DNA of 61,791 nt, taken from assembly GCA_035714365.1 (NCBI GenBank), contig DASTMB010000056.1, positions 1-61,791 of the forward strand, in the 5' to 3' direction. The notes beneath the pieces were generated by a model. It ran no database searches and was not told the DNA's origin. It saw nothing but the letters and a program-made list of their open reading frames with translations. Positions 1 to 61,791 of the stretch are shown piece after piece (position 1 is the stretch's first letter; each line of letters starts with the position of its first letter). Made by a program: the position numbers and the translations under genes. This stretch comes from Mycobacteriales bacterium (GTDB lineage: Bacteria > Actinomycetota > Actinomycetes > BP-191).

Positions 1-1
1 C

Positions 2-523
2 GCCAAGAAGGCGGCCAAGCCCGCCAAGAAGGCCGCCGCGCCCAAGAAGACCCCGGCCAAGGCCGCGAAGCCCGCCGCCAAGGCCCCCGCCAAGCCCGCC
101 AAGGCCGCGAAGAAGGCGGCCAAGCCCGCCAAGCCGGCCAAGCCCGCGGGCGCCGCCGAGCCGGCCCGCCCCGTCGCGCCCGAGACCGCCCAGGCGGGCC
201 CCGCCACGCCGGCCGAGCCGCCGAACGCCGCCGACGCGGCGGGCGGGTCGCCGGCCGCCACCGTTCCGGACACCGCCCCGGCCGTCGCCACCCCGCCGGC
301 CCCGGCGAAGCCGGCCCGCCGCCGCCCCCGGGCGACGTTGGACGCGATGCCCGAGGCGTCCTCCCCGGCCGCCGCGCTGGACGCGGCCACCGCGGAGCTC
401 CCCGCCGTTCCGGAGGCGCCCGGGGCGCCGCCGGTCGAGCCCCCCGCAACGGACGAGGGCGCGGCGGCGGTGGACGCGTTCGCGGCGGCGGTCCGGCCGC
501 GGCGCGGCCTGCGGCGGCGTTAG
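2..523 (+). CDS. C-terminal part of a Lys/Ala/Pro-rich protein (5' end outside window)
   Basis: The frame is open from base 2 to the TAG at 521-523, about 173 codons. The first 50 or so residues are almost only Ala, Lys and Pro in KPAKKA-type repeats. An Ala/Pro/Glu stretch follows, and the end is an Arg cluster (RPRRGLRRR). Tails like this occur on histone H1-like and HU-like nucleoid proteins and as extensions on other actinobacterial nucleic-acid-binding proteins. The part that would define the family lies outside the window, so no function is assigned. A similar but unrelated tail is present on Ku in this window. Confidence 0.6.
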   Translation, partial: AKKAAKPAKKAAAPKKTPAKAAKPAAKAPAKPAKAAKKAAKPAKPAKPAGAAEPARPVAPETAQAGPATPAEPPNAADAAGGSPAATVPDTAPAVATPPAPAKPARRRPRATLDAMPEASSPAAALDAATAELPAVPEAPGAPPVEPPATDEGAAAVDAFAAAVRPRRGLRRR

Positions 524-621
524 CGCGAAAAAACCCGGTCGACGAGGGGGTCACAAAGCGGACTCCAGCCCCACCAGCCCCAGGAGTCACTACCGTACGT
601 ACACGAACGAACACAGCCCTC

Positions 622-651
622 TTGACTCCCACACCCTCCCCCCACTGTAAT
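622..651 (+). promoter_or_regulatory. Candidate housekeeping promoter of the whiB2-like gene
   Basis: TTGACT (622-627) and TGTAAT (646-651) are separated by 18 nt, a good match to a principal-sigma promoter. It would give a 5' UTR of about 130 nt before the start at 787. The rest of 524-786 holds no convincing ORF. Confidence 0.5.
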
Positions 652-786
652 TCCAGACATGTCATTCACCCCTCACCCGTCGCGGCGAGCCGCGGCGTGT
701 CGTGGTGGGGCCGCCACGGAGCGCTCGGGTGGGAGCGCACGGGCACGAGCGGGGCGGTCCGCCGCCACCGCGGAGCTGGAGGCGCG

Positions 787-1050
787 ATGAGCCTGCCCAT
801 GATCGACTTCGACCCGGCCGTCGACGACGAGGAGATGGCCTGGCAGGAGCGCGCCCTCTGCGCGCAGACGGACCCGGAGGCGTTCTTCCCGGAGAAGGGC
901 GGCAGCACCCGGGAGGCCAAGCGCATCTGCGTCGGGTGCGAGGTCAAGGCCGAGTGCCTCGCCTACGCCCTGGCGCACGACGAGCGGTTCGGCATCTGGG
1001 GCGGCCTTTCCGAGCGGGAGCGCCGCCGCCTCAAGCGCCGCGCCGGCTGA
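787..1050 (+). CDS. whiB2: WhiB-family transcriptional regulator, WhiB2/WhmD type
   Basis: An 87-aa WhiB protein, a [4Fe-4S] redox-sensing partner of the principal sigma factor. The four cluster cysteines are C25, C48, C51 and C57, followed by the GIWGG turn (69-73) and a basic C-terminus (RRRLKRRAG) for DNA contact. The sequence around AQTDPEAFFPEKGGSTREAK is typical of WhiB2/WhmD and Streptomyces WhiB, which act in septation and sporulation. The ATG at 787 is chosen because GGAGG (778-782) sits 4 nt before it. The next genes (GT2, DUF5719, metallopeptidase-like, DUF3499, manB) are the usual actinobacterial neighbours of whiB2, which supports the assignment. Its role in this organism is inferred. 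Confidence 0.93.
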   Translation: MSLPMIDFDPAVDDEEMAWQERALCAQTDPEAFFPEKGGSTREAKRICVGCEVKAECLAYALAHDERFGIWGGLSERERRRLKRRAG

Positions 1051-1197
1051 CCGGCCGCTGCGTCCACAGGCCGTTCACCGCTGTCCACAACGGCGGGCCC
1101 GGGCGTGAGAACGGCCGGTGACGCGGGTTAGTCTCTCCGGCGTCGGGCGCTCCCGATGTCGCCGAGTCCATCCCCGTCACCGTCGTTCCGGAGGGTC

Positions 1198-4100
1198 ATG
1201 CCGCCGCGCGCGCGCCTCGCGCACCCGCACCACCGGGTCACCGCCGTCGTCGTGAGCCACGACGGCGCGCGCTGGCTCCCGGACGTGCTGGCCGCGCTCG
1301 CCGCGCAGACGAGGCCCGCGCAGCGCGTGGTCGCCGCCGACACCGGAAGCAACGACGCCTCGCCGGCGCTGCTCGCGGAGGCGTTCGGCGCCGACGCGGT
1401 GACGGCGCTGCCGCGCACGACCGGCTTCGGTGCCGCGGTGGCGGCCGCGCTGGCGCACGCCGACGCGACGGGGGCCGAGCGCCCGCCGCCGCGCCGCCGC
1501 GCGAGCGACACCGAGGAGCCGCGCGAGCCGGTCCGCTGGGTCTGGCTGCTCCACGACGACAGCGCGCCCGAGCCGGACGCGCTCGAACGCCTCGTGGAGG
1601 CGGCCGAGGCGATGCCGTCGGCGACGGTCCTCGGGCCGAAGGCGCGCGACTGGGACGACCCCCGGCTGCTCGTGGAGGTCGGCTTCACGATCGACCGCGC
1701 GGGCCGCCGCGAGACCGGGCTGGAACGCCGCGAGTTCGACCAGGGCCAGCACGACGACGCCGGCGACGTCCTGGCCGTGGGCTCGGCGGGGATGCTGGTC
1801 CGCCGCGACGTGTGGGACGCGCTGGGCGGCTTCGACCCGCGGCTGCCGCTGTTCCGCGACGACCTCGACCTCGGCTGGCGCGCCAACGCCGCCGGGCACC
1901 GGGTCACGGTCGTCCCCGCCGCCCGCATCCGGCACGCCCGCGCCGCGACGCTCGGCCGTCGCCCGCTCGCGGCCGCCCACGGCAGCGCGCACGGCGTCGA
2001 CCGGCGCCACTCCCTCGCGGTCCTGCTCGCCAACCTCCCCGCCCTCGCGGCCGTGCTCGCCGCGCCCCGGCTGCTGGCCGGCGCGCTGCTGCGCACGGTC
2101 GGCTTCCTGCTGACCCGCCAGGTCGCCGAGGCGCGCGACGAGGTCGCCGCCGTGGCGTGGAACGTCCGGCACCTCCCCGACCTCCTCCGCGCCCGCCGGC
2201 GCCGCCGCGCGACGCGGACGCTGCCCTGGTCGGCCGTCCGGCCGCTGTTCACCGGCCGCACGGCGCGGCTGCGCGGCTACCTCGAACAGCTCGGCGACTG
2301 GCTCACCGGCGGCGGGGGAGACGGCGTCGCGCCCGGCGAGGACGGCGACGACGACCTCCCGCCGCCCGCGCCCCGGCGCCGCGGCGAGATCCTCACCGCC
2401 CGCCCCGGCCTCACCACCGTCGCCGCCGTGACCGTCGTCACGCTGCTCGCCGCGCGCGGCCTGCTCGGCGGCGGCCGGCTGTTCGGCGGCGCGCTGCTGC
2501 CCGCGCCGGACGGCGCGAGCGACCTCGCCCGTACCTACGCCGCCTCCTGGCGCTCCACCGTCGGCGCCGGCTCCGCCGCGGGCGCCCCGCCCGCCGTCGC
2601 GGTGCTCGCCGCGCTGTCCTGGCTGCTGCTCGGCAAGGCGTGGCTCGCCACCGACGTGCTCGTGCTCGGCTGCGTCCCCCTCGCCGCCGCCACCGCCTAC
2701 GCCACCGCCCGCCGCCTCACCACCTCGGTCCCGCTGCGCGTGTGGGCGGCGGTCGCGTACGCGTTCGTGCCCGTCGGCACCGGCGCCGTCGCCACCGGCC
2801 ACCTCGACGCGGCGGTCGCCCTGGCGGCCGCGCCCGCGCTGCTGCTCGCCGGCTACCGGCTGCTCACCGACGATCCCCGCTACACCGGCTGGCGCACGTC
2901 GTTCGGTACCGGGCTCGGCCTTGCCGTCGCGATCGCGTTCGCGCCCCAGCTCGCGCTGCTCGCGGCCGTCCCGCTCGCGGTGGGCGCGCTCGTGCTCCTG
3001 CTCGGCGCCACGCCCGCCAGCCGCGCCGGCGCGGTCCGCCGGATCGCCGCCGTCGCCCTCACGCTCGGCACGGCGCTCGCGGTGCTGTTCCCGTGGTCGC
3101 TGCGGCTGTTCACCGACCCCGGCCTGCTCGCCGGCGGCACGCCGTCCGCCCGCGGCGGCGCCGCCCCCCGCGCCCTCGACCTGCTGCTGCTCCGGCCCGG
3201 GCCGGTCGCGGCGCCGTGGGCGTTCGTGACCGCGGGCCTGCTCCTCGCCGCCCTCGCCGCCCTCGTCCGCGAACGCCGTGTCGGCGCGGCGCTCGCCTGC
3301 TGGGGCGTCGCCGCCGTCGCCTACGCCGACGCGTTCGTCAGCGCGCGCGGCACCGGCTCGCTGCCCGCGACGTTCCCGGGCGTGCCGCTCGCCGTCGCCG
3401 CCGCCGCGCTCGTCGCGGCCGCCGTGCTCGCCGCCGACGGCGCCCGCGAACGCCTCGCCGCCCGCAGCTTCGGCTGGCGGCAGCCCACCGCCGCGCTCCT
3501 CGCCGCCGTCGCCGCGGTCGGCCCGCTCGTCGCCGCCGGGGCCTGGGTCACCCGCGGCGCCGCGCACCCGCTCGACCGCACCCAGCCCGCGCGGCTCCCC
3601 GCCGCCGCCGTCGCGCAGCTCGACCGCGAGCCGGGCAGCCGCGTGCTCTGGCTCCGCGCCGACGACGACGCCGGCGTCTCCTACGTCCTCAGCGCGCCCG
3701 AGGGCCCGGACGCCGGCGACGCCGACCTGCCGCGCCCCGGCGTCGCGATGCGGCTGCTGGACCGGCTCGTCGGCGACCTCGCCGTCCCGCGCGGCAGCAC
3801 CGCGGCCGAGGGGCTCGCGACGTTCGCCGTGCGCTACGTCGCCGTCGCCGACCCCGTCCCCGGCTGGCTGGCCACCGCCCTGGACGCCCAGTCCGGCCTC
3901 GCGCGGGTCAACTTCCAGGGCGACGTCCGCGTGTGGCGCACCCTCACCCCCGCCGCCCGCCTCACCGTGCTGCCGCCGGTGCTGGCCGGCACCGCGCGGT
4001 CGGGCGCGTTCGCGACCCGCGACCAGCTCCGGCTCACGCCGCCCGCGCCGCTGCACGCGTTCCGCGAGGCGGCCCGCACCACCGTCCCCGCCGGTGCCGA

Positions 4101-4446
4101 CGGGCGCCTGCTCGCCCTGTCCGAACGCGCCGACCGCGGCTGGGTCGCCACCCTCGACGGGAAGCCGTTGCGCCGCGTCACCGTGTGGGGCTGGGCGCAG
4201 GGCTTCGAGCTGCCCGCCAACGGCGGCGTGCTCCGGCTGCGCCACGACGGCTCCCGCCGCGACACCGCGCTCGCCGTGCAGGGGCTGCTGCTGCTCGTCG
4301 CGCTCGTCCTCGCCGCCCCCTCGGTACGCCGCGCCGACGACGAGCCCGACCCCGACGCCGAGGACACGACGCCGCCCGAGCCCGCGCTGGCCGGCGCCGC
4401 CCCCGGCGGCCCGGACGCCCCCCGCAACGTCAGGACCGTGCGATGA
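1198..4446 (+). CDS. Membrane-bound family 2 glycosyltransferase
   Basis: A protein of about 1082 aa. The N-terminal third (residues about 14-250) is a GT-A family 2 domain: TAVVVSHDGARWL start, LLHDDSAPEPDAL with the acidic metal-site motif (H119-D120-D121), and FRDDLDLGW (219-227). A hydrophilic linker and roughly a dozen hydrophobic segments follow (about 390-800), then an extracytoplasmic domain and a last helix near the C-terminus. This is the large GT2 protein always found beside whiB2 in actinomycetes; its donor and acceptor are unknown, but it is probably in envelope glycan or glycoprotein assembly. ATG 1198 has GGAGGG directly upstream with a very short spacer. ATG 1156 is an in-frame alternative (14 residues longer). 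It overlaps the next gene by ATGA. Confidence 0.87.
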   Translation: MPPRARLAHPHHRVTAVVVSHDGARWLPDVLAALAAQTRPAQRVVAADTGSNDASPALLAEAFGADAVTALPRTTGFGAAVAAALAHADATGAERPPPRRRASDTEEPREPVRWVWLLHDDSAPEPDALERLVEAAEAMPSATVLGPKARDWDDPRLLVEVGFTIDRAGRRETGLERREFDQGQHDDAGDVLAVGSAGMLVRRDVWDALGGFDPRLPLFRDDLDLGWRANAAGHRVTVVPAARIRHARAATLGRRPLAAAHGSAHGVDRRHSLAVLLANLPALAAVLAAPRLLAGALLRTVGFLLTRQVAEARDEVAAVAWNVRHLPDLLRARRRRRATRTLPWSAVRPLFTGRTARLRGYLEQLGDWLTGGGGDGVAPGEDGDDDLPPPAPRRRGEILTARPGLTTVAAVTVVTLLAARGLLGGGRLFGGALLPAPDGASDLARTYAASWRSTVGAGSAAGAPPAVAVLAALSWLLLGKAWLATDVLVLGCVPLAAATAYATARRLTTSVPLRVWAAVAYAFVPVGTGAVATGHLDAAVALAAAPALLLAGYRLLTDDPRYTGWRTSFGTGLGLAVAIAFAPQLALLAAVPLAVGALVLLLGATPASRAGAVRRIAAVALTLGTALAVLFPWSLRLFTDPGLLAGGTPSARGGAAPRALDLLLLRPGPVAAPWAFVTAGLLLAALAALVRERRVGAALACWGVAAVAYADAFVSARGTGSLPATFPGVPLAVAAAALVAAAVLAADGARERLAARSFGWRQPTAALLAAVAAVGPLVAAGAWVTRGAAHPLDRTQPARLPAAAVAQLDREPGSRVLWLRADDDAGVSYVLSAPEGPDAGDADLPRPGVAMRLLDRLVGDLAVPRGSTAAEGLATFAVRYVAVADPVPGWLATALDAQSGLARVNFQGDVRVWRTLTPAARLTVLPPVLAGTARSGAFATRDQLRLTPPAPLHAFREAARTTVPAGADGRLLALSERADRGWVATLDGKPLRRVTVWGWAQGFELPANGGVLRLRHDGSRRDTALAVQGLLLLVALVLAAPSVRRADDEPDPDAEDTTPPEPALAGAAPGGPDAPRNVRTVR

Positions 4447-5963
4447 AGCGCCCGCCGTTCGCCCTGCTGTCGGTCGTCGTGCTGCTCGGCGCGGCGCTCG
4501 CCGCCGCCCGCACCGCCGACCCGGCGCCGCGCCGCGCCGCCGCCGCGCTGCACGAGACGCGGCCGGTCGAGGGCTCGCTCGCCGTCTGCCCGGAGCTGCT
4601 CAAGAGCGGCACCGACGTCGTCACCCGCCTCACCGCCGGCGTCGCGACCGCCGGCGAGGTGAGTGTCCGCGCCGCGACGCTCGTGCGCGGCAGCGGCCTC
4701 GGTGCCGAGGTGCTGCGCAGCGGTGCCCGCGTCGGCGCGCTGCGGTTGCAGAGCGACTCCTCCGTCGCCGCCGTCGTCACCGCCACCGGGCCGCAGGCCG
4801 GCGGCCTGGAGGTCGAGCAGGTCTCCCGCGGCGACGACGGCCTGCACCGCGGCTGGGCAGGGACGCGGTGCGAGGCACCGAGCGCCGACTCGTGGTTCCT
4901 CGGCGGTGTCACCACCCAGGGCAACGAGACCCAGCTCGTGCTCGTCAACCCCTACGACGACCCGGCGCTGGTCCGCGTCGAGGTCCACGGCACCCGTGGG
5001 CTGATCGACGTGCCCGAGCTCGACGGCATCGTGCTCGGCCCCCGCGCCCGCGTCGTCCGCGAGCTCGGCAGCATCGTCCCCGACGAGCGCACCCTCGCCG
5101 TCCACGTGCTCGCCCGCGAGGGCCGCGTCGCGCCCGCCGTGCGCGTCGCGCGTACCAAGGGCTCGGTCCCGCTCGGCGTCGACTGGTTGCCGCGGCTCAC
5201 CTCCGCCGGCACGCAGGTCGACGTCCCCGGCATCCCCGCCGGCAACGGCGCCCGCCGCCTGTTCGTCTTCGCGCCCGGCGAGGACGCGGTGCACCTGCGC
5301 GTGCAGTTCACGCTCGCCGACGAGCAGTTCGTGCCCGACGGGTTCGACGACATCGAGGTGCCGCCCGGGCAGCCGATGGCGTTCGACCTCACCAAGGTGC
5401 TCCAGGTCGTCGACCAGCGCACCGCGGTGCGGACGCAGCAGGCGACGGCGCTGCGGGTGTTCGCCGAGGGCGGGCCGGTGTTCGTGGCGGCGTTCGCGGA
5501 GAGCCGCGCCACCTACGGCCCGATCCAGGAGCTCTCCTTCGTCGGCGCCGCCGGGCCGCTCACCGGGCCCACGCTCGTCACCGAGGCCCGCAACGTCCGC
5601 GGCATGAACTGCACGCTGCTCCTCTCCGCCCCCGACGGCCTGGCCCGCGTCCGCGTCGAGACGCTGGTGCAGGAGGGCCACGCCGGCACGCCGGTCCGCC
5701 GCGTCGTCACCGTCCCGCAGGGCAGGCTCGTCACGTTCTCGTACGCGAAGTTCCTGCCGCAGGACGCGCTCCAGGCGGTCGTCGTCACGCCCGACACCGA
5801 CCTCGCGCCGGTCTACGTCACCCGGGTGATCTCCGAGCAGGGCAAGCGCGGCCCGCTGTTCACGACGCAGGCGCTGGTGACGCAGCCGACCGCCGGCCTG
5901 GACGTGCCGTTCGTCACCGCCGACCCGACCGCCGCCCTCCCCGCCGCCAACCGCCGCGACTGA
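4443..5963 (+). CDS. DUF5719 family secreted protein
   Basis: A 506-aa protein with a classic signal peptide (MKRPP, then a hydrophobic core ending near AAA at 19-21). The rest looks like an all-beta extracytoplasmic protein with repeated sandwich-like segments, and no catalytic motif is visible. It matches the DUF5719 protein that follows the whiB2-linked glycosyltransferase in many actinomycetes. The start ATG overlaps the glycosyltransferase stop (ATGA, 4443-4446), so the two are translationally coupled and probably act together at the envelope. The biochemical role is unknown. The stop at 5963 faces a convergent gene 18 nt away. Confidence 0.82.
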   Translation: MKRPPFALLSVVVLLGAALAAARTADPAPRRAAAALHETRPVEGSLAVCPELLKSGTDVVTRLTAGVATAGEVSVRAATLVRGSGLGAEVLRSGARVGALRLQSDSSVAAVVTATGPQAGGLEVEQVSRGDDGLHRGWAGTRCEAPSADSWFLGGVTTQGNETQLVLVNPYDDPALVRVEVHGTRGLIDVPELDGIVLGPRARVVRELGSIVPDERTLAVHVLAREGRVAPAVRVARTKGSVPLGVDWLPRLTSAGTQVDVPGIPAGNGARRLFVFAPGEDAVHLRVQFTLADEQFVPDGFDDIEVPPGQPMAFDLTKVLQVVDQRTAVRTQQATALRVFAEGGPVFVAAFAESRATYGPIQELSFVGAAGPLTGPTLVTEARNVRGMNCTLLLSAPDGLARVRVETLVQEGHAGTPVRRVVTVPQGRLVTFSYAKFLPQDALQAVVVTPDTDLAPVYVTRVISEQGKRGPLFTTQALVTQPTAGLDVPFVTADPTAALPAANRRD

Positions 5964-5981
5964 CCGCGGCCGGCCGGGGCG

Positions 5982-6428
5982 CTACTCGTCGTCGTCCGGC
6001 GGGTCGAGCACGTCCGGGTCGATGCCGAGCCCCCGCGCGACCTCCGTCACGACCACGTCGAGCACCAGGTCGGCCAGGTCGGCCGGGTCGAGCGCCCGCG
6101 CCTCCAACGGCCGCCGGTAGATCACGATCCGCGCCGGCTGCCCCGGCACGGCCGGCACCAGCCGCGACAGCGGCACCACGTCGTCGGAGATCGCGTCCGG
6201 CGGCGGCACGTCCTCGACCGCGAACTCCAGCTTCGCCAGCTCCTCGGACCAGTGCTCCTCCAGGTGCTCCACCGCGTCGAGCACCAGGTCGTCGAAGCGC
6301 TCGGCGGGCGTGCGCGACAGCGGCAGGTGCGGCGGGGCCAGCGGCCCGCGCAGTCCGCGCCCGCGCCGGTCGCGCCGGGCGCGCCGCGCCCGCGCCGAAC
6401 CCTCGGCACCGCCCGCACCCGACTCCAC
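5982..6428 (-). CDS. Zincin-like metallopeptidase-family protein lacking the HExxH motif
   Basis: A 148-aa protein related to the small zincin-like family (PF06262 type) that sits between whiB2 and manB in actinomycetes (Rv3259-like position). Family members normally carry HExGH-like zinc ligands just before a GID segment. Here the equivalent stretch reads VTEVARGLGIDPDVLD (about 121-136), with no histidine pair, so peptidase activity is unlikely. The N-terminus is Arg-rich. The GTG start at 6428 is preceded by TAGGGT (6440-6435) and six bases, a leaderless arrangement. It is convergent with DUF5719 and divergent from DUF3499. Family assignment rests on position plus partial motif similarity. 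Confidence 0.72.
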   Translation of the reverse strand: MESGAGGAEGSARARRARRDRRGRGLRGPLAPPHLPLSRTPAERFDDLVLDAVEHLEEHWSEELAKLEFAVEDVPPPDAISDDVVPLSRLVPAVPGQPARIVIYRRPLEARALDPADLADLVLDVVVTEVARGLGIDPDVLDPPDDDE

Positions 6429-6444
6429 GGCGTCACCCTAGTGC

Positions 6445-6495
6445 GGCGCTTCCGGGAAGCGGGTCCCGCACGGAGAAAGCGCGAAACGCTTCCCG
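6445..6495. repeat. Dispersed intergenic repeat, copy A
   Basis: A 51-bp sequence that recurs at 37987-38037 with 46 of 51 identical bases. It begins GGCGCTTCCGGGAAGC, contains TCCCGCACGG and GAAAGCGCG, and ends AACGCTTCCCG. It holds the palindrome CTTCC-G-GGAAG. It lies between two divergent genes, 97 nt upstream of the DUF3499 start. Confidence 0.75.
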
Positions 6496-6591
6496 ACCGC
6501 CCGTGCGCCGCCGGACCAGTCCGCGACACGAACGCCGCCGTTCCCGCTGAATTGACCGCCCCGACGGCGCCCCCGGCGTTACCGTGCGCGG

Positions 6592-6930
6592 GTGACCCCA
6601 ACCCGCCGCTGCTCGCGGACCGCGTGCACCGACGCCGCGGTGGCGACGCTCACCTACGTGTACGCCGAGTCGCAGGCCGTCGTCGGCCCGCTGGCGGCGG
6701 CGCACGAGCCGCACCAGTACGACCTCTGCGAGCCGCACGCCGCTCGCCTCACCGCGCCGCGCGGCTGGGAGGTGGTGCGCCTCGACGGGCCGCCGGAGCC
6801 GGTGCAGCCGACGCGCGACGACCTGGAGGCGCTGGCCGACGCGGTGCGCGAGGCGGCGCGGTCGTTCGAGGGCGCCGACTCCCTGCGCCGCGGCCACCTG
6901 CGGATCCTTCGCACGCCCACCCAGGCCTAA
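6592..6930 (+). CDS. DUF3499 family protein
   Basis: A 112-aa protein matching the DUF3499 family found next to manB and whiB2 (Rv3258c-type). It opens with RCSRTACTDAAVATLTYVY. Together with YDLCEPHAARL (about 45-55) this gives Cys7, Cys12, Cys47 and His50, a likely metal site, though that is inference. GWEVVRL is also typical. The GTG start at 6592 is preceded by TACCGT (6580-6585) and six bases, so it is probably leaderless. TTGACC at 6552-6557 is too far upstream for an ideal -35. Function unknown. Confidence 0.85.
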   Translation: MTPTRRCSRTACTDAAVATLTYVYAESQAVVGPLAAAHEPHQYDLCEPHAARLTAPRGWEVVRLDGPPEPVQPTRDDLEALADAVREAARSFEGADSLRRGHLRILRTPTQA

Positions 6931-6961
6931 GTGGGCCGAACCCGGACATAAGCCTCCGGGG

Positions 6962-6990
6962 CTCAAGTTCGTCACCCGTTCGGCCGATCA
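6962..6990 (+). promoter_or_regulatory. Sigma-28/FliA-like promoter candidate
   Basis: CTCAAG (6962-6967), 15 nt, then GCCGATCA (6983-6990). This fits the consensus described for FliA/WhiG-type sigma factors in actinomycetes (CTCA(A/C)-like -35, GCCGATAA-like -10). It lies 46 nt upstream of the small zinc-ribbon gene. A second similar site is at 27824-27852. Confidence 0.4.
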
Positions 6991-7035
6991 GGACGGGGAA
7001 CCCATGACGGCCACCACGCCCGAGGAGACCCCCTC

Positions 7036-7212
7036 ATGCCGCGCTGCGAGTCCTGCGCCAGCCACTCCGTCACCCGCATCAGCATCACGATGGCCGAGGG
7101 CGCCGTGGTGGACTTCACGTCCTGCCACCGCTGCGAGCACAAGACGTACGCCGCCGACGGCGAGCACGTGCCGCTCGACCGGGTCCTCACCCTCGCCGCG
7201 AAGAAGAAGTAA
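7036..7212 (+). CDS. Small zinc-ribbon protein
   Basis: A 58-aa ORF: MPRCESCASHSVTRISITM, then FTSCHRCEHKTY, ending in a Lys cluster. Two CxxC knuckles (C4/C7 and C30/C33) give a one-zinc ribbon. GAGGAG (7022-7027) sits 8 nt before the ATG. Similar short CxxC proteins occur just before manB in other actinomycetes. The partner (nucleic acid or protein) is unknown. It ends 27 nt before manB, but manB appears to have its own promoter. Confidence 0.75.
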   Translation: MPRCESCASHSVTRISITMAEGAVVDFTSCHRCEHKTYAADGEHVPLDRVLTLAAKKK

Positions 7213-7239
7213 CGCGCGCGGCGGGTAGCATGCGGCCTC

Positions 7240-8610
7240 GTGCCGAACGCTGCGCCCGCCCCCGACGTCTCCGCCATCGTCAAGGCGTACGACGTCCGCG
7301 GTGTCGTCCCCGACCAGCTCGACACCGAGGTGGCCCGCCTGTTCGGCGCGGCGTTCGCCGAGTTCGCCGGGGCGCCCGCGATCGTGATCGCGTACGACAT
7401 GCGCCCGAGCAGCCCCGAGCTGGCCGGCGCGTTCGCCGAGGGCGTGACCAGCCAGGGCGTCGACGCGATCGTCGCCGGGCTGGCCAGCACGGATCTCCTG
7501 TACTTCGCGAGCGGCCACCTGGACCTGCCGGGCGCGATGTTCACGGCGAGCCACAACCCCGCCCGGTACAACGGCATCAAGCTCTGCCTCGCGGGCGCCG
7601 CCCCGGTCGGGCAGGACACCGGCCTCGCCGCGCTGCGCGACCGGGTCAACGCCGGCGGCCCGCCGCCGCGGGACACGCAGGGCGAGGTGCGCCGCCAGGA
7701 CCTGCTCGACGCGTACGTCGCGCACATGCACTCGCTGGTCGACCTCTCCGGCATCCGCCGCCTCAAGGTCGTGGCCGACGCCGGCAACGGCATGGGCGGC
7801 TACACCGTCCCCGCCGTCTTCGCCGGGCTGCCGATCGACCTGACCGAGCTGTACTTCGAGCTCGACGGCACGTTCCCCAACCACGAGGCCAACCCGATCG
7901 AGCCGGAGAACGTCGCCGACCTGCGCAAGGCGGTGATCGAGCACGGCGCGGACATCGGACTGGCGTTCGACGGCGACGCCGACCGCTGCTTCGTCATCGA
8001 CGAGCGCGGCGAGATCGTGTCGCCGAGCGCGATCACCGCGCTGGTCGCCGAGCGCGAGCTGCGCCGCGACCCCGGCGCCACCGTGATCCACAACCTGATC
8101 TGCTCCCGCACCGTCCCGGAGGTGGTCCGCGAGAACGGCGGCACGCCGGTGCGCACCCGCGTCGGCCACTCGTTCATCAAGGCGGAGATGGCGCGCACGG
8201 GCGCGGTGTTCGGCGGCGAGCACAGCGGCCACTTCTACTTCCGCGAGTTCTGGCGCGCCGACTCCGGCATGCTCGCCGCGCTGCACGTCCTCGCCGCCCT
8301 CGGCGGGCAGGACGGCCCGCTGTCGGCGCTGCTGACCCGCTACGACCGCTACGCCGCGAGCGGCGAGATCAACTCCACCGTCACCGACGCGGCCGCGACC
8401 GCGAAGCGCGTGGAGGAGGCGTTCGCCGGGCGGGAGGGGGTCGAGGTCGACCACCTCGACGGCCTCACCGTGAGCGCGAAGGACTGGTGGTTCAACCTCC
8501 GCCCGTCCAACACCGAGCCGTTGCTGCGCCTCAACGCCGAGGCCACCGACGCACCGACCATGACCCGCGTGCGCGACGAGGTGCTCGCGCTGGTGAGAGG
8601 GACGCCGTGA
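7240..8610 (+). CDS. manB: Phosphomannomutase/phosphoglucomutase
   Basis: A 456-aa alpha-D-phosphohexomutase that interconverts mannose-6-P and mannose-1-P (and possibly the glucose pair), feeding GDP-mannose and envelope glycans. All four family motifs are present: catalytic TASHNP (102-107, Ser104), Mg-binding FDGDADR (243-249), sugar-binding GEHSGH (326-331) and phosphate-binding RPSNTEP (421-427). Length is normal. The start is GTG 7240, preceded by TAGCAT (7226-7231) and eight bases, so it is probably leaderless. It is the first gene of a tightly overlapping set with Trm112-like, isomerase and CDF genes (GTGA, GTGA, ATGA junctions). The mannose specificity is inferred from context. Confidence 0.95.
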   Translation: MPNAAPAPDVSAIVKAYDVRGVVPDQLDTEVARLFGAAFAEFAGAPAIVIAYDMRPSSPELAGAFAEGVTSQGVDAIVAGLASTDLLYFASGHLDLPGAMFTASHNPARYNGIKLCLAGAAPVGQDTGLAALRDRVNAGGPPPRDTQGEVRRQDLLDAYVAHMHSLVDLSGIRRLKVVADAGNGMGGYTVPAVFAGLPIDLTELYFELDGTFPNHEANPIEPENVADLRKAVIEHGADIGLAFDGDADRCFVIDERGEIVSPSAITALVAERELRRDPGATVIHNLICSRTVPEVVRENGGTPVRTRVGHSFIKAEMARTGAVFGGEHSGHFYFREFWRADSGMLAALHVLAALGGQDGPLSALLTRYDRYAASGEINSTVTDAAATAKRVEEAFAGREGVEVDHLDGLTVSAKDWWFNLRPSNTEPLLRLNAEATDAPTMTRVRDEVLALVRGTP

Positions 8611-8777
8611 ACCTGGACCCGTCGCTGCTCGAGATCCTCGCCTGCCCCGACTGCCACGCGGCGCTGGAGGTCAACGACGCCGAGTCGGCGCTCGACTGCA
8701 CCGGCTGCGGGCTGCGCTACCCGGTGCGCGACGACATCCCGGTGCTGCTCGTCGACGAGGCGGTCAAGACCCGGTGA
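8607..8777 (+). CDS. Trm112 family protein
   Basis: A 56-aa zinc-finger protein of the Trm112 family: LLEILACPDCHAALEV, then LDCTGCGLRYPVRDDIPVLL. Two CxxC pairs (C13/C16 and C32/C35) bind one zinc. In bacteria these are small partners of methyltransferases or other enzymes. In actinomycetes the gene is regularly between manB and the sugar isomerase. The GTG start overlaps the manB stop (GTGA at 8607-8610) and its own stop overlaps the next start the same way, so all three are coupled. Confidence 0.88.
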   Translation: MNLDPSLLEILACPDCHAALEVNDAESALDCTGCGLRYPVRDDIPVLLVDEAVKTR

Positions 8778-9862
8778 CGTCCGCCGAGGTCGACGAGTAC
8801 CTGCTGGACGAGCCGGAGCGGATGGCGGCCGGCGACCCCGACGGCATGCTGCCCGCGGTCGCGGCGGCGCCGGCGCAGTTCCGCGAGGCGGTCACCACGG
8901 CGTTCGAGTCGGGGCTGGACGAGGTCGCCGCCGACGGGCGGCCGCGCGCGGTCGTCGTCACCGGCATGGGCGGCTCCGGCATCGCCGGCGACGTGCTCGG
9001 CGCGGTCGCCGGGCAGGCGGCGCCGCTGCCGATCCTCACCCACCGCGGCTACGGCCTCCCCGCCTGGGTCGGCGCCAACGACCTCGTCGTCGCCGTGTCC
9101 TGCTCCGGCCGCACCGAGGAGACGCTGTCGGCCTGCGAGGAGGCGGTGCGCCGCGGCTGCCGCGTCGTCACCGTCGGAGCGGCGGAGTCGCCGCTCGCGG
9201 ACCTCGGTGCCCGCGGCCGCGGCCCGAACGTCCCCGTCCCCGGCGGCCGCCTCCCGCGCGCCAGCCTGTGGGCGCTCTCCGTCCCGCTGCTCGTGCTCGG
9301 CGACGCCCTCGGCGTCTGCCACGTCCCGCGCGCGGACCTCGACGCGACGGCGGACCTGCTCGACGTGCTGACCGAGCGGTACAAGCCGGCGAAGGAGGCG
9401 TTCCTCAACCCGGCGAAGGCGCTCGCGCTGGCGTTCGCCGAGCCGTTGCCGGTGGTGTGGGGCACGTCCGCGCTGGCCGGTGTCGCCGCCTACCGCGCCG
9501 CCTGCCAGCTCAACGAGAACGCCAAGCGCGCCGGCACCTGGGGCGTCCTCCCGGAGGCCAACCACAACCAGGTCGTGCCGTTCGACGACCCGCTCGCGCC
9601 GGAGCGGTACCGCGTGCTGTTCCTCCGCGACTCCGACGAACGCCCCGAGGTCGCGCGTCGCGTCGACGCCGCGAAGGAGCTGGCGGGGGAGCGCGGCATC
9701 GGCGTCGAGGAGGTCGTCGCCGAGGGCGACTCGCCGATCGCGCGGCTCGCGTCGCTCGTCGCCTGCGTCGACTTCGCCACCACCTACCTCGCGCTGCTGC
9801 TCGGGCTCGACCCGTCGGTCATCGCGCCGATCGTGCAGCTCAAGGCGAGGGCGGCTGAATGA
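8774..9862 (+). CDS. SIS-domain phosphoglucose/phosphomannose isomerase-like protein
   Basis: A 362-aa protein with two SIS (sugar isomerase) domains. The first has GMGGSGIAGD (64-73) and SCSGRTEET (109-117), the phosphosugar-binding loops. The second half contains NENAKR and EANHNQVV, the conserved Glu/His region of the bifunctional PGI/PMI family. It would convert fructose-6-P to mannose-6-P and/or glucose-6-P, placing it directly before ManB. In actinomycetes this family is often the Rv3256c-type protein accompanying manB, and its activity there is not always proven. GTGA overlap with the gene before and ATGA overlap with the transporter after. Confidence 0.88.
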   Translation: MTSAEVDEYLLDEPERMAAGDPDGMLPAVAAAPAQFREAVTTAFESGLDEVAADGRPRAVVVTGMGGSGIAGDVLGAVAGQAAPLPILTHRGYGLPAWVGANDLVVAVSCSGRTEETLSACEEAVRRGCRVVTVGAAESPLADLGARGRGPNVPVPGGRLPRASLWALSVPLLVLGDALGVCHVPRADLDATADLLDVLTERYKPAKEAFLNPAKALALAFAEPLPVVWGTSALAGVAAYRAACQLNENAKRAGTWGVLPEANHNQVVPFDDPLAPERYRVLFLRDSDERPEVARRVDAAKELAGERGIGVEEVVAEGDSPIARLASLVACVDFATTYLALLLGLDPSVIAPIVQLKARAAE

Positions 9863-10770
9863 GCGCGGGCGGGGGCCGCAAGGCCGTCATCGCGGCGCTG
9901 CTCGCGAACCTCGGCATCGCGGTGTCGAAGCTCGTCGCGTTCGTCGTCACCCGGTCGTCGTCGATGCTCGCCGAGGCCGTCCACTCGTTCGCCGACTGCG
10001 GCAACCAGGGGCTGCTGCTGCTCGGCGCCCGGCGCGCCGAGCAGGCGCCCGACGAGGAGCACCCGTTCGGCCACGGCCAGGCCCGGTACTTCTACGGCTT
10101 CGTCGTCGCGCTGGTGCTGTTCTCCCTCGGCGGCGCGTTCGCGCTCTACGAGGGGTACGAGAAGCTCCGGCACCCGCACGAGGTCGACTCGCCGGTCGTC
10201 GCGCTCGTGGTCCTCGTCGTCGCGATCGTGCTCGAGGCGTTCTCGCTGCGCACCGCCGTGCGCGAGACGCGGCCGTACCTCGAGGGCCGCTCGTACTGGC
10301 GGTTCGTCCGCGAGGCGAAGACGCCCGAGCTGCCCGTCGTCCTGCTCGAGGACACCGCCGCGCTGCTCGGCCTGGTGTTCGCGTTCGCCGGCGTCAGCCT
10401 CACCGCGCTGACGCACCGCGAGGCGTTCGACGCGTTCGGCACCATGGCGATCGGCGCGCTGCTCGTCGTCGTCGCCGGCGTGCTGGCGTACGAGATGAGC
10501 AGCCTGCTGCTCGGCGAGGCGGCCCGGCCCGAGCAGGTCGCGGCGATCGAGCGGGCCCTCGTCGCCAACGGCGACTTCGCCCGCGTCATCCACCTGCGGA
10601 CGCTGCACCTCGGCCCCGACCAGCTCCTGGTCGGGGCCAAGGTGGCCACGCCTCGTGGCATCCCGTCGGACGTGCTGTCGCAACAGATCGACGACGCGGA
10701 GGAACGCGTCCGCGCCGCCGTCCCGTCCGCCGCGCTCATCTACCTCGAGCCGGACGTCGACCGCGCTTAG
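9859..10770 (+). CDS. Cation diffusion facilitator family transporter
   Basis: A 303-aa inner-membrane protein of the CDF family, a divalent-metal/proton antiporter. Membrane segments lie in about 1-200. The metal-site helix has AEAVHSFADCGNQ, followed by HPFGHGQARYFYGF, and a later helix has LLEDTAALLGLV with a second acidic pair. The C-terminal cytosolic domain (about 215-300) has the ferredoxin-like fold typical of CDF dimers. The metal (Zn, Mn, Fe or Cd) cannot be read from sequence. It is the last gene of the manB set and its TAG directly abuts the stop of the convergent secreted protein. Confidence 0.9.
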   Translation: MSAGGGRKAVIAALLANLGIAVSKLVAFVVTRSSSMLAEAVHSFADCGNQGLLLLGARRAEQAPDEEHPFGHGQARYFYGFVVALVLFSLGGAFALYEGYEKLRHPHEVDSPVVALVVLVVAIVLEAFSLRTAVRETRPYLEGRSYWRFVREAKTPELPVVLLEDTAALLGLVFAFAGVSLTALTHREAFDAFGTMAIGALLVVVAGVLAYEMSSLLLGEAARPEQVAAIERALVANGDFARVIHLRTLHLGPDQLLVGAKVATPRGIPSDVLSQQIDDAEERVRAAVPSAALIYLEPDVDRA

Positions 10771-11337
10771 CTAGAGCGGGTGGCCGACGCTGATGTCCTG
10801 GTCGGCGTCCTTGAAGTGGATGCCGGGGAACGTGCAGACCTCGTCCAGCGTGCCGACGCTGTCGGTGCCGTAGGTGGTCGTGCTCTTCCAGTCGGCGTTC
10901 GCCGACACGCAGATCTTCAGCACCGGCAGGCCACCGGGGACGCGCACGGTGTTCGCCGCGTGCGCCTGCACGAACCCGAGGCGGGAGCCGCTGGCCGCGA
11001 CGGGGTACACCCCGCCGGTCGTCGTGTAGAGCGTGCAGGACGCGTGCACCCTGATGTCCCACGTGCCGTGCGTGAGGTCCGAGTAGGCGTTGACGCCGAC
11101 GCCGAGCAGGCCGGTCTCGGCGGTGTGGTTGCTCGCGACCGGCGCTCCGGTGCTGTAGTTGCAGGTGGTGTCGTACGTGTGGCCGTACGGCGCTTCCGAG
11201 GCGCCGCCGGTCGACACCGAGGCGGCGCCCTTGGCGACGTAGATGTCGAGCTGGTGGTCGCAGCAGCCGGCGTTGGCGGGCGTGCCGAGGGCGGCGACGG
11301 CGACGGCCGTGCCGGCGAGCAGGGTGCGGGGCTTCAT
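10771..11337 (-). CDS. Secreted Cys-containing protein of unknown function
   Basis: A 188-aa protein starting MKPRTLLAGTAVAVAALG, a clear Sec signal peptide ending near ANA at 21-23. The mature part begins GCCDHQLDIYV and contains six cysteines in total (including TTCNYS, ASCTLY, KICVS, EVCTFP), so disulfides are likely after export. It is rich in Ser, Thr, Gly and Val, consistent with a small beta-rich extracellular protein. GGAGGT sits just before the ATG. No family was recognised. It is convergent with the CDF transporter, with no spacer. Confidence 0.75.
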   Translation of the reverse strand: MKPRTLLAGTAVAVAALGTPANAGCCDHQLDIYVAKGAASVSTGGASEAPYGHTYDTTCNYSTGAPVASNHTAETGLLGVGVNAYSDLTHGTWDIRVHASCTLYTTTGGVYPVAASGSRLGFVQAHAANTVRVPGGLPVLKICVSANADWKSTTTYGTDSVGTLDEVCTFPGIHFKDADQDISVGHPL

Positions 11338-11403
11338 GGGACCTCCGGATCCGGTAGGGCGGGACGTGGAGATCGAGAGTCGCGACGACCGAGCGAGGTT
11401 CGG

Positions 11404-11832
11404 TCAGAGCTCGGTGAACGCCAGGTGGTGCGGGCCGCCCTCCGGCAGCACGAACTCCTCGCCGACCACCGTGAACCCGTGCTTCTCGTAGAAGCCGAGC
11501 GCCCCGGTGCGCGCGTTGCACCAGACCCGGGTGCCGCCGCGCTCGCGGGCGTGGTCGAGGGCGCCGGCCAGCGCCAGCGCGCCGTACCCCCGGCCGCGCA
11601 GGTCCGGGTCGCTCGCCATGCCGCGCAGCCGCCAGTCGCCGTCGCGCGGGTCGCCCGGCATCGGCTCCGGCCGCACGCTCGCGCAGGCCACGACCCGGCC
11701 GTCCTCGACCACGGCGATCCCGGGCACCGGGTCGCTCTCGGCGAGCATCCGCTCGACGGTCCACCGCGGCCGCAGCACCCGTTGCCGCAGCTCCGCCGTG
11801 TCGGCGGGTCCGACCACGCGGATCTCGGGCAC
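11404..11832 (-). CDS. GNAT family N-acetyltransferase
   Basis: A 142-aa GCN5-related acetyltransferase. The acetyl-CoA pyrophosphate loop is visible as DPDLRGRGYGALAL (about 83-96), preceded by the beta4 strand RLRGMAS and followed by TRVWCNARTGALGFYEKHGF, the canonical C-terminal half. Substrate unknown. The GTG start at 11832 lies 6 nt after TAGAGT (11844-11839), part of a palindrome shared with the divergent SDR gene. It is downstream of nothing on its own strand, so it is probably monocistronic. Confidence 0.87.
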   Translation of the reverse strand: MPEIRVVGPADTAELRQRVLRPRWTVERMLAESDPVPGIAVVEDGRVVACASVRPEPMPGDPRDGDWRLRGMASDPDLRGRGYGALALAGALDHARERGGTRVWCNARTGALGFYEKHGFTVVGEEFVLPEGGPHHLAFTEL

Positions 11833-11838
11833 GGCAGC

Positions 11839-11848
11839 ACTCTAGAGT
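11839..11848. promoter_or_regulatory. Symmetric -10 element shared by divergent genes
   Basis: ACTCTAGAGT is a perfect 10-bp palindrome. Read either way it offers TAGAGT, placed 6 nt before the GNAT GTG (minus strand) and 8 nt before the SDR GTG (plus strand). Both genes would be leaderless and driven from one central TA step. Confidence 0.6.
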
Positions 11849-11856
11849 CCGTCCGC

Positions 11857-12630
11857 GTGGACCTCTTCGACCTCACCGGCAAGACCGCGTTCGTCACCGG
11901 CGGCAGCCGCGGCATCGGCCTGATGATGGCGCGCGGGCTGCTCGACGCCGGCGCCCGCGTCCTGCTCTGCTCCCGCGACGCCGAGGCGTGCCGCGACGCC
12001 GCCGAGACGCTGGCGCCGCACGGCGACGTCGACGCGTTCCCCGCGCACCTCGGCAGCGAGGAGGGGTGCGCCGCCGCCGTCGCCGAGGTGACCGCGCGCA
12101 CCGACCGGCTGCACGTGCTCGTCAACAACGCCGGCGCCACCTGGGGCGCGCCGCTCGCGGAGTTCCCGGACTCCGCGTGGGACAAGGTGCTCGCCCTCAA
12201 TCTCAAGGCGCCGTTCTTCCTCACCCGCGCGCTGCTGCCGCTGCTCGACGCCGCGCGCACCGGCGACGACCCGGCCCGCGTCATCAACGTCGGCAGCATC
12301 GACGGCATCCGCGCGCCCGCGCTGCCGACGTACTCGTACTCGGCGAGCAAGGCGGCGGTCCACCACCTGACCAAGGTGCTCGCGCGCGAGCTCGGTCCGC
12401 GCGGGATCACCGTCAACGCCGTGGCGCCCGGGCCGTTCGAGTCGAAGATGATGGCGGCCACGCTGGATGCGTTCGGCGAGGCGATCGCCGCGAACGCGCC
12501 GTTGCGCCGCATCGGCCGCCCCGACGACATGGCCGGCGTCGCCGTCTACCTGGCCAGCCGCGCGGGCGCCTACGTCACCGGCGCCGTCATCCCCGTCGAC
12601 GGCGGCATCTCGATCACGACGACGATCTGA
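11857..12630 (+). CDS. SDR family oxidoreductase
   Basis: A 257-aa classical short-chain dehydrogenase/reductase. The cofactor loop is VTGGSRGIG (about 13-21), followed by LVNNAGA, the catalytic Ser in NVGSIDG, and YSASK with the catalytic Tyr and Lys. VDGG near the C-terminus is typical. GGSRGIG followed by CSRD suggests NADP(H) preference. Substrate unknown; FabG-like or a rhamnolipid/gluconate-type SDR is possible. The start is GTG 11857 behind the shared symmetric promoter. The stop overlaps the next ATG (TGATG), so it is coupled to the 149-aa protein. Confidence 0.9.
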   Translation: MDLFDLTGKTAFVTGGSRGIGLMMARGLLDAGARVLLCSRDAEACRDAAETLAPHGDVDAFPAHLGSEEGCAAAVAEVTARTDRLHVLVNNAGATWGAPLAEFPDSAWDKVLALNLKAPFFLTRALLPLLDAARTGDDPARVINVGSIDGIRAPALPTYSYSASKAAVHHLTKVLARELGPRGITVNAVAPGPFESKMMAATLDAFGEAIAANAPLRRIGRPDDMAGVAVYLASRAGAYVTGAVIPVDGGISITTTI

Positions 12631-13061
12631 TGGGCGTCTACGACGACCTCCGGGCGAAGGCGCTCGCCGTCACCGCGGCGGAGGCCGGCGGCACCGTTGA
12701 CGAGGTCCACGGCGCGCTGCTCGAGACGACCATGGACAACGGCGTGTACACGCTGCTCTGCCTCGCCGACGGCACGACCAGCCTCTACCTGTCGTCCGGC
12801 GGCGGGGTGATCGGCGGCGGCGCGCACCCGCCCGTGGTCGCGGCGAACGCCGCGTTCCTCGCGGCGGTCACAGCGCACCTCGCGGCGTTCGGGCCGGACC
12901 CGGACGGCGCGCTCCCGCCGGTGGGCGGGACGACGCTGCGCGCGCTGACGCGCGGCGGCCGCCGCGCCCTCACGGCGCCGGAGGAGGACCTGGGCGAGGG
13001 GCGGCACCCGGCGTCGCCGGTGTTCTACGCGGCGCACGAGGTGATCGCGCGGCTGCGCCAC

Positions 13062-13079
<18 letters not shown>
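12630..13079 (+). CDS. Conserved hypothetical protein
   Basis: A 149-aa soluble protein with ALLETTMDNGVYTLLCLADG, SLYLSSGGGVIGGGAH and a C-terminal GEGRHPASPVFYAAHEVI. Proteins with these Gly-rich motifs occur in several bacterial phyla without known function. The alternating strand pattern with a Gly-rich turn looks like a small alpha/beta fold. The ATG overlaps the SDR stop. Its last 18 bases overlap the 3' end of the convergent MerR gene. Confidence 0.75.
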
Positions 13080-14811
<1,732 letters not shown>

Positions 14812-14816
14812 GACCG

Positions 14817-15425
14817 TTGCCCAAGGGCACGTACCACCACCTCGACCCCGGCGGGGATCTCGCCGGGGTCGAGGTGTTCTCGTGCGCGCCCGGGCCGTCC
14901 GGCTGGCGGTACGTCTCGCAGACCTACGACGCCGAGCAACGCCCGCTCGGCCGGGTCGACGTCACCGTGGACGACCGCTGGCGGCAGGTCCGCGTACAGG
15001 TCACCGCCGGCGGCTGGACGCTGCGCGGCGGCCTCGCCGGACCGGAGGCCGTCTGGGTCCGCGCGCCCGACGGTGAGACCGGCGGCGACGAGCAGGCGGC
15101 GACGGCGGCCGGGTTCACCGGCCGGTCACCGGCGTTCGCGGTCGCGACCGCGCGGCTGCTCGGCCTCGGCCTGCTGGACCGCCGCCGGGTCCGCCTGGTC
15201 GGCGTCACCGAGCCCGCCTGCGTCGCGCTGCCGGTGGACGAGGGGTGGGCGCTGGTCGACGTCACCGAGCACGACACCGACTCCGGGCCGCTGCCGGTCG
15301 AACGCTACGAGGTCGCCGACCTGGCCACCGCCGAGCGCCGCGTCGTCCACCTGGCCGGCGACGTCGTGCTGGAGGCGCCGGGCCTGGAGCTGGTCGCCCT
15401 GGAGTCCCCGCCCACCTTGGCGTAG
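14817..15425 (+). CDS. Hypothetical protein downstream of ahcY
   Basis: About 202 aa, starting at TTG 14817 (LPKGTYHHLDPGG), 5 nt after the ahcY stop. Features are a Trp-rich, strand-like N-terminal half (GPSGWRYVSQTYD), a central GFTGRSPAFAVATARLLGL and VEVxEH-like strands near the C-terminus (WALVDVTEHD, ERYEVADL). No signal peptide, membrane segment or known motif is visible. No clear Shine-Dalgarno sequence precedes TTG 14817, and a 15-bp perfect hairpin covers codons 8-20, so the true start is uncertain. GTG 14874 is an in-frame downstream alternative. Function unknown. Confidence 0.65.
   Translation: MPKGTYHHLDPGGDLAGVEVFSCAPGPSGWRYVSQTYDAEQRPLGRVDVTVDDRWRQVRVQVTAGGWTLRGGLAGPEAVWVRAPDGETGGDEQAATAAGFTGRSPAFAVATARLLGLGLLDRRRVRLVGVTEPACVALPVDEGWALVDVTEHDTDSGPLPVERYEVADLATAERRVVHLAGDVVLEAPGLELVALESPPTLA
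14838..14876 (+). terminator. Strong hairpin after ahcY, inside the next ORF
   Basis: Perfect 15-bp arms (14838-14852 and 14862-14876) enclose a 9-nt loop and are followed by TTCTCG. The position 27 nt after the ahcY stop suits a terminator or attenuator, but the U-tract is poor and it overlaps the predicted coding start of the next gene. Confidence 0.45.
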
Positions 15426-15435
15426 GCACGGCGAA

Positions 15436-15459
15436 GCCCCGGCCAGGGCAGACCGGGGC
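15436..15459. terminator. Hairpin between convergent genes
   Basis: GCCCCGG (15436-15442) pairs with CCGGGGC (15453-15459) with a 10-nt loop, followed by CTCGTTCG. It lies between the stop at 15425 and the convergent stop at 15482 and could end transcription from either side. Confidence 0.55.
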
Positions 15460-15481
15460 CTCGTTCGAGAGAGCGAAGGCG

Positions 15482-15727
15482 CTACCCGCGCCCGTCGGCC
15501 TCGCGGCTGCCCTCGCGGGTGCGGAGCTGGTCCGGCGAGGTCCGCTCCGGGAAGCGCCGCGCGTACTCCTGCTCCAGCTCCAGCATCCGCTCGGTGTGCG
15601 CCTCCAGCGCGTCCGCGGAGCCGTTCAGGAACGTCTCGTGCCGCGTCTCGTGCAGGTGCTCCAGCTCCCGCTCCAGCGCGGAGTCGTCGAGCTCCCGCGC
15701 CGGGACGCCCTGCGTCGTGACTGCCAT
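15482..15727 (-). CDS. DUF6158 family small protein
   Basis: An 81-aa, highly charged helical protein matching the DUF6158 pattern: VPARELDDSALERELEHLHETRHETFL, then a segment ending EHTERMLELEQEYARRFP-like, here EAHTERMLELEQEYARRFP. The start ATG 15727 follows GAGGAGGA with a good spacer. Likely a soluble helical hairpin. The family is widespread in actinomycetes and often looks stress-linked, but no activity is known. Confidence 0.85.
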   Translation of the reverse strand: MAVTTQGVPARELDDSALERELEHLHETRHETFLNGSADALEAHTERMLELEQEYARRFPERTSPDQLRTREGSREADGRG

Positions 15728-15787
15728 CCGTCGTCCTCCTCGTTCGCGGCGTTCGCTGACTGCGGCGTACCCGCCCGGCTGCCGGGT

Positions 15788-16465
15788 ATGCCGCGCGGCA
15801 TGTCGCGCTCCGGGGTCCTCTTCGACGTCGACGGCACGCTGGTCGACAGCAACTACCTGCACATCGTGGCGTGGCTGCGGGCGTTCCGCGCGGCCGGCTT
15901 CCCGGACGTGACCGGCGCGCAGGTGCACCGCTGCGTCGGCATGGGTGGCGGGCTGCTGCTGGAGACGCTGATCGGCGGCGAGGACGAGGCCGCGAAGAAG
16001 GGCCACTCCACCGAGTACGAACGTCTCTGGCCCGAGCTGCGGCCGTTCCCGAAGGCGGTGGAGCTGCTGCGCGAGGTGCGCCGGCGCGGCGGCGAGACGG
16101 TGCTCGCGACGTCGGCGACGGAGGAGGAGGTCGGGGCGCTGCGCCGCGCGCTCGACTGCGACGACGCCATCACCGAGATCACGTCGTCCGCCGACGTGGA
16201 GGAGGCGAAGCCGGCGCCGGACATCTTCGCGACCGCGATGGCGAAGACCGGGCTTGACCCCGAGCGGGTCGTGGTCGTCGGCGATACCCGCTGGGACGCC
16301 GAGGCCGCAACGCGCGCCGGCCTGCGCTGCGTCGGCCTGCGCTCAGGCGGCATCGCCGAGGCGGAGCTGCGCGACGCGGGCTGCGTCGCGGTCTACGACG
16401 ACGCGGCGTCGTTGCTCGCGTCGTTCGACTCGTCGCCGCTCGGCACGCTGCTCGCGCCGACCTGA
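15788..16465 (+). CDS. HAD superfamily hydrolase (phosphatase-like)
   Basis: About 225 aa. HAD motif I is LFDVDGTLVDSN (nucleophile Asp13 and Asp15), with a four-helix cap after it. Motif II is LATSAT, motif III is the Lys in EEAKPAPDIF, and motif IV is VVVGDTRWDAEAA. This is the beta-phosphoglucomutase/phosphoglycolate phosphatase-like class; substrate unknown. ATG 15788 and ATG 15800 are both possible starts. Its last 73 bases overlap the 3' end of the convergent Rieske oxidoreductase. Confidence 0.86.
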   Translation: MPRGMSRSGVLFDVDGTLVDSNYLHIVAWLRAFRAAGFPDVTGAQVHRCVGMGGGLLLETLIGGEDEAAKKGHSTEYERLWPELRPFPKAVELLREVRRRGGETVLATSATEEEVGALRRALDCDDAITEITSSADVEEAKPAPDIFATAMAKTGLDPERVVVVGDTRWDAEAATRAGLRCVGLRSGGIAEAELRDAGCVAVYDDAASLLASFDSSPLGTLLAPT

Positions 16466-17970
16466 GCCAGCGGCTTCACCGCCGGACCGTGCAGGACCTC
16501 GCCGTCGACGCCGAACCGCGAGCCGTGGCACGGGCAGTCCCAGCTCTTCTCGCCCGGGTTCCAGCCGACGATGCAGCCGAGGTGCGTGCACGACGCCGAA
16601 ACCGCGTGCAGCACGCCGTCGTCGTCGCGGTACGCCGCCGTCTTGCCGAGCCCGTCGCGGATCACCGCCGCCTGCCCCGGCTCCAGCTCGTCCACCGAGC
16701 CGACGTCGCCGGGCGACAGGTAGCCGCTCGCGAGCTGCTTGGCGACCGCGAGGTTCTCCTTCACGAACGTCTTCGCCTTCTCGACCGGCGGCACCGTACG
16801 GCCCGGGTCGTAGACCTCCGCCCACGGGTTGTCCGTCCCCGTGATCAGGTCGGCCAGCAGCAGGCCGGACATGGTGCCGTTGGTCATGCCCCACGCGCCG
16901 AACGCCGTCGCCACCCACAGGTGCTTCGAGCCGGGGTGGAACCGCCCGACGAACGGCACCCGGTCCGTCGACGTGTAGTCCTGCGTCGCCCAGCGGTGCG
17001 TGAACTCCGTGACCCCGAAGCGTTCGCGGGTCCACTGCTCCAGCCGCTGCCACCGCTCGTCCTGGTCGTGCTCGCGGCCGGTGGTGTGGCCCTCGCCGCC
17101 GACGATGAGCAGCATCGCGTCGCCGTCCTCGGTGACGCGGATCGAGTGCGTCGGCTGCTCGGTCGACAGGAACATCCCGTCCGGCGCGTCCTCGCGCGAC
17201 ATCCGCGCGGAGACGACGTAGTCGCGCATCGGGAACTGCCGCGCGAAGAACATCCCCCGGTCCAGGAACGGGATGTGCGTGGCGACGACCACGTCTCGCG
17301 CGCGCAGCACGCCACGGTCGGTCGTGACGACGCACGGGTCGGTGTCGTCGACGTCGAGCGCGCGGGTGTTCTCCAGGATCACCGAGCCGTCGCCGGCGAC
17401 GCCGCGGGCGACGTGCAGCAGGTACTTGCGCGGGTGGAACCTCGCCTGCCCGTCGTAGCGGATCGCGCCCGCGACGTCGTACGGCAGCGGCACGTCGTTG
17501 ACGAGCGACACCGGCAGGCCGCAGCGCGTCGCGCCCTCGACCTCCTGCTCCAGCGACTCCAGCTCGGCCGGGTCCTCCGTGTAGATGTAGGACTCGGTCC
17601 GGACCAGGTCGCAGTCGACGCCCTCGGTCTCCACCACGCGCGCGATCTGCTCGATCGCCGCCTGCTGCGAGTCGGCGTAGAGCCGCGCCCGCTCCTCCCC
17701 GAACTTGTCCACGAGGTAGGCGTAGAGCCGGCCGTGCGAGGCGGTCACCTTCGCCGTCGTGTTGCCGGTGACGCCTTCCAGGATGCGGCCCGCCTCGACC
17801 ACCGCGACCGTCCGCCCCGCCGCCTTCAGCGCGGCGGCGGCCGACAGGCCGGCGATTCCGCCGCCGAGCACGGCGACGTCCACCTCCAGCTCGTCCGGCA
17901 GCGGCGGGAAGTCCGTCGCCTCCGTCGAGTCGATCCAGTACGACACGGGCACGCCGGGAAGCTCGCTCAT
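16393..17970 (-). CDS. FAD-dependent oxidoreductase with C-terminal Rieske domain
   Basis: A 525-aa fusion. The N-terminal DAO/FAD domain has the dinucleotide loop GGGIAG (36-41) and a long substrate region. The C-terminal Rieske [2Fe-2S] domain carries CTHLGC (461-466) and CPCHGSRF (479-486): ligands Cys461, His463, Cys479 and His482, with Cys466/Cys481 able to form the stabilising disulfide. The family occurs widely and is probably a redox enzyme acting on a small amine or similar substrate, which cannot be named. The last residues (DESNDASNDAASS) are polar and unstructured and come from the antisense overlap with the HAD gene. A near-consensus -10 (TAGGCG) sits 6 nt before the ATG. Confidence 0.92.
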   Translation of the reverse strand: MSELPGVPVSYWIDSTEATDFPPLPDELEVDVAVLGGGIAGLSAAAALKAAGRTVAVVEAGRILEGVTGNTTAKVTASHGRLYAYLVDKFGEERARLYADSQQAAIEQIARVVETEGVDCDLVRTESYIYTEDPAELESLEQEVEGATRCGLPVSLVNDVPLPYDVAGAIRYDGQARFHPRKYLLHVARGVAGDGSVILENTRALDVDDTDPCVVTTDRGVLRARDVVVATHIPFLDRGMFFARQFPMRDYVVSARMSREDAPDGMFLSTEQPTHSIRVTEDGDAMLLIVGGEGHTTGREHDQDERWQRLEQWTRERFGVTEFTHRWATQDYTSTDRVPFVGRFHPGSKHLWVATAFGAWGMTNGTMSGLLLADLITGTDNPWAEVYDPGRTVPPVEKAKTFVKENLAVAKQLASGYLSPGDVGSVDELEPGQAAVIRDGLGKTAAYRDDDGVLHAVSASCTHLGCIVGWNPGEKSWDCPCHGSRFGVDGEVLHGPAVKPLAQVGASSVPSGDESNDASNDAASS

Positions 17971-18013
17971 ACGCCCCGCCTACCCGCGTCTCGCGCCTCG
18001 CTACCGTGGTCGC

Positions 18014-18535
18014 GTGCCCTCCGTCGACGCCGTCCGCGGCGACCTCACGGCGTTCGCGGCCGACGCGGTCGTCAACGCCGCCAACTCCTCGCTGCTCGGC
18101 GGCGGCGGCGTCGACGGCGCCATCCACCGCGCCGGCGGCCCGGCGATCCTGGCCGGGTGCCGCGCGCTGCGCGCGTCCCGCTACCGCGACGGCCTGCCCA
18201 CCGGCGAGGCCGTCGCGACCACGGCCGGCGACCTCCCGGCCCGCTGGGTGATCCACACCGTCGGCCCGGTCCACGCCGCCGTGCCCGACCCGGCGGCGTT
18301 GCTGCGCGCCTGCCACGTCAACGCGCTCCGCGTCGCGGACGAGCTGGGCGCGCGGTCGGTGGCGTTCCCGGCCATCTCCTGCGGCGTCTACGGCTACCCG
18401 CCGCGGGAGGCGGCGCCCGTCGCGGTGGGCGCGGTGCGCGACGCGGACACGGCCGTCGAGCGGGTGACGTTCGTGCTGTTCTCGGCCGAGACCCACGCGG
18501 CGTTCGCGACCGCACTTCCCGGATCGTCCGGTTAG
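18014..18535 (+). CDS. Macro domain protein (ADP-ribose deacylase/hydrolase type)
   Basis: A 173-aa single macro domain of the MacroD/YmdB class. Key segments are GDLTAFAADAVVNAANSSL, the Gly-rich loop LLGGGGVDGAIHRAGG, WVIHTVGP and SVAFPAISCGVYGYP, which together form the ADP-ribose pocket with the catalytic Asn and Asp. It removes acetyl or ADP-ribosyl groups from O-acetyl-ADP-ribose or modified proteins. The GTG start is at 18014 with TACCGT six bases upstream. Its stop shares TTAG (18532-18535) with the convergent 64-aa ORF of the deaminase operon. The nearness to a nucleotide-acting defence gene may be chance. Confidence 0.92.
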   Translation: MPSVDAVRGDLTAFAADAVVNAANSSLLGGGGVDGAIHRAGGPAILAGCRALRASRYRDGLPTGEAVATTAGDLPARWVIHTVGPVHAAVPDPAALLRACHVNALRVADELGARSVAFPAISCGVYGYPPREAAPVAVGAVRDADTAVERVTFVLFSAETHAAFATALPGSSG

Positions 18536-18726
18536 CTGCCGCTCGGCGCTTCCGCGCGCCGCGCCTCCACGACCTCCACCGCGTCGTGTTCCGCGCGTTC
18601 GTAGCTCGCGCGTAACGCGCTCTGCTGGAACTGGGGAAGGGAGTCGAACGCCCGACGTGCGTTCTCGATCACCTCCCGACGCGCGTTGGCCCGTGCCACC
18701 GCGGCATCCCGCTCCGAACGCGTCAA
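18532..18726 (-). CDS. Uncharacterised 64-aa protein coupled to the AvcD-type deaminase
   Basis: A 64-aa ORF, all-helical in appearance and highly charged, with ARREVIENARRAF and LRASYERAEHDAVEVVEARR. The TTG start (18726-18724) overlaps the deaminase stop in a TTGA junction, and AGGAGG lies 6 nt upstream, so translation coupling is likely. No membrane segment or known motif is visible. A possible DNA-damage-type promoter inside the deaminase 3' end (18835-18860) points at it, so it may also be expressed alone. It could be a regulator, antitoxin or accessory of the deaminase; this is inference from position only. Confidence 0.7.
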   Translation of the reverse strand: MTRSERDAAVARANARREVIENARRAFDSLPQFQQSALRASYERAEHDAVEVVEARRAEAPSGS

Positions 18727-20336
18727 CTCCGACCTCCTCTTGGCGTCTTGCGCGGTGCCGGCGAGGTAGGGGGAAGGCTCGCGGACCGGCGGGTGCGCTT
18801 GGCCGGACGAGCCGTACCTGTGCCTGCGTTCTTCAGTGTCGTAGGGGGGTGTGACAGATTCTCGGTCGGCGGCCGCTTGGTGTCATCCACCGTCTGGCCC
18901 AGCGAGCCGAGCGCGCTGATCTCGCGTGAGGCGATCGTCGACGGCTCGATCAGCGCGTCGACCTTCGGGAACGCGCCGGCGCGTTCGGCGTCGCCCCACT
19001 TGCGGCGCAGGCCGGTGGCGTCCTTGCGGTCGGAGACCGCGCTGAACAGCTGGGCGTAGCGACGCGGTGCGACACCGGTGAAGGGGTGGAAGGTGTCGCC
19101 CACCGCTGCACCGTACATCGCCTCTGCCCGGCTCTTCGGGTACGGCTCGAGGTAGACCACCTTGAGCGGGATCGCCACCAGGTGGCGAGCACAGTGGTGA
19201 CACGGGTACGCGGTCACGTACATCGTGCCGCCGATGACGTCCGCGCGGGCGCGCAACGCGGCCAGCAGAGCGTTCATCTCGGCGTGCACCGGACGCTGGA
19301 ACTCGATGAGGTTCCGCAGACGCGAGTCCGCGAGGACCCCGTCGAGGAGGCGGGCCGCGTACGTGTCGGGGTCCCGCGCCAGTTCCTGACGGGACTGCTC
19401 CGTGAGCACGTCGTTGCCCAGACGCGTCAGCGTGTCCACGAGCAGGTCGGCGATCTCAGTCGTGCTCGGGTCGAACTCCGGTAGGTGGTTCGGGTCGGGC
19501 TGTGCGTTGTGCCCGAGCCCGATGACCGCGTCGTCGGCGTTCACCAACGCCGCTCCGACCTTCAGGCCGAGTTCCGCCGACCGCGTACTCGTGACGTTCG
19601 CCAGGCTCATGCTGAACTCGGCCGGCGTCGGCGGCCGGTACACAGGGCTGTCGAACAACAGGTCCACCACACGGGTGACCTCGACGGGCACGTCCTGGTC
19701 GATATCGATGAACACGTCGGCCATGGGGAACGCGCGCATCGTGTTCTGCCCGTACACGTCCGTCTCGCGCAGGTCGCGGTCGATCAGCCGGTCGATGATC
19801 TCGTCGAGTTGCCGAGTCGTGATCGACGCACGCTGCGAACGGATCTTCGTCTCGAGCGTCTGGACCCGCGTCGCCCGGCTGGCCTGGAGCGAGACCACGA
19901 GCACGTGATCGCCGTAGAGGCGACGCAGGTGCGTCACCTCGGCCGGCCGCTTCAAGGAGTCGAGGACGTAGGCGGTACGAGCGACAGGGGTGTCGGCCGC
20001 TTCGCCGTTGGCGATGCCGAGCGCCGTGTTGGTCTCATGGCGGTAGGCACGGATCTCCGCCACCCCGAGCAGCGCTACGGCCGAGCCGGCGCCGTTATCC
20101 GCGCACAGGCGGTCCCCCTCGTCCATGAGCGCCTCGATCCGCGCTGCCTCATGGCGATCGGGGATCTCGCGCCCCTGCCGTACCGCCTCGTCACGGAGCA
20201 GGTCACTCAGCTTGATCTCGTGAACGGTGTACGCGTACTGATGCAGCACGCTCTTGAGCGCGTCATGGAACGCGTCTCCGCTCGTGCCGACAGGCCGGAC
20301 GATCGCGACCACGAGCTCAGGCCCCGTATTGGCCAC
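18723..20336 (-). CDS. avcD: Anti-phage dCTP/dCMP deaminase, AvcD type
   Basis: A 537-aa two-domain protein. The N-terminal part (PELVVAIVRPVGTSGDAFH, then VHEIKLSDLL; about 6-230) resembles the P-loop kinase-like domain of AvcD, though a full GxxxxGK(S/T) is not visible. DSLKRPAEVTHLRRLYG (126-142) is a typical segment. The C-terminal deoxycytidylate-deaminase domain has zinc ligands His351 with catalytic Glu353 (HAE) and Cys379/Cys382 (PCHHC). Known AvcD proteins deaminate dCTP/dCMP on phage infection and starve phage replication; an upstream RNA (AvcI) restrains them. Residues about 487-537 are an extra Pro/Arg/Thr-rich tail. The GTG start at 20336 has no clear SD sequence. Base composition is visibly less G+C-rich than its neighbours, suggesting horizontal acquisition. 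The 64-aa ORF is coupled downstream. Confidence 0.87.
   Translation of the reverse strand: MANTGPELVVAIVRPVGTSGDAFHDALKSVLHQYAYTVHEIKLSDLLRDEAVRQGREIPDRHEAARIEALMDEGDRLCADNGAGSAVALLGVAEIRAYRHETNTALGIANGEAADTPVARTAYVLDSLKRPAEVTHLRRLYGDHVLVVSLQASRATRVQTLETKIRSQRASITTRQLDEIIDRLIDRDLRETDVYGQNTMRAFPMADVFIDIDQDVPVEVTRVVDLLFDSPVYRPPTPAEFSMSLANVTSTRSAELGLKVGAALVNADDAVIGLGHNAQPDPNHLPEFDPSTTEIADLLVDTLTRLGNDVLTEQSRQELARDPDTYAARLLDGVLADSRLRNLIEFQRPVHAEMNALLAALRARADVIGGTMYVTAYPCHHCARHLVAIPLKVVYLEPYPKSRAEAMYGAAVGDTFHPFTGVAPRRYAQLFSAVSDRKDATGLRRKWGDAERAGAFPKVDALIEPSTIASREISALGSLGQTVDDTKRPPTENLSHPPTTLKNAGTGTARPAKRTRRSASLPPTSPAPRKTPRGGRS
18835..18860 (-). promoter_or_regulatory. PafBC/RecA-NDp-like promoter inside avcD
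   Basis: On the minus strand CTGTCACAC (18857-18849), 8 nt, then GACACT (18840-18835). Over 26 bases it differs at two positions from the site at 35769-35794. It would start transcription about 100 nt before the 64-aa ORF. Confidence 0.45.
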
Positions 20337-20403
20337 AGGCGCTACCCCCGTCCGACCCGTTCGTGGTCAGCAAACCATGCAGGGGTGCCCTCACCTCGGA
20401 TTT

Positions 20404-20424
20404 TCGCGCGGTTGAACCGCGCGA
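20404..20424. promoter_or_regulatory. Perfect palindrome in the avcD upstream region
   Basis: TCGCGCGGTT and AACCGCGCGA flank a single G: 10-bp arms, perfect. As RNA it can form an 8-bp stem with a TTGAA or TTCAA loop. It is 68 nt upstream of avcD and 60 nt upstream of the S15 gene. No T-tract follows on either strand, so it is not an intrinsic terminator; operator or structured RNA is more likely. The remaining 20337-20484 shows no ORF. Confidence 0.5.
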
Positions 20425-20484
20425 GGTCCTCGCGACTCCTCCGTTGGACCACTGATGCCCCTACGCCGCCCCGGGAGCCCCGGC

Positions 20485-22230
20485 ATGCGCCGTCCCCACG
20501 TCCTCGCCGCCCTCGCGCTGCTCGTCGCGCTGCTCGCCCCCGCCGCCGCGGAGCCGCCGCCGCTGGCCAGCGGCCCGTACCAGACCGGCTACCTCACGAT
20601 GGCCGACGGCACGCAGCTCCGGTACACGGTGTTCCTGCCGCCCGGCCCGGGGCCGTTCCCGACGATCATGGAGTACGACGTCTACGCCGCCGGCACCAAC
20701 CCGGAGGCGGGGCAGAGCCTGTTCGCCCCGGCGATGCGGGCCAAGGGGTACGCCGTGCTCGGCGTCAGCGCCCGCGGCTCCGGCTGCTCGTCCGGCGAGT
20801 TCGACGCGTTCTCGCCGCAGTCCGTGCTCGACGGCTACGCCGCCGTCGAGTGGGCGGCGAGCCAGCCGTGGTCCAACGGCTCCGTCGGCATGTACGGCGT
20901 CTCGTACCCGGCGATCATGTCGCTCTACGTCGCCGCGCTGCGGCCGCCGCACCTGCGCGCGATCGCGCCCGGCGCGGCGCTCACCGACCTGTACCGCGAC
21001 GTCGCGTACCCGGGCGGCATCCTCAACACGTCGTTCGTCGGGCTCTGGACCGCCGAGCAGAAGGGCACCGGCTACCAGGACACCGCGCTCGTCGTCGCCG
21101 CCGACGGCGGCGACCTCCGCTGCCCCGTCTGGACGGCCGGGCACCAGCAGCCGGACCGGGTCGCGGTCGCGCAGGCGGCGTCGGCGCCGTACGCGGACGA
21201 CGCGTTCTGGTCGCGCAGCCTCGGCGCGCGGATCGCCGACGTCGACGTGCCCGTGCTCTCGCTCACGGCGTGGCAGGACGAGCAGGTCGGCAGCCGCGTC
21301 GCGTCCGCCTACCAGGCGCTCGACCCGGCGACCTCGTGGCACGTCGTCGCGAACGGCGACCACGGCGTCAGCGTCACCGCGCCGGCGTTCGCGGCGCTGG
21401 AGCAGGAGTTCTTCGACCGGTTCGTCGGCGGCGTCGCGAACGGCTTCGAGACGGCCACGCCGCACGTCCAGGTGTGGCACGAGGTGCAGGCGCCGTCGTA
21501 CGCGCCGCGCTGGGTCACCGGGCACCCGGCGTGGCCGACCGTGACGCCGGTGACCTACGCGCTCACCGCCGACGGCCGCCTCGCCTCCGCGACGCCCGCG
21601 ACCCCGGGCGCCGTCTCCTACGCCTACCCCGGCACCGGCACGTCGACGGTCGCCTCCGGCCTCGGCGTTCCCGGCGAGCCGATCGCGTACGCGGCGCCGT
21701 CGACGGGCGCGGCGTTCACGACCGACCCGTTCGGCGGCGACGTCGAGCTCTTCGGCCCGGCCAGCGCCAACCTCTGGCTCTCCTCCACCGCGCGCGACAC
21801 CGACCTCCAGGTGACGCTGTCGGAGGTGCGGCCGGACGGGCAGGAGACGTTCGTGCAGCGCGGCTGGCTGCGCGCGTCGCACCGCGCGCTCGACCCGTCG
21901 TCCACGGCGCTGCTGCCGGTCCACCCGCACACGGCCGCGTCGGTCGCGCCGCTGGCGCCGGGCGTCCCGACGCCCGTTCGCGTCGAGGTCTGGCCGGCCG
22001 GCCACGTGTTCCGCGCCGGGTCGCGGCTGCGGCTCACCGTCGAGGCGCCCGTCGGCGTGACCGGGCTGCGCCAGCTCGCGATCCTGCCGACCCCGGCGGT
22101 GAACACCGTCCACGTCGGCCCGCTCACGCCGTCGCGGCTGGTGATCGGGACGGTGCCCGCGACCGGTGTCGTGGCGGCGTACCCCGAGTGCGGGACGGTC
22201 GTGAACCAGCCCTGCCGGACGGCGTCCTAG
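20485..22230 (+). CDS. Secreted CocE/NonD (S15 X-Pro dipeptidyl-peptidase-like) hydrolase
   Basis: A 581-aa exported serine hydrolase. The signal peptide is MRRPHVLAALALLVALLAP, cut near AAA. The alpha/beta hydrolase core has the nucleophile elbow GVSYPA in MYGVSYPAIMS (about 142-151), with the Asp and His expected in LTAWQDEQVGS and NGDHGVS. A jelly-roll X-ProDPP C-terminal domain follows (about 310-550), and two cysteines near the end could pair. Members hydrolyse acyl-peptides, esters or beta-lactam-like amides; the substrate here is unknown. ATG 20485 is preferred (GGGAG 7 nt upstream, and it places the signal peptide correctly); ATG 20455 is an alternative. The stop shares CTAG with the convergent ligD polymerase gene. 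Confidence 0.88.
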   Translation: MRRPHVLAALALLVALLAPAAAEPPPLASGPYQTGYLTMADGTQLRYTVFLPPGPGPFPTIMEYDVYAAGTNPEAGQSLFAPAMRAKGYAVLGVSARGSGCSSGEFDAFSPQSVLDGYAAVEWAASQPWSNGSVGMYGVSYPAIMSLYVAALRPPHLRAIAPGAALTDLYRDVAYPGGILNTSFVGLWTAEQKGTGYQDTALVVAADGGDLRCPVWTAGHQQPDRVAVAQAASAPYADDAFWSRSLGARIADVDVPVLSLTAWQDEQVGSRVASAYQALDPATSWHVVANGDHGVSVTAPAFAALEQEFFDRFVGGVANGFETATPHVQVWHEVQAPSYAPRWVTGHPAWPTVTPVTYALTADGRLASATPATPGAVSYAYPGTGTSTVASGLGVPGEPIAYAAPSTGAAFTTDPFGGDVELFGPASANLWLSSTARDTDLQVTLSEVRPDGQETFVQRGWLRASHRALDPSSTALLPVHPHTAASVAPLAPGVPTPVRVEVWPAGHVFRAGSRLRLTVEAPVGVTGLRQLAILPTPAVNTVHVGPLTPSRLVIGTVPATGVVAAYPECGTVVNQPCRTAS

Positions 22231-23141
22231 ACGGAGGCGGGGAGCTTCTGCTTCGTCGTCAGCACCGGCGCGAACAGGTCGCCGACCTCCGCCACCCGCT
22301 CCAGCGCCGCCGCCGCGTCGAACGTCAGCGGCCCCAGGTCGCCGGTCTCCGCGCACCCGGCGACCTCGTCCCACGTCACCGGCATCGACACCGTCGGGTG
22401 CGCCTTGGCGCGCAGCGAGTACACGCAGACCGTCGTCTTGCTGTCGACGTTCTGGCTCCAGTCGACCAGCACCTTGCCGACCCGCAGCTCCTTCTTCTGC
22501 CGCGACACGACCAGGCCCGGGTCCTCCTTCTCCAGCCGCACCGCGACAGACTTCGCGAACGGCGTCGTCCGGTCGTAGGTGGCACTCGGCTGGTTGACCG
22601 GCACGTAGACCTGGAGGCCCTTGCTGCCCGACACCTTCGCGAACGCCGCCAGCCCCAGCCCGTCGAACAGCTCCTTGAGCCGCATCCCCACGACGCAGCA
22701 CTCGTGCAGGTTCGCGGGCGCGCCGGGGTCGAGGTCGAACACCACCATCGTCGGCCGCTGCGGCGTCTTCGCCAGCGCCATCGTCGTGTGCAGCTCGAGG
22801 TCCGCGAGGTTCGCGACCCAGACCAGCGCGGCCAGCGAGTCGATGACGACGTAGTCGATGTCCCGGCCGTTGCTGTCGCTGTAGATCGGCGTCGTCCTGA
22901 TCCACGACGGCCGGTGCGCCGGCGCCTGCTTCTCGAAGAAGAACGGCGCGTCGACGCCGTTCGGGTACCGCTTCAGCGTCAGCGGCCGGCCCTTCAGGTG
23001 GGGGAGCAGCACCGGCGCGATGCGGGTGTAGTAGTCGATGACCTCGGCCTTGGTGAAGTGCGCCTCGGGGTAGAGCACCTTGTCCAGGTTGGAGAGCGTG
23101 AGCTGCCGCCCGTCGACCGCGACCTCGACCTTGGTACTCAC
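22227..23141 (-). CDS. ligD-pol: LigD-type primase-polymerase (NHEJ polymerase)
   Basis: A 304-aa archaeo-eukaryotic primase-fold polymerase. Motifs include LTLSNLDKVLYPE at the start, the YYTRIAPVLLPHLKGRPLTLKRYPNG region split here as KGRPLTLKRYPNGVD, the metal-binding MVVFDLDPG, VSGSKGLQVYVP and SLRAKAHPTVSMPVTWDEV. It adds ribo- or deoxynucleotides at breaks before ligation with Ku. In mycobacteria it is one domain of LigD; here it is a separate gene following the ligase, with the GTG start (23141) overlapping the ligase stop as GTGA and AGGAG upstream. Convergent with the S15 gene. Confidence 0.93.
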   Translation of the reverse strand: MSTKVEVAVDGRQLTLSNLDKVLYPEAHFTKAEVIDYYTRIAPVLLPHLKGRPLTLKRYPNGVDAPFFFEKQAPAHRPSWIRTTPIYSDSNGRDIDYVVIDSLAALVWVANLADLELHTTMALAKTPQRPTMVVFDLDPGAPANLHECCVVGMRLKELFDGLGLAAFAKVSGSKGLQVYVPVNQPSATYDRTTPFAKSVAVRLEKEDPGLVVSRQKKELRVGKVLVDWSQNVDSKTTVCVYSLRAKAHPTVSMPVTWDEVAGCAETGDLGPLTFDAAAALERVAEVGDLFAPVLTTKQKLPASV

Positions 23142-24574
23142 CAATTCTCCTCGCGGACGACCTCGGTGGCCGCCTTGTCGAAGCGCAGCCCCTTGTACGA
23201 CGGGTGCCGCAGCTTGCCGTCCCTGGTCCACTCGGTGAACTCGACCTCCGCCACCAGCGTCGGCTCGACGTAGGTCGACTTCTTCGCGTACGCCGTCGGC
23301 ACCTTGTCGGCGAACGGCGAGTCCTTGCGCGCCAGCGGTTTCAGCGTCTTCTCCAGGTCCACCAGCGTCTTCGCGGTGAAGCCGGTGCCGACGTGCCCGG
23401 CGTAGCGCAGCGCGCCGTCGTCGTAGTAGCCGATGAGCAACGAGCCGAGGTGCCCGGCGCGCGCGCCCTCGCCCGCGGTCCAGCCGCCGACGACCATCTC
23501 CTGGCGGCGGACGTTCTTCACCTTGCGCCAGTGGTCGACGCGCTTGCCGGGGTGGTACGCCGCGTCCAGGCGCTTGGCCATGATCCCTTCGAAGCCGCGT
23601 TCGATGCTGGCCGCGCGCACCGCGTCGCCCTCGCCGGGGAAGTACGGCGGCGTCTGCCACGACGGGCCGTTGAGGTCCAGCGACTCCAGCAGCGCGCGGC
23701 GTTCGACGTAGGGGAGGCCGGTCACGTCACGGCCGTCGGCGTAGAGCACGTCGAAGACGAGGTAGACGACCGGGTACGTCTTCGCCGCGCGCCGCACCGC
23801 GTCTCCGGTGAGCTTCATCCGCTGCTGGAGCAGGCCGAAGTCGCTGCGGCCGTTCTCGTCGAAGACGACCAGCTCGCCGTCGAGCACCAGCCGCGTGCTG
23901 CCGACCGCCTTGCCCAGCTCGGCCAGCTCCGGGTACGAGCCGGTGATGTCGAGCAGGTTGCGGCTCTGCGCCCGCGCCCGCCCGCCGTCGATGTACACGA
24001 TCGCGCGGACGCCGTCCCACTTGAACTCGAACGCCCACTCCCCCTGCTTGGGAGGCAGCTCGCTGCCGGTCGACGCGAGCATCGGGACGACGTTCTCCGG
24101 CATCGGCGCGACGTCGTCCGGCGCGGGGCTCATGCGGCGCATCATCCAGTTCTTCCCGCCCGTCTGGAACAGCACGTACTCGCCCTCGACCCGGCCGCCG
24201 TGCAGCACGACCTTGACCTTGCGGTCCTCCCACTCCTCGACCTCGTAGGTCCCCTGGTCCCACAGCAGCACCTTCCCGCCGCCGTACTGGCCCTTCGGGA
24301 TCTCGCCCTCGAAGTCGAAGTAGTCGAGCGGGTGGTCCTCGGTGTGGACCGCCAGGTGGTTGACCTTCGGGTCGACCGGCAGCCCCTTCGGGACCGCCCA
24401 CGACACCAGCACGCCGTCGCGTTCCAGCCGGAAGTCCCAGTGCAGCGCCGTCGCGTGGTGCTCCTGCACCACGAACCGCGGCGCCTTCTTCCGCGGCCGC
24501 CGCTTCTTCGCGCCGAACGGCTCCGGGGTGGCGCGCTCGTCGCGCATCCGCCGGTACGTCCGCAGCTCGGGCAT
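23138..24574 (-). CDS. ligD: LigD phosphoesterase-ligase (ATP-dependent DNA ligase)
   Basis: A 478-aa protein. Residues about 30-150 form the 3'-phosphoesterase domain (FVVQEHHATALHWDFRLE, HTEDHPLDYFDFEG). From about 165 comes the ATP-dependent ligase: motif I FEFKWDGVRA with Lys185 as the AMP-accepting residue, DGELVVFD, EGIMAKRLDA and WRKVK, then the OB-fold to about 478. It seals double-strand breaks in non-homologous end joining with Ku. Several in-frame Met codons exist; ATG 24574 is chosen because it leaves a spacer to the divergent LLM gene at 24619 and has TACGAA six bases upstream. It is the first gene of the pair with the polymerase. Confidence 0.93.
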   Translation of the reverse strand: MPELRTYRRMRDERATPEPFGAKKRRPRKKAPRFVVQEHHATALHWDFRLERDGVLVSWAVPKGLPVDPKVNHLAVHTEDHPLDYFDFEGEIPKGQYGGGKVLLWDQGTYEVEEWEDRKVKVVLHGGRVEGEYVLFQTGGKNWMMRRMSPAPDDVAPMPENVVPMLASTGSELPPKQGEWAFEFKWDGVRAIVYIDGGRARAQSRNLLDITGSYPELAELGKAVGSTRLVLDGELVVFDENGRSDFGLLQQRMKLTGDAVRRAAKTYPVVYLVFDVLYADGRDVTGLPYVERRALLESLDLNGPSWQTPPYFPGEGDAVRAASIERGFEGIMAKRLDAAYHPGKRVDHWRKVKNVRRQEMVVGGWTAGEGARAGHLGSLLIGYYDDGALRYAGHVGTGFTAKTLVDLEKTLKPLARKDSPFADKVPTAYAKKSTYVEPTLVAEVEFTEWTRDGKLRHPSYKGLRFDKAATEVVREENW

Positions 24575-24618
24575 GCGGCGTTCGTACCCCGATTCGCGGT
24601 GGTCCATGATCGGGCGCC

Positions 24619-25620
24619 ATGACACGCACCGGGCTCGCGCTGCCGCTCAACCTGCTGCTCCCCGTCGCCGGCCAGGCCGATGTCGCCCGCCGCGCCGAGG
24701 CGCTCGGCTACGACACCGTCTGGGCCGCCGAGGCCGGCACCAACGACGCGTTCGGGCTGCTCGCGGCCTGCGCCTCGGTGACGTCGACGGTGGGGCTGGC
24801 GACCGGCGTGCTGCCGATCTTCACGCGGACGCCGTCGCTCATGGCGCAGTCGGCGGCGACGTTGCAGGACTTCTCCGGCGGCCGCTTCGCGCTCGGCCTC
24901 GGCGTCTCGTCGCGGACGATCGTCACCCGCTGGAACGGCATGCCGTACGACCGGCTCCTCGACCGGATGCGCGACTACGTCTCGGTCGTCCGCCGGCTGC
25001 TCACCTGGGAGAAGGTCACGTCCGAGTCGGACCTGTACCCGGTGGACGGGTACCGGCTGCTGCTCAACGTCCCGTCCCCGCCGCCGCCGATCCTGCTCGG
25101 CGCGCTGAACCCCGGCATGCTCCGGCTCGCCGGCGAGGTCTCCGACGGCGCGCTGCTGAACTGGATCGGCTCCGCGGCCGTGCCCGCCGCCGTCGCCGCG
25201 GTGGCCGAGGGCGCGGGTGGCGAGCCGCGCCGCAACGCCGTCTTCGTCCGCGTCTGCGTCACCGCCGACGTCGACGCCGCCCGCGCCTGGGCGCGGCGCG
25301 AGGTCATGGGGTACGTCATCGTGCCGGCGTACCGCAGGGCGTTCGGGACGCAGGGGTGGGGCGAGGTCTGCTCGGCCGCCATGGCACAGTGGGACGCGGG
25401 CGACCGCAAGGCCGCCGCCGCGTCGCTGCCCGACGAGTTCGTCGACTCGCTCTGCCTCGCCGGGTCGGCGGAGTCGGTGCGCGAGCGGTTCGACGCGTTC
25501 CGCGTCGACGGCGTCGAGGAGCCGGTGGCGTTCCTCTACAGCGGGCAGCGCGAGGTGCCCGCGATCGTCGCCGAGCTGGAGGCCACCATGGCCGCCCTGG
25601 CACCCGCGTCCACAGGCTGA
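24619..25620 (+). CDS. LLM class F420-dependent oxidoreductase
   Basis: A 333-aa luciferase-like TIM-barrel protein. It opens TGLALPLNLLLPVAGQADVARRAEALGYDTVWAAEA, conserved barrel strands read as GVLPIFTRTPSLMAQSAATLQDFSGG split in two segments, and GRFALGLGVSS is the typical phosphate loop. LLLGALNP-like ILLGALNPGMLRLAGEVSDG follows. Actinobacterial members mostly use coenzyme F420, some FMN; substrate unknown. It lies between ligD and ku, but nothing in its sequence ties it to repair. The ATG at 24619 is 44 nt from the divergent ligD start. Confidence 0.87.
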   Translation: MTRTGLALPLNLLLPVAGQADVARRAEALGYDTVWAAEAGTNDAFGLLAACASVTSTVGLATGVLPIFTRTPSLMAQSAATLQDFSGGRFALGLGVSSRTIVTRWNGMPYDRLLDRMRDYVSVVRRLLTWEKVTSESDLYPVDGYRLLLNVPSPPPPILLGALNPGMLRLAGEVSDGALLNWIGSAAVPAAVAAVAEGAGGEPRRNAVFVRVCVTADVDAARAWARREVMGYVIVPAYRRAFGTQGWGEVCSAAMAQWDAGDRKAAAASLPDEFVDSLCLAGSAESVRERFDAFRVDGVEEPVAFLYSGQREVPAIVAELEATMAALAPASTG

Positions 25621-25686
25621 AATCGCTCGTCCACAGATCGCTCCCGCCGGCTGCCCGGGGGTCTTGCGCGGCGGCAGGGTGGGCGC

Positions 25687-26256
25687 ATGACGTTCGTCAC
25701 CGCCCGCCGCGCGCTCGCGGCGTTCACCGCGTTCCTCGGCGCGCTGCTCGTGCTGCGCGTCCTGACGTCGCACGAGCCGCGCACGGTGACGCTGGCGCGC
25801 CCCGCGCCGGGGGCCGCCGTTCCGGCTGTGCCGCCGCCCGCCGCCGCCCCGCCGGCGTCGCCCGCCGCCGCGCCGCCCGCCCTCGACGCGGCGACGGCCC
25901 GTTCCGTCCTCGCCGCGCTCGACGCCGCCCGCGCCGCCGCCTACGCCGCCCCCGCGACCGCCGACCCGGCCGCCTGGGCCGCGCCGTCCTGCGCCTGCCT
26001 CGCCGAGGACCGCCGCCGCCTCCGCGACCTCGCCGCCCGCGGCCTCGCCCTGCGCGGCCACGCCGCCGTCCTCGACGCCGTCACGCTCGACGGCACCACC
26101 GTCCTCGTCGCCGACCACGCCCCCGCCTACACCGCCGTCGACGCGCGCGGCGCCGTCGTCGCCCGCTGGCCCGCGTCCGGCCCGCGCCGCTGGCGCGTCA
26201 CGCTCGTCCGGCACGCCGGCCGCTGGCTGCTCGGCTGCGTCGTCCGGGCGCCGTGA
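25687..26256 (+). CDS. Membrane-anchored Ala/Pro-rich protein
   Basis: A 189-aa protein. A single hydrophobic segment (about 7-27) is followed by a Pro/Ala linker (about 40-66) and a small extracytoplasmic domain with ALDAARAAAYA, CACLAEDRRRLRDLAARGLALRGH and strands ending WRVTLVRHAGRWLLGCV. The last part resembles NTF2-like/DUF4878-type domains with a terminal Trp strand, but the similarity is only general. Three cysteines are present (two adjacent in CAC, one near the end). Function unknown. Confidence 0.65.
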   Translation: MTFVTARRALAAFTAFLGALLVLRVLTSHEPRTVTLARPAPGAAVPAVPPPAAAPPASPAAAPPALDAATARSVLAALDAARAAAYAAPATADPAAWAAPSCACLAEDRRRLRDLAARGLALRGHAAVLDAVTLDGTTVLVADHAPAYTAVDARGAVVARWPASGPRRWRVTLVRHAGRWLLGCVVRAP

Positions 26257-26349
26257 CCGGCCATGGCGTGGCACGTTCGCGCCGCGGGTAGCACGATGAT
26301 CGGGAACAGCGGCGCATGCCTCGCGCCGCCGACGCCGAAGGGGCTGGCC

Positions 26350-27279
26350 GTGCGTTCGATCTGGAAAGGCGCGATCTCGTTCGGGCTGGTGTCGATCCCG
26401 GTCAAGCTCTACTCCGCGACCGAGGAGCGCGACATCGCGTTCCGGCAGGTCCACCGCGAGGACGGCGGCCGGATCCGGTACCAGCGCGTCTGCACCAAGT
26501 GCGGCGAGGAGGTGTCGTACGCCGACATCGCCAAGGGGTACGAGATGTCCGACGGCAGCATCGTCGTCCTCACCGACGAGGACTTCGACAACGTGCCGAT
26601 CACCTCGAACCGCATGATCGACGTCGTCCAGTTCGTCCCGCTGGAGGAGCTCGACCCGATCTACTTCAGCAAGTCGTACTACCTCGAGCCGGAGAAGGCG
26701 GGCGTCAAGCCGTACGTCCTCCTCGCCCGCGCCCTCGAGGAGTCCGGCAAGGTCGCCGTGGTCAAGGTCGCGCTGCGCCAGCGCGAGGCGCTGGCCGCCG
26801 TGCGCGTCCGCGACGGCGTCTTCGTGCTGGAGACCATGCTCTGGCCGGACGAGGTTCGCACGCCGGAGTTCGGGTTCATGGACGACGACGTGGAGGTGCG
26901 CCCGCAGGAGCTCGCCATGGCGGGCACACTGATCGAGAGCCTGTCCGGGGAGTTCGACCCGAACGAGCACCACGACGCGTACCGCGAGGCGCTGGAGCAG
27001 GTCATCGAGGCCAAGGTCGAGGGCCACGAGCTGGTCGCCCCGGCCGAGCGCAAGGAGGACACCGGCGCCGTGGTCGACCTGATGGCCGCGCTGCGCGCCA
27101 GCGTCGACGCCGCCAAGAAGGGCCGGGTCGGCGGCGCGGCCGCCGCGGACACCGCCGCTCCGGCGAAGAAGGCGCCCGCAAAGAAGGCGGCGGCGAAGAA
27201 GGCCCCGGCCAAGAAGGCGGCGGCGAAGAAGGCACCCGCCAAGAAGGCCGCGAAGGCGCCGTCCCGCAAGTCCGCCTGA
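26350..27279 (+). CDS. ku: Ku DNA end-binding protein
   Basis: A 309-aa homodimeric Ku: RSIWKGAISFGLVSIPVKLYSAT at the start (positions 2-24, given here only as its first residues RSIWKGAISFGL), a CTKCGEEV segment, KSYYLEPEK and the bridge region to about 250. It threads onto DNA ends and recruits LigD. The last 45 residues are an Ala/Lys repeat (APAKKAAAKK units), an extended basic tail like that of some actinobacterial Ku proteins, where it aids DNA binding. GTG 26350 is chosen for the conserved VRSIWKG start and AAGGGG six nt upstream. It is not co-operonic with ligD, which is on the other strand 1.8 kb away. Confidence 0.96.
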   Translation: MRSIWKGAISFGLVSIPVKLYSATEERDIAFRQVHREDGGRIRYQRVCTKCGEEVSYADIAKGYEMSDGSIVVLTDEDFDNVPITSNRMIDVVQFVPLEELDPIYFSKSYYLEPEKAGVKPYVLLARALEESGKVAVVKVALRQREALAAVRVRDGVFVLETMLWPDEVRTPEFGFMDDDVEVRPQELAMAGTLIESLSGEFDPNEHHDAYREALEQVIEAKVEGHELVAPAERKEDTGAVVDLMAALRASVDAAKKGRVGGAAAADTAAPAKKAPAKKAAAKKAPAKKAAAKKAPAKKAAKAPSRKSA

Positions 27280-27293
27280 CCGCTCGCGCCCGC

Positions 27294-27734
27294 TCAGTGG
27301 GAGCGGCGCCGCAGCCAGCCGCCGCGGCGGTGCGCGTGCGCGGGCGAGAGCCGGTGCCCGCGGTGGCAGTGCAGCCCGTCCGCCGCGACGGGCACCCGCT
27401 CGCCGCACTCCGGGCAGTACCGCGTGCCGACCCGCTCGGCCTCCGGCGCCGCCACCGGCTCCGGCACCGCCGGCACCGCCACCGGCTCCGCGACCACCGG
27501 CTCCGGCACCACCGGCTCGGCGGCCACCGGTTCCGCCACGACCGCCGCGACGGGCTCCGGCGCCACCGGCTCGGGGCGTTCCGGCTCGGCGACCGGCGCC
27601 GCCTCCACCACGGCCTCCGGGACCGGCTCCTCCGGCGCCGCCGGGTCCTCCGGCCCTGGCGCGAGCACCAGCGGCGCGCGCACGATTGTCCGCGGGCGGC
27701 GTCGATGCGCGAAGATCCGGCCCAGCAACGACAC
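27294..27734 (-). CDS. Low-complexity protein with C-terminal zinc ribbon
   Basis: A 146-aa ORF. The N-terminus is basic (MSLLGRIFAHRRRPR), the middle is a Pro/Val/Ala/Glu repeat (EPVAAEPV-like), and the C-terminal 45 residues carry CPECG and CHRGH, a likely zinc ribbon, then a His/Arg-rich end. The GTG start has no obvious SD sequence. The repeat gives a long frame by composition alone, so the zinc motif is the main evidence that it is real. Function unknown. Confidence 0.55.
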   Translation of the reverse strand: MSLLGRIFAHRRRPRTIVRAPLVLAPGPEDPAAPEEPVPEAVVEAAPVAEPERPEPVAPEPVAAVVAEPVAAEPVVPEPVVAEPVAVPAVPEPVAAPEAERVGTRYCPECGERVPVAADGLHCHRGHRLSPAHAHRRGGWLRRRSH

Positions 27735-27823
27735 CGCGGGAGGCGGTTCGACGAGGGGAGGGTCGGTGTCCGGCGTCAGCTCTTCGTCGTACGTGACGGC
27801 TCCCGGTGCTCTCGCGCCGGCCG

Positions 27824-27852
27824 CTCAAGCCGTTAGGCCGATCGGCCGACAT
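27824..27852 (+). promoter_or_regulatory. Second sigma-28/FliA-like promoter candidate
   Basis: CTCAAG (27824-27829), 15 nt, then GCCGACAT (27845-27852), 45 nt before the GTG at 27897. Same -35 hexamer and same spacing as the site at 6962-6990, which lies 46 nt before its gene. Confidence 0.4.
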
Positions 27853-27896
27853 CTGAGGACGAGGTCCTGCTGCGACCCTGCCCGGAAAGGCTTCTC

Positions 27897-28547
27897 GTGA
27901 CGGTAACGGACTACGACGAGATCGTCGCGGCGCTGCGCGCCGTGCCGGGCGTCGCCGACGCCGACGTCGAGCCCGACGCCGACGGTGGCATGGGGACGTT
28001 GCGGCTCGGGCTCGCGCCCGGGTTCGACGAGGTCCAGGTGGCGACGACGGTGGGCCGGCTGCTCCGCGAGCGGTTCGGGCTCGGCGTCGACGCCGAACGC
28101 GTCCAGCTCGTCGAGGACGCGGAGGTCCCGGACGAGCCGCTCGGCCGCGACGCCGCCCCGCAGCACCGCCCCGCGATCCAGCGGATGCACCTCGTCTCCT
28201 CCGGCCTCGACATCTCCGCGTCGGTGACGCTCGGCTTCGAGGACCGCAGCGCGGTCGGCGAGGCGCAGGGCACGGCGACGCAGAGCGGCGTGCAGCGCGC
28301 GGTCGCGCTGGCGACGCTGCGCGCGATCGAGTCGCTGGTGGACGGCAAGGCGCGGTTCGAGCTCGACCACCTCGAGGTCACCCAGACCGGCCGCGACCGC
28401 ACCGTCGTCGCCGGCGTCACGCTCGTCACCCCGAGCGGCAGCGAACGCCTCACCGGCGCCGCGGTCGTGCGCGAGGACGTCCGCCAGGCCGTCATCCGCG
28501 CCACCCTGGACGGCCTCAACCGCCGCCTCGGCGCCCTGCTCCGCTAA
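27897..28547 (+). CDS. Conserved hypothetical protein
   Basis: A 216-aa soluble protein with two halves. The first (about 1-75) looks like a small alpha/beta domain (YDEIVAALRAVPGVADADVE). The second (about 98-216) has SSGLDISASVTLGFEDRS, AVALATLRAIESLV, DHLEVTQTGRDRTVVAGVTL and a helix ending RRLGALLR, a pattern repeated in actinobacterial proteins of unknown role, possibly a ligand-binding or secretion-chaperone-like fold. The GTG start has GGAAAGG six nt upstream. A FliA-like promoter candidate lies upstream. Confidence 0.75.
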   Translation: MTVTDYDEIVAALRAVPGVADADVEPDADGGMGTLRLGLAPGFDEVQVATTVGRLLRERFGLGVDAERVQLVEDAEVPDEPLGRDAAPQHRPAIQRMHLVSSGLDISASVTLGFEDRSAVGEAQGTATQSGVQRAVALATLRAIESLVDGKARFELDHLEVTQTGRDRTVVAGVTLVTPSGSERLTGAAVVREDVRQAVIRATLDGLNRRLGALLR

Positions 28548-28570
28548 GTAGCGGCCTACGCTGCGGCCCC

Positions 28571-29230
28571 ATGGGCCTGATCTGCCTCCAGGGCGGCAAC
28601 GAGTTCGCTCCCGGGTGCCGCGACATGGACGCCTACCTGCTCGACCGGGCCGGCGGCGGCCCGGTCGCGATCGTGCCGCTCGCCGGCGCCCCCGGCCGCG
28701 AGTACGACACCGCCGGCGCCAACGGCGCCCGCCACCTCACCGCGCTCGGCGCCACCGACGTCACGGTCGCGCCCGACGCGCGCACCGACCCGGCCGGCGC
28801 GCTCGCCGCCGTCGACCGGGCCGCGCTGATCGTGCTGCCCGGCGGCTCGCCGCGCCGCCTGCGCGAAGCCCTGTTCGGAACGCCGCTGCACGACGCCCTG
28901 CGCCGCGCCGCCGCCGACGAGGGGCGCGTCGTCACCGGCTCCAGCGCCGGCGCGATGCTGCTCTGCGCGTGGACGGTGCTGCCGGAGGGCGGCGCCACGG
29001 CGGCGGAGGGGCTGGGGCTGGTGGCGGACTTCGCGGTGGTCCCGCACTACGACGGCCCGCGACCGGACTGGGAACGTGTCCTCCGCGACGCGGCGCCCGG
29101 CCTGGACCTGCTCGGCATCCCGGAGTGCTCCGGCGTGCTGCTGGACGGCGAGGAGGTGACCGCGCTCGGCGCGGCACCGACCACCCTCGTCACCGACGAG
29201 GGCCGCGAGCTGCTGGCGCTCGACGCCTAG
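28571..29230 (+). CDS. Peptidase S51/cyanophycinase-like protein (class I glutamine amidotransferase fold)
   Basis: A 219-aa protein of the S51 family. The catalytic Ser125 sits in the nucleophile elbow GSSAGAML (123-130). LIVLPGGSPRRLREAL before it and FAVVPHYDG after it are family positions for the oxyanion loop and His. Members cleave alpha-aspartyl dipeptides or cyanophycin; the substrate here is not clear. The ATG at 28571 follows TACGCT (28557-28562) and eight bases, leaderless-like. Its stop shares CTAG (29227-29230) with the convergent CAP gene. Confidence 0.84.
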   Translation: MGLICLQGGNEFAPGCRDMDAYLLDRAGGGPVAIVPLAGAPGREYDTAGANGARHLTALGATDVTVAPDARTDPAGALAAVDRAALIVLPGGSPRRLREALFGTPLHDALRRAAADEGRVVTGSSAGAMLLCAWTVLPEGGATAAEGLGLVADFAVVPHYDGPRPDWERVLRDAAPGLDLLGIPECSGVLLDGEEVTALGAAPTTLVTDEGRELLALDA

Positions 29231-30282
29231 ACCATCACCGCGACGTCGGAGACCCGCACGGTCACGCGGCGGCCGGACAGCGTCGGGCTGAGCGCCTCCA
29301 GGGCGCTGCGGGTGACGCCGATGCCGAGCACGTTGCGGAAGTTCTTCGCGCCGCTCGGGAGCGGCAACGTCACCGTCACCCACTGCCCGCTCGGGATCGT
29401 CACGGTGCCGAGGATCGCGTTGGTGCCGAGCTCGCGGCGGGCGGACACCTGCACGGTGACCGCCTTCCCGCTGTCGGTGTTGGCGCCGAGACGGACGCGG
29501 ACGCCGGTCGCGTTGCGCAGGTCGAGCGCGTCGCGGACCCGCAGGTCCACCGCGCCACCGGCCGCGACGGCGCTCTCCCGCACCGTGAAGCGCACGCTCT
29601 GGTCGCCCGTGGCCGGCGTCTCGTAGACGGGACCGGCGACGACGATGCCGGAGCCGGAGTGCGCGAGGAACACCCGCGAGTCCCAGCCGCTCTCGAACGT
29701 CGCGAGCGTCGTGGACGACGCCGGCGTGCGGGCGTCCTTGAGGCCGCCGACGGCCGGGACGCGGTTGTGCCCGTACGCCGTCGAGTACTGGTCCACGAAG
29801 ACCTGCGTGTTGTAGCCGGAGCCGTCGGGCCGCTCCACCCAGCCGATGCCGAGGTAGCGCATCGACCGGTCGAGGATGTTCGCCCGGTGCCCGGGGGAGT
29901 TCATGTACGCCGCGAACAGCGAGTCGGCGTCCCAGCCGCGGCCGACGTTCTCGGCGGTGGCGCCCCAGGAGGACGAGCCGTGGTTCTGGATGCCCGAGAC
30001 CAGGTACGGGTTGTGGTACAGCGTGTTGCGGACCGCCTGCGTCATCGACCAGTCGCGCGCGAGGTCGGTCGTGCCGGCCGTCACGGTCAGCGCCGGGATG
30101 CCGCGGCTGGTGCGCGCCTGGTTGATCAGCGCCGCGAGCCGGGCCTCGACCGCGTTGAGGCGGACGCCGTTGGTGGCTGTGAACGCCGTCGCGGGAGCGG
30201 GCGCGGCCACGCCGGCGACGACCATCACGGCCGCCGTCGCGAGCAGCGAGGCGAGTCGGCGGAACGTCTTCGGCTGGCGCAT
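29227..30282 (-). CDS. Secreted CAP-domain (SCP/PR1-like) protein
   Basis: A 351-aa exported protein. The signal peptide is hydrophobic from about residue 10 to 33 (LASLLATAAVMVVAGVAAP). The CAP domain (about 45-170) has ALINQARTSRGIPAL, LYHNPYL, TAENVGRGW, FAAYMNSPGHRANIL and YLGIGWV, the usual CAP motifs with the conserved His and Glu. A C-terminal beta-sandwich-like domain (about 220-351) carries strands such as GVRVRLGAN and WVTVTLPLPSG, perhaps carbohydrate- or wall-binding. Role at the cell surface is unknown. The ATG at 30282 is chosen because it begins the signal peptide and has GGGAG nearby. Confidence 0.87.
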   Translation of the reverse strand: MRQPKTFRRLASLLATAAVMVVAGVAAPAPATAFTATNGVRLNAVEARLAALINQARTSRGIPALTVTAGTTDLARDWSMTQAVRNTLYHNPYLVSGIQNHGSSSWGATAENVGRGWDADSLFAAYMNSPGHRANILDRSMRYLGIGWVERPDGSGYNTQVFVDQYSTAYGHNRVPAVGGLKDARTPASSTTLATFESGWDSRVFLAHSGSGIVVAGPVYETPATGDQSVRFTVRESAVAAGGAVDLRVRDALDLRNATGVRVRLGANTDSGKAVTVQVSARRELGTNAILGTVTIPSGQWVTVTLPLPSGAKNFRNVLGIGVTRSALEALSPTLSGRRVTVRVSDVAVMV

Positions 30283-30415
30283 GCGCAACGGCTCCCGGTG
30301 CTCGGTGTCGTCTCTGGAATCGGCGCCGGCGGTCGTCCCGACCGTCACCCGATCAGGTGATCGACACGTTCGCCCCGGAGGTGAAGCGGCGTTCGCACCG
30401 GGTAGCCTGGGAGGC

Positions 30416-31375
30416 GTGCCAGCCCGTCCCGGACCCGCCCGCGCGACCGCCCTGCCGGGCCCCGGCGAGCCGCCGGTGCCGTCGTGGCCGGGGTCGCTGG
30501 TGCGCGTGGGGCCGTACGAGCTGTTCGTCCGCCGGGCGGTCAACGACGGCGCCCCGCCGGCGGTGTTCGTGCACGGCCTGGGGGGCTCGGCCACCAACTG
30601 GACCGACCTCATGGCGCTGCTCGCGCACCGCGTCGACGGGCACGCGCCCGACCTGCCCGGGTTCGGGGCCTCGCCGCCGCCGCCGGACGGCCGCTACTCG
30701 CTCGACACGCACGCCCGCGCCGTCGTCGCCTACATCCGTTCGCTCGGCCAGGGGCCGGTGCACCTGTTCGGCAACAGCCTCGGCGGCGCCGTCGCGACCC
30801 GCGTCGCGGCCGAGCAGCCGGAGCTGGTGCGTTCGCTGACGCTGGTGTCGCCCGCGCTGCCGCAGTACCGGCTGCGCCGCACCAGCGAGCCGCGGCTGGC
30901 GCTGCTGCTCATGCCCGGCGCGTCCCGGCTCGTCGCCCGCGAGCGCGCCCGGGCCCGCGCCGAGAGCGTCGTCCGCAGCGTCCTCGCGCTCTGCATGGTC
31001 GACCCGTCCGCCGTCCCCGCCGAGCGCGTCGCCGAGGCCGCCGCCGAGGTCGAACGCCGCCGTGCCCTCCCGTGGGCGAACGTCTCCCTCGCCGCCTCCC
31101 TCCGCGGCCTGGTCCGCTCCTACCTCGAGCCCGGCCCGCGGAACCTGTGGAGCCAGCTCGGTGCCGTTGCGGCGCCGACGCTCGTCGTCTGGGGCGACCG
31201 CGACCGGCTGGTGCCCGCGGCGCTCGGCCCGGTCGCCGTCCGCCGCCTGCGCCGCGGCCGGCTCGTCGCCATCCCCGACGCCGGGCACGTCGCGCAGATG
31301 GAGCACCCCGCACTGGTCGCCGCCGAGGTCGAACGGCTGCTGGACGAGGCCGAGGGTCTCCGGGCGTCCGCGTGA
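30416..31375 (+). CDS. Alpha/beta fold hydrolase
   Basis: A 319-aa alpha/beta hydrolase: oxyanion segment FVHGLGGSATNW (51-62), PDLPGFGAS, nucleophile elbow GNSLGG (Ser121), the acid in VVWGDRDRLVP and the base in DAGHVAQMEHP. It resembles lipase/esterase proteins, including LipV-like enzymes that neighbour the adn locus in mycobacteria, but substrate is unknown. The GTG at 30416 lies 7 nt after TAGCCT (30403-30408), a leaderless arrangement; the first 30 residues are Pro-rich. The stop overlaps the DUF3152 start as GTGA. Confidence 0.87.
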   Translation: MPARPGPARATALPGPGEPPVPSWPGSLVRVGPYELFVRRAVNDGAPPAVFVHGLGGSATNWTDLMALLAHRVDGHAPDLPGFGASPPPPDGRYSLDTHARAVVAYIRSLGQGPVHLFGNSLGGAVATRVAAEQPELVRSLTLVSPALPQYRLRRTSEPRLALLLMPGASRLVARERARARAESVVRSVLALCMVDPSAVPAERVAEAAAEVERRRALPWANVSLAASLRGLVRSYLEPGPRNLWSQLGAVAAPTLVVWGDRDRLVPAALGPVAVRRLRRGRLVAIPDAGHVAQMEHPALVAAEVERLLDEAEGLRASA

Positions 31376-32166
31376 CCGGCCTGCGCCTCACGCGGCGTGG
31401 CCGCCTGCTGCTCCAGACGTTCCCGGTCTTCCTGGTCGTCGCGGTCGCGGCGTACGCGCTGACCCACCACGGCACGCCCGCCGGCGCCGCCGCCGTCCGG
31501 GCCGCCGCCACCACGAGCCCGCCCGCCACCACCCGGGCCCCCGCCGTGACCACCCCGGCCCCCCCGGCCGCGACCGCCTCGCCCACCCCGCGGGCCACGC
31601 CCAGCCCGACGCCGCGGCCCATCCCGAGCCGGACGGCGTTCGCGCCGACCGGGCGGCTCGCCGTCGTCCCCGGGCGCAGCGCCGTCCACGGCAGCGGGCC
31701 GTTGCGGAAGTTCATCGTCGAGGTCGAGGCGGGGCTGCCCGACGACGGCGCGGCGTTCGCCGCCGCGGTCGAACGCGTGCTGTTCGACCAGCGGTCCTGG
31801 GGCGGCGGGGGACGGCTGTCGTTCCAGCGGGTCGACTCCGGCCCGGTGGCGTTCCGCGTGACGCTCGCGACGCCCGCCACGACCGACCGGCTCTGCCGGC
31901 CGCTCGACACCGGCGGCATCTACTCGTGCTACCAGGGCGGGCGTTCGGTCCTCAACGCCATGCGCTGGCACGACGGCGCCGCCGCCTACACCGGCGACCT
32001 CGCGTCGTACCGGATCTACATGGTCAACCACGAGGTCGGCCACGCCCTCGGCCACGGCCACCGGCACACCTGCGGCGCCGGCGGGCTCGCGCCGGTGATG
32101 GTGCAGCAGACCAAGAGTCTCTACGGCTGCCGCCGCAACCCGTGGCCCCTCTCCGACGAACGCTGA
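31372..32166 (+). CDS. DUF3152 membrane-anchored protein with metzincin motif
   Basis: A 264-aa protein with one N-terminal membrane segment (about 14-32), a Thr/Pro/Ala linker (to about 90) and an extracytoplasmic DUF3152 domain. The domain has RKFIVEVEAGL, FDQRSWGGGGRLSFQRV, and HEVGHALGHGH (220-230), a complete HExxHxxGxxH zinc-binding metzincin signature, with cysteines nearby for disulfides (CRPLD, YSCYQ, HTCG, YGC). It is probably a surface metallopeptidase; no substrate is known. It overlaps the hydrolase stop (GTGA), so the two are coupled. Confidence 0.88.
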   Translation: MTGLRLTRRGRLLLQTFPVFLVVAVAAYALTHHGTPAGAAAVRAAATTSPPATTRAPAVTTPAPPAATASPTPRATPSPTPRPIPSRTAFAPTGRLAVVPGRSAVHGSGPLRKFIVEVEAGLPDDGAAFAAAVERVLFDQRSWGGGGRLSFQRVDSGPVAFRVTLATPATTDRLCRPLDTGGIYSCYQGGRSVLNAMRWHDGAAAYTGDLASYRIYMVNHEVGHALGHGHRHTCGAGGLAPVMVQQTKSLYGCRRNPWPLSDER

Positions 32167-32251
32167 CGAATCTGGCGCGCCTGCCCCCACGGCACCCCCC
32201 TGAGCGGGATACTGGCGCCGCTGTGACCCCGTCACGATCCGGGAGCCTTGC

Positions 32252-34213
32252 GTGACCGATTCCTTCACCGGCAGCTCCGGCTCCGAGGCCCCGCCTCCCT
32301 ACCTCGGCGCGGGCCAGTCGCCCGGCATCTCCGAACGCATGCAGGCGCTCATGTCGCGCGCCGAGCAGGAGATCGCCGAGCAGCGCCAGCTCCAGGCGCT
32401 GGTCGGCGAGGTCCGCCAAGCGCTCGCGACGTTGCAGGACGAGGTCCGCAACGTCGCCGGCGCCCACACGCTGGAGATCGTGCGCGGCGAGGTCACCGGC
32501 ATCGGCGCCGAGGTCCGCGCCTCCACGACGATGATCGGCGAACGCCTCGAGGCCGTCGTGCGCGCCGTCGGCGCCACCGCGCAGGTCATGCAGGGCGTCG
32601 GCCAGCAGCTCGACCGGATCACCGAGCTGCTCAACCACCAGCAGCAGCAGATCGGCTCGCTCACCACCGCCGTCGCGCAGCAGCGCGACGTGCTCGGCGC
32701 GCTGCCGGAGACCGTCGCCGCCCGCGCCGCCGAGCCGGCCGCCGCGCTGCGCCAGCACGTCAGCGGGGTGTCCGACGACGTCGCCACCGTCCGCGAGCAC
32801 GTCGGCGCCGTGCGCGAGCACGTGTCGTCCGAGGTGAGCGCGGTCCGCGAGCACGTCGCCGCCGTGTCCTCCGAGGTCGGTACCGCCGTCGGCTCGGTCC
32901 GCGAGGACGTCTCCGGCGTCTCCGGCGCCGTCGCCCACGTCCGCGACGAGCTCGGTGAGCTCCGCGAACGCCTCGACCACGTCGCCGGCGAGGTCCGCGC
33001 CGACTCCGCCACCTCCCTGCGCGCCCTGGGCGAACGCATCGACGCGGCCGTCATCGCCCTCGCCGAGGCGTTGCTGCGGCCCCGGCTCGGCGGCGGCGCG
33101 GCGCCCGCGCCCGCCCCGGCGCCCGCTGCCGACCTGGCGCCCGCGCGCGACGAGGACGTGCCGACGACCGCCACGATGACCGTCCCCGTCGTCGCGTCGC
33201 CGCCGTGGGCCGGCGCCGCCGCCGCGACCGCCGAGCCCGCGGACGAGCCGGAGGAGGAGGTCGCGTTCACCGGCGAGGTGCCGTCGGTCGAGCCGGGCGC
33301 CACCGACACCGGCGGCGAGGGGCTCGACGACGACGATGACGACGAGTACGACGACGCCGAGGCCCGCGCCGCCGGGCGCGAGGACGACGACGTCCCCGAC
33401 GAGCCCGGGGAGCCGGCCGAGGCGACCGTCGCGGGCGAGGACCTGGCCGTGCTGGCGGGCGAGGACGACGCGGTCGGCGACGAGCCGAACGCCGACCCCG
33501 AGGACACCGTCGCCGTCGCCGCGGAGGCCGGCCCGTTCGCGGGCGACGACGCCCTCGCGGCGAGCGAGGACGTCACCGCGTGGGGCGACGACGCGGACGG
33601 CACGGCCGAGCCGGCCGGGGCGACGGCGCCGGGCGACGACGCCGGCGACGAGGCGGCAACGAGCGCCGGTGACGACGCGGCCACGAGCCCGGGCGACGAC
33701 GAGACCACGAGCCCCGGCGACGAGGGCACGAGCCCCGGCGACGAGGCGGGCACGAGCCCCGGCGACGACGAGGGCACGAGCCCCGGCGACGACGAAGGCA
33801 CCAGCCCCGGCGACGACGAAGGCACCAGCCCGGGCGACGACGAAGGCACCAGCCCGGGCGACGAGGGCACCAGTCCCGGCGACGAGGCGGCTACGAGCCC
33901 CGGCGACGACGAGCCCACCGCGGCCGCGCCGGGCGAGACCGCGACCAGCGCCGGTGACGAGCCCGCCGACGAGCCCCGCACCGCCACCGGTGATGACGCC
34001 ACCGCGACCGGGGACGACGCCACCGGTGACGACGAGGTCCCCCTCGTCTGGCCCAGCGACGACACGGACGACACGGACGAGACCGACGAGGACGCCCCCG
34101 AGCCCCCGGCCGCCCCCACCTCGTGGGGCTGGGACGGCGTCCGCGAGCCGGAGCCCGAGCCGGCCGAGGCGCCGAAGGAGAAGCGCCGCCCCTGGTGGCG
34201 CCCGGGCGGCTGA
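32252..34213 (+). CDS. Coiled-coil protein with long acidic repeat tail
   Basis: A 653-aa protein. Residues about 20-285 are mostly helical and heptad-like (RAEQEIAEQRQLQALVGEVRQAL, here only as its first part RAEQEIAEQRQLQALVGE), with repeated VREHV and SSEV units, so a long coiled coil is likely. The rest is Asp/Glu-rich: an Ala/Pro linker, then about ten TSPGDDEG-like repeats (33654-33910) and a final basic/aromatic end KEKRRPWWRPGG. No enzymatic motif. It may be a scaffold, surface or ion-binding protein. The GTG start has GGGAG six nt upstream. A strong terminator follows at 34226-34253. Confidence 0.7.
   Translation: MTDSFTGSSGSEAPPPYLGAGQSPGISERMQALMSRAEQEIAEQRQLQALVGEVRQALATLQDEVRNVAGAHTLEIVRGEVTGIGAEVRASTTMIGERLEAVVRAVGATAQVMQGVGQQLDRITELLNHQQQQIGSLTTAVAQQRDVLGALPETVAARAAEPAAALRQHVSGVSDDVATVREHVGAVREHVSSEVSAVREHVAAVSSEVGTAVGSVREDVSGVSGAVAHVRDELGELRERLDHVAGEVRADSATSLRALGERIDAAVIALAEALLRPRLGGGAAPAPAPAPAADLAPARDEDVPTTATMTVPVVASPPWAGAAAATAEPADEPEEEVAFTGEVPSVEPGATDTGGEGLDDDDDDEYDDAEARAAGREDDDVPDEPGEPAEATVAGEDLAVLAGEDDAVGDEPNADPEDTVAVAAEAGPFAGDDALAASEDVTAWGDDADGTAEPAGATAPGDDAGDEAATSAGDDAATSPGDDETTSPGDEGTSPGDEAGTSPGDDEGTSPGDDEGTSPGDDEGTSPGDDEGTSPGDEGTSPGDEAATSPGDDEPTAAAPGETATSAGDEPADEPRTATGDDATATGDDATGDDEVPLVWPSDDTDDTDETDEDAPEPPAAPTSWGWDGVREPEPEPAEAPKEKRRPWWRPGG
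33654..33910 (+). repeat. In-gene tandem repeat encoding TSPGDDEG units
   Basis: Units of 18-27 bp of the form ACGAGCCCCGGCGACGAC plus GAGGGC, all in frame and with few synonymous differences, within the acidic tail. Near-identical units favour copy-number change by slippage or recombination. Confidence 0.75.
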
Positions 34214-34225
34214 CCCCGGACATGC

Positions 34226-34253
34226 CGAAGGCCCCGCGCGAGCGGGGCCTTCG
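34226..34253. terminator. Bidirectional terminator hairpin
   Basis: A perfect 12-bp stem (34226-34237 with 34242-34253) closes a GCGA tetraloop. It lies between the acidic-repeat gene and the convergent csbD gene. No long T-tract, typical of high-G+C actinomycetes. Confidence 0.75.
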
Positions 34254-34264
34254 TGCCGAACGAC

Positions 34265-34435
34265 CTACTTGAAGACGTCCTTGACCTTCTCGCCGGCCTG
34301 CTTCAGGTTGCCGGCGGCCTGGTCCTTCTTGCCCTCGGTCTGCAGGGACTCGTCCCCGGTCCAGTCGCCGACCTTCTCCTTGGCGTCCCCGGTGATCTCC
34401 TGCGTCTTGTTCTTGAGCTTGTCGTCGAGGCCCAT
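34265..34435 (-). CDS. csbD: CsbD family stress protein
   Basis: A 56-aa CsbD-like protein: GLDDKLKNKTQEITGDAKEK, then DWTGDESLQTEGKKDQAAGN and a Lys-rich end LKQAGEKVKDVFK. The family is named for a sigma-B-controlled B. subtilis gene and is general-stress induced in many bacteria; molecular role unknown. The ATG at 34435 has GGAGGAG upstream. A candidate stress-sigma promoter lies 40-67 nt before the start. It is too short to be found by length alone, but the composition and motif are convincing. Confidence 0.88.
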   Translation of the reverse strand: MGLDDKLKNKTQEITGDAKEKVGDWTGDESLQTEGKKDQAAGNLKQAGEKVKDVFK

Positions 34436-34474
34436 TCGAGGTCTCCTCCATCGGGTCGTTGGCGATCATCAGGG

Positions 34475-34502
34475 GTATCCCCGCGACGGCGGCCCGGTAA
34501 CC
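34475..34502 (-). promoter_or_regulatory. Sigma-B/F-like promoter candidate of csbD
   Basis: On the minus strand GGTTAC (34502-34497) and GGGATAC (34481-34475). GGTT and GGGGAT are 16 nt apart. This resembles actinobacterial general-stress sigma promoters (GNNT / GGGTAY-like). It also contains the palindromic stretch GGGGATACCCC. Confidence 0.35.
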
Positions 34503-34567
34503 TGCCGCGCGGGAATCCACGGCGTCAGAAAGCCGTTGCTCCCACGGTCACCCGAAGGAGTCGGACG

Positions 34568-35740
34568 TTGTCGCTGCCCCCGCTGGTCGAGCCCGCCGCC
34601 GAGCTGACCAAGGACGAGATCCGCCGTTACTCGCGCCACCTGATCATCCCGGACGTGGGGATGGACGGGCAGAAGCGGCTGAAGAACGCGCGCGTGCTCG
34701 CGGTCGGCGCGGGCGGTCTCGGCAGCCCGACGTTGATGTACCTCGCGGCGGCCGGTGTCGGCACGCTCGGCATCGTCGACTTCGACGTCGTGGACGAGAC
34801 GAACCTCCAGCGCCAGATCATCCACGGCGAGTCCGACGTGGGCCGGTCGAAGGCCGTGAGCGCGAAGGAGTCGATCGCGCAGATCAACCCGTACGTCGAG
34901 GTGGTGCTGCACGAGGAGCGGCTCGACTCGGCCAACGCCCTCGGCATCGTGAGCCAGTACGACCTGATCGTCGACGGCACCGACAACTTCGCGACCCGCT
35001 ACCTCGTCAACGACGCCTGCGTGCTGGCCGGCAAGCCGTACGTGTGGGGGTCGATCTTCCGCTTCGACGGGCAGGCGAGCGTGTTCTGGGCCGAGCACGG
35101 CCCGTGCTACCGCTGCCTGTACCCGGAGCCGCCGCCGCCCGGCATGGTGCCGTCGTGCGCCGAGGGCGGGGTGCTGGGCGTGCTCTGCGGCACGATCGGC
35201 TCGATCCAGACCACCGAGGCGATCAAGGTCCTCACCGGGATCGGCGACCCGCTCGTGGGGACGTTGATGATCTACGACGCCCTGGCGATGGAGTTCCGCA
35301 CGGTCCGCGCCCGCAAGGACCCGGAGTGCCCGCTCTGCGGGAAGAACCCGACGATCACCGAGCTGATCGACTACGAGGCGTTCTGCGGCACCGTGTCGCA
35401 CGAGGCGGAGGAGGCCGCCGCGGCGGCGACGATCACCGCGCCGGAGCTGAAGGCGATGGCCGACCGGGGCGACGACTTCCTGCTGGTCGACGTCCGGGAG
35501 CCGGGGGAGTACGAGATCGTGCGCATCCCCGGCTCGGTGCTGATCCCGAAGGGCGACCTGCCGGCGCGGCTGGCGGAGCTGCCGCAGGACAGGCCGGTCG
35601 TCGTCTACTGCAAGACGGGCGTGCGGTCGGCGGAGGCGCTGGCGCTGCTGCGCGGCGCGGGCTTCGCCACGGCCAAGCACGTCCAGGGCGGCGTCACGGC
35701 GTGGGCGCACCAGGTCGACCCGAGCCTGCCGACGTACTGA
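34568..35740 (+). CDS. moeZ: Adenylyltransferase/sulfurtransferase MoeZ
   Basis: A 390-aa MoeB-rhodanese fusion. The E1-like domain has GAGGLGSP (47-54), DFDVVDETNLQRQ, DGTDNFATR and the zinc cysteines CYRC and CPLCG. The C-terminal rhodanese domain (about 290-390) has LLVDVREPGEYEI and the active-site Cys348 in VVYCKTGVRS. It adenylates and thiocarboxylates the small proteins MoaD, ThiS and CysO for molybdopterin, thiamine or cysteine synthesis. The TTG start at 34568 has AAGGAG seven nt upstream. In mycobacteria (Rv3206c) it lies near the ATL and adnAB genes, as here. Confidence 0.95.
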   Translation: MSLPPLVEPAAELTKDEIRRYSRHLIIPDVGMDGQKRLKNARVLAVGAGGLGSPTLMYLAAAGVGTLGIVDFDVVDETNLQRQIIHGESDVGRSKAVSAKESIAQINPYVEVVLHEERLDSANALGIVSQYDLIVDGTDNFATRYLVNDACVLAGKPYVWGSIFRFDGQASVFWAEHGPCYRCLYPEPPPPGMVPSCAEGGVLGVLCGTIGSIQTTEAIKVLTGIGDPLVGTLMIYDALAMEFRTVRARKDPECPLCGKNPTITELIDYEAFCGTVSHEAEEAAAAATITAPELKAMADRGDDFLLVDVREPGEYEIVRIPGSVLIPKGDLPARLAELPQDRPVVVYCKTGVRSAEALALLRGAGFATAKHVQGGVTAWAHQVDPSLPTY

Positions 35741-35767
35741 CAGGACCGGGGCCACCCGGCGTCGAAG

Positions 35768-35794
35768 AAATCTGTCACACCCCCCGGCGACACT
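35768..35794 (+). promoter_or_regulatory. PafBC/RecA-NDp-like promoter upstream of a secreted protein
   Basis: CTGTCACAC (35772-35780), 8 nt, GACACT (35789-35794), 49 nt before the TTG start at 35844. It shares 24 of 26 bases (35769-35794) with the site inside avcD. Confidence 0.5.
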
Positions 35795-35843
35795 CGTCGT
35801 TGTACGGGTACGAACGACCTTCCCGACGCGTCTGGAGCCTGTC

Positions 35844-37973
35844 TTGCGCCGTCCCCTCGTCCTCGCCCTCGCCGTCGTGGTGCTCGCCGCGCCGGCCGCC
35901 GTCGCGAAGCCGAAGGACCCGAAGCCGCACCCCCACCCGCACAAGCCGAAGCCGGAGAAGGCCGTGGCGGTCCGGGTGTTCGACGACGCGCGCGCCGCGG
36001 CGCCGCTCGTGCTGACGGGCGCGCAGCTCCCCACCTGGTCGCGGCTGCCCGCCGAGGGCCTGGCCAAGACGTACCCGTCCGGCGCGACCACGACTGGCGA
36101 CTCGGTGCGCCACGCGCACAACGGCACGCTCGTCGTGCCGCCGGACGCCCGTACCGGCATCGACCCCGACCAGCTCGTCGCCTACCAGTGGAACGGCGCT
36201 TCGTTCGTCGAGGTCCCGGTGCAGGTCGACCAGCGGTTCCCGTACTTCCTCGCCAACGGCCGCTCCAGCTTCTCCACCTACTCCGGCACCGACGAGGAGC
36301 TCACGTACGCGTGGGCGCCCGACGCGCACGCGACCGGCGAGGAGGCGTGGAAGAAGGTCTTCGGCGACTGCGCCGCCCGCTACGCCACGGCGGCGGAGAA
36401 CGCCGCCCTCCCCGCGTACGCCAGCCCCGCGCCCGCCGGCTCGCTCGACACGCTCGGCTACACCGGCGCCATGCAGGACCCGGTGCCGACGCTGGACGAC
36501 GACGACGAGGTCGTCGTGCTCGCCCGCGACGCGGGCCTGCCCGCGCCGGCGACGGCGGCGTTCCCGGCCGGCGTGCACGACGCGCAGGCCGTCCGCGTCA
36601 CCGACCCGCTCGCGCCGCACCAGGCCGCGTACGTCTACCTGGCGCTGCGCCCGGCCGGCTCGACGTTCACCGCCGCCACCTCGCCGTACGTGACGATGGC
36701 GCGCGACGCGAACGCCGACGAGTGGATCGACCGGTACACGTTCACGCCGGACGACCCGGAGAAGATCGGCACCAGCAACACCGGCTACGGCCCGAACCTC
36801 CCCGGCACCGTCTGCCGCACCGCTGCCGGCAACGACGGCGGCATCACCGCCGCCGACGCCACCTCGCGCGCCTCGACCGACCGCGTCCCGCGCGACGGCA
36901 TGACCGTCACCACGCCGACCTACCGGCTCACCGCGACCGGCCGCTGGATGGTCCGCTCGCTCGCCGTCACCCGCCCCGGCACGACCGGCGACTACGGCCC
37001 CGACCTGATCAGCCGGTGGAAGGGGCGCGCGTTCCAGCAGAGCCCCGACTCGTCGGTCTCCGTCGTCGGCTTCGAGGACGAGCAGGTCAACTGGGAGGCC
37101 AACTCCGCGCTCCTCGGCTGGCGCGCCGGCCCGGTCCGCGCGATCCGCGAGGTGTGGGGCGCCGACTCCGGCACCAACGTCACCAAGACCGAGTTCTTCT
37201 ACCGCGACGCCGACGTCTTCAACTACCACGTCCGCGTCCACCCGATCCCGCCGGACGGCCTCTACACCTCGTGGAACTACAACCCCGGCGCGGTCAGCAC
37301 GTACTTCGACCTGGCCAAGCCGGACGGCGTCGCGATCGACGGCCGCAACGACGACGTGGGCCAGGTGGACGAGGTGCCCGTGAGCGGGCAGCCGGCGTTC
37401 TTCGACACCTGCGACCCGACGTTCGACGTCTGCTCCGCCGTCGAGAAGCCCGAGGAGGTCGCCGGCCCGAACGGCGGGCTCGTCTACCAGTTCGAGCTCA
37501 CCTCGCCGCACGAGCTGGCCGGCAACTTCGCGGCCGTCCCGTACTACCGCGACGACGCCTGCCTCGACGACGGCACCGGCGATACCCCCGTGCCGCGGCC
37601 GTGGCCGGGCGAGGCGCTCACCGACAGCCGCGTGAAGCAGGGCTACGTCGACTACTGGAAGGCGCACGGCGCGCCCGCCACGCTCACCTACGCCGACCTG
37701 AAGTGCGACCCGGCCGCCGACCCGGCGACCACGCCGGCCTGGCGGCGCACGCCGTTCGCGGGCGCGTTCGGCCAGCACGGCCTGCACTTCTTCGTCACGC
37801 AGGACAGCGACAACGCGTTCGGCCCGAAGCCGGTGGACGAGCTCGACGGCCAGCAGTGGCGGTTCGCGGTGCCGATGAACGCGCCGCGCAACGTCCTGCT
37901 CGACTACAGCAAGAACGTCAGCGCCAAGCTCGCGGCCGTCGTCACCCCGTTCGCCGCCTCCCCGGGCCTCTAA
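35844..37973 (+). CDS. Large secreted protein of unknown function
   Basis: A 709-aa protein with a Sec signal peptide (RRPLVLALAVVVLAAPAAVA) and a Lys/Pro/His linker (KPHPHPHKPKPEK). The mature part is globular and rich in Trp, Tyr and Asp: VPVQVDQRFPYFL, WKKVFGDC, DDDEVVVLARDAG, HQAAYVYLALRP, KTEFFYRDADVFNYHVRVHP and YDYW-like segments; at least eight cysteines. The pattern looks like a beta-rich extracellular enzyme or binding protein, but no family was recognised. TTG 35844 has GGAG six nt upstream. A DNA-damage-type promoter candidate lies before it. Confidence 0.82.
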   Translation: MRRPLVLALAVVVLAAPAAVAKPKDPKPHPHPHKPKPEKAVAVRVFDDARAAAPLVLTGAQLPTWSRLPAEGLAKTYPSGATTTGDSVRHAHNGTLVVPPDARTGIDPDQLVAYQWNGASFVEVPVQVDQRFPYFLANGRSSFSTYSGTDEELTYAWAPDAHATGEEAWKKVFGDCAARYATAAENAALPAYASPAPAGSLDTLGYTGAMQDPVPTLDDDDEVVVLARDAGLPAPATAAFPAGVHDAQAVRVTDPLAPHQAAYVYLALRPAGSTFTAATSPYVTMARDANADEWIDRYTFTPDDPEKIGTSNTGYGPNLPGTVCRTAAGNDGGITAADATSRASTDRVPRDGMTVTTPTYRLTATGRWMVRSLAVTRPGTTGDYGPDLISRWKGRAFQQSPDSSVSVVGFEDEQVNWEANSALLGWRAGPVRAIREVWGADSGTNVTKTEFFYRDADVFNYHVRVHPIPPDGLYTSWNYNPGAVSTYFDLAKPDGVAIDGRNDDVGQVDEVPVSGQPAFFDTCDPTFDVCSAVEKPEEVAGPNGGLVYQFELTSPHELAGNFAAVPYYRDDACLDDGTGDTPVPRPWPGEALTDSRVKQGYVDYWKAHGAPATLTYADLKCDPAADPATTPAWRRTPFAGAFGQHGLHFFVTQDSDNAFGPKPVDELDGQQWRFAVPMNAPRNVLLDYSKNVSAKLAAVVTPFAASPGL

Positions 37974-37986
37974 CGCCCGCGGTGCC

Positions 37987-38037
37987 GGCGCTTCCGGGAA
38001 GCACCTCCCGCACGGTGAAAGCGCGGAACGCTTCCCG
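37987..38037. repeat. Dispersed intergenic repeat, copy B
   Basis: Same 51-bp element as 6445-6495 with five differences. It starts 14 nt after the stop of the large secreted protein and ends 38 nt before the first GTG of the ATL gene. Confidence 0.75.
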
Positions 38038-38072
38038 GACGCGCGGCGCGGCCCAGGCGGAGCGGGGCGCGC

Positions 38073-38135
38073 GGGTGCCGCGGGTGCCGCGGGTGCCGGG
38101 GGTGCCGGGGGTGCCGGGGGTGCCGGGGGTGCCGA
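38073..38135 (+). repeat. Seven 9-bp tandem repeats at the ATL gene start
   Basis: Seven units of GGGTGCCG(C/G/A), 63 bp in all. Each contains an in-frame GTG (38075, 38084, 38093, 38102, 38111, 38120, 38129) and encodes a Val-Pro-Arg/Gly triplet. Confidence 0.85.
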
Positions 38136-38419
38136 CGCCGTTCGCCGAACGCGTGCTCGACGTCGTCCGGCTGATCCCGCGCGGCCGCGTGCTCGCCTAC
38201 GGCGACGTCGCCGAGTACCTCGGCGAGGGCGGCCCGCGCGCGGTCGGGACGGTGCTGGCGCGGTTCGGCGGCGGCACGCCGTGGCACCGCGTCGTGCGCG
38301 CCGACGGCACGCCGAACCCCGCCCACCCCGCCGAGGCGGCCGCGTTGCTGCGCCGCGAGCGGGTGCCGTTCCGCGGCGACCGCGTCGACATGCCCCGCGC
38401 CCGCTGGTCGGGGCACTGA
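38075..38419 (+). CDS. Alkyltransferase-like (ATL) MGMT-family DNA-binding protein
   Basis: Up to 114 aa. The core (from PTPFAERVLDVVRLIPRGRV) is the DNA-binding half of O6-alkylguanine methyltransferases: AYGDVAEYLG, the Arg finger in PRAVGTVLAR, and TPWHRVVRADG, where Trp replaces the reactive Cys of PCHRV. That is the mark of ATL proteins, which bind alkylated guanine without repairing it and route it to other pathways. The start is uncertain: seven in-frame GTG codons lie in the 9-bp repeat, giving proteins of 96-114 aa. A mycobacterial counterpart (Rv3204) also lies between moeZ and adnA. Confidence 0.88.
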   Translation: MPRVPRVPGVPGVPGVPGVPTPFAERVLDVVRLIPRGRVLAYGDVAEYLGEGGPRAVGTVLARFGGGTPWHRVVRADGTPNPAHPAEAAALLRRERVPFRGDRVDMPRARWSGH

Positions 38420-38430
38420 GCGGTGTGGGT

Positions 38431-38500
38431 GGCTGGGTGAGGTGTGGGGCCGACTAAAGCGCGGCGAAGCCGCGCCCTAGGCCCCGCACCTCACCCGGCC
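38431..38500 (+). repeat. Nested inverted repeat, copy 1
   Basis: Outer 21-bp arms (38431-38451 and 38480-38500) pair fully as plus-strand RNA with two G-U pairs. The inner stem GCGCGGC-GAA-GCCGCGC is at 38459-38475. The core is GACTAAAG ... CCCTAG, related to copies at 40468-40535 and 55743-55822. It is after ATL and before the protease gene; it may serve as a terminator. The rest of 38501-38628 shows only the protease ribosome-binding site. Confidence 0.7.
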
Positions 38501-38628
38501 GCCTTGGGCCGTCCGGGCTAGCGCACGTTCAGCCGGGTGAGGGAACCGTCACCGCGACATTTCGCCCGCAACGCCGTCTCTCGGGCAGGTGACCCGGGCG
38601 CCCCGCCCGGGCGAAGGGAGTTCCCAGC

Positions 38629-40452
38629 GTGTCCACCGTTCGCCGCCGCGCGGCCCGGATGGTCGCCCTCGCCGCGCTCGCCGCGGCCGTCGCGACCCCC
38701 GCCGCCTCCGCCTCCAGCCAGACCCGCGCAGCAGAGCCCACCTCGCGCGGCGAGGCGGTCGTCGCGTTCACCACCCTCCCGGCGGGCGTCCAGCCGGGGG
38801 CGACGCTGCGCGGCTTCCGGGTGACGCGGGTCTCCACCGGCGGCGCGTTCGCCGTCGTCCAGGCCGCCGACGTGGCGCGGGTGCGGGCGGCGTTCGCCGG
38901 CGTGCCGGGCGTCCGCACGGTCGAGGACAACGTCACCGTCTCGGCGCTCGCGACCCCGAACGACAGCCAGTACGCGAGCCAGTACGGCCCGCCGATGATG
39001 GGCTTCCCAACGGCGTGGGGGCAGGCCGGCTACGGCTCGTCGAGCGTCAAGGTCGCGGTCATCGACAGCGGCATCCGGCGCACCCACCAGGACTTCCAGA
39101 GCAGCCGCGTGCTGCCCGGCTACGACTACTACAACCGCGACGCGGACCCGGCCGACGACTGCGGCCACGGCACGCACACCGCCGGCACGGTCGGCGCGAC
39201 GACGAACAACGGCGTCGGCGTCGCCGGCATGAGCCAGGCGACGATCCTGCCGCTCAAGGTGCTCTCCGGCACCGACATCCTCGGGCGTTGCTCCGGCTCC
39301 GCCGCGGACATCGCGCAGGCGATCCGCGACGCCGCCGACCAGGGCGCCAAGGTCATCTCCATGTCGATCGGCGGCCCGGACAGCACCGTCGAGCACGACG
39401 CCGTGACGTACGCGTTCAACAAGGGCGTGCTCATCGTCGCCGCGGCCGGCAACGACGGCGGCAGCAACTCGATCGACTACCCGGGCGCCTACGCCGAGTC
39501 GATCGCGGTCGCGGCGCTGGAGTCGAACAAGGCCCGCGCGTCGTACTCCGACGGCGGCCCGCAGCTCGACATCTCCGCGCCGGGCAGCAACGTCCTGTCG
39601 ACCTACAACAGCAGCGACACGTCGTACTCGCAGCTCTCCGGCACGAGCATGGCGACGCCGCACGTCGCCGGCGCGCTGGCGCTCGCGCTGTCCTGCGCGC
39701 CCGCCGGCACCACCGCCGCCACCATCCGCAACGCCCTGTACTCGACCGCCGAGGACCTCGGCGCGGCCGGCCGGGACGACGCGTACGGCTACGGCCTGGC
39801 CCGCGCCGACCGCCTGGTCGCGAACGTCTGCACCGGCTCCTCGCCGACCAACAACCCCCCGACCGCGTCGTTCACGAGCAGCGCGTCCGGCCTGACCGTC
39901 TCCGTCAACGGCTCCGGCTCGTCCGACCCCGACGGCGACACGCTGTCCTACGCGTGGAGCTTCGGCGACGGCGGCACGGCATCCGGCGTCACCGCGTCGC
40001 ACGCCTACGCGGCGGCCGGCACCTACACCGTCACGCTCACCGTCTCCGACGGCCGCGGCGGCTCGAACAGCACCTCGAAGTCGGTCACCGTCTCCACCAG
40101 CACCGACCCGGACCCGTCCACCCCGAACCTCACCAGCGGCCAGCAGGTCACGGTGACGCTCGGCGGCGCCGGGCAGCAGGCGTTCTACAAGATCGCCGTC
40201 CCGTCCGGGAAGAGCCAGCTCCAGGTCGCGATGACGGGGCCGGCCTGCGGCCTGCTGGGGTGCTCGTTCGACGCGGACCTGTACACGCAGTTCGCGGCGA
40301 AGCCCACGGACACGTCGTACGCGTGCCGCCCGTACGCCTCCGGCAGCAACGAGACCTGCACCCACGCCTCGCCCGCCGCCGGCTACTGGTACATCCGCGT
40401 CTACGACTACACCGGCTCCGGCTCCGTAACGCTGAAGGCCACGATCTCGTAG
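38629..40452 (+). CDS. Secreted subtilisin-like serine protease with PKD and PPC domains
   Basis: A 607-aa exported S8 peptidase. Signal peptide to about 29, then an I9-type inhibitor prodomain (to about 108). The catalytic domain (about 110-400) has Asp146 in VAVIDSG, His183 in GHGTHTAG, Asn275 in AAAGNDGG and Ser340 in GTSMATPH. A PKD domain follows (about 405-490; PPTASFTSS, SYAWSFGDGG), then a bacterial pre-peptidase C-terminal domain (about 505-607). Likely an extracellular degradative protease that self-matures. GTG 38629 has GAAGGGAG eight nt upstream. Nested inverted repeats flank the gene on both sides. Confidence 0.95.
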   Translation: MSTVRRRAARMVALAALAAAVATPAASASSQTRAAEPTSRGEAVVAFTTLPAGVQPGATLRGFRVTRVSTGGAFAVVQAADVARVRAAFAGVPGVRTVEDNVTVSALATPNDSQYASQYGPPMMGFPTAWGQAGYGSSSVKVAVIDSGIRRTHQDFQSSRVLPGYDYYNRDADPADDCGHGTHTAGTVGATTNNGVGVAGMSQATILPLKVLSGTDILGRCSGSAADIAQAIRDAADQGAKVISMSIGGPDSTVEHDAVTYAFNKGVLIVAAAGNDGGSNSIDYPGAYAESIAVAALESNKARASYSDGGPQLDISAPGSNVLSTYNSSDTSYSQLSGTSMATPHVAGALALALSCAPAGTTAATIRNALYSTAEDLGAAGRDDAYGYGLARADRLVANVCTGSSPTNNPPTASFTSSASGLTVSVNGSGSSDPDGDTLSYAWSFGDGGTASGVTASHAYAAAGTYTVTLTVSDGRGGSNSTSKSVTVSTSTDPDPSTPNLTSGQQVTVTLGGAGQQAFYKIAVPSGKSQLQVAMTGPACGLLGCSFDADLYTQFAAKPTDTSYACRPYASGSNETCTHASPAAGYWYIRVYDYTGSGSVTLKATIS

Positions 40453-40467
40453 CCGCCTGACCGAATC

Positions 40468-40535
40468 GGGGCGGGGCACCGTCCGCGCTAGGGCCGCCTG
40501 CGGCGGCTTCAGTCGCGCGAACGGCGCCCCGCCCC
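40468..40535 (+). repeat. Nested inverted repeat, copy 2
   Basis: Outer 15-bp arms (40468-40482 and 40521-40535) with one mismatch; inner stem GCCGCC-TGC-GGCGGC at 40493-40507; CGCG arms between. It is followed by GCTTCTTTCT, so it can act as the terminator of the protease gene. The core on the minus strand is GACTGAAG ... CCCTAG, as in copy 1. Confidence 0.7.
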
Positions 40536-40623
40536 GCTTCTTTCTGCGCGACGGGAGGATCACGCAGCGCGACGGCGAATCGGAACCACCTCACCCGTCC
40601 GCGCGCGACCCCAGGGGAACATC

Positions 40624-40902
40624 GTGTCCGTCCTCGCCACTCTCGAGAAGCTCGACCACCGGCTTACGGGCCGTCCGGAGACGGACTACGTGTTCGAGGC
40701 GCGGCGGTGGCGGCTGCGGCTCGCGCTGGTCGTGCTGCTGACGCTGCTGTCGCTGGTGATCGCGCTGGTGAGCGACCAGGCCGTCGCGGGCTGGGTCCTC
40801 GTGGCGTTCGCGATCGCGACGGGCGTGAAGACGGTCCTGGCGCGCCGCGCCTGGCGCGCGAGCGCGGTGCAGGTCACCGGCGGCCGCTGGTACGAGCGCT
40901 AG
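40624..40902 (+). CDS. Small two-helix membrane protein
   Basis: A 92-aa protein with a soluble N-terminus (LEKLDHRLTGRPETDYVFEARRW), two membrane segments (about 32-51 and 55-74) and a short basic tail. AGGGGA precedes the GTG. No family recognised. It sits between the protease and adnA and has no visible link to either. Confidence 0.7.
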   Translation: MSVLATLEKLDHRLTGRPETDYVFEARRWRLRLALVVLLTLLSLVIALVSDQAVAGWVLVAFAIATGVKTVLARRAWRASAVQVTGGRWYER

Positions 40903-41016
40903 CCAACGCCCGGCCGGGCGCGGACACGCCGCGCGCGGTGCTCGAAAAACGCCGCCCCACCTGGCAGCGTGGAGCCTGACAGCCAGCCGGCTTACAGGCG
41001 ACAGGTGGTACCCGCA

Positions 41017-44000
41017 GTGCAGCAACCGTTCCGGCTCGTCCGCGGCGCGCCCGCCCCGGTCGTCCCCCCGGACCTGGACGAGGCCCAACGCGCCGTCGTC
41101 GACCACGCGGGCGGCCCGCTGCTCGTCCTCGCCGGCCCCGGCACCGGAAAGACCACGACCCTCGTCGAGGCCGTCGTCGCGCGCGTGGAGCGCGGGCTGG
41201 CGCCGGAGCAGGTGCTGGTCCTCACGTTCTCCCGCAAGGCCGCCGAGGAGCTGCGCGGGCGGATCACCGCCCGCCTCGCCCGCACGATCACCGAGCCGGC
41301 CGCGTGGACGTTCCACGCCTGGGCGTACGCCATCGTCCGCGCCTACGACACGCCGCCCGGCGAGCTGCCGCCGCGGCTGCTGTCGGGCGCCGAGCGCGAC
41401 GTGCGGGTCCGCGACCTGCTGCACGGCAACGCCGAGGGCATCGGCACCCGCTGGCCCAAGGACGTGGTGCCCGCGCTCAAGACGCGCGGCTTCGCCCGTG
41501 AGGTCGCGGACCTGCTGGACCGGGCGCGCGAGCGCGGCCTCTCCGGCACCGACCTCGCCGCCCTGGGCGAGCGGGAGGAACGCCCGGAGTGGGTGAGCGG
41601 CGGCACGTTCCTGGACGAGTACCTCGACGTCCTCGACGCCGCCCGCGAGATGGACTACGCCGGGCTGGTGGCCCGCGCCCACGGCGTGCTGTCGCAGCGC
41701 GACGTGCTGGAGGCGGTGCGGCAGCGGTACGGCGCGGTGTTCGTGGACGAGTACCAGGACACCGACCCGTCGCAGGAGGCGTTGCTGCGGCTGGTCGCGG
41801 GCGACGGCCGCGACCTGGTGGCGGTGGGGGACCCGGACCAGTCGATCTACGCGTTCCGCGGGGCGGACGTGGGCGGCATCCTCGGCTTCGCCGACCGGTT
41901 CCGCACGACGGCCGGCGAGCCGGCGCGGGTCGTGACGCTGCGGGTGTCGCGCCGGGCGGGCGCGGCGCTGCTGGCGCCGAGCCGAGCCGTCGCCGCGCGG
42001 ATCACGACCCCCGGCCTCAACCCGGACGTCGTGCGGGCGCACCGCGACCTGGTGCCCGCCGGGCCGGAGGGGGAGCCGCCGGACGTCGTGCTGTTCCCCA
42101 GCGCGTCGCAGGAGGTCGCCTACATCGCCGACCGGCTGCGCCGTGCCCACCTGTACGAGCAGGTGCCGTGGTCGCGGATGGCGGTGCTGGTGCGCAGCGG
42201 CGTGCGCAGCATCCCGGTGCTGCGGCGGCAGCTCGCGCAGTCCGGCGTGCCGGTGACCGTCGCGGCCGACGAGGTGCCGGTGGCGCGCGACCCGGCGGTG
42301 GCGCCGTTGCTGGCGGCGCTGCGGATCGCCGCCGACCCGGACCGGCTGGACGCCGACACGGCGGCGTTGCTGCTGCTCTCGCCGCTGGGCCACGCGCTGC
42401 CGAGCCGGCTGCGCGTGCTCGGCCGGCAGCTCCGGGCGCTGGCGCGGGCGGCGGGCGAGCCGTTCCCCCCGCCGGCGACGGAGTTGGTGCGCCGGGCCGT
42501 GCTCGACCCGCGCGACCTCACGACGGTCGACGCGGACGCCGCGGACCCGGTGTACCGGCTGGTCCGGCTGCTCGACGACGCCCGCCGCGTCCTCGGCAAC
42601 GGTGGCACGCCCGAGGAGGCGCTCTGGCAGCTCTGGCACGGCAGCGGCTGGGACCGCCGCCTGGAGGCCGACTCGCTCGCCGGCGGCACCGCCGGGCGGC
42701 AGGCCGACCGCGACCTCGACGCGGTGCTGGCGCTGTTCGCGGCGGCGGCGCGGCTGGAGGAGCGCGAGCCGCACGGCGGCGTCGCGACCCTCCTCGCCGA
42801 GCTGGAGGCGCAGGAGATCCCCGCCAACGCCCACGAGGAACGCCCCGGCGCCGCTGACGCGGTCCGCCTGCTCACCGCGCACCGCGCGAAGGGCCTGGAG
42901 TGGGACCTCGTCGTCGTCGCCGGCGTGCAGGACGGCGTCTGGCCGGACCTGCGCCGCCGCGGCTCGCTGCTCGACGCCGACCTGGTCGACCTCGGCGCGC
43001 CCCGCCCGCCGGCGCTGCCCGCGCAGCTCCTCGTGGAGGAACGCCGCCTGTTCTACGTCGCGCTGACCCGCGCCCGCCGCCGCCTGCTGGTCACCGCCGT
43101 GCAGTCGGTGGACGACGCGGCGGCGCGGCCGAGCCGGTTCCTCTCCGAGCTCGGCGTCGAGGTGCCGGAGGTCGCCGTCCTCGCCGGTGCCGCGCGCGGC
43201 GAGGAGGTCGGCCTGCTCGCGCCGTCGTCGCTGGTCGCCCGGCTGCGCCGCGCGCTGCGCGACGGCTCGCCGGAGCTGGCCAACGCCGCCGCCCGCACCC
43301 TCGCCGACCTCGGCACCGCCACCGCCGACGACGGCACGCCGTTCTTCCCCGGCGCCGAGCCGCTCACCTGGTGGGGCACCCGCGACCTCACGCCCGGCGT
43401 CGCGCCGCTGCGCGACCCGGAGCAGCCGGTGCCGGTGTCGCCGTCGGGGCTGAAGGCGTTCGGGGAGTGTCCGTTGCGCTGGTTCCTGGAACGCGAGGGC
43501 CGCGCGCGCGGCGCGCAGACGGCCGCGCAGGGCTTCGGCACGGTGCTGCACGCGCTCGCCCAGCTCGTCAGCGACGGGATGCTGCCGCCGGACCGCGACG
43601 TGCTGCTCGCCAAGCTGGACGAGGTCTGGCCGTCGCTCGGCTTCGAGGCGCACTGGCACGCCGCCGCCGAACGCCGCGCCGCCGAGGTGACCGTCGACCG
43701 GCTGCTGACCTGGCTGGCCGCGCGCGGCGACCGGACGTTCGTCGCGGCGGAGGCGGCGTTCGAGGCGGAGATCGGCGGGGTGCTGCTGCGCGGCAGCGCG
43801 GACCGCCTCGAGGTCGACGCGGAGGGGCACGTGCACGTCGTCGACTTCAAGACCGGGCAGACGCCGCTGTCGCTCGGGGCGACGGCGATGGACCCGCAGC
43901 TCGGGGCGTACCAGCTCGCGATCCGCGCGGGCGGCTTCGCGACGTTGAAGCCGGAGGCGGTGCCGGGCGGCGCGACGCTGGTCTACCTGCGCAAGGGCAC

Positions 44001-44196
44001 CGCGTCCGGCCTGCCGACCGAACGCGCCCAGGCCGCGCTCGGCGACGGCACCACCTGGGCGGACACGCTGCTGGCCACGACCGAGCGGGCGATGCGTGCC
44101 GAGGACTTCCCGGCGACGCCGAACGACCGCTGCGGCTCGTGCGACTTCCGCGGCGCCTGCCCGGCGATGCCCGGCGGCCGGCAGGTGGTGCCGTAG
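41017..44196 (+). CDS. adnA: AdnA-like helicase-nuclease subunit
   Basis: A 1059-aa UvrD-like SF1A helicase with a C-terminal RecB-like nuclease, one half of AdnAB, which resects DNA breaks before recombination in actinomycetes. Walker A is GPGTGKTT (40-47), Walker B VDEYQD (Asp244), motif IV-like GDPDQSIYAFRG, and HRAKGLEWD. The nuclease has VVDFKTG (Asp943, Lys945). Cys818, Cys1039, Cys1042 and Cys1048 form a C...CxxCx5C Fe-S cluster pattern like AddB/AdnA. GTG 41017 is preferred (AGGTGG eight nt upstream); 41005 and 40969 are in-frame alternatives. It joins adnB with TAGTG. Confidence 0.93.
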   Translation: MQQPFRLVRGAPAPVVPPDLDEAQRAVVDHAGGPLLVLAGPGTGKTTTLVEAVVARVERGLAPEQVLVLTFSRKAAEELRGRITARLARTITEPAAWTFHAWAYAIVRAYDTPPGELPPRLLSGAERDVRVRDLLHGNAEGIGTRWPKDVVPALKTRGFAREVADLLDRARERGLSGTDLAALGEREERPEWVSGGTFLDEYLDVLDAAREMDYAGLVARAHGVLSQRDVLEAVRQRYGAVFVDEYQDTDPSQEALLRLVAGDGRDLVAVGDPDQSIYAFRGADVGGILGFADRFRTTAGEPARVVTLRVSRRAGAALLAPSRAVAARITTPGLNPDVVRAHRDLVPAGPEGEPPDVVLFPSASQEVAYIADRLRRAHLYEQVPWSRMAVLVRSGVRSIPVLRRQLAQSGVPVTVAADEVPVARDPAVAPLLAALRIAADPDRLDADTAALLLLSPLGHALPSRLRVLGRQLRALARAAGEPFPPPATELVRRAVLDPRDLTTVDADAADPVYRLVRLLDDARRVLGNGGTPEEALWQLWHGSGWDRRLEADSLAGGTAGRQADRDLDAVLALFAAAARLEEREPHGGVATLLAELEAQEIPANAHEERPGAADAVRLLTAHRAKGLEWDLVVVAGVQDGVWPDLRRRGSLLDADLVDLGAPRPPALPAQLLVEERRLFYVALTRARRRLLVTAVQSVDDAAARPSRFLSELGVEVPEVAVLAGAARGEEVGLLAPSSLVARLRRALRDGSPELANAAARTLADLGTATADDGTPFFPGAEPLTWWGTRDLTPGVAPLRDPEQPVPVSPSGLKAFGECPLRWFLEREGRARGAQTAAQGFGTVLHALAQLVSDGMLPPDRDVLLAKLDEVWPSLGFEAHWHAAAERRAAEVTVDRLLTWLAARGDRTFVAAEAAFEAEIGGVLLRGSADRLEVDAEGHVHVVDFKTGQTPLSLGATAMDPQLGAYQLAIRAGGFATLKPEAVPGGATLVYLRKGTASGLPTERAQAALGDGTTWADTLLATTERAMRAEDFPATPNDRCGSCDFRGACPAMPGGRQVVP

Positions 44197-47100
44197 TGCG
44201 CACCGTCGTCGTGCCCGACGAGTCGGGCGAGTACCTCCGCCTCCTGCTGCGCACCGACTACACGCGCGAGCAGCTCGACGTCGCCACGCACCCGCTGGAG
44301 CCGGTGCTCGTCGTCGCCGGCGCCGGCTCCGGCAAGACCGCCGTGATGGCCGCGCGGGTCGTGCACCTCGTGGCGTTCCACCGGGTGCCGCCGTCGGAGA
44401 TCCTCGGCCTGACGTTCACGAACAAGGCCGCCGCCGAGCTCGCCGACCGGGTCGCCCGCGCCCTGCGCGGCCTGGCCGCCGCGGGCTGGGCGGACGAGCT
44501 GCTGGACGACGACCAGCCGACGGTAGCGACGTACCACGCGTACGCCGCCCAGCTCGTCCGCGACCACGCGCTGCGCATCGGCCGCGAGCCGCAGAGCGAG
44601 CTGCTCACCGAGGCGATGCGCTGGCAGGTCGCGGCGAAGGTGGTGCGCTCGGCGCGGCACGAGTTCCGGTACCTGCCGTGGCAGCCGGCCAGCGTCGTCG
44701 GCAAGGTGCTCACGCTCGACGCGGAGATGTCCGAGCACCTCGTCGGCGCCGACGCCGTGCGCCGCGCCGACGCGGCGATCGCGGGCGCCGTCGACCGGCT
44801 CACCAAGACGACGAAGGAGCTGGACGCCTGCGGCGAGACCGCGCGCTCCCGCGACGACCTGGTCGCGCTGGTCGAGCTGTACCGCGCCCGCAAGGCCGAG
44901 CTGGACCTCATCGACTTCGGCGACCAGGTCGCGCTCGCGGCCGAGATCGCCGGGCGCGCGCCGGAGGTGGGTGCGTTCGAACGCGCCCGCTACCGCGCCG
45001 TGCTCCTGGACGAGTACCAGGACACCGGCGTCGCGCAGCGGGTGCTGCTGTCGGCGCTGTTCGGCGGCGGCCACCCGGTCACCGCCGTCGGCGACCCGAA
45101 CCAGGCCATCTACGGCTGGCGCGGCGCGTCGGTCGGCAACCTCGCGCGGTTCCCCGAGCACTTCGCCGCGCCGGACCGGCCGACGCGGACGCTCGCGCTG
45201 ATGACGTCGTTCCGCTGCGGGCCGCGCATCCTCTCCCTCGCCGCCGCGGTCGCGGAGCCGCTCGCGTCGTCGCCCGCCGCGGGGCGCCGCCCGCCGGTCG
45301 ACGTGCGCCCGCTGTCGCCGCGCGAGGACTGCCACGACGACGAGGTCCGCGTCGCGCTGCTGGCCGGCGCCGACGAGGAGGCCGCGTGGGTCGCCCGGTC
45401 GGTCAAGGAGGCGTTGCGCGACCTCGGCCTGCCGCCGCGCGACGCGGCGGTGCTCTGCCGCCGGCGCACCGACTTCGCGATCCTGCACCGCGAGCTGGTC
45501 GCGGCCGGGCTGCCGGTCGAGGTCGTCGGCCTCGGCGGGTTGCTGGAGATGCCGGAGGTCGCCGACGTCGTCGCGACCCTGCGCGTGCTGGTGGACCCGG
45601 TCGCCAACCCGTCGCTGCTGCGGCTGCTCACCGGCGTCCGCTGGCGGATCGGGCCGCGCGACGTCGCCGCGCTCGGCCGCCGCGCCGCGCGGCTCGCCTC
45701 GTGGCTGCCGCGCGAGAACGCCGCCGACGTCGACCCGGTCACCGCCGCCGCGGCCGGCGTCGACCCGAGCGAGGTCGTGTCGCTGGTGGACGCGCTCGAC
45801 TCGCTCGGCGACGCGGCCGAGTACAGCCCCGAGGCGTACGAGCGGCTGGAGCTGCTGCGCGACGAGCTGCGGGCGTTGCGCGGCAAGGTGGGCCACCCGG
45901 TGGTCGACGTCGTCGCCGACGTGATCGCGCGCAGCGGGCTGGACGTCGAGATCGAGTCGCTGCCCGCCGGCGTCGCGGCCGCGCGCGCGGCCAACCTGTC
46001 GGCGTTCCTCGACCACGCGGCCGGCTTCGCCGGGCTGGTGGAGGGGCAGGCGGACCTGCCGGCGTTCGTGGCGTTCCTCGAGGCCGCCGAGGACGCCGAG
46101 AACGGCCTCGACGCCGGCGGCGTCTCCAACGCCGACACCGTCAAGCTGCTCACCGTGCACAAGGCGAAGGGCCTGGAGTGGCCGGTCGTCGCCGTGCCCG
46201 GGCTGGTGGAGAAGGTGTTCCCGTCCGAGCAGGGCCGCCCCCGCTGGACCTCGCGCGCCGAGGTGCTGCCGTACGCGCTGCGCGGCGACGCCGCCGACCT
46301 GCCGCCCGACCCGGAGTGGAGCAGCCCGGCGCTGAAGACGTTCAAGGCCGACTGCGGCGCCGAGTCCGCCGACGAGGAACGCCGCCTCGGCTACGTCGCG
46401 TTCACCCGCGCGCAGCGGCTGCTGCTGCTGTCCGGCTACTGGTGGGGCCAGACCCGGCAGACGGTGTCCGGTCCGTCGGCGCTGCTGCGCGAGGCGGCGG
46501 CGTTGGATGACGTCGTGACGGTCGCCGAGTGGGCGCCGCAGCCGGCCGTCGAGGACGACAACCCGCTCCGCGCCGTCCTCACCCGGCCGGTCCCGTGGCC
46601 GGCGCCGCTCGACGCCGCCGCCCTCGCCGAACGCGTTGCCGCCGCCGAGCTGGTCCGCGCCGCCGCCGCCGGCACGCTGCCCGCCGTCGAGCTGGCCGGC
46701 GCCGACGCGCGCACCGCCGCGACGTGGGCGCGCGAGGCCGAGACGCTGGTCGCCGAGGCGCGGCGGCTGCGCGCGCCGACCCGCGACGTGCCGCTGCCCG
46801 AACGCCTCACCGCCAGCCAGGTGGTCCTCCTCGCCGAGGACCCCGACGCGCTGGCCCGGCGGCTGGCGCGGCCGGTGCCGGTGCCGCCGTTGCGCGCCTC
46901 GCGGCGGGGCACGCGGTTCCACGCCTGGGTCGAGTCGCTGTGGGACGCGCGGCCGCTCGTCTACGAGGAGGACCTGCCCGGCGCGGCCGACGCGCCGGAC
47001 CTGGACGACGCCCGCCTCGCCGAGCTGCGCGAGCGGTTCCTCGCCACCGAGTACGGCCGCCGCCGCCCGGTCGCGATCGAGGCGCCGTTCGAGCTGATGG

Positions 47101-47402
47101 TCGGCGGGCGGCTGGTGCGCGGGCGGATCGACGCCGTCTACGCCGACGCCGACGGCGGCTTCGACGTGGTCGACTTCAAGACCGGTACCGTGCCGCGCGA
47201 CTTCGCGGCGGCGTCGGTGCAGCTCGCCGTGTACCGGCTCGCCTGGGCCGCGATCGCCGGCGTCGACGCGGCGCGGGTGCGGGCCGGCTTCCTCTACGTC
47301 GCCACCGGCACGGTGAAGCGCCCCGCGAAGCTGCTCTCCTACGACGAGCTGGACGCCTTGCTGTCCGAGCCCGCCGTGGGCGCGCAGGGCGCGTTGTTCT
47401 GA
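44196..47402 (+). CDS. adnB: AdnB-like helicase-nuclease subunit
   Basis: A 1068-aa partner of AdnA. Walker A is GAGSGKT (42-48), Walker B LLDEYQD (Asp272), GDPNQAIYGWRGA, motif V-like HKAKGLEWPVV and FTRAQRLLLL (motif VI). The C-terminal nuclease has RGRIDAVY and VVDFKTGT (Asp993, Lys995). No Fe-S cysteine set is present at its C-terminus, unlike AdnA. In mycobacteria the AdnB motor is the main translocase and both subunits cut DNA. The GTG start is at 44196, sharing one base with the AdnA stop, so equal expression is expected. Confidence 0.93.
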   Translation: MRTVVVPDESGEYLRLLLRTDYTREQLDVATHPLEPVLVVAGAGSGKTAVMAARVVHLVAFHRVPPSEILGLTFTNKAAAELADRVARALRGLAAAGWADELLDDDQPTVATYHAYAAQLVRDHALRIGREPQSELLTEAMRWQVAAKVVRSARHEFRYLPWQPASVVGKVLTLDAEMSEHLVGADAVRRADAAIAGAVDRLTKTTKELDACGETARSRDDLVALVELYRARKAELDLIDFGDQVALAAEIAGRAPEVGAFERARYRAVLLDEYQDTGVAQRVLLSALFGGGHPVTAVGDPNQAIYGWRGASVGNLARFPEHFAAPDRPTRTLALMTSFRCGPRILSLAAAVAEPLASSPAAGRRPPVDVRPLSPREDCHDDEVRVALLAGADEEAAWVARSVKEALRDLGLPPRDAAVLCRRRTDFAILHRELVAAGLPVEVVGLGGLLEMPEVADVVATLRVLVDPVANPSLLRLLTGVRWRIGPRDVAALGRRAARLASWLPRENAADVDPVTAAAAGVDPSEVVSLVDALDSLGDAAEYSPEAYERLELLRDELRALRGKVGHPVVDVVADVIARSGLDVEIESLPAGVAAARAANLSAFLDHAAGFAGLVEGQADLPAFVAFLEAAEDAENGLDAGGVSNADTVKLLTVHKAKGLEWPVVAVPGLVEKVFPSEQGRPRWTSRAEVLPYALRGDAADLPPDPEWSSPALKTFKADCGAESADEERRLGYVAFTRAQRLLLLSGYWWGQTRQTVSGPSALLREAAALDDVVTVAEWAPQPAVEDDNPLRAVLTRPVPWPAPLDAAALAERVAAAELVRAAAAGTLPAVELAGADARTAATWAREAETLVAEARRLRAPTRDVPLPERLTASQVVLLAEDPDALARRLARPVPVPPLRASRRGTRFHAWVESLWDARPLVYEEDLPGAADAPDLDDARLAELRERFLATEYGRRRPVAIEAPFELMVGGRLVRGRIDAVYADADGGFDVVDFKTGTVPRDFAAASVQLAVYRLAWAAIAGVDAARVRAGFLYVATGTVKRPAKLLSYDELDALLSEPAVGAQGALF

Positions 47403-47475
47403 GACGGGACCTGCCGGGCGGCTACGTCCTGCGCGCCGGCCCCGCCCGCGCCTCGCGGCGCCCGACCTGCCGGAC

Positions 47476-47724
47476 GTGGACCCGCTCGCGGGGCCCGTGG
47501 TCGGCTGGACGGCGCTGCGCTGGGCGCAGCGCGCCTGGTGGTGGCGGCGAAGCGGCATGGTCGAGCTCTCGCGCGGCGGGAAGTGGCGCTGGACGACCCG
47601 CACCGCCGCCGACGCGGTCAAGGCCGCCGAGGTGGTGGCCCGGCTGGTCGAGTCCGGGGAGTGGCGACCGGAGACCGACCCCGTCCCGCCGATCCCGGGC
47701 GCGGAAGTGCACTACCAAGCCTGA
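47476..47724 (+). CDS. Hypothetical Trp-rich small protein
   Basis: An 82-aa ORF with seven Trp residues (RWAQRAWWWRRSGMVEL, KWRWTTR), a helix (AADAVKAAEVVARLVESGEW) and a Pro-rich end. Codon use looks coding, with G/C in third positions. No SD sequence is visible before the GTG; the frame is open upstream into adnB. Unknown function; could be spurious. 47725-47902 holds no gene and is less G+C-rich, with a poly-T stretch near 47819. Confidence 0.45.
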   Translation: MDPLAGPVVGWTALRWAQRAWWWRRSGMVELSRGGKWRWTTRTAADAVKAAEVVARLVESGEWRPETDPVPPIPGAEVHYQA

Positions 47725-47902
47725 CGCGTCAGCCGACCGCTCGGGCGGTTACCAGGGAGGTTGTGAGTCGGCTCTGCAAATACAACTGAACCGGCGTCAG
47801 TGTTGTCACTGGTCGACCTTTTGTTCGAATGCCAGGCGTTAGCGCGGACGCCGTTTCGTCGCTGGCTGGGCGCGGGCTATCCGGCGTCCTGACCGAGCAG
47901 GC

Positions 47903-48985
47903 CTAGGCCGTGAGGTCGGTGCAGCGGCGCAACGCCGCCCACCGCCGCCGCGCGGCCTCCGCCGCGCCGCCGGACAGCGGGTGCGGCACGCCGCCGGAGA
48001 TGACCGCCGGCGCCCACCGGTAGGAGTCGACGTGCCGCCCGGTGACGGTCACGGTCAGCACGCCGGTCTCCGCGCCGAGGCCGCCGCGCGCGTAGAAGAC
48101 GAAGTTGCCGAGCCCGTACGACACGAACGCCCGCCCGCGCATGCCGGCGCCGAGCAGCACGTGGGCGTGCGAGCCGACGACGATGTCCGCGCCCGCGTCG
48201 GTGAGCTTGCGGGCGATGTCGTACTGCCGGTCGATCGGGCAGGTGTGCCGTTCGGCGCCCCAGTGCAGGTAGACGACGACGGTGTCGGAGTCGGCGCGCG
48301 CGGCGCGTACGGCGGCGAGCAGCCGGGACTCCTCGTACGCCGACGCGAGCCCCGGCTTCGCGTCGCGCGCGGTCCACGCGGCGCGCAGGTTGCTGTCGAG
48401 CACGTGCGTCGCGCCGAGGAACGCCAGCCGCTGCCCCTTCACCGTGACCCGCCACGGCGCGAACGCCTGCTCGGCGTCCAGCCCGATCCCGACGACGGGG
48501 AACCGCGCCGCCTTCGCCGCCGCGACGGAGTCGCGCAGCCCGACCTCGCCGTAGTCCTCGCCGTGGTTGTTCGCCTGCGTGACGACGTCGACGCCGGCCG
48601 CGCGCAGCGCCGCGAACGCGCTCGCCGGCGCGCGGAAGTTGAAGTCCTTCGGCGCCCGGGTGCCGCGGTCGGTGATCGCCGTCTCCAGGTTGACCATCGT
48701 CACGTCCGCCGCCGACAGCAACGGCGTGATCGCGCGCAGCCCGCCGGACAGGGCCGAGCGCGACGCGCCCTCGAAGTGGACGTCGCCGCCGAACGCGATC
48801 GTCACCGCGTTGCCGCTCCCGCGCGTGTCCGGCGGCGGCGTGGTCGCGGTGGCGGTGGGCGAGACCGGAGTGGAGGAGACCGGCGCCGAAGCCGGCGGCG
48901 CGCTCGTCGCGGACGGCCGCGCCTTCGGCGAGCCGGGCGAGCAGGCCGACACGAGCACCAGCAGCAGCACCAGCGGACGCCTCAC
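47903..48985 (-). CDS. CapA-family lipoprotein (poly-gamma-glutamate synthesis CapA-like)
   Basis: A 360-aa protein with a lipoprotein signal (VLLLVLVSAC, lipid Cys near 15) and a Ser/Thr/Pro linker. The CapA/metallophosphatase-like domain has IAFGGDVHFEG, TMVNLETAITDRG, VVTQANNHGEDYGEVG, LHWGAERHTCP, VGSHAHVLLG and FVSYGLGNFVFY. CapA-like enzymes are implicated in polyglutamate capsule assembly, but many actinobacterial members lack capBC, as here, and their substrate is unknown. GTG 48985 overlaps the HAD stop (GTGA). Confidence 0.9.
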   Translation of the reverse strand: MRRPLVLLLVLVSACSPGSPKARPSATSAPPASAPVSSTPVSPTATATTPPPDTRGSGNAVTIAFGGDVHFEGASRSALSGGLRAITPLLSAADVTMVNLETAITDRGTRAPKDFNFRAPASAFAALRAAGVDVVTQANNHGEDYGEVGLRDSVAAAKAARFPVVGIGLDAEQAFAPWRVTVKGQRLAFLGATHVLDSNLRAAWTARDAKPGLASAYEESRLLAAVRAARADSDTVVVYLHWGAERHTCPIDRQYDIARKLTDAGADIVVGSHAHVLLGAGMRGRAFVSYGLGNFVFYARGGLGAETGVLTVTVTGRHVDSYRWAPAVISGGVPHPLSGGAAEAARRRWAALRRCTDLTA

Positions 48986-49641
48986 GACGCTCCCTCCCGC
49001 AGACCGCGCAACGCCTCCGGCAACGCCGCCAGCGAGCCGACCCGCAGGTCCGCCGCCGCCGCCTCCGGCCACCGCGCATGGACATACCCCCACGGCCCGC
49101 GCCGCAGGAACACCGCCACCAGCCCGGCCGCCTTGGCCGGGAGGACGTCGTTGTCGACCCGGTCGCCGACGTAGGCGACCTCGCCGGCGGCGCAGCCCGC
49201 CTCGGCGACGACGCGGTCGAAGAACGCCGGGTCCGGCTTCTCCACGCCCCACGCCGCCGACGACGCGAGCACGTCGACCTCGATGCCCGCCTCGCGCAGC
49301 AGGCGTTCGGACACGTCGGGCGGCTGGTTGCCGGAGACGCCGACGAGGTACCCCTCGGCGCGCAACGCCGCGAGGCACGGCGCCGCGTCGGCGTACAGGT
49401 CGTCCGCGGAGAGCGCGAACGCCGCGCCGGCCGCGGCGCGTTCGGCCTCGACGCGGTCCAGCGAGAAGTCGTCGTCGAAGTACGAGAACACCTCGAGGTG
49501 GTGCGCCCGCCGCTCGACCACCGCGCCGAGCGCGCCCGCGAACGTCAGCGGCGGCACGCCGTACCAGCCGGCCCACGCCCGCCACACGCCGTCCTCGTTG
49601 AACAGCGTCTCGCCGAAGTCGAAGAACACCGCGCGGATCAC
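48982..49641 (-). CDS. HAD family hydrolase
   Basis: A 219-aa HAD phosphatase. Motif I reads FFDFGETLFNEDG, so the second Asp of DxD is replaced by Gly (DFGET), as in several HAD subclasses. Motif II is VGVSGNQ, motif III the Lys in GVEKPDPAFF, motif IV VAYVGDRVDND. Substrate unknown. GTGA overlaps on both sides tie it to the EEP gene before and the CapA gene after. Confidence 0.86.
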   Translation of the reverse strand: MIRAVFFDFGETLFNEDGVWRAWAGWYGVPPLTFAGALGAVVERRAHHLEVFSYFDDDFSLDRVEAERAAAGAAFALSADDLYADAAPCLAALRAEGYLVGVSGNQPPDVSERLLREAGIEVDVLASSAAWGVEKPDPAFFDRVVAEAGCAAGEVAYVGDRVDNDVLPAKAAGLVAVFLRRGPWGYVHARWPEAAAADLRVGSLAALPEALRGLREGAS

Positions 49642-50396
49642 GCCGGCCCCACCTCCGCGACGACGGCCCGGTGGTCCGACACCGGCAGCTCCACGGCGCG
49701 CCCGCCGTGGCCGCGCAGCCCGGGCGACACGAGCACGTGGTCGAGCTGGAGCCGCGGCGCGGGCGCCGGGAACGTCCGCCCGCGCACGAGCGGCGTCCAG
49801 CCGGACAGCAGCCGGGGGAGCCGGCCGGGAAGGTTCAGGTCGCCCATCAGCAGGTGCGGCCCGGGCAGCGCGCAGACGGCGGTGACGACGCGGCGGAGCT
49901 GCCAGGCGTTCCACGCCGGCACGAACGACAGGTGCGTCGCCGCGACCGTCACCTCGCCGAACGGCGCGACCACCCGCGCGCAGACCACCGCGCGCGGCTC
50001 GTCCTTGACGACGGTGAGGCGGCGGGTGCCGGGCACGAGGATCGGGCCGCGCACGGGCGCGCCGGCCAGCGGTAGCGTCTTCCACCAGCGCACCGGCAGC
50101 CGGGACAGCAGCGCGATGCCGTAGGCGGGGCCGGGCCGGTCGCCGGCCGCGCGCTCCCACGCCAACCCGGGCGTGCCGTGCAGCACCGGCACGAACCGCC
50201 AGTCCGCCGCGCCCGTCGCCGCCGCCACGGCGCGCGCCTGGTCGGCGCCCTCGGAGCGTTCCTGGTCGCGGTCGACCTCCTGCAACGCCAGCACGTCCGC
50301 GTCCAGCGACGCGCACGCCCCGGCCAGGCGCGCGGCGTCCGCGCGGCCGTCGGCGACCGACAGGCCGTGCAGGGCGTTGAACGACGCGACGCGCAC
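49638..50396 (-). CDS. Endonuclease/exonuclease/phosphatase family protein
   Basis: A 252-aa EEP-fold protein: VASFNALHG (Asn), DADVLALQEVDRD (metal Glu), ATHLSFVP (catalytic His), LMGDLN, LDHVLVS and SDHRAVVAEV with the last Asp-His pair. Targets of such proteins range from DNA to phosphoinositides; no specificity can be read. TAACGT (50409-50404) lies seven nt before GTG 50396, so this start is preferred; GTG 50405 is in frame but overlaps the -10 box. It begins a three-gene run with HAD and CapA. Confidence 0.84.
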   Translation of the reverse strand: MRVASFNALHGLSVADGRADAARLAGACASLDADVLALQEVDRDQERSEGADQARAVAAATGAADWRFVPVLHGTPGLAWERAAGDRPGPAYGIALLSRLPVRWWKTLPLAGAPVRGPILVPGTRRLTVVKDEPRAVVCARVVAPFGEVTVAATHLSFVPAWNAWQLRRVVTAVCALPGPHLLMGDLNLPGRLPRLLSGWTPLVRGRTFPAPAPRLQLDHVLVSPGLRGHGGRAVELPVSDHRAVVAEVGPA

Positions 50397-50406
50397 GGAC
50401 CGCACG

Positions 50407-51237
50407 TTAGTAGGACGGCGCGGCGAGGCGCGCGAGCTGGCGGCGGACGTACGACTCGAGCCCGTGGTCCAGCCCGTACAGGACCGCGTGCACCGGCTGG
50501 ACCGTCGCGTGCGCGACGGCGCACTCCCACAGCGGCGCCGCGTCGCACGGCGGCCGGTACGCCGCCAGCGCCGCCCGCGCGCCGTCCGGCCCCAGGCACT
50601 GCACGAACCACGACAGGTCCACCGCCGGGTCGCCCACGTGCGCGTCCGACCAGTCCACGACGCCGGCCAGCCGGCCTCCCGCGACGAGGAGGTTCGCCTC
50701 GCCGAGGTCGCCGTGGACGACGACCTCCACGGGCGGCGGCTCGCGCAGCACCGCGAACGCCCGCCGCAACGCCGCCACCGAACCCCACGGCAGCAACGGC
50801 ACCACCTCGGCGGCGGCGCGGTCGGCCAGCACGCCGAGGTCGACGCTGCCTGGCGCGGCCAGGCCCAGCACCAGCGCGTCCGCCGGCTCGACCGCGTGCA
50901 ACGCCGTGAGCAGCGCCGCCACGTCCGGCGCCAGCGCCGGGCAGTCGTCGCACGTCGCCGGCTCGCCGGGCAGCCGCGGGTACAGCCCGTACGGCGTGCC
51001 GTCCGGCAGCGCGTGCAGGCTCAGCTCCGGCACCGGCACCGGCACCGGCAGCCGGGGCGCGAGCAGCGCGAGCAGGCGGCGTTCGACGCGGAGCACCGCC
51101 GCGGCCTCCGGCCGGCGCGGCACGCGGAACACCCAGTCGCCGGTGTCGAGGACGGCGTGGTCCCCGCCGGTGTCGACCAGCGTCGCGCCGGCGACGTCGG
51201 TCGACGGGTGCGCCGCCGCGAGCGCCGCCCGGTCTAC
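50407..51237 (-). CDS. Aminoglycoside phosphotransferase (APH)-like kinase
   Basis: About 276 aa of the APH/choline-kinase fold: VVHGDLGEANLLV (catalytic loop with HGD and Asn) and GVVDWSDAHVGDPAVDLSWF (metal-binding Asp). These are complete, so a phosphotransferase on some small molecule is likely; resistance is not implied. No ATG, GTG or TTG is found where the family starts. The frame begins at a GTA (51237) that overlaps the stop of the preceding gene as GTAG, parallel to the GTGA junctions around it. The start is therefore uncertain. Confidence 0.75.
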   Translation of the reverse strand, partial: VDRAALAAAHPSTDVAGATLVDTGGDHAVLDTGDWVFRVPRRPEAAAVLRVERRLLALLAPRLPVPVPVPELSLHALPDGTPYGLYPRLPGEPATCDDCPALAPDVAALLTALHAVEPADALVLGLAAPGSVDLGVLADRAAAEVVPLLPWGSVAALRRAFAVLREPPPVEVVVHGDLGEANLLVAGGRLAGVVDWSDAHVGDPAVDLSWFVQCLGPDGARAALAAYRPPCDAAPLWECAVAHATVQPVHAVLYGLDHGLESYVRRQLARLAAPSY

Positions 51238-51794
51238 GTCGACGGCGGGCCCTCCGGCGGCGGGTACGCGTCCTGCGGCTGGTACGGCGCGGGCGGCGGG
51301 TACGCGGCCGGCGGCAGCAGGGCCCGCGAGTGGCGGTCCGCCGCCTCCCACATCGCGACGCCGCGGTACCCGTAGAAGCCGGCGAACGCGAAGATGACCC
51401 AGGTGATCGGCGACGTCGTGCGCAGCCACAGGTCCCACGCCAGGCTGAGCGGGAGCCGCTCGATGACGCGGAACAGGCTGACGTCCAGCTCCTTCGAGAC
51501 GAGCGCGTACCCCTCGAACCAGTGGCCGAGGAAGCAGGACCCCAGCGTCAGCAGTCCCGCGAACACCGCCAGTCCCTGCGACGGGCGCGCGCCGAAGCGC
51601 CGCAGCGCCCAGACGATCCCGTAGGCGACACCGATGCCGACGAACGCGATGCGCACGTTGACCAGGTAGGCCAGCAGGGCCCACACGACCGCTCCGACGA
51701 CGGCGATGCCGACGGACGCGGCGATCGCGGCACCCATGCCGGCCTGCGGCGCGGCGGGCGGGGGCGGCGGGGCGTACTCCGACGCGGCGGACAT
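51234..51794 (-). CDS. Membrane protein with Pro-rich ends
   Basis: A 186-aa protein. A Pro/Ala-rich N-terminus (YAPPPPPAAPQ), about four membrane segments (about 22-44, 47-64, 73-90, 127-145) and a Pro/Tyr-rich tail. ATG 51794 has AGGAGG six nt upstream. No family recognised; the tails resemble those of actinobacterial DUF4190/DUF-type membrane proteins. It is the first gene of the run leading to APH. Confidence 0.78.
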   Translation of the reverse strand: MSAASEYAPPPPPAAPQAGMGAAIAASVGIAVVGAVVWALLAYLVNVRIAFVGIGVAYGIVWALRRFGARPSQGLAVFAGLLTLGSCFLGHWFEGYALVSKELDVSLFRVIERLPLSLAWDLWLRTTSPITWVIFAFAGFYGYRGVAMWEAADRHSRALLPPAAYPPPAPYQPQDAYPPPEGPPST

Positions 51795-51822
51795 GGCGGG
51801 CCTCCTGGCTAGGGTGGAGCGC

Positions 51823-53199
51823 GTGACCGAGACCGTACGCGACTACGTCGCCGCCCACACCCACCGCCTGCACGAGGACCTCGACGCGTTCCTGCGCATC
51901 CCGTCGATCAGCGCGGCGCCGGAGCACCGCGACGACGTGCGGCGCAGCGCCGAGTGGCTGGCGGAGGCGTTGCGGCGCACCGGGTTCGGCACCGTCGAGC
52001 TGTGGGAGACGCCGGGGCACCCGGCCGTCTACGCCGAGCGCCACGTGGGCGACGACGCGCCGACCGTCGTCCTCTACGGCCACCACGACGTGCAGCCGGT
52101 GGACCCGCTGGAGCTGTGGGAGTCGCCGCCGTTCGAGCCGACGCGGCGCGGCGACGACCTGTTCGCGCGCGGGGCCGTTGACGACAAGGGGCAGGTGCTG
52201 TTCCACCTGCTCGGGCTGGAGGCGGCGCTGGCCGCGTACGGCGAGATCGGCGTCAACCTCAAGGTGCTCGTGGAGGGCGAGGAGGAGATCGGCTCGCCGA
52301 ACTTCCCCGCGCTGCTGCGCGAGCGGCGGGAACGGCTGCGTTGCGACGTCGTCGTCGTCTCCGACACCGGCATCTTCGACAAGGACACGCCGTCGATGTG
52401 CGTCGGCATGCGCGGCCTCGTCTACTGCCAGCTCGACGTGTACGGCCCGTCCGTCGACCTGCACTCCGGGTCGTTCGGCGGCGGCGTCCCGAACCCGCTC
52501 ACGGAGCTGGCCCGACTCGTCGCGCGGCTGCACGACGACGACCGGCACGTCACCATCCCCGGCTTCTACGACCGCGTCGTGCCGCTGTCCGACCGCGAGC
52601 GCGAGCTGATGGCGGCGCTGCCGTTCGACGAGGCGGCGTGGCTGCGCGACGCGGCCTCCACCGCGACGCTCGGCGAGGCCGGCTACACCACGCTGGAACG
52701 CGTCGGTGCCCGCCCGACCGCCGAGGTCAACGGCCTGTGGGGCGGCTACACCGGCGCCGGCCAGAAGACCATCATCCCGGCCGAGGCGCACGCGAAGATC
52801 TCGTTCCGGCTCGTCGCGGACCAGCGGCCGGAGGAGGTCGAGGAGGCGTTCCGCGCCTGGGTCGGCGAGCAGCTCCCGGAGGGGCTGCGGCACGAGCTGG
52901 CGTTCTTCGGCGGCGGCGTGCGGCCCTGCCTCACGCCGCTCGACCACCCGGCCGTGCAGGCGGCCACCCGCGCGATGGAGGAGGCGTTCGGCACCCGCGT
53001 CCTCTACACCCGCGAGGGCGGCAGCGGGCCGGAGGCCGACCTCGCCGAGATCCTCGAGGCGCCGGTCGTCTTCCTCGGCGTCGGGCTGCCCGACGACCGC
53101 ATCCACTCGCCGAACGAGAAGGTCCACCTGCCGTACCTCGCCAAGGGCGCCGAGGCGGCCGCGTACCTGTGGCGCGAGCTGGCGTCGCTGCCCCGGTGA
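51823..53199 (+). CDS. M20 family dipeptidase/metallopeptidase
   Basis: A 458-aa M20 enzyme. Metal ligands appear as GHHDVQP (His87, Asp89), GAVDDKG, EGEEEIGSP (catalytic Glu and ligand Glu), VSDTG, and the C-terminal His in NEKVHLPY. The lid/dimerisation domain (about 205-360) includes GVPNPL and GGYTGAGQKTIIP. It cleaves small peptides such as dipeptides. GTG 51823 is seven nt after TAGGGT (51810-51815), leaderless-like. Coupled by GTGA to the next gene. Confidence 0.9.
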   Translation: MTETVRDYVAAHTHRLHEDLDAFLRIPSISAAPEHRDDVRRSAEWLAEALRRTGFGTVELWETPGHPAVYAERHVGDDAPTVVLYGHHDVQPVDPLELWESPPFEPTRRGDDLFARGAVDDKGQVLFHLLGLEAALAAYGEIGVNLKVLVEGEEEIGSPNFPALLRERRERLRCDVVVVSDTGIFDKDTPSMCVGMRGLVYCQLDVYGPSVDLHSGSFGGGVPNPLTELARLVARLHDDDRHVTIPGFYDRVVPLSDRERELMAALPFDEAAWLRDAASTATLGEAGYTTLERVGARPTAEVNGLWGGYTGAGQKTIIPAEAHAKISFRLVADQRPEEVEEAFRAWVGEQLPEGLRHELAFFGGGVRPCLTPLDHPAVQAATRAMEEAFGTRVLYTREGGSGPEADLAEILEAPVVFLGVGLPDDRIHSPNEKVHLPYLAKGAEAAAYLWRELASLPR

Positions 53200-53597
53200 T
53201 CTGGTACGTCGCCTACGGCTCGAACCTCCTCGCGTCGCGGTTCGCGGAGTACGTCGGCGACGTGCCGCGCGAGCAGCGGCGCGTGACGCTCCCGTTCGCC
53301 CGGTACTTCGCGCGCGACGCGACGGGGACGCGCTGGGGCGCGGGCGGCGTGGCGTTCCTCGACCCGGCTACGCCGGCCGAGACGCTCGGCCGCGCGTACC
53401 TGCTGGACGAGGAACGCTTCGCCCGCCTGCACGCCGACGAGGGGCCGTGGTACCCGCTCATGCTCGACCTCGCGCCCATCGACGGCGTTGCGGCGCGGAC
53501 GTTCACGTCGGCCGAGCGGTTGCCGGACAACCCGCCGGGGGAGGCGTACCTGCGGACCGTCCGGGCGGGCGAGGAGGAGACATGGCGGCTGCCGTGA
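53196..53597 (+). CDS. Gamma-glutamylcyclotransferase-like protein
   Basis: A 133-aa GGCT/AIG2-like protein: VIWYVAYGSNLL at the start is the family signature, and the YLLDEERFARLHADEG region supplies the acidic residue. It would release 5-oxoproline from gamma-glutamyl substrates or act on related amides. The GTG overlaps the M20 stop (GTGA), and its 3' end overlaps the proline iminopeptidase start by 16 bases, so the three form a peptide-use cluster. Confidence 0.82.
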   Translation: MIWYVAYGSNLLASRFAEYVGDVPREQRRVTLPFARYFARDATGTRWGAGGVAFLDPATPAETLGRAYLLDEERFARLHADEGPWYPLMLDLAPIDGVAARTFTSAERLPDNPPGEAYLRTVRAGEEETWRLP

Positions 53598-54478
53598 CCA
53601 AGGGGTACGCGCCGTTCGGGGAGTGGCGGACGTGGTACCGCGTCACCGGCGACCTCGGCGCGGAGAAGGCGCCGGTCGTCGTGCTGCACGGCGGCCCCGG
53701 CGCCACCCACGACTACCTGCTCTCCGTCGCCGACCTCGCCGAGCAGGGCCGCGCCGTCGTCCACTACGACCAGCTCGGCAACGGCCGCTCCACGCACCTG
53801 CCCGAGCGCGGCGCCGAGTTCTGGACCGTCGAGCTGTTCGTCCGCGAGCTGGCCAACCTGCTCGACCACCTCGGCATCGCCGGCCGGTACCACGTCGTCG
53901 GCCAGTCCTGGGGCGGCTTCCTCGCGCAGGAGCACGCGCTGACCCGCCCGCCCGGCCTGCGCGGGCTGGTGCTCGCCGACACGGCCGCGTCGTTCCCGAT
54001 GTTCGTCGAGGCCGCCAACCGGCTGCGCGAGCAGCTCCCGCCCGGCGTCAACGAGACGTTGCTCAAGCACGAGAACGCCGGCACCACCGACGACCCCGAG
54101 TACGCCGCCGCCTGCCAGGTCTTCTACGACCGGCACGTCTGCCGCATCGTGCCCAACCCGCCCGAGGTCGCGTACGCGTTCTCGCAGATCGAGGCCGACC
54201 CGACCGTCTACCACACGATGAACGGGCCGAGTGAGTTCCACGTCATCGGCTCCATCAAGGACTGGCAGGTGCTCGACCGGCTCGGCGAGATCGCGTACCC
54301 GACGCTGATCGTCAGCGGCCGTTACGACGAGGCGACGCCCGACGTCGTCCGCCCGCTGCACGAGGGCATCGCCGGCAGCGAGTGGGTGCTGTTCGAGGAG
54401 AGCAGCCACCTCCCGCACGTCGAGGAGCGCGACCGCTGGATGGCCGTCGTCGGCGCGTTCCTCGACAGGTGTGACTAG
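53582..54478 (+). CDS. Proline iminopeptidase-family hydrolase
   Basis: A 298-aa alpha/beta hydrolase of the S33 proline-iminopeptidase type: VVLHGGPGATHDYL (oxyanion), HYDQLGNGRS, the nucleophile elbow VGQSWGG (Ser near 115), VSGRYDEATP (acid) and SSHLPHVEE (base). It releases N-terminal proline or other residues from small peptides, matching its peptidase neighbours. GAGGAGGAG just precedes the ATG. The stop shares CTAG (54475-54478) with the convergent GAF-ANTAR gene. Confidence 0.9.
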   Translation: MAAAVTKGYAPFGEWRTWYRVTGDLGAEKAPVVVLHGGPGATHDYLLSVADLAEQGRAVVHYDQLGNGRSTHLPERGAEFWTVELFVRELANLLDHLGIAGRYHVVGQSWGGFLAQEHALTRPPGLRGLVLADTAASFPMFVEAANRLREQLPPGVNETLLKHENAGTTDDPEYAAACQVFYDRHVCRIVPNPPEVAYAFSQIEADPTVYHTMNGPSEFHVIGSIKDWQVLDRLGEIAYPTLIVSGRYDEATPDVVRPLHEGIAGSEWVLFEESSHLPHVEERDRWMAVVGAFLDRCD

Positions 54479-55296
54479 AGCCCTTCGGGGAGCGCGACGC
54501 CCTTCTCCGTGGTCGAGCGCACGACGTCCTTCGACAGGTCGTGCACGCGCAGGCCGTGCCGGCGCGCCACCTTGCGCAGCCGCTCGAACGCCTCGCGCGG
54601 CCCGACCGAGAGACGTTCGGCCAGCACGCCGATCGCCTGCTCCACCGTCACCCGCGCCGCCAGCGCGTGCTCGAGCTGCGTCACCGCCAGCCGCAGCCGC
54701 GCCACCTCGTCCAGCGGCTCCTCCGGACGCTGCGGCCGCGACCGCGGCGACACGTCCTCGTCCAGCAGGTCCGCGAGCACCATCGCCGTCGTCAGCGCGT
54801 CCTCGCTCGCCCCGTCCTCGCCCACCCGCCAGCCGTCCGGCGTGCGCCGGATCACCACGCCCGCCGTCCCGCCCTCCGGCAGGTGCGCGGCGATGATGCC
54901 GGCCAGCTCGCGCAGCACCCCGACTGCCGCCTCGTCCACCCGCACGCTGTCCCGGTCGATGCCGCAGAGCGTGCCGACGACCGTGCCGTCGGGACGGCGG
55001 ATCGGGACCCCCACGTAGGAACGGATGCCCAGCCGCGCCCGGATCGGCGCGTCGCCGTAGTGCGGGTCCACCGGCGCGTCCGCCGTCCACGTCGGCGCGC
55101 CCCCCAGCATGCGGTGGCAGAACGAGTCGCTGCGCTCGCTCGACATCCCCTCCGCCAGGCCCGGCCACGAGCCGTGCACGCGTTCGAACCGGAACGTCGT
55201 GTCGTCCAGCCCCCCGATGAACACGACCTCCATGCCCAGCAGCGTCGCGGCCGTCGAGAGCGCGGCGTCGACGGCGGGGTGCCGCAACGGGGTCAT
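54475..55296 (-). CDS. GAF and ANTAR domain protein
   Basis: About 273 aa. An N-terminal GAF sensor (about 1-145; SFCHRMLGGAPTWTADAPVDPHYGDAP, given as its ends SFCHRML and DPHYGDAP, then YVGVPIRRPDGTVVGTLCG) and a C-terminal ANTAR domain (about 205-265; VTVEQAIGVLAERLSV, REAFERLRKVAR, LRVHDLS), which binds dual-hexaloop RNA to prevent termination. The ligand is unknown. ATG 55296 is chosen; GTG 55341 would add 15 residues. No ANTAR-type hexaloop pair was found nearby. Confidence 0.87.
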   Translation of the reverse strand: MTPLRHPAVDAALSTAATLLGMEVVFIGGLDDTTFRFERVHGSWPGLAEGMSSERSDSFCHRMLGGAPTWTADAPVDPHYGDAPIRARLGIRSYVGVPIRRPDGTVVGTLCGIDRDSVRVDEAAVGVLRELAGIIAAHLPEGGTAGVVIRRTPDGWRVGEDGASEDALTTAMVLADLLDEDVSPRSRPQRPEEPLDEVARLRLAVTQLEHALAARVTVEQAIGVLAERLSVGPREAFERLRKVARRHGLRVHDLSKDVVRSTTEKGVALPEGL

Positions 55297-55375
55297 GGTT
55301 TCGGTGCCTCGTTCCGTGGGGGTTGCCCCATCGTCCCGCACCGGCGCCCCGGGCGGAAGCCGAACCCGAACATCG

Positions 55376-55624
55376 TCAGGCGCTGCGGGCCAGCGTCGCG
55401 ACGACCTCGGCGGGGCTGGGGTTGGTGAGGGCGGCGCCGTTCGGGAAGCGCAGCGTCGGCACGGTGCGGTTGCCGCCGTTGACGGACATCACGAACGCGG
55501 CGGCGTCCGGGTCCTCCTCGATGTTCACCTCGCGGTAGCCGATGCCCTCGCGGTCGAGGAACCGCTTGAGGCGCACGCAGTAGCCGCACCACGTCGTCGT
55601 GAACATCACCAGCTCGTCGCGCAA
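55376..55624 (-). CDS. mrx1: Mycoredoxin (glutaredoxin-like)
   Basis: An 82-aa thioredoxin-fold protein with active-site CGYC in FTTTWCGYCVRLK and the TVPT cis-Pro loop. This is the mycoredoxin-1 pattern, which reduces mycothiol-mixed disulfides in actinomycetes. The TTG start at 55624 has AAGGGAG about eight nt upstream; TTG 55651 is in frame but less likely. Placement beside uvrD2 matches mycobacteria (Rv3198A). 55625-55871 is intergenic and holds the nested repeat and the uvrD2 promoter. Confidence 0.88.
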   Translation of the reverse strand: MRDELVMFTTTWCGYCVRLKRFLDREGIGYREVNIEEDPDAAAFVMSVNGGNRTVPTLRFPNGAALTNPSPAEVVATLARSA

Positions 55625-55742
55625 CGTCGTTCTCCCTTCGGCGTCCCCCAACGCTCTCGGTAGCCCGTCGATTTCCGCTTCTGGCCCCCGTACACGTCAC
55701 GGTTTCGTGCCCCGCGCGACACCCACCCCCCGGCCGTGCCGC

Positions 55743-55822
55743 AGGCGGGGGTACCCGTCCCGATAGATTCCGCGCTCGCTTCGCTCGCGCTCCCTTTAGT
55801 CGCGGGACGGGTACCCCCGCCT
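55743..55822. repeat. Nested inverted repeat, copy 3
   Basis: Perfect 20-bp arms (55743-55762 and 55803-55822), each containing GGTACC. The 40-nt loop reads on the minus strand GACTAAAGGG, then the mirror repeat GCGAGCGAAGCGAGCG. It lies between divergent genes (mycoredoxin and uvrD2), so it is not a simple terminator. The core GACTAAAG links it to copy 1. Confidence 0.75.
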
Positions 55823-55842
55823 CCGTCGCGGCCTCCGGTGTT

Positions 55843-55865
55843 CTGTCCCACCCGGCTGCGAGACT
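55843..55865 (+). promoter_or_regulatory. PafBC/RecA-NDp-like promoter of uvrD2
   Basis: CTGTCCCAC (55843-55851), 8 nt, GAGACT (55860-55865), then six bases to the GTG at 55872. Same architecture as the sites at 18835-18860 and 35768-35794; here it drives a DNA repair gene. Confidence 0.55.
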
Positions 55866-55871
55866 GTCGGG

Positions 55872-57848
55872 GTGCACCCGGATGCTGTGATCGCCGCGCT
55901 CGACGAGGAGCAGCGGTCGGCCGTGCTCGCGACGCGCGGGCCGGTGTGCATCCTCGCCGGGGCCGGCACCGGGAAGACGCGCACGATCACGCACCGGATC
56001 GCGTACGGCGTCCTCACCGGCGCGGTGCAGCCCGACCACGTCCTGGCGGTCACGTTCACCGCGCGGGCGGCGGGGGAGCTGCGGGGGCGGTTGCGGGGGC
56101 TCGGTGTGGAGCGGGTGCAGGCGCGGACGTTCCACGCGGCGGCGTTGCGGCAGCTCACGTACTTCTGGCCGCGCGTCGCCGGCGGTGAGATGCCGCGGCT
56201 GGTCGAGTCGAAGTTCTCCCTCGTCGGCAACGCCGCGTCCCGCACCCGGCTGCGCCCGTCCGGGCCGGAGCTGCGCGACCTCGTGTCCGAGATCGAGTGG
56301 GCGAAGGCGCGGCTCGTCACGCCCGCGTCGTACGAGGCCGCGGCGGCCGCGCTGCACCGGGAGCCGCCGTTCGAGCCGGAGACCGTCGCCGAGGTGTTCG
56401 CGACGTACGAGGAGCTGAAGCGCCGCGGCGGGCAGCTCGACTTCGACGACCTGCTCGGCCTGACGGCGGTGGCGATCGAGGACCACGAGGACGTCGCCGA
56501 CGAGGTGCGCGCGCGGTACCGGCACTTCGTCGTGGACGAGTACCAGGACGTCTCGCCGTTGCAGCAGCGCCTGCTCGACGCGTGGGCCGGCGACCGCGAC
56601 GACGTCTGCGTCGTCGGCGACGACGACCAGACGATCTACTCGTTCACCGGGGCGTCGCGGGAGTACCTGCTCGGCTTCCCGTCCCGGTACCCCGAGGCGA
56701 CGGTGGTCCGGCTGGTCCGCGACTACCGGTCCACGCCGCAGGTCGTCGGCCTCGCCAACCGCGTCCTCGCCGGCGGCAAGCGGCTCGTCGCGCAGCGGCC
56801 GGACGGGCCGGATCCGGTGTTCTCGGCGCACGACGACGAGCCGGCCGAGGCCGCCGAGGTCGCGCGCCGGTGCGCGGCGCTCATCGCGTCCGGCGTCCCC
56901 GCCGGCGAGATCGCCGTCCTCTACCGGATCAACGCGCAGTCCGAGGTCTACGAGGCCGCGCTCGCCTCCGCCGGCGTGCCGTACGTCGTCCGCGGCGGCG
57001 AGCGGTACTTCGACCGGCCCGAGGTGCGCGAGGCGATGGTCGCGCTGCGCGTCGCCGCCCGCGACGCGGTGCCCGGCGAGGCCGGCGCGCTGGCCGACGA
57101 GGTGCGCGTCGCGCTCGGCGCGATCGGCTGGACGCCGGAGGAGCCGGCCGCCCGCGCGGGCGCGGTGCGCGACCGCTGGGAGGCGCTCAACGCGCTCGCC
57201 GGACTGGCCGAGGAGGCCGCCGCACGCGCGTCCGGCGCGCCGACGCTCGGCGAGTTCGTCGCCGAGCTGGAGCAGCGTGCCGCCGACCAGCACGTGCCGT
57301 CCGTCGCCGGCGTCACCCTCGCGTCGTTGCACGCCGCCAAGGGCCTGGAGTGGGACGCGGTGTTCCTCGTCGGGCTGGTCGACGGGACGTTGCCGATCCA
57401 GCACGCCGTGACACCCGCCGAGGTCGAGGAGGAACGCCGCCTGCTCTACGTCGGCGTCACCCGCGCCCGCGAGCACCTGCACGTGTCGTGGGCGTACGCG
57501 CGGGCCGCGGGCGGGCGGCGCACCCGGCGCGTGTCGCGGTTCCTCGAGGGCATTGTGCCGGCCGCCGCGCGGCCCGCGCCGAAGCCGGCCAAGGCCGCGC
57601 GGGACGCCGCGCTGGAGTCGCTCGGGCCGGACGAGCGGGCGCTGTTCGACCGGCTGCGCGACTGGCGGCGCGAGCGGGCGGCCGGGCTCGGGCAGCCGGC
57701 GTACTGCGTGTTCACCGACGCGACGTTGACCGCCATCTCCAAGGCGCGGCCGGCGGCGGTCGCCGACCTGGCCGGCCTGCCCGGCGTCGGGGCGACGAAG
57801 CTGGACAAGTTCGGCCATGAGGTGCTCGCGTTGGTTGCGGATTCGTAA
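55872..57848 (+). CDS. uvrD2: ATP-dependent DNA helicase UvrD2
   Basis: A 658-aa SF1A helicase with a C-terminal HRDC domain. Walker A is AGAGTGKTRT (29-38), Walker B VVDEYQDVSP, GDDDQTIYSFTGA, DYRSTPQVV, LHAAKGLEWDAV and YVGVTRAREHL. The HRDC-like domain (about 580-658; LRDWRRERAAGLGQPAYCVFTDATL, given as LRDWRRERA and AYCVFTDATL) ends LPGVGATKLDKFG. The four-cysteine motif that links helicase and HRDC in mycobacterial UvrD2 is absent. It acts in DNA repair or replication restart. The GTG at 55872 appears leaderless. Confidence 0.92.
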   Translation: MHPDAVIAALDEEQRSAVLATRGPVCILAGAGTGKTRTITHRIAYGVLTGAVQPDHVLAVTFTARAAGELRGRLRGLGVERVQARTFHAAALRQLTYFWPRVAGGEMPRLVESKFSLVGNAASRTRLRPSGPELRDLVSEIEWAKARLVTPASYEAAAAALHREPPFEPETVAEVFATYEELKRRGGQLDFDDLLGLTAVAIEDHEDVADEVRARYRHFVVDEYQDVSPLQQRLLDAWAGDRDDVCVVGDDDQTIYSFTGASREYLLGFPSRYPEATVVRLVRDYRSTPQVVGLANRVLAGGKRLVAQRPDGPDPVFSAHDDEPAEAAEVARRCAALIASGVPAGEIAVLYRINAQSEVYEAALASAGVPYVVRGGERYFDRPEVREAMVALRVAARDAVPGEAGALADEVRVALGAIGWTPEEPAARAGAVRDRWEALNALAGLAEEAAARASGAPTLGEFVAELEQRAADQHVPSVAGVTLASLHAAKGLEWDAVFLVGLVDGTLPIQHAVTPAEVEEERRLLYVGVTRAREHLHVSWAYARAAGGRRTRRVSRFLEGIVPAAARPAPKPAKAARDAALESLGPDERALFDRLRDWRRERAAGLGQPAYCVFTDATLTAISKARPAAVADLAGLPGVGATKLDKFGHEVLALVADS

Positions 57849-57867
57849 CGTCCGGCGGCCGCCGCGG

Positions 57868-57905
57868 AAAAACCCGTTGCGGGATCGGCGGGGGACCCCT
57901 ATCTT
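57868..57905 (+). promoter_or_regulatory. whiB7 promoter with A-tract
   Basis: TTGCGG (57877-57882), 17 nt, TATCTT (57900-57905). AAAAA (57868-57872) lies four nt upstream of the -35, like the AT-rich element that WhiB7 itself needs at its own promoter in mycobacteria. Autoactivation is inferred. Confidence 0.6.
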
Positions 57906-57943
57906 CCGCAGGACGCAAGACCGAGCCCGAGAGGAGGTGCCCT

Positions 57944-58141
57944 GTGGAGATCACCAAGACCTGGACCGCGATCCGTTCGGACCGCGCGCTGACGTCTGCC
58001 CACGGTGGCGCCGTCCTCGCGTGCGCTCCGAGCGCCGCGTTCGAGACGAAGCAGGCGGTCAATGGCGCGCCCATGACGTCGTTCGTCCCGGCGTACGTCG
58101 TGGACCAGGGGTCCCACCCGCCTCGAGGGCCGGTTGTCTGA
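57944..58141 (+). CDS. whiB7 leader ORF (uORF)
   Basis: A 65-codon ORF with a strong SD (GAGGAGGTG, 57931-57939) and GTG start, ending TGA at 58139-58141 just inside the leader hairpin. Its peptide has no known motif (MEITKTWTAIRSDR..., ending SHPPRGPVV). In mycobacteria a translated uORF upstream of whiB7 lets ribosome stalling by antibiotics switch off a terminator. Position, SD and terminator make the same role likely here. Confidence 0.7.
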   Translation: MEITKTWTAIRSDRALTSAHGGAVLACAPSAAFETKQAVNGAPMTSFVPAYVVDQGSHPPRGPVV

Positions 58142-58201
58142 CAGACACCGGCGACCTCGAGGCCGCGGACTCCTGACAAGGAGACCGCGGCCTTTTCATT
58201 T
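58121..58201 (+). promoter_or_regulatory. whiB7 leader: alternative hairpin and intrinsic terminator
   Basis: CCTCGAGG (58121-58128) can pair with CCTCGAGG (58155-58162) around a CCGG stem that contains the uORF stop. Directly after is the terminator: GGCCGCGG (58161-58168), CTCCT-GACA-AGGAG, CCGCGGCC (58185-58192), then TTTTCATTT. The two share 58161-58162, so they compete only at the edge. Ribosomes at the uORF end would open the first hairpin. Confidence 0.65.
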
Positions 58202-58234
58202 GCCCGGCGACAGTCACAAGGAGGTGACCTCGCA

Positions 58235-58504
58235 GTGATGGACCTCATCGAGGTGCCCGACCCCCGCACCGCACTCCCGTGCTGGAGCTTCGACCCGGAG
58301 CTCTTCTTCGCGGAGAGCCCGGCGGACGTCGAGTACGCGAAGAGCATCTGCACCGACTGCCCGATCAAGGCGGACTGCCTGGCCGGGGCGCTCGAGCGGC
58401 GCGAGCCGTGGGGCGTCTGGGGCGGGGAGCTGTTCATCCAGGGCGTCGTCGTGCCCCGCAAGCGGCCGCGGGGCCGGCCGCGCAAGGAGGACGTCGCCGC
58501 ATGA
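58235..58504 (+). CDS. whiB7: WhiB7 transcriptional regulator
   Basis: An 89-aa WhiB protein: cluster cysteines C16, C39, C42 and C48, GVWGG turn (60-64) and an AT-hook-like tail RGRPRK (79-84), which is the WhiB7 mark for binding AT-rich DNA. WhiB7 activates intrinsic antibiotic resistance genes with the principal sigma factor. The GTG at 58235 (AGGAGG ten nt upstream) is used; ATG 58238 is an alternative. The leader carries a uORF and terminator. The next short ORF starts in its stop region. Confidence 0.93.
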   Translation: MMDLIEVPDPRTALPCWSFDPELFFAESPADVEYAKSICTDCPIKADCLAGALERREPWGVWGGELFIQGVVVPRKRPRGRPRKEDVAA

Positions 58505-58545
58505 CGGGTGCCGTGTCCACCAAGACTTCCACCAAGGAGAACACC

Positions 58546-58710
58546 ATGTTGCTGCTCCATGAAGAGCTCGCGCGCAGTCATCAGCGGCGCCTGCTCGCCG
58601 AGTCGCGGCGTTCCGGGCGGGCCGCCCGGCTCGTCGCCGCCCGGCGCTGGTCGCGGCGCGCCGAGGCCGCGAGCCGCCGCGCTCGCGCCCTCTCGCTCGC
58701 CGTCTGGTGA
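58546..58710 (+). CDS. Small basic helical protein
   Basis: A 54-aa protein MLLLHEELARSHQRRLLAE, then an Ala/Arg-rich helix (AARLVAARRWSRRAEAASRR). Short Arg/Ala proteins of this type are common in actinomycetes and uncharacterised. AAGGAG sits six nt before the ATG. An in-frame ATG at 58501, overlapping the whiB7 stop, is an alternative. It ends before a strong terminator. Confidence 0.65.
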   Translation: MLLLHEELARSHQRRLLAESRRSGRAARLVAARRWSRRAEAASRRARALSLAVW

Positions 58711-58729
58711 GGCGTCACGCGCACGAACA

Positions 58730-58769
58730 CGAACGGCCCGGCACCTGCGGACAGGTGCCGGGCCGTTCG
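58730..58769 (+). terminator. Strong terminator hairpin after the whiB7 operon
   Basis: A perfect 18-bp stem (58730-58747 with 58752-58769) with a CGGA loop, 19 nt after the last stop. No T-run follows. It should end transcription from whiB7 and the small ORF. Confidence 0.8.
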
Positions 58770-58805
58770 CGTTCCCCGCGTACCCCCCGCGGGTGCGGCG
58801 CGCGC

Positions 58806-58865
58806 GTCCCCCTCAGAACGCCCGCGCCGCGTGCGGCGGGCGGGCGAGGAGGTCCCCCTCAGAAC
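58806..58865 (+). repeat. Short direct repeat in an intergenic region
   Basis: GTCCCCCTCAGAAC occurs at 58806-58819 and 58852-58865, 46 bp apart. The region 58770-59004 holds no ORF otherwise; a weak CCCGCC-TTTC-GGCGGG hairpin is at 58966-58981. Confidence 0.6.
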
Positions 58866-59004
58866 CTCCAGGCCGCCCTGAGCCGGATCCGGGGATCCGG
58901 TTCGTGCCGCGTCATGTAGAGCCGTCGGCGGGATGTCCGGTTCGCTTGAAGCCGCGGCGCGCATTCCCGCCTTTCGGCGGGGTCTTTCGGCCTAGGCTGT
59001 TCGC

Positions 59005-59172
59005 GTGACCGAACCCGCGTTCTGCACGTGGTGCGGCAAGCAGGCGCCCGACGGCGCACCACCGACCTGGACCGTGCAGACCAGCGAACGCGGCCTCCAG
59101 ACGTTGTGCGAGGACTGCACCCGCGCGAACCTGCGTTCCATCGAGGCCAACCTCAGCACCGACTACTGGTGA
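59005..59172 (+). CDS. Small zinc-ribbon protein
   Basis: A 55-aa ORF: VTEPAFCTWCGKQAPDG, then LQTLCEDCTRANLRSIEANL. Two CxxC pairs (C7/C10, C35/C38) give a ribbon. The GTG lies six nt after TAGGCT (58993-58998), so it is leaderless-like. Many actinomycetes carry such small FCTWCG-type proteins near the ABC1 kinase. Function unknown. Convergent with the ABC1 gene. Confidence 0.75.
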   Translation: MTEPAFCTWCGKQAPDGAPPTWTVQTSERGLQTLCEDCTRANLRSIEANLSTDYW

Positions 59173-59179
59173 CGCGCCC

Positions 59180-60589
59180 TCAGCCCTGACCGGAACGCCG
59201 CCGCGGCGCGGTGGCCTTCGTCGCCGAGGTCTTCTTCGCGGCGGTCTTCTTCCGGGGTGCCGCCGGCCGCGGCGCCTCCGGGTCGGCGAAGCCGGGCAGG
59301 TAGCGTTCCGCGATCGCGCGGAAGTCGCCGTGGCTGCCGAGCTGGCAGAGCACGCCGGTGGTGCCGGTGGAGACGCGGTGCACGAGCAGGTAGTCCGGCG
59401 GCAGGTTGAACTGCCGGCCGGTCCGGTACTCCGCGCTGCGCGGGTCGCCGAGCCGCGCGCCCTGGGTGCGCAGCCACTCGCGGCTGAACGTGAAGTCGTG
59501 TGTCGCGATCGACTCCAGCAGCGGCCCGAAGTACTCCAGCACCGCCTCCGCCGACACCTCGTGCCCCTCGCGGATGAACCCCTCCTCGCGGAACAGCGCC
59601 TCGACGCGTTCGGCGTGGCCGTCGAGCGTGTAGCGGGCGATCTGCCCGAGCGCACGCGGGAGCCCGCCCGGCAGCCGCGCGACCGCGCCGAAGTCGATGA
59701 CGCCCAGCCGGCCGTCCGGCGTCAGCCGGAAGTTGCCCGGGTGCGGGTCGGCGTGCAGCAGCCCGACCCGCGACGGTGACTCGTACAGGAACCGCGCCAG
59801 CAGCAGCCCGGCGCGGTCGCGCTGCGCGCGGGTGCCGTCGTTGATGATCACCGACAACGGCGTCCCCTCGACCCACTCCGTCACCAGCACCGTGCCGCTG
59901 CGCGCGACGACGTGGGCGATCGCGAAGTCGGGGTCGCCGTCGTACGCCGTCGCGAACGCCTCCTGCGCCGCCGCCTCCAGCGCGTAGTCGAGCTCCTCCG
60001 CGACGCGCACCTTCAGCTCGGCGATGAGCGGCTTGATGTCGAGCCCCGGGCTCAGCACCTGGAACAGCCGCGCGACGCGCCCGAGCTGCGTCAGGTCCGC
60101 GAGCAGCGCCTTGCCGGCGCCCGGGTACTGGACCTTGACGGCGACCGGCCGCCCGTCGTGCCAGACCGCGCGGTGCACCTGCCCGATGCTCGCCGCGGCC
60201 GCCGGCTTGTCGTCGAACTCGGCGAACGCCTTCCGCCACTCCGGGTCCAGCTCCTCCGCGAGCACGCGGTGGACCTGCGCGACCGGCAGCGGCGGCGCCG
60301 AGTCCTGGAGCTTCGTCAACGCCGCGCGGTACGGCTTGGCCAGCTCCTCCGGCAACGCCGCCTCGAAGACGCTCAGCGCCTGGCCGAGCTTCATCGCGCC
60401 GCCCTTGAGCTCGCCGAGCACGCGGAAGATCTGCTCCGCGGTGCGCTGCTGGAGCTCGCTCGCGACCAGCTCCGCCGGGCGCCCGCCGATCCGCTTGCCG
60501 AGGCCGAGCGTGGCGCGGCCGGCGACCCCGAGGGGCAGGGAGGCGAGCTTCGCGGTACGCGTCACCGCCCGCCGCGGGATGTCGGCCAC
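59180..60589 (-). CDS. ABC1/UbiB family atypical kinase
   Basis: A 469-aa protein with the UbiB fold: [12 protein letters not shown] (the KxGQ signature near the N-terminus), [11 protein letters not shown] (Ala-rich loop), VKVQYPG (Lys), [13 protein letters not shown] and VIDFGAV. It is likely a peripheral membrane ATPase linked to lipid or quinone metabolism, as for UbiB/COQ8. The last 25 residues are a Lys/Ala/Arg tail ([12 protein letters not shown]). GTG 60589 is six nt after GATGAT. It matches the Rv3197 position next to whiB7. Confidence 0.9.
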
Positions 60590-60697
60590 GTGTGCATCAT
60601 CGCCCGCCCGCGTGCCGAGCACACGTCGGAACGCGCGGTACTCCTGTGCCGGGACGCCGGCGCGGCGGCGCGCGCGGCGGACCCGAGCGCCGCCCGC

Positions 60698-61791
60698 TCA
60701 CGCCGCGCCCTCGTCGCGGTCGGCCGCGACCGCTGCCGGGGCGGGGTGCGGACCGGGCTCGGCGCCGCCGCCCGCGTCGCCCGGGTCGCCCGGGTGACGC
60801 TCGTCCGCACGACCCGGAGGCGGCGCGCCCGTGTCGTCGGGGGCGCGCTCGGACCCGCGGCTGCCGCCCGGAGACGGCGTGCCCCGGCCGCTCGCGTTGG
60901 CGTCGCCGGTGCCGCCCGGAGGCGGCGTGCCGGCGCCGGCGCCCGCCGTGCCGTCCGTGCCGTCCGCGCCCGCCGTGCCGGGCCCGCCCGCCTGGCCGCG
61001 TGCCCTCGCCGTGACGTCCGCGCTCACCGGGCCGTCGCTGGGCGCCGGGGCCGCGTCGGCGCCGGCCGCGGCCTCCGCCTGCTCGCGCGCGCGTTCCTCC
61101 TCCCGGTGCGCGAACGCCCCGCACCGGCACTCCGCGTGCGGCGTCCACGAACGCCGCCGCACCGCCCACTCCGGCAGCCGCAGCTCCAGCGTCGCGTCGA
61201 CGCAACGGGTGAGCCCCGGCCCGATGAGGTGGGCGAGCACCTGGCCGGCGGTCAGTGCCGCGACGCCCGCCGCGAGCGTCACGTCGCACGCCGCGTCGGC
61301 GCCGCGCCCGTCGGTCGCGAGCTGCGCGGCGACCATCGGCCACGACGGGTCCCGCTCCGCGCGGTGCAGGTCGTGGCAGCGCGGGCAGGACGACCGGCCG
61401 GGCAGCACGAGCGGCCCGACGATGCCGTACGTCTCCCGCACGCCGGTGAGCAGGTACGGCACCGCCACCTCCGCCAGCAGGTCGACCAGCGCGGACGGCG
61501 GCGTCAGCCAGTAGTCGGACGCGACGACGGCGAGGTCGGCGGTGTGGCAGTCGGCGGCGTCGGGCGGGCGGACCGCGCCGTCGACCGACGCGGCGCCGGC
61601 ACGCTGCGCCGCGGCCATGGCGGCGACCGCGCGCGGCTGCCCCTCGTCGCGCGGCGCCAGCCCGCCGGGCACGGCGTCGGCGGCCGTCGCGACCCGGTCG
61701 TCGCGGATGGTGACGTGGCCGATGCCGGCCGCGCCGAGCAGCGCCGCCACCAGCGACCCGACCCGCCCGGCGCCGACGACGAGGACGGTGG
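60698..61791 (-). CDS. ThiF-family adenylyltransferase-like protein (5' end outside window)
   Basis: The frame runs from the right edge to TGA at 60698-60700. It enters with VLVVGAGRVGSLVAALLG, the GxGxxG of ThiF/MoeB/E1-like proteins, and has the Cys motif SSCPRCHDLH plus CRCGAF for zinc. The last 120 residues are Gly/Pro/Ala/Asp-rich and look disordered. The catalytic N-terminal strand is cut by the window edge. Mycobacteria have a ThiF-like gene (Rv3196) in this position. Activity unknown. Confidence 0.75.
   Translation of the reverse strand, partial: TVLVVGAGRVGSLVAALLGAAGIGHVTIRDDRVATAADAVPGGLAPRDEGQPRAVAAMAAAQRAGAASVDGAVRPPDAADCHTADLAVVASDYWLTPPSALVDLLAEVAVPYLLTGVRETYGIVGPLVLPGRSSCPRCHDLHRAERDPSWPMVAAQLATDGRGADAACDVTLAAGVAALTAGQVLAHLIGPGLTRCVDATLELRLPEWAVRRRSWTPHAECRCGAFAHREEERAREQAEAAAGADAAPAPSDGPVSADVTARARGQAGGPGTAGADGTDGTAGAGAGTPPPGGTGDANASGRGTPSPGGSRGSERAPDDTGAPPPGRADERHPGDPGDAGGGAEPGPHPAPAAVAADRDEGAA

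Follow-up and report, generated by a model that had tools for sequence, protein, structure and literature searches.

We propose that three sites in a 61,791-nucleotide stretch of DNA from a Mycobacteriales bacterium (the window) are very probably copies of a clade variant of the PafBC-type DNA damage promoter, with uvrD2 as a conserved member of the regulon and with the gene for a 709-residue predicted secreted protein and a 64-residue open reading frame (ORF) as likely members in this species only. The element recurs at DNA-repair genes throughout the genome, in two congeners, and in many families of Actinomycetota, with a spelling downstream of its TGTC half-site that differs from the mycobacterial consensus.

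Three sites in the window

A pattern scan of the whole window returned exactly three matches to CTGTC(A/C)CAC-N8-GA(C/G)ACT, at the positions and on the strands given by a sequence-only reading of the same DNA: cTGTCCCACCCGGCTGCGAGACT directly before uvrD2 (positions 55843 to 55865, plus strand), cTGTCACACCCCCCGGCGACACT upstream of the gene for the 709-residue protein (35772 to 35794, plus strand), and cTGTCACACCCCCCTACGACACT in the 3' tail of avcD (18835 to 18857, minus strand). A fourth match to CTGTCMCAC-N8-GASACT was absent from the window even when three mismatches were allowed, and the palindrome GAAC-N4-GTTC of the LexA SOS box was absent from all three sites. Under a first-order Markov model, the expectation for the pattern was 0.019 per genome and 0.0003 per window, both being post hoc figures since the pattern was drawn from the sites themselves. 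In the 3.8-Mb genome, TGTCNCAC-N8-GANACT occurred four times, three of them in the window, and its reversed-pattern control did not occur.

For an independent test, a weight matrix was built from the sites of two congeneric genomes only and the window was then scanned with it. The three reported sites took ranks 1 to 3, with 25.9 bits for the copy in avcD, 25.2 bits for that upstream of the 709-residue protein, and 15.9 bits for that of uvrD2, and the next match scored 10.5 bits; in 20 simulated windows, the mean maximum was 10.1 bits and the highest score was 14.5 bits. The uvrD2 copy is thus the weakest of the three. Because the training set consisted mostly of near-exact sites, weak functional sites score low with this matrix, the values being 17.5 bits for recA and 13.8 to 17.8 bits for uvrD2.

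The part of the shared pattern that the sequence-only reading took as its defining -10-like box, GA(C/G)ACT, turned out to be incidental. Across the genus, the box reads T/C/G-A-N-N-N-T and mostly begins with TA (first base T in 30 of 45 genus sites), so that the GA carried by all three window copies is a minority form. The genome-wide scan suggested in the same reading, TGTC-N12-GANNNT, proved too loose, with 7 matches in the window against 3.2 expected and about 184 per genome expected by chance.

Distribution of the element and its target genes

By relaxing the original pattern against the whole genome (3.8 Mb in 98 contigs), we arrived at TGTCACACCCC-N6-ANNNT, which had 15 exact copies against 0.02 expected under a Markov model; with up to one mismatch, there were 27 copies against 1.2 expected, and the reversed-pattern control gave 1. 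The 45 genus sites furthermore share a short T/A-rich patch 5' of the half-site and a C at position 12 (39 of 45). An ATG or GTG lies 6 to 8 nt past the box at many of them, and leaderless mRNAs are therefore predicted.

Exact copies precede uvrA, radA, lhr, a PDDEXK (RecB-like) nuclease gene, an RNase_T/GIY-YIG exonuclease gene, and a DUF222-HNH nuclease gene, the lhr and radA assignments resting partly on reading of the translations; a DUF3263 gene, conserved small unknown proteins, and others are also among the targets. One-mismatch copies precede uvrB, a gene for a dGTPase-like HD phosphohydrolase, a second PDDEXK nuclease gene, the rpsF operon, which would contain ssb if it is built as in most actinobacteria, and a LysM gene, where a LexA-type box adjoins the element. 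Since about one such match is expected, some of the one-mismatch matches, e.g., that at aceE, may be due to chance. Upstream of recA, an SOS box was accompanied by TGTCACAGCGGCTCCCTACCGT, a looser copy of the element. In the window, a Ku gene (26263 to 27279) and an AdnAB-like helicase-nuclease pair (40969 to 47402) are without the element.

The same search in the two congeners found 31 and 46 sites, whereas the controls had 2 and 1, respectively. Among 30 of these sites that were read, the genes for the exonuclease and the RecB-like nuclease appeared again as targets, as did uvrA, uvrB, radA, and lhr, and one congener had further targets reading, by translation, as ligA, dnaB, and rmuC. Beyond the genus, the exact element was found in 108 of 396 Actinomycetota genomes, with up to 24 copies per genome and few control matches in total; it was frequent in families outside the class of the window and rare in most sampled families within it. 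When one site from each of 29 element-carrying genomes was read, the targets included recA (2), radA (2), rmuC (2), a UvrD-type helicase matching uvrD2, DUF222/HNH, and DUF3892. Enrichment at DNA-repair genes, recA included, is expected of a PafBC/RecA-NDp promoter, and the sequence-only reading had staked its claim on it; such targets were indeed found in this genome, in the congeners, and in other families. Members of the damage response could be predicted with the element, conserved small proteins of unknown function and defense loci among them.

It is highly improbable that we are dealing with constitutive leaderless promoters, of the ordinary sigma-A or another kind, that happen to share GC-rich sequence. 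A -10-like ANNNT box is found at sigma-A promoters in general, and the uvrD2 genes of other families do have leaderless -10-like boxes without TGTC; nevertheless, such promoters would not account for a fixed 11-base block, TGTCACACCCC, that stands at a fixed distance from the box and that, across many families, is found predominantly at repair genes.

Besides the repair genes, a family of small proteins with conserved cysteines (CxxC...ACxDC; L043, L121, L125, and L133) is repeatedly found downstream of the element in different families and is a target in this genome as well, which makes it a candidate damage-response protein.

Relationship to the PafBC promoter

The mycobacterial element has been described as tTGTCRgtg-8 nt-TannnT (PMC5656591). 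In mycobacteria, single-stranded DNA (ssDNA) activates PafBC, which places itself between the promoter and sigma-A domain 4, with PafB contacting the -26 element (PMC11804915). Like the RecA-NDp/P1/PafBC promoter of mycobacteria and streptomycetes, the element described here has a TGTC half-site, a 12-nt distance to the -10 box, and an ANNNT box, and TGTC followed by 12 nt and NANNNT describes both the three window sites and the genome-wide set. It also shares with that promoter its repair targets, including recA, and a genome that encodes pafBC. It differs in that TGTC is followed by ACACCCC(C) rather than by RGTG (directly after TGTC, the three window sites carry ACAC or CCAC) and in that the first base of the -10 box varies among T, C, and G. 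The PafBC/RecA-NDp-like architecture proposed in the sequence-only reading therefore holds for the half-site, the spacing, and the nANNNT box, whereas the RGTG part is replaced by ACACCCC. Overall, that reading appears to have been right in kind though not in detail, the three sites being real copies of the actinobacterial DNA damage promoter element in a clade-variant spelling.

We also considered the canonical form as the one used here and rejected it: TTGTCRGTG-N8-TANNNT had no exact match in the genome, the best match having one mismatch, and the list obtained with two mismatches was diffuse (145 matches versus 40 in the control). No description of the ACACCCC form was found in the open-access papers searched, and its novelty is provisional. 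A scan with TTGTCRGTG would miss this form here and in many actinomycetotal families, and the PafBC-type response would accordingly extend past the mycobacterial consensus. This raises the question of how PafB, PafC, and the bases after TGTC have coevolved.

WYL-domain matches in the genome were confined to a tandem pafB-pafC pair near a gene reading as tatC. PafB and PafC match chains AY and AX, respectively, of the Mycobacterium smegmatis initiation complex (7p5x), at 7e-71 and 3e-66. These matches bear on whether another activator, of the ClgR type or otherwise, reads what would still be a damage-response promoter, a reading that we regard as quite improbable. In its favor, ACACCCC after TGTC departs from the mycobacterial RGTG, and binding of ClgR to that mycobacterial element had at one time been proposed (cited in PMC5656591); however, the half-site, the spacer, and the ANNNT box all agree with the PafBC promoter, and the genome encodes no WYL proteins other than PafB and PafC, which are close to a structurally characterized pair.

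By analogy with the mycobacterial complex, we infer PafBC as the regulator, together with induction by damage and the positions of transcription starts. Upon damage, ssDNA would bind the WYL domains of PafBC, which would then insert between sigma-A domain 4 and the DNA; PafB would read the TGTC half-site near -26, and sigma-A would open the nANNNT -10 box. Transcription would start 6 to 8 nt past the box, usually at the start codon, giving a leaderless mRNA.

Two other damage-response systems are comparable. The LexA SOS box is also present in this genome, upstream of recA and beside the LysM gene, but it is a palindromic repressor site separate from the element. The DriD-type regulon of Caulobacter resembles the proposed PafBC response in having an ssDNA-sensing WYL activator of a non-SOS damage response (PMC12340889), but it belongs to another phylum and uses another operator.

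uvrD2, the predicted secreted protein, and defense loci

The uvrD2 gene (55872 to 57848, plus strand), encoding a UvrD helicase with an HRDC domain, has its GTG start codon 6 nt past the -10-like box, and its mRNA is therefore predicted to be leaderless, as the earlier reading had suggested. In both congeners, the aligned element, TGTC-N12-GAGACT, stands directly before the start codon, 7 nt from the GTG, and the nucleotide alignment with one of them resumes at the element, which indicates that uvrD2 is a genus-conserved, although weak, member. Furthermore, a uvrD2-like gene with an exact copy in front of it was found in another family.

The 709-residue predicted secreted protein (35844 to 37973, plus strand) has a TTG start codon that aligns with the GTG starts of its congeneric homologues. 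The protein had no match in Pfam, NCBIfam, or PDB, and its homologues reach the Gammaproteobacteria (Nevskiales and Moraxellaceae, with approximately 44 to 49% identity). Its start codon lies 49 nt past the box, unlike the leaderless majority. None of the 11 homologous upstream regions whose flanks could be read, from both congeners and from further Frankiales homologues, contained the element; one homologue (L177) has a distant match to TGTC-N12-nANNNT, 462 nt upstream, such as chance alone would produce. Statistically, the site is real, but it is species specific. The suggestion that this secreted protein belongs to a damage regulon is weakened by these homologues, and at best the gene may have been recruited to the regulon in this species only.

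The third site lies in an avcD-type anti-phage dCTP deaminase gene (18723 to 20336, minus strand). The conserved models cover the protein up to residue 438 (NCBIfam) or 487 (PADLOC), and the element starts at codon 494, past the conserved domain and about 44 codons before the stop codon. Given this position near the 3' end, we rejected the site as a promoter of avcD itself. Most likely, it would serve a downstream RNA or the 64-residue ORF (18532 to 18726, minus strand), the TTG start of which lies approximately 108 nt downstream of the element and 6 nt after AGGAGG. Neither a Pfam match nor a plasmid homologue was found for this ORF. Together with a macrodomain-like ORF, so labeled from reading of the sequence, and an S15 peptidase gene, it and avcD form an accessory islet (18002 to 22236), a 4.2-kb stretch that alignment showed to be missing from one congener (G001). 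This absence and the lower G+C content of avcD (0.685 versus 0.752) are consistent with horizontal acquisition. A search of viral contigs found no AvcD relatives, and those on actinobacterial plasmids were examined for gene order only.

The peculiarities of these last two copies could also mean that both are isolated and are nonfunctional or accidental, with uvrD2 as the only real regulon member of the three. Such a reading would accommodate the absence of the 709-residue gene's site from the congeners and of the avcD region from one of them, the location of one copy within an ORF, and the unusual distance of the other from its start codon. We nonetheless consider it rather unlikely: at 0.02 exact sites expected per genome, two in a single window are very unlikely to be accidental, and the 64-residue ORF has a good ribosome-binding site at a plausible distance. 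We therefore prefer to regard both copies as putative species-specific promoters of the PafBC type.

Use of the element by phages was also examined. Among the matches listed for viral contigs (121 sites), leaderless-type ORFs followed 15, versus 8 on the opposite side, and no clear case emerged. Elsewhere in the genome, the cyclase gene of a type II CBASS operon (oligonucleotide cyclase, E1-E2, and JAB; approximately 1535 to 4765 of L344, G000:C23:19000-24000) has a one-mismatch copy near its start. Besides, an exact copy and a good ribosome-binding site precede a locus encoding large proteins that weakly match Olokun OloA/OloB in PADLOC (L345/L047, G000:C37:34000-39500). It is possible, if doubtful, that a PafBC-type promoter of a sequence class recurrent across Actinomycetota has been recruited to the avcD islet, the type II CBASS operon, and the Olokun-like locus, which would imply that anti-phage defense is coupled to an ssDNA damage signal in this lineage.
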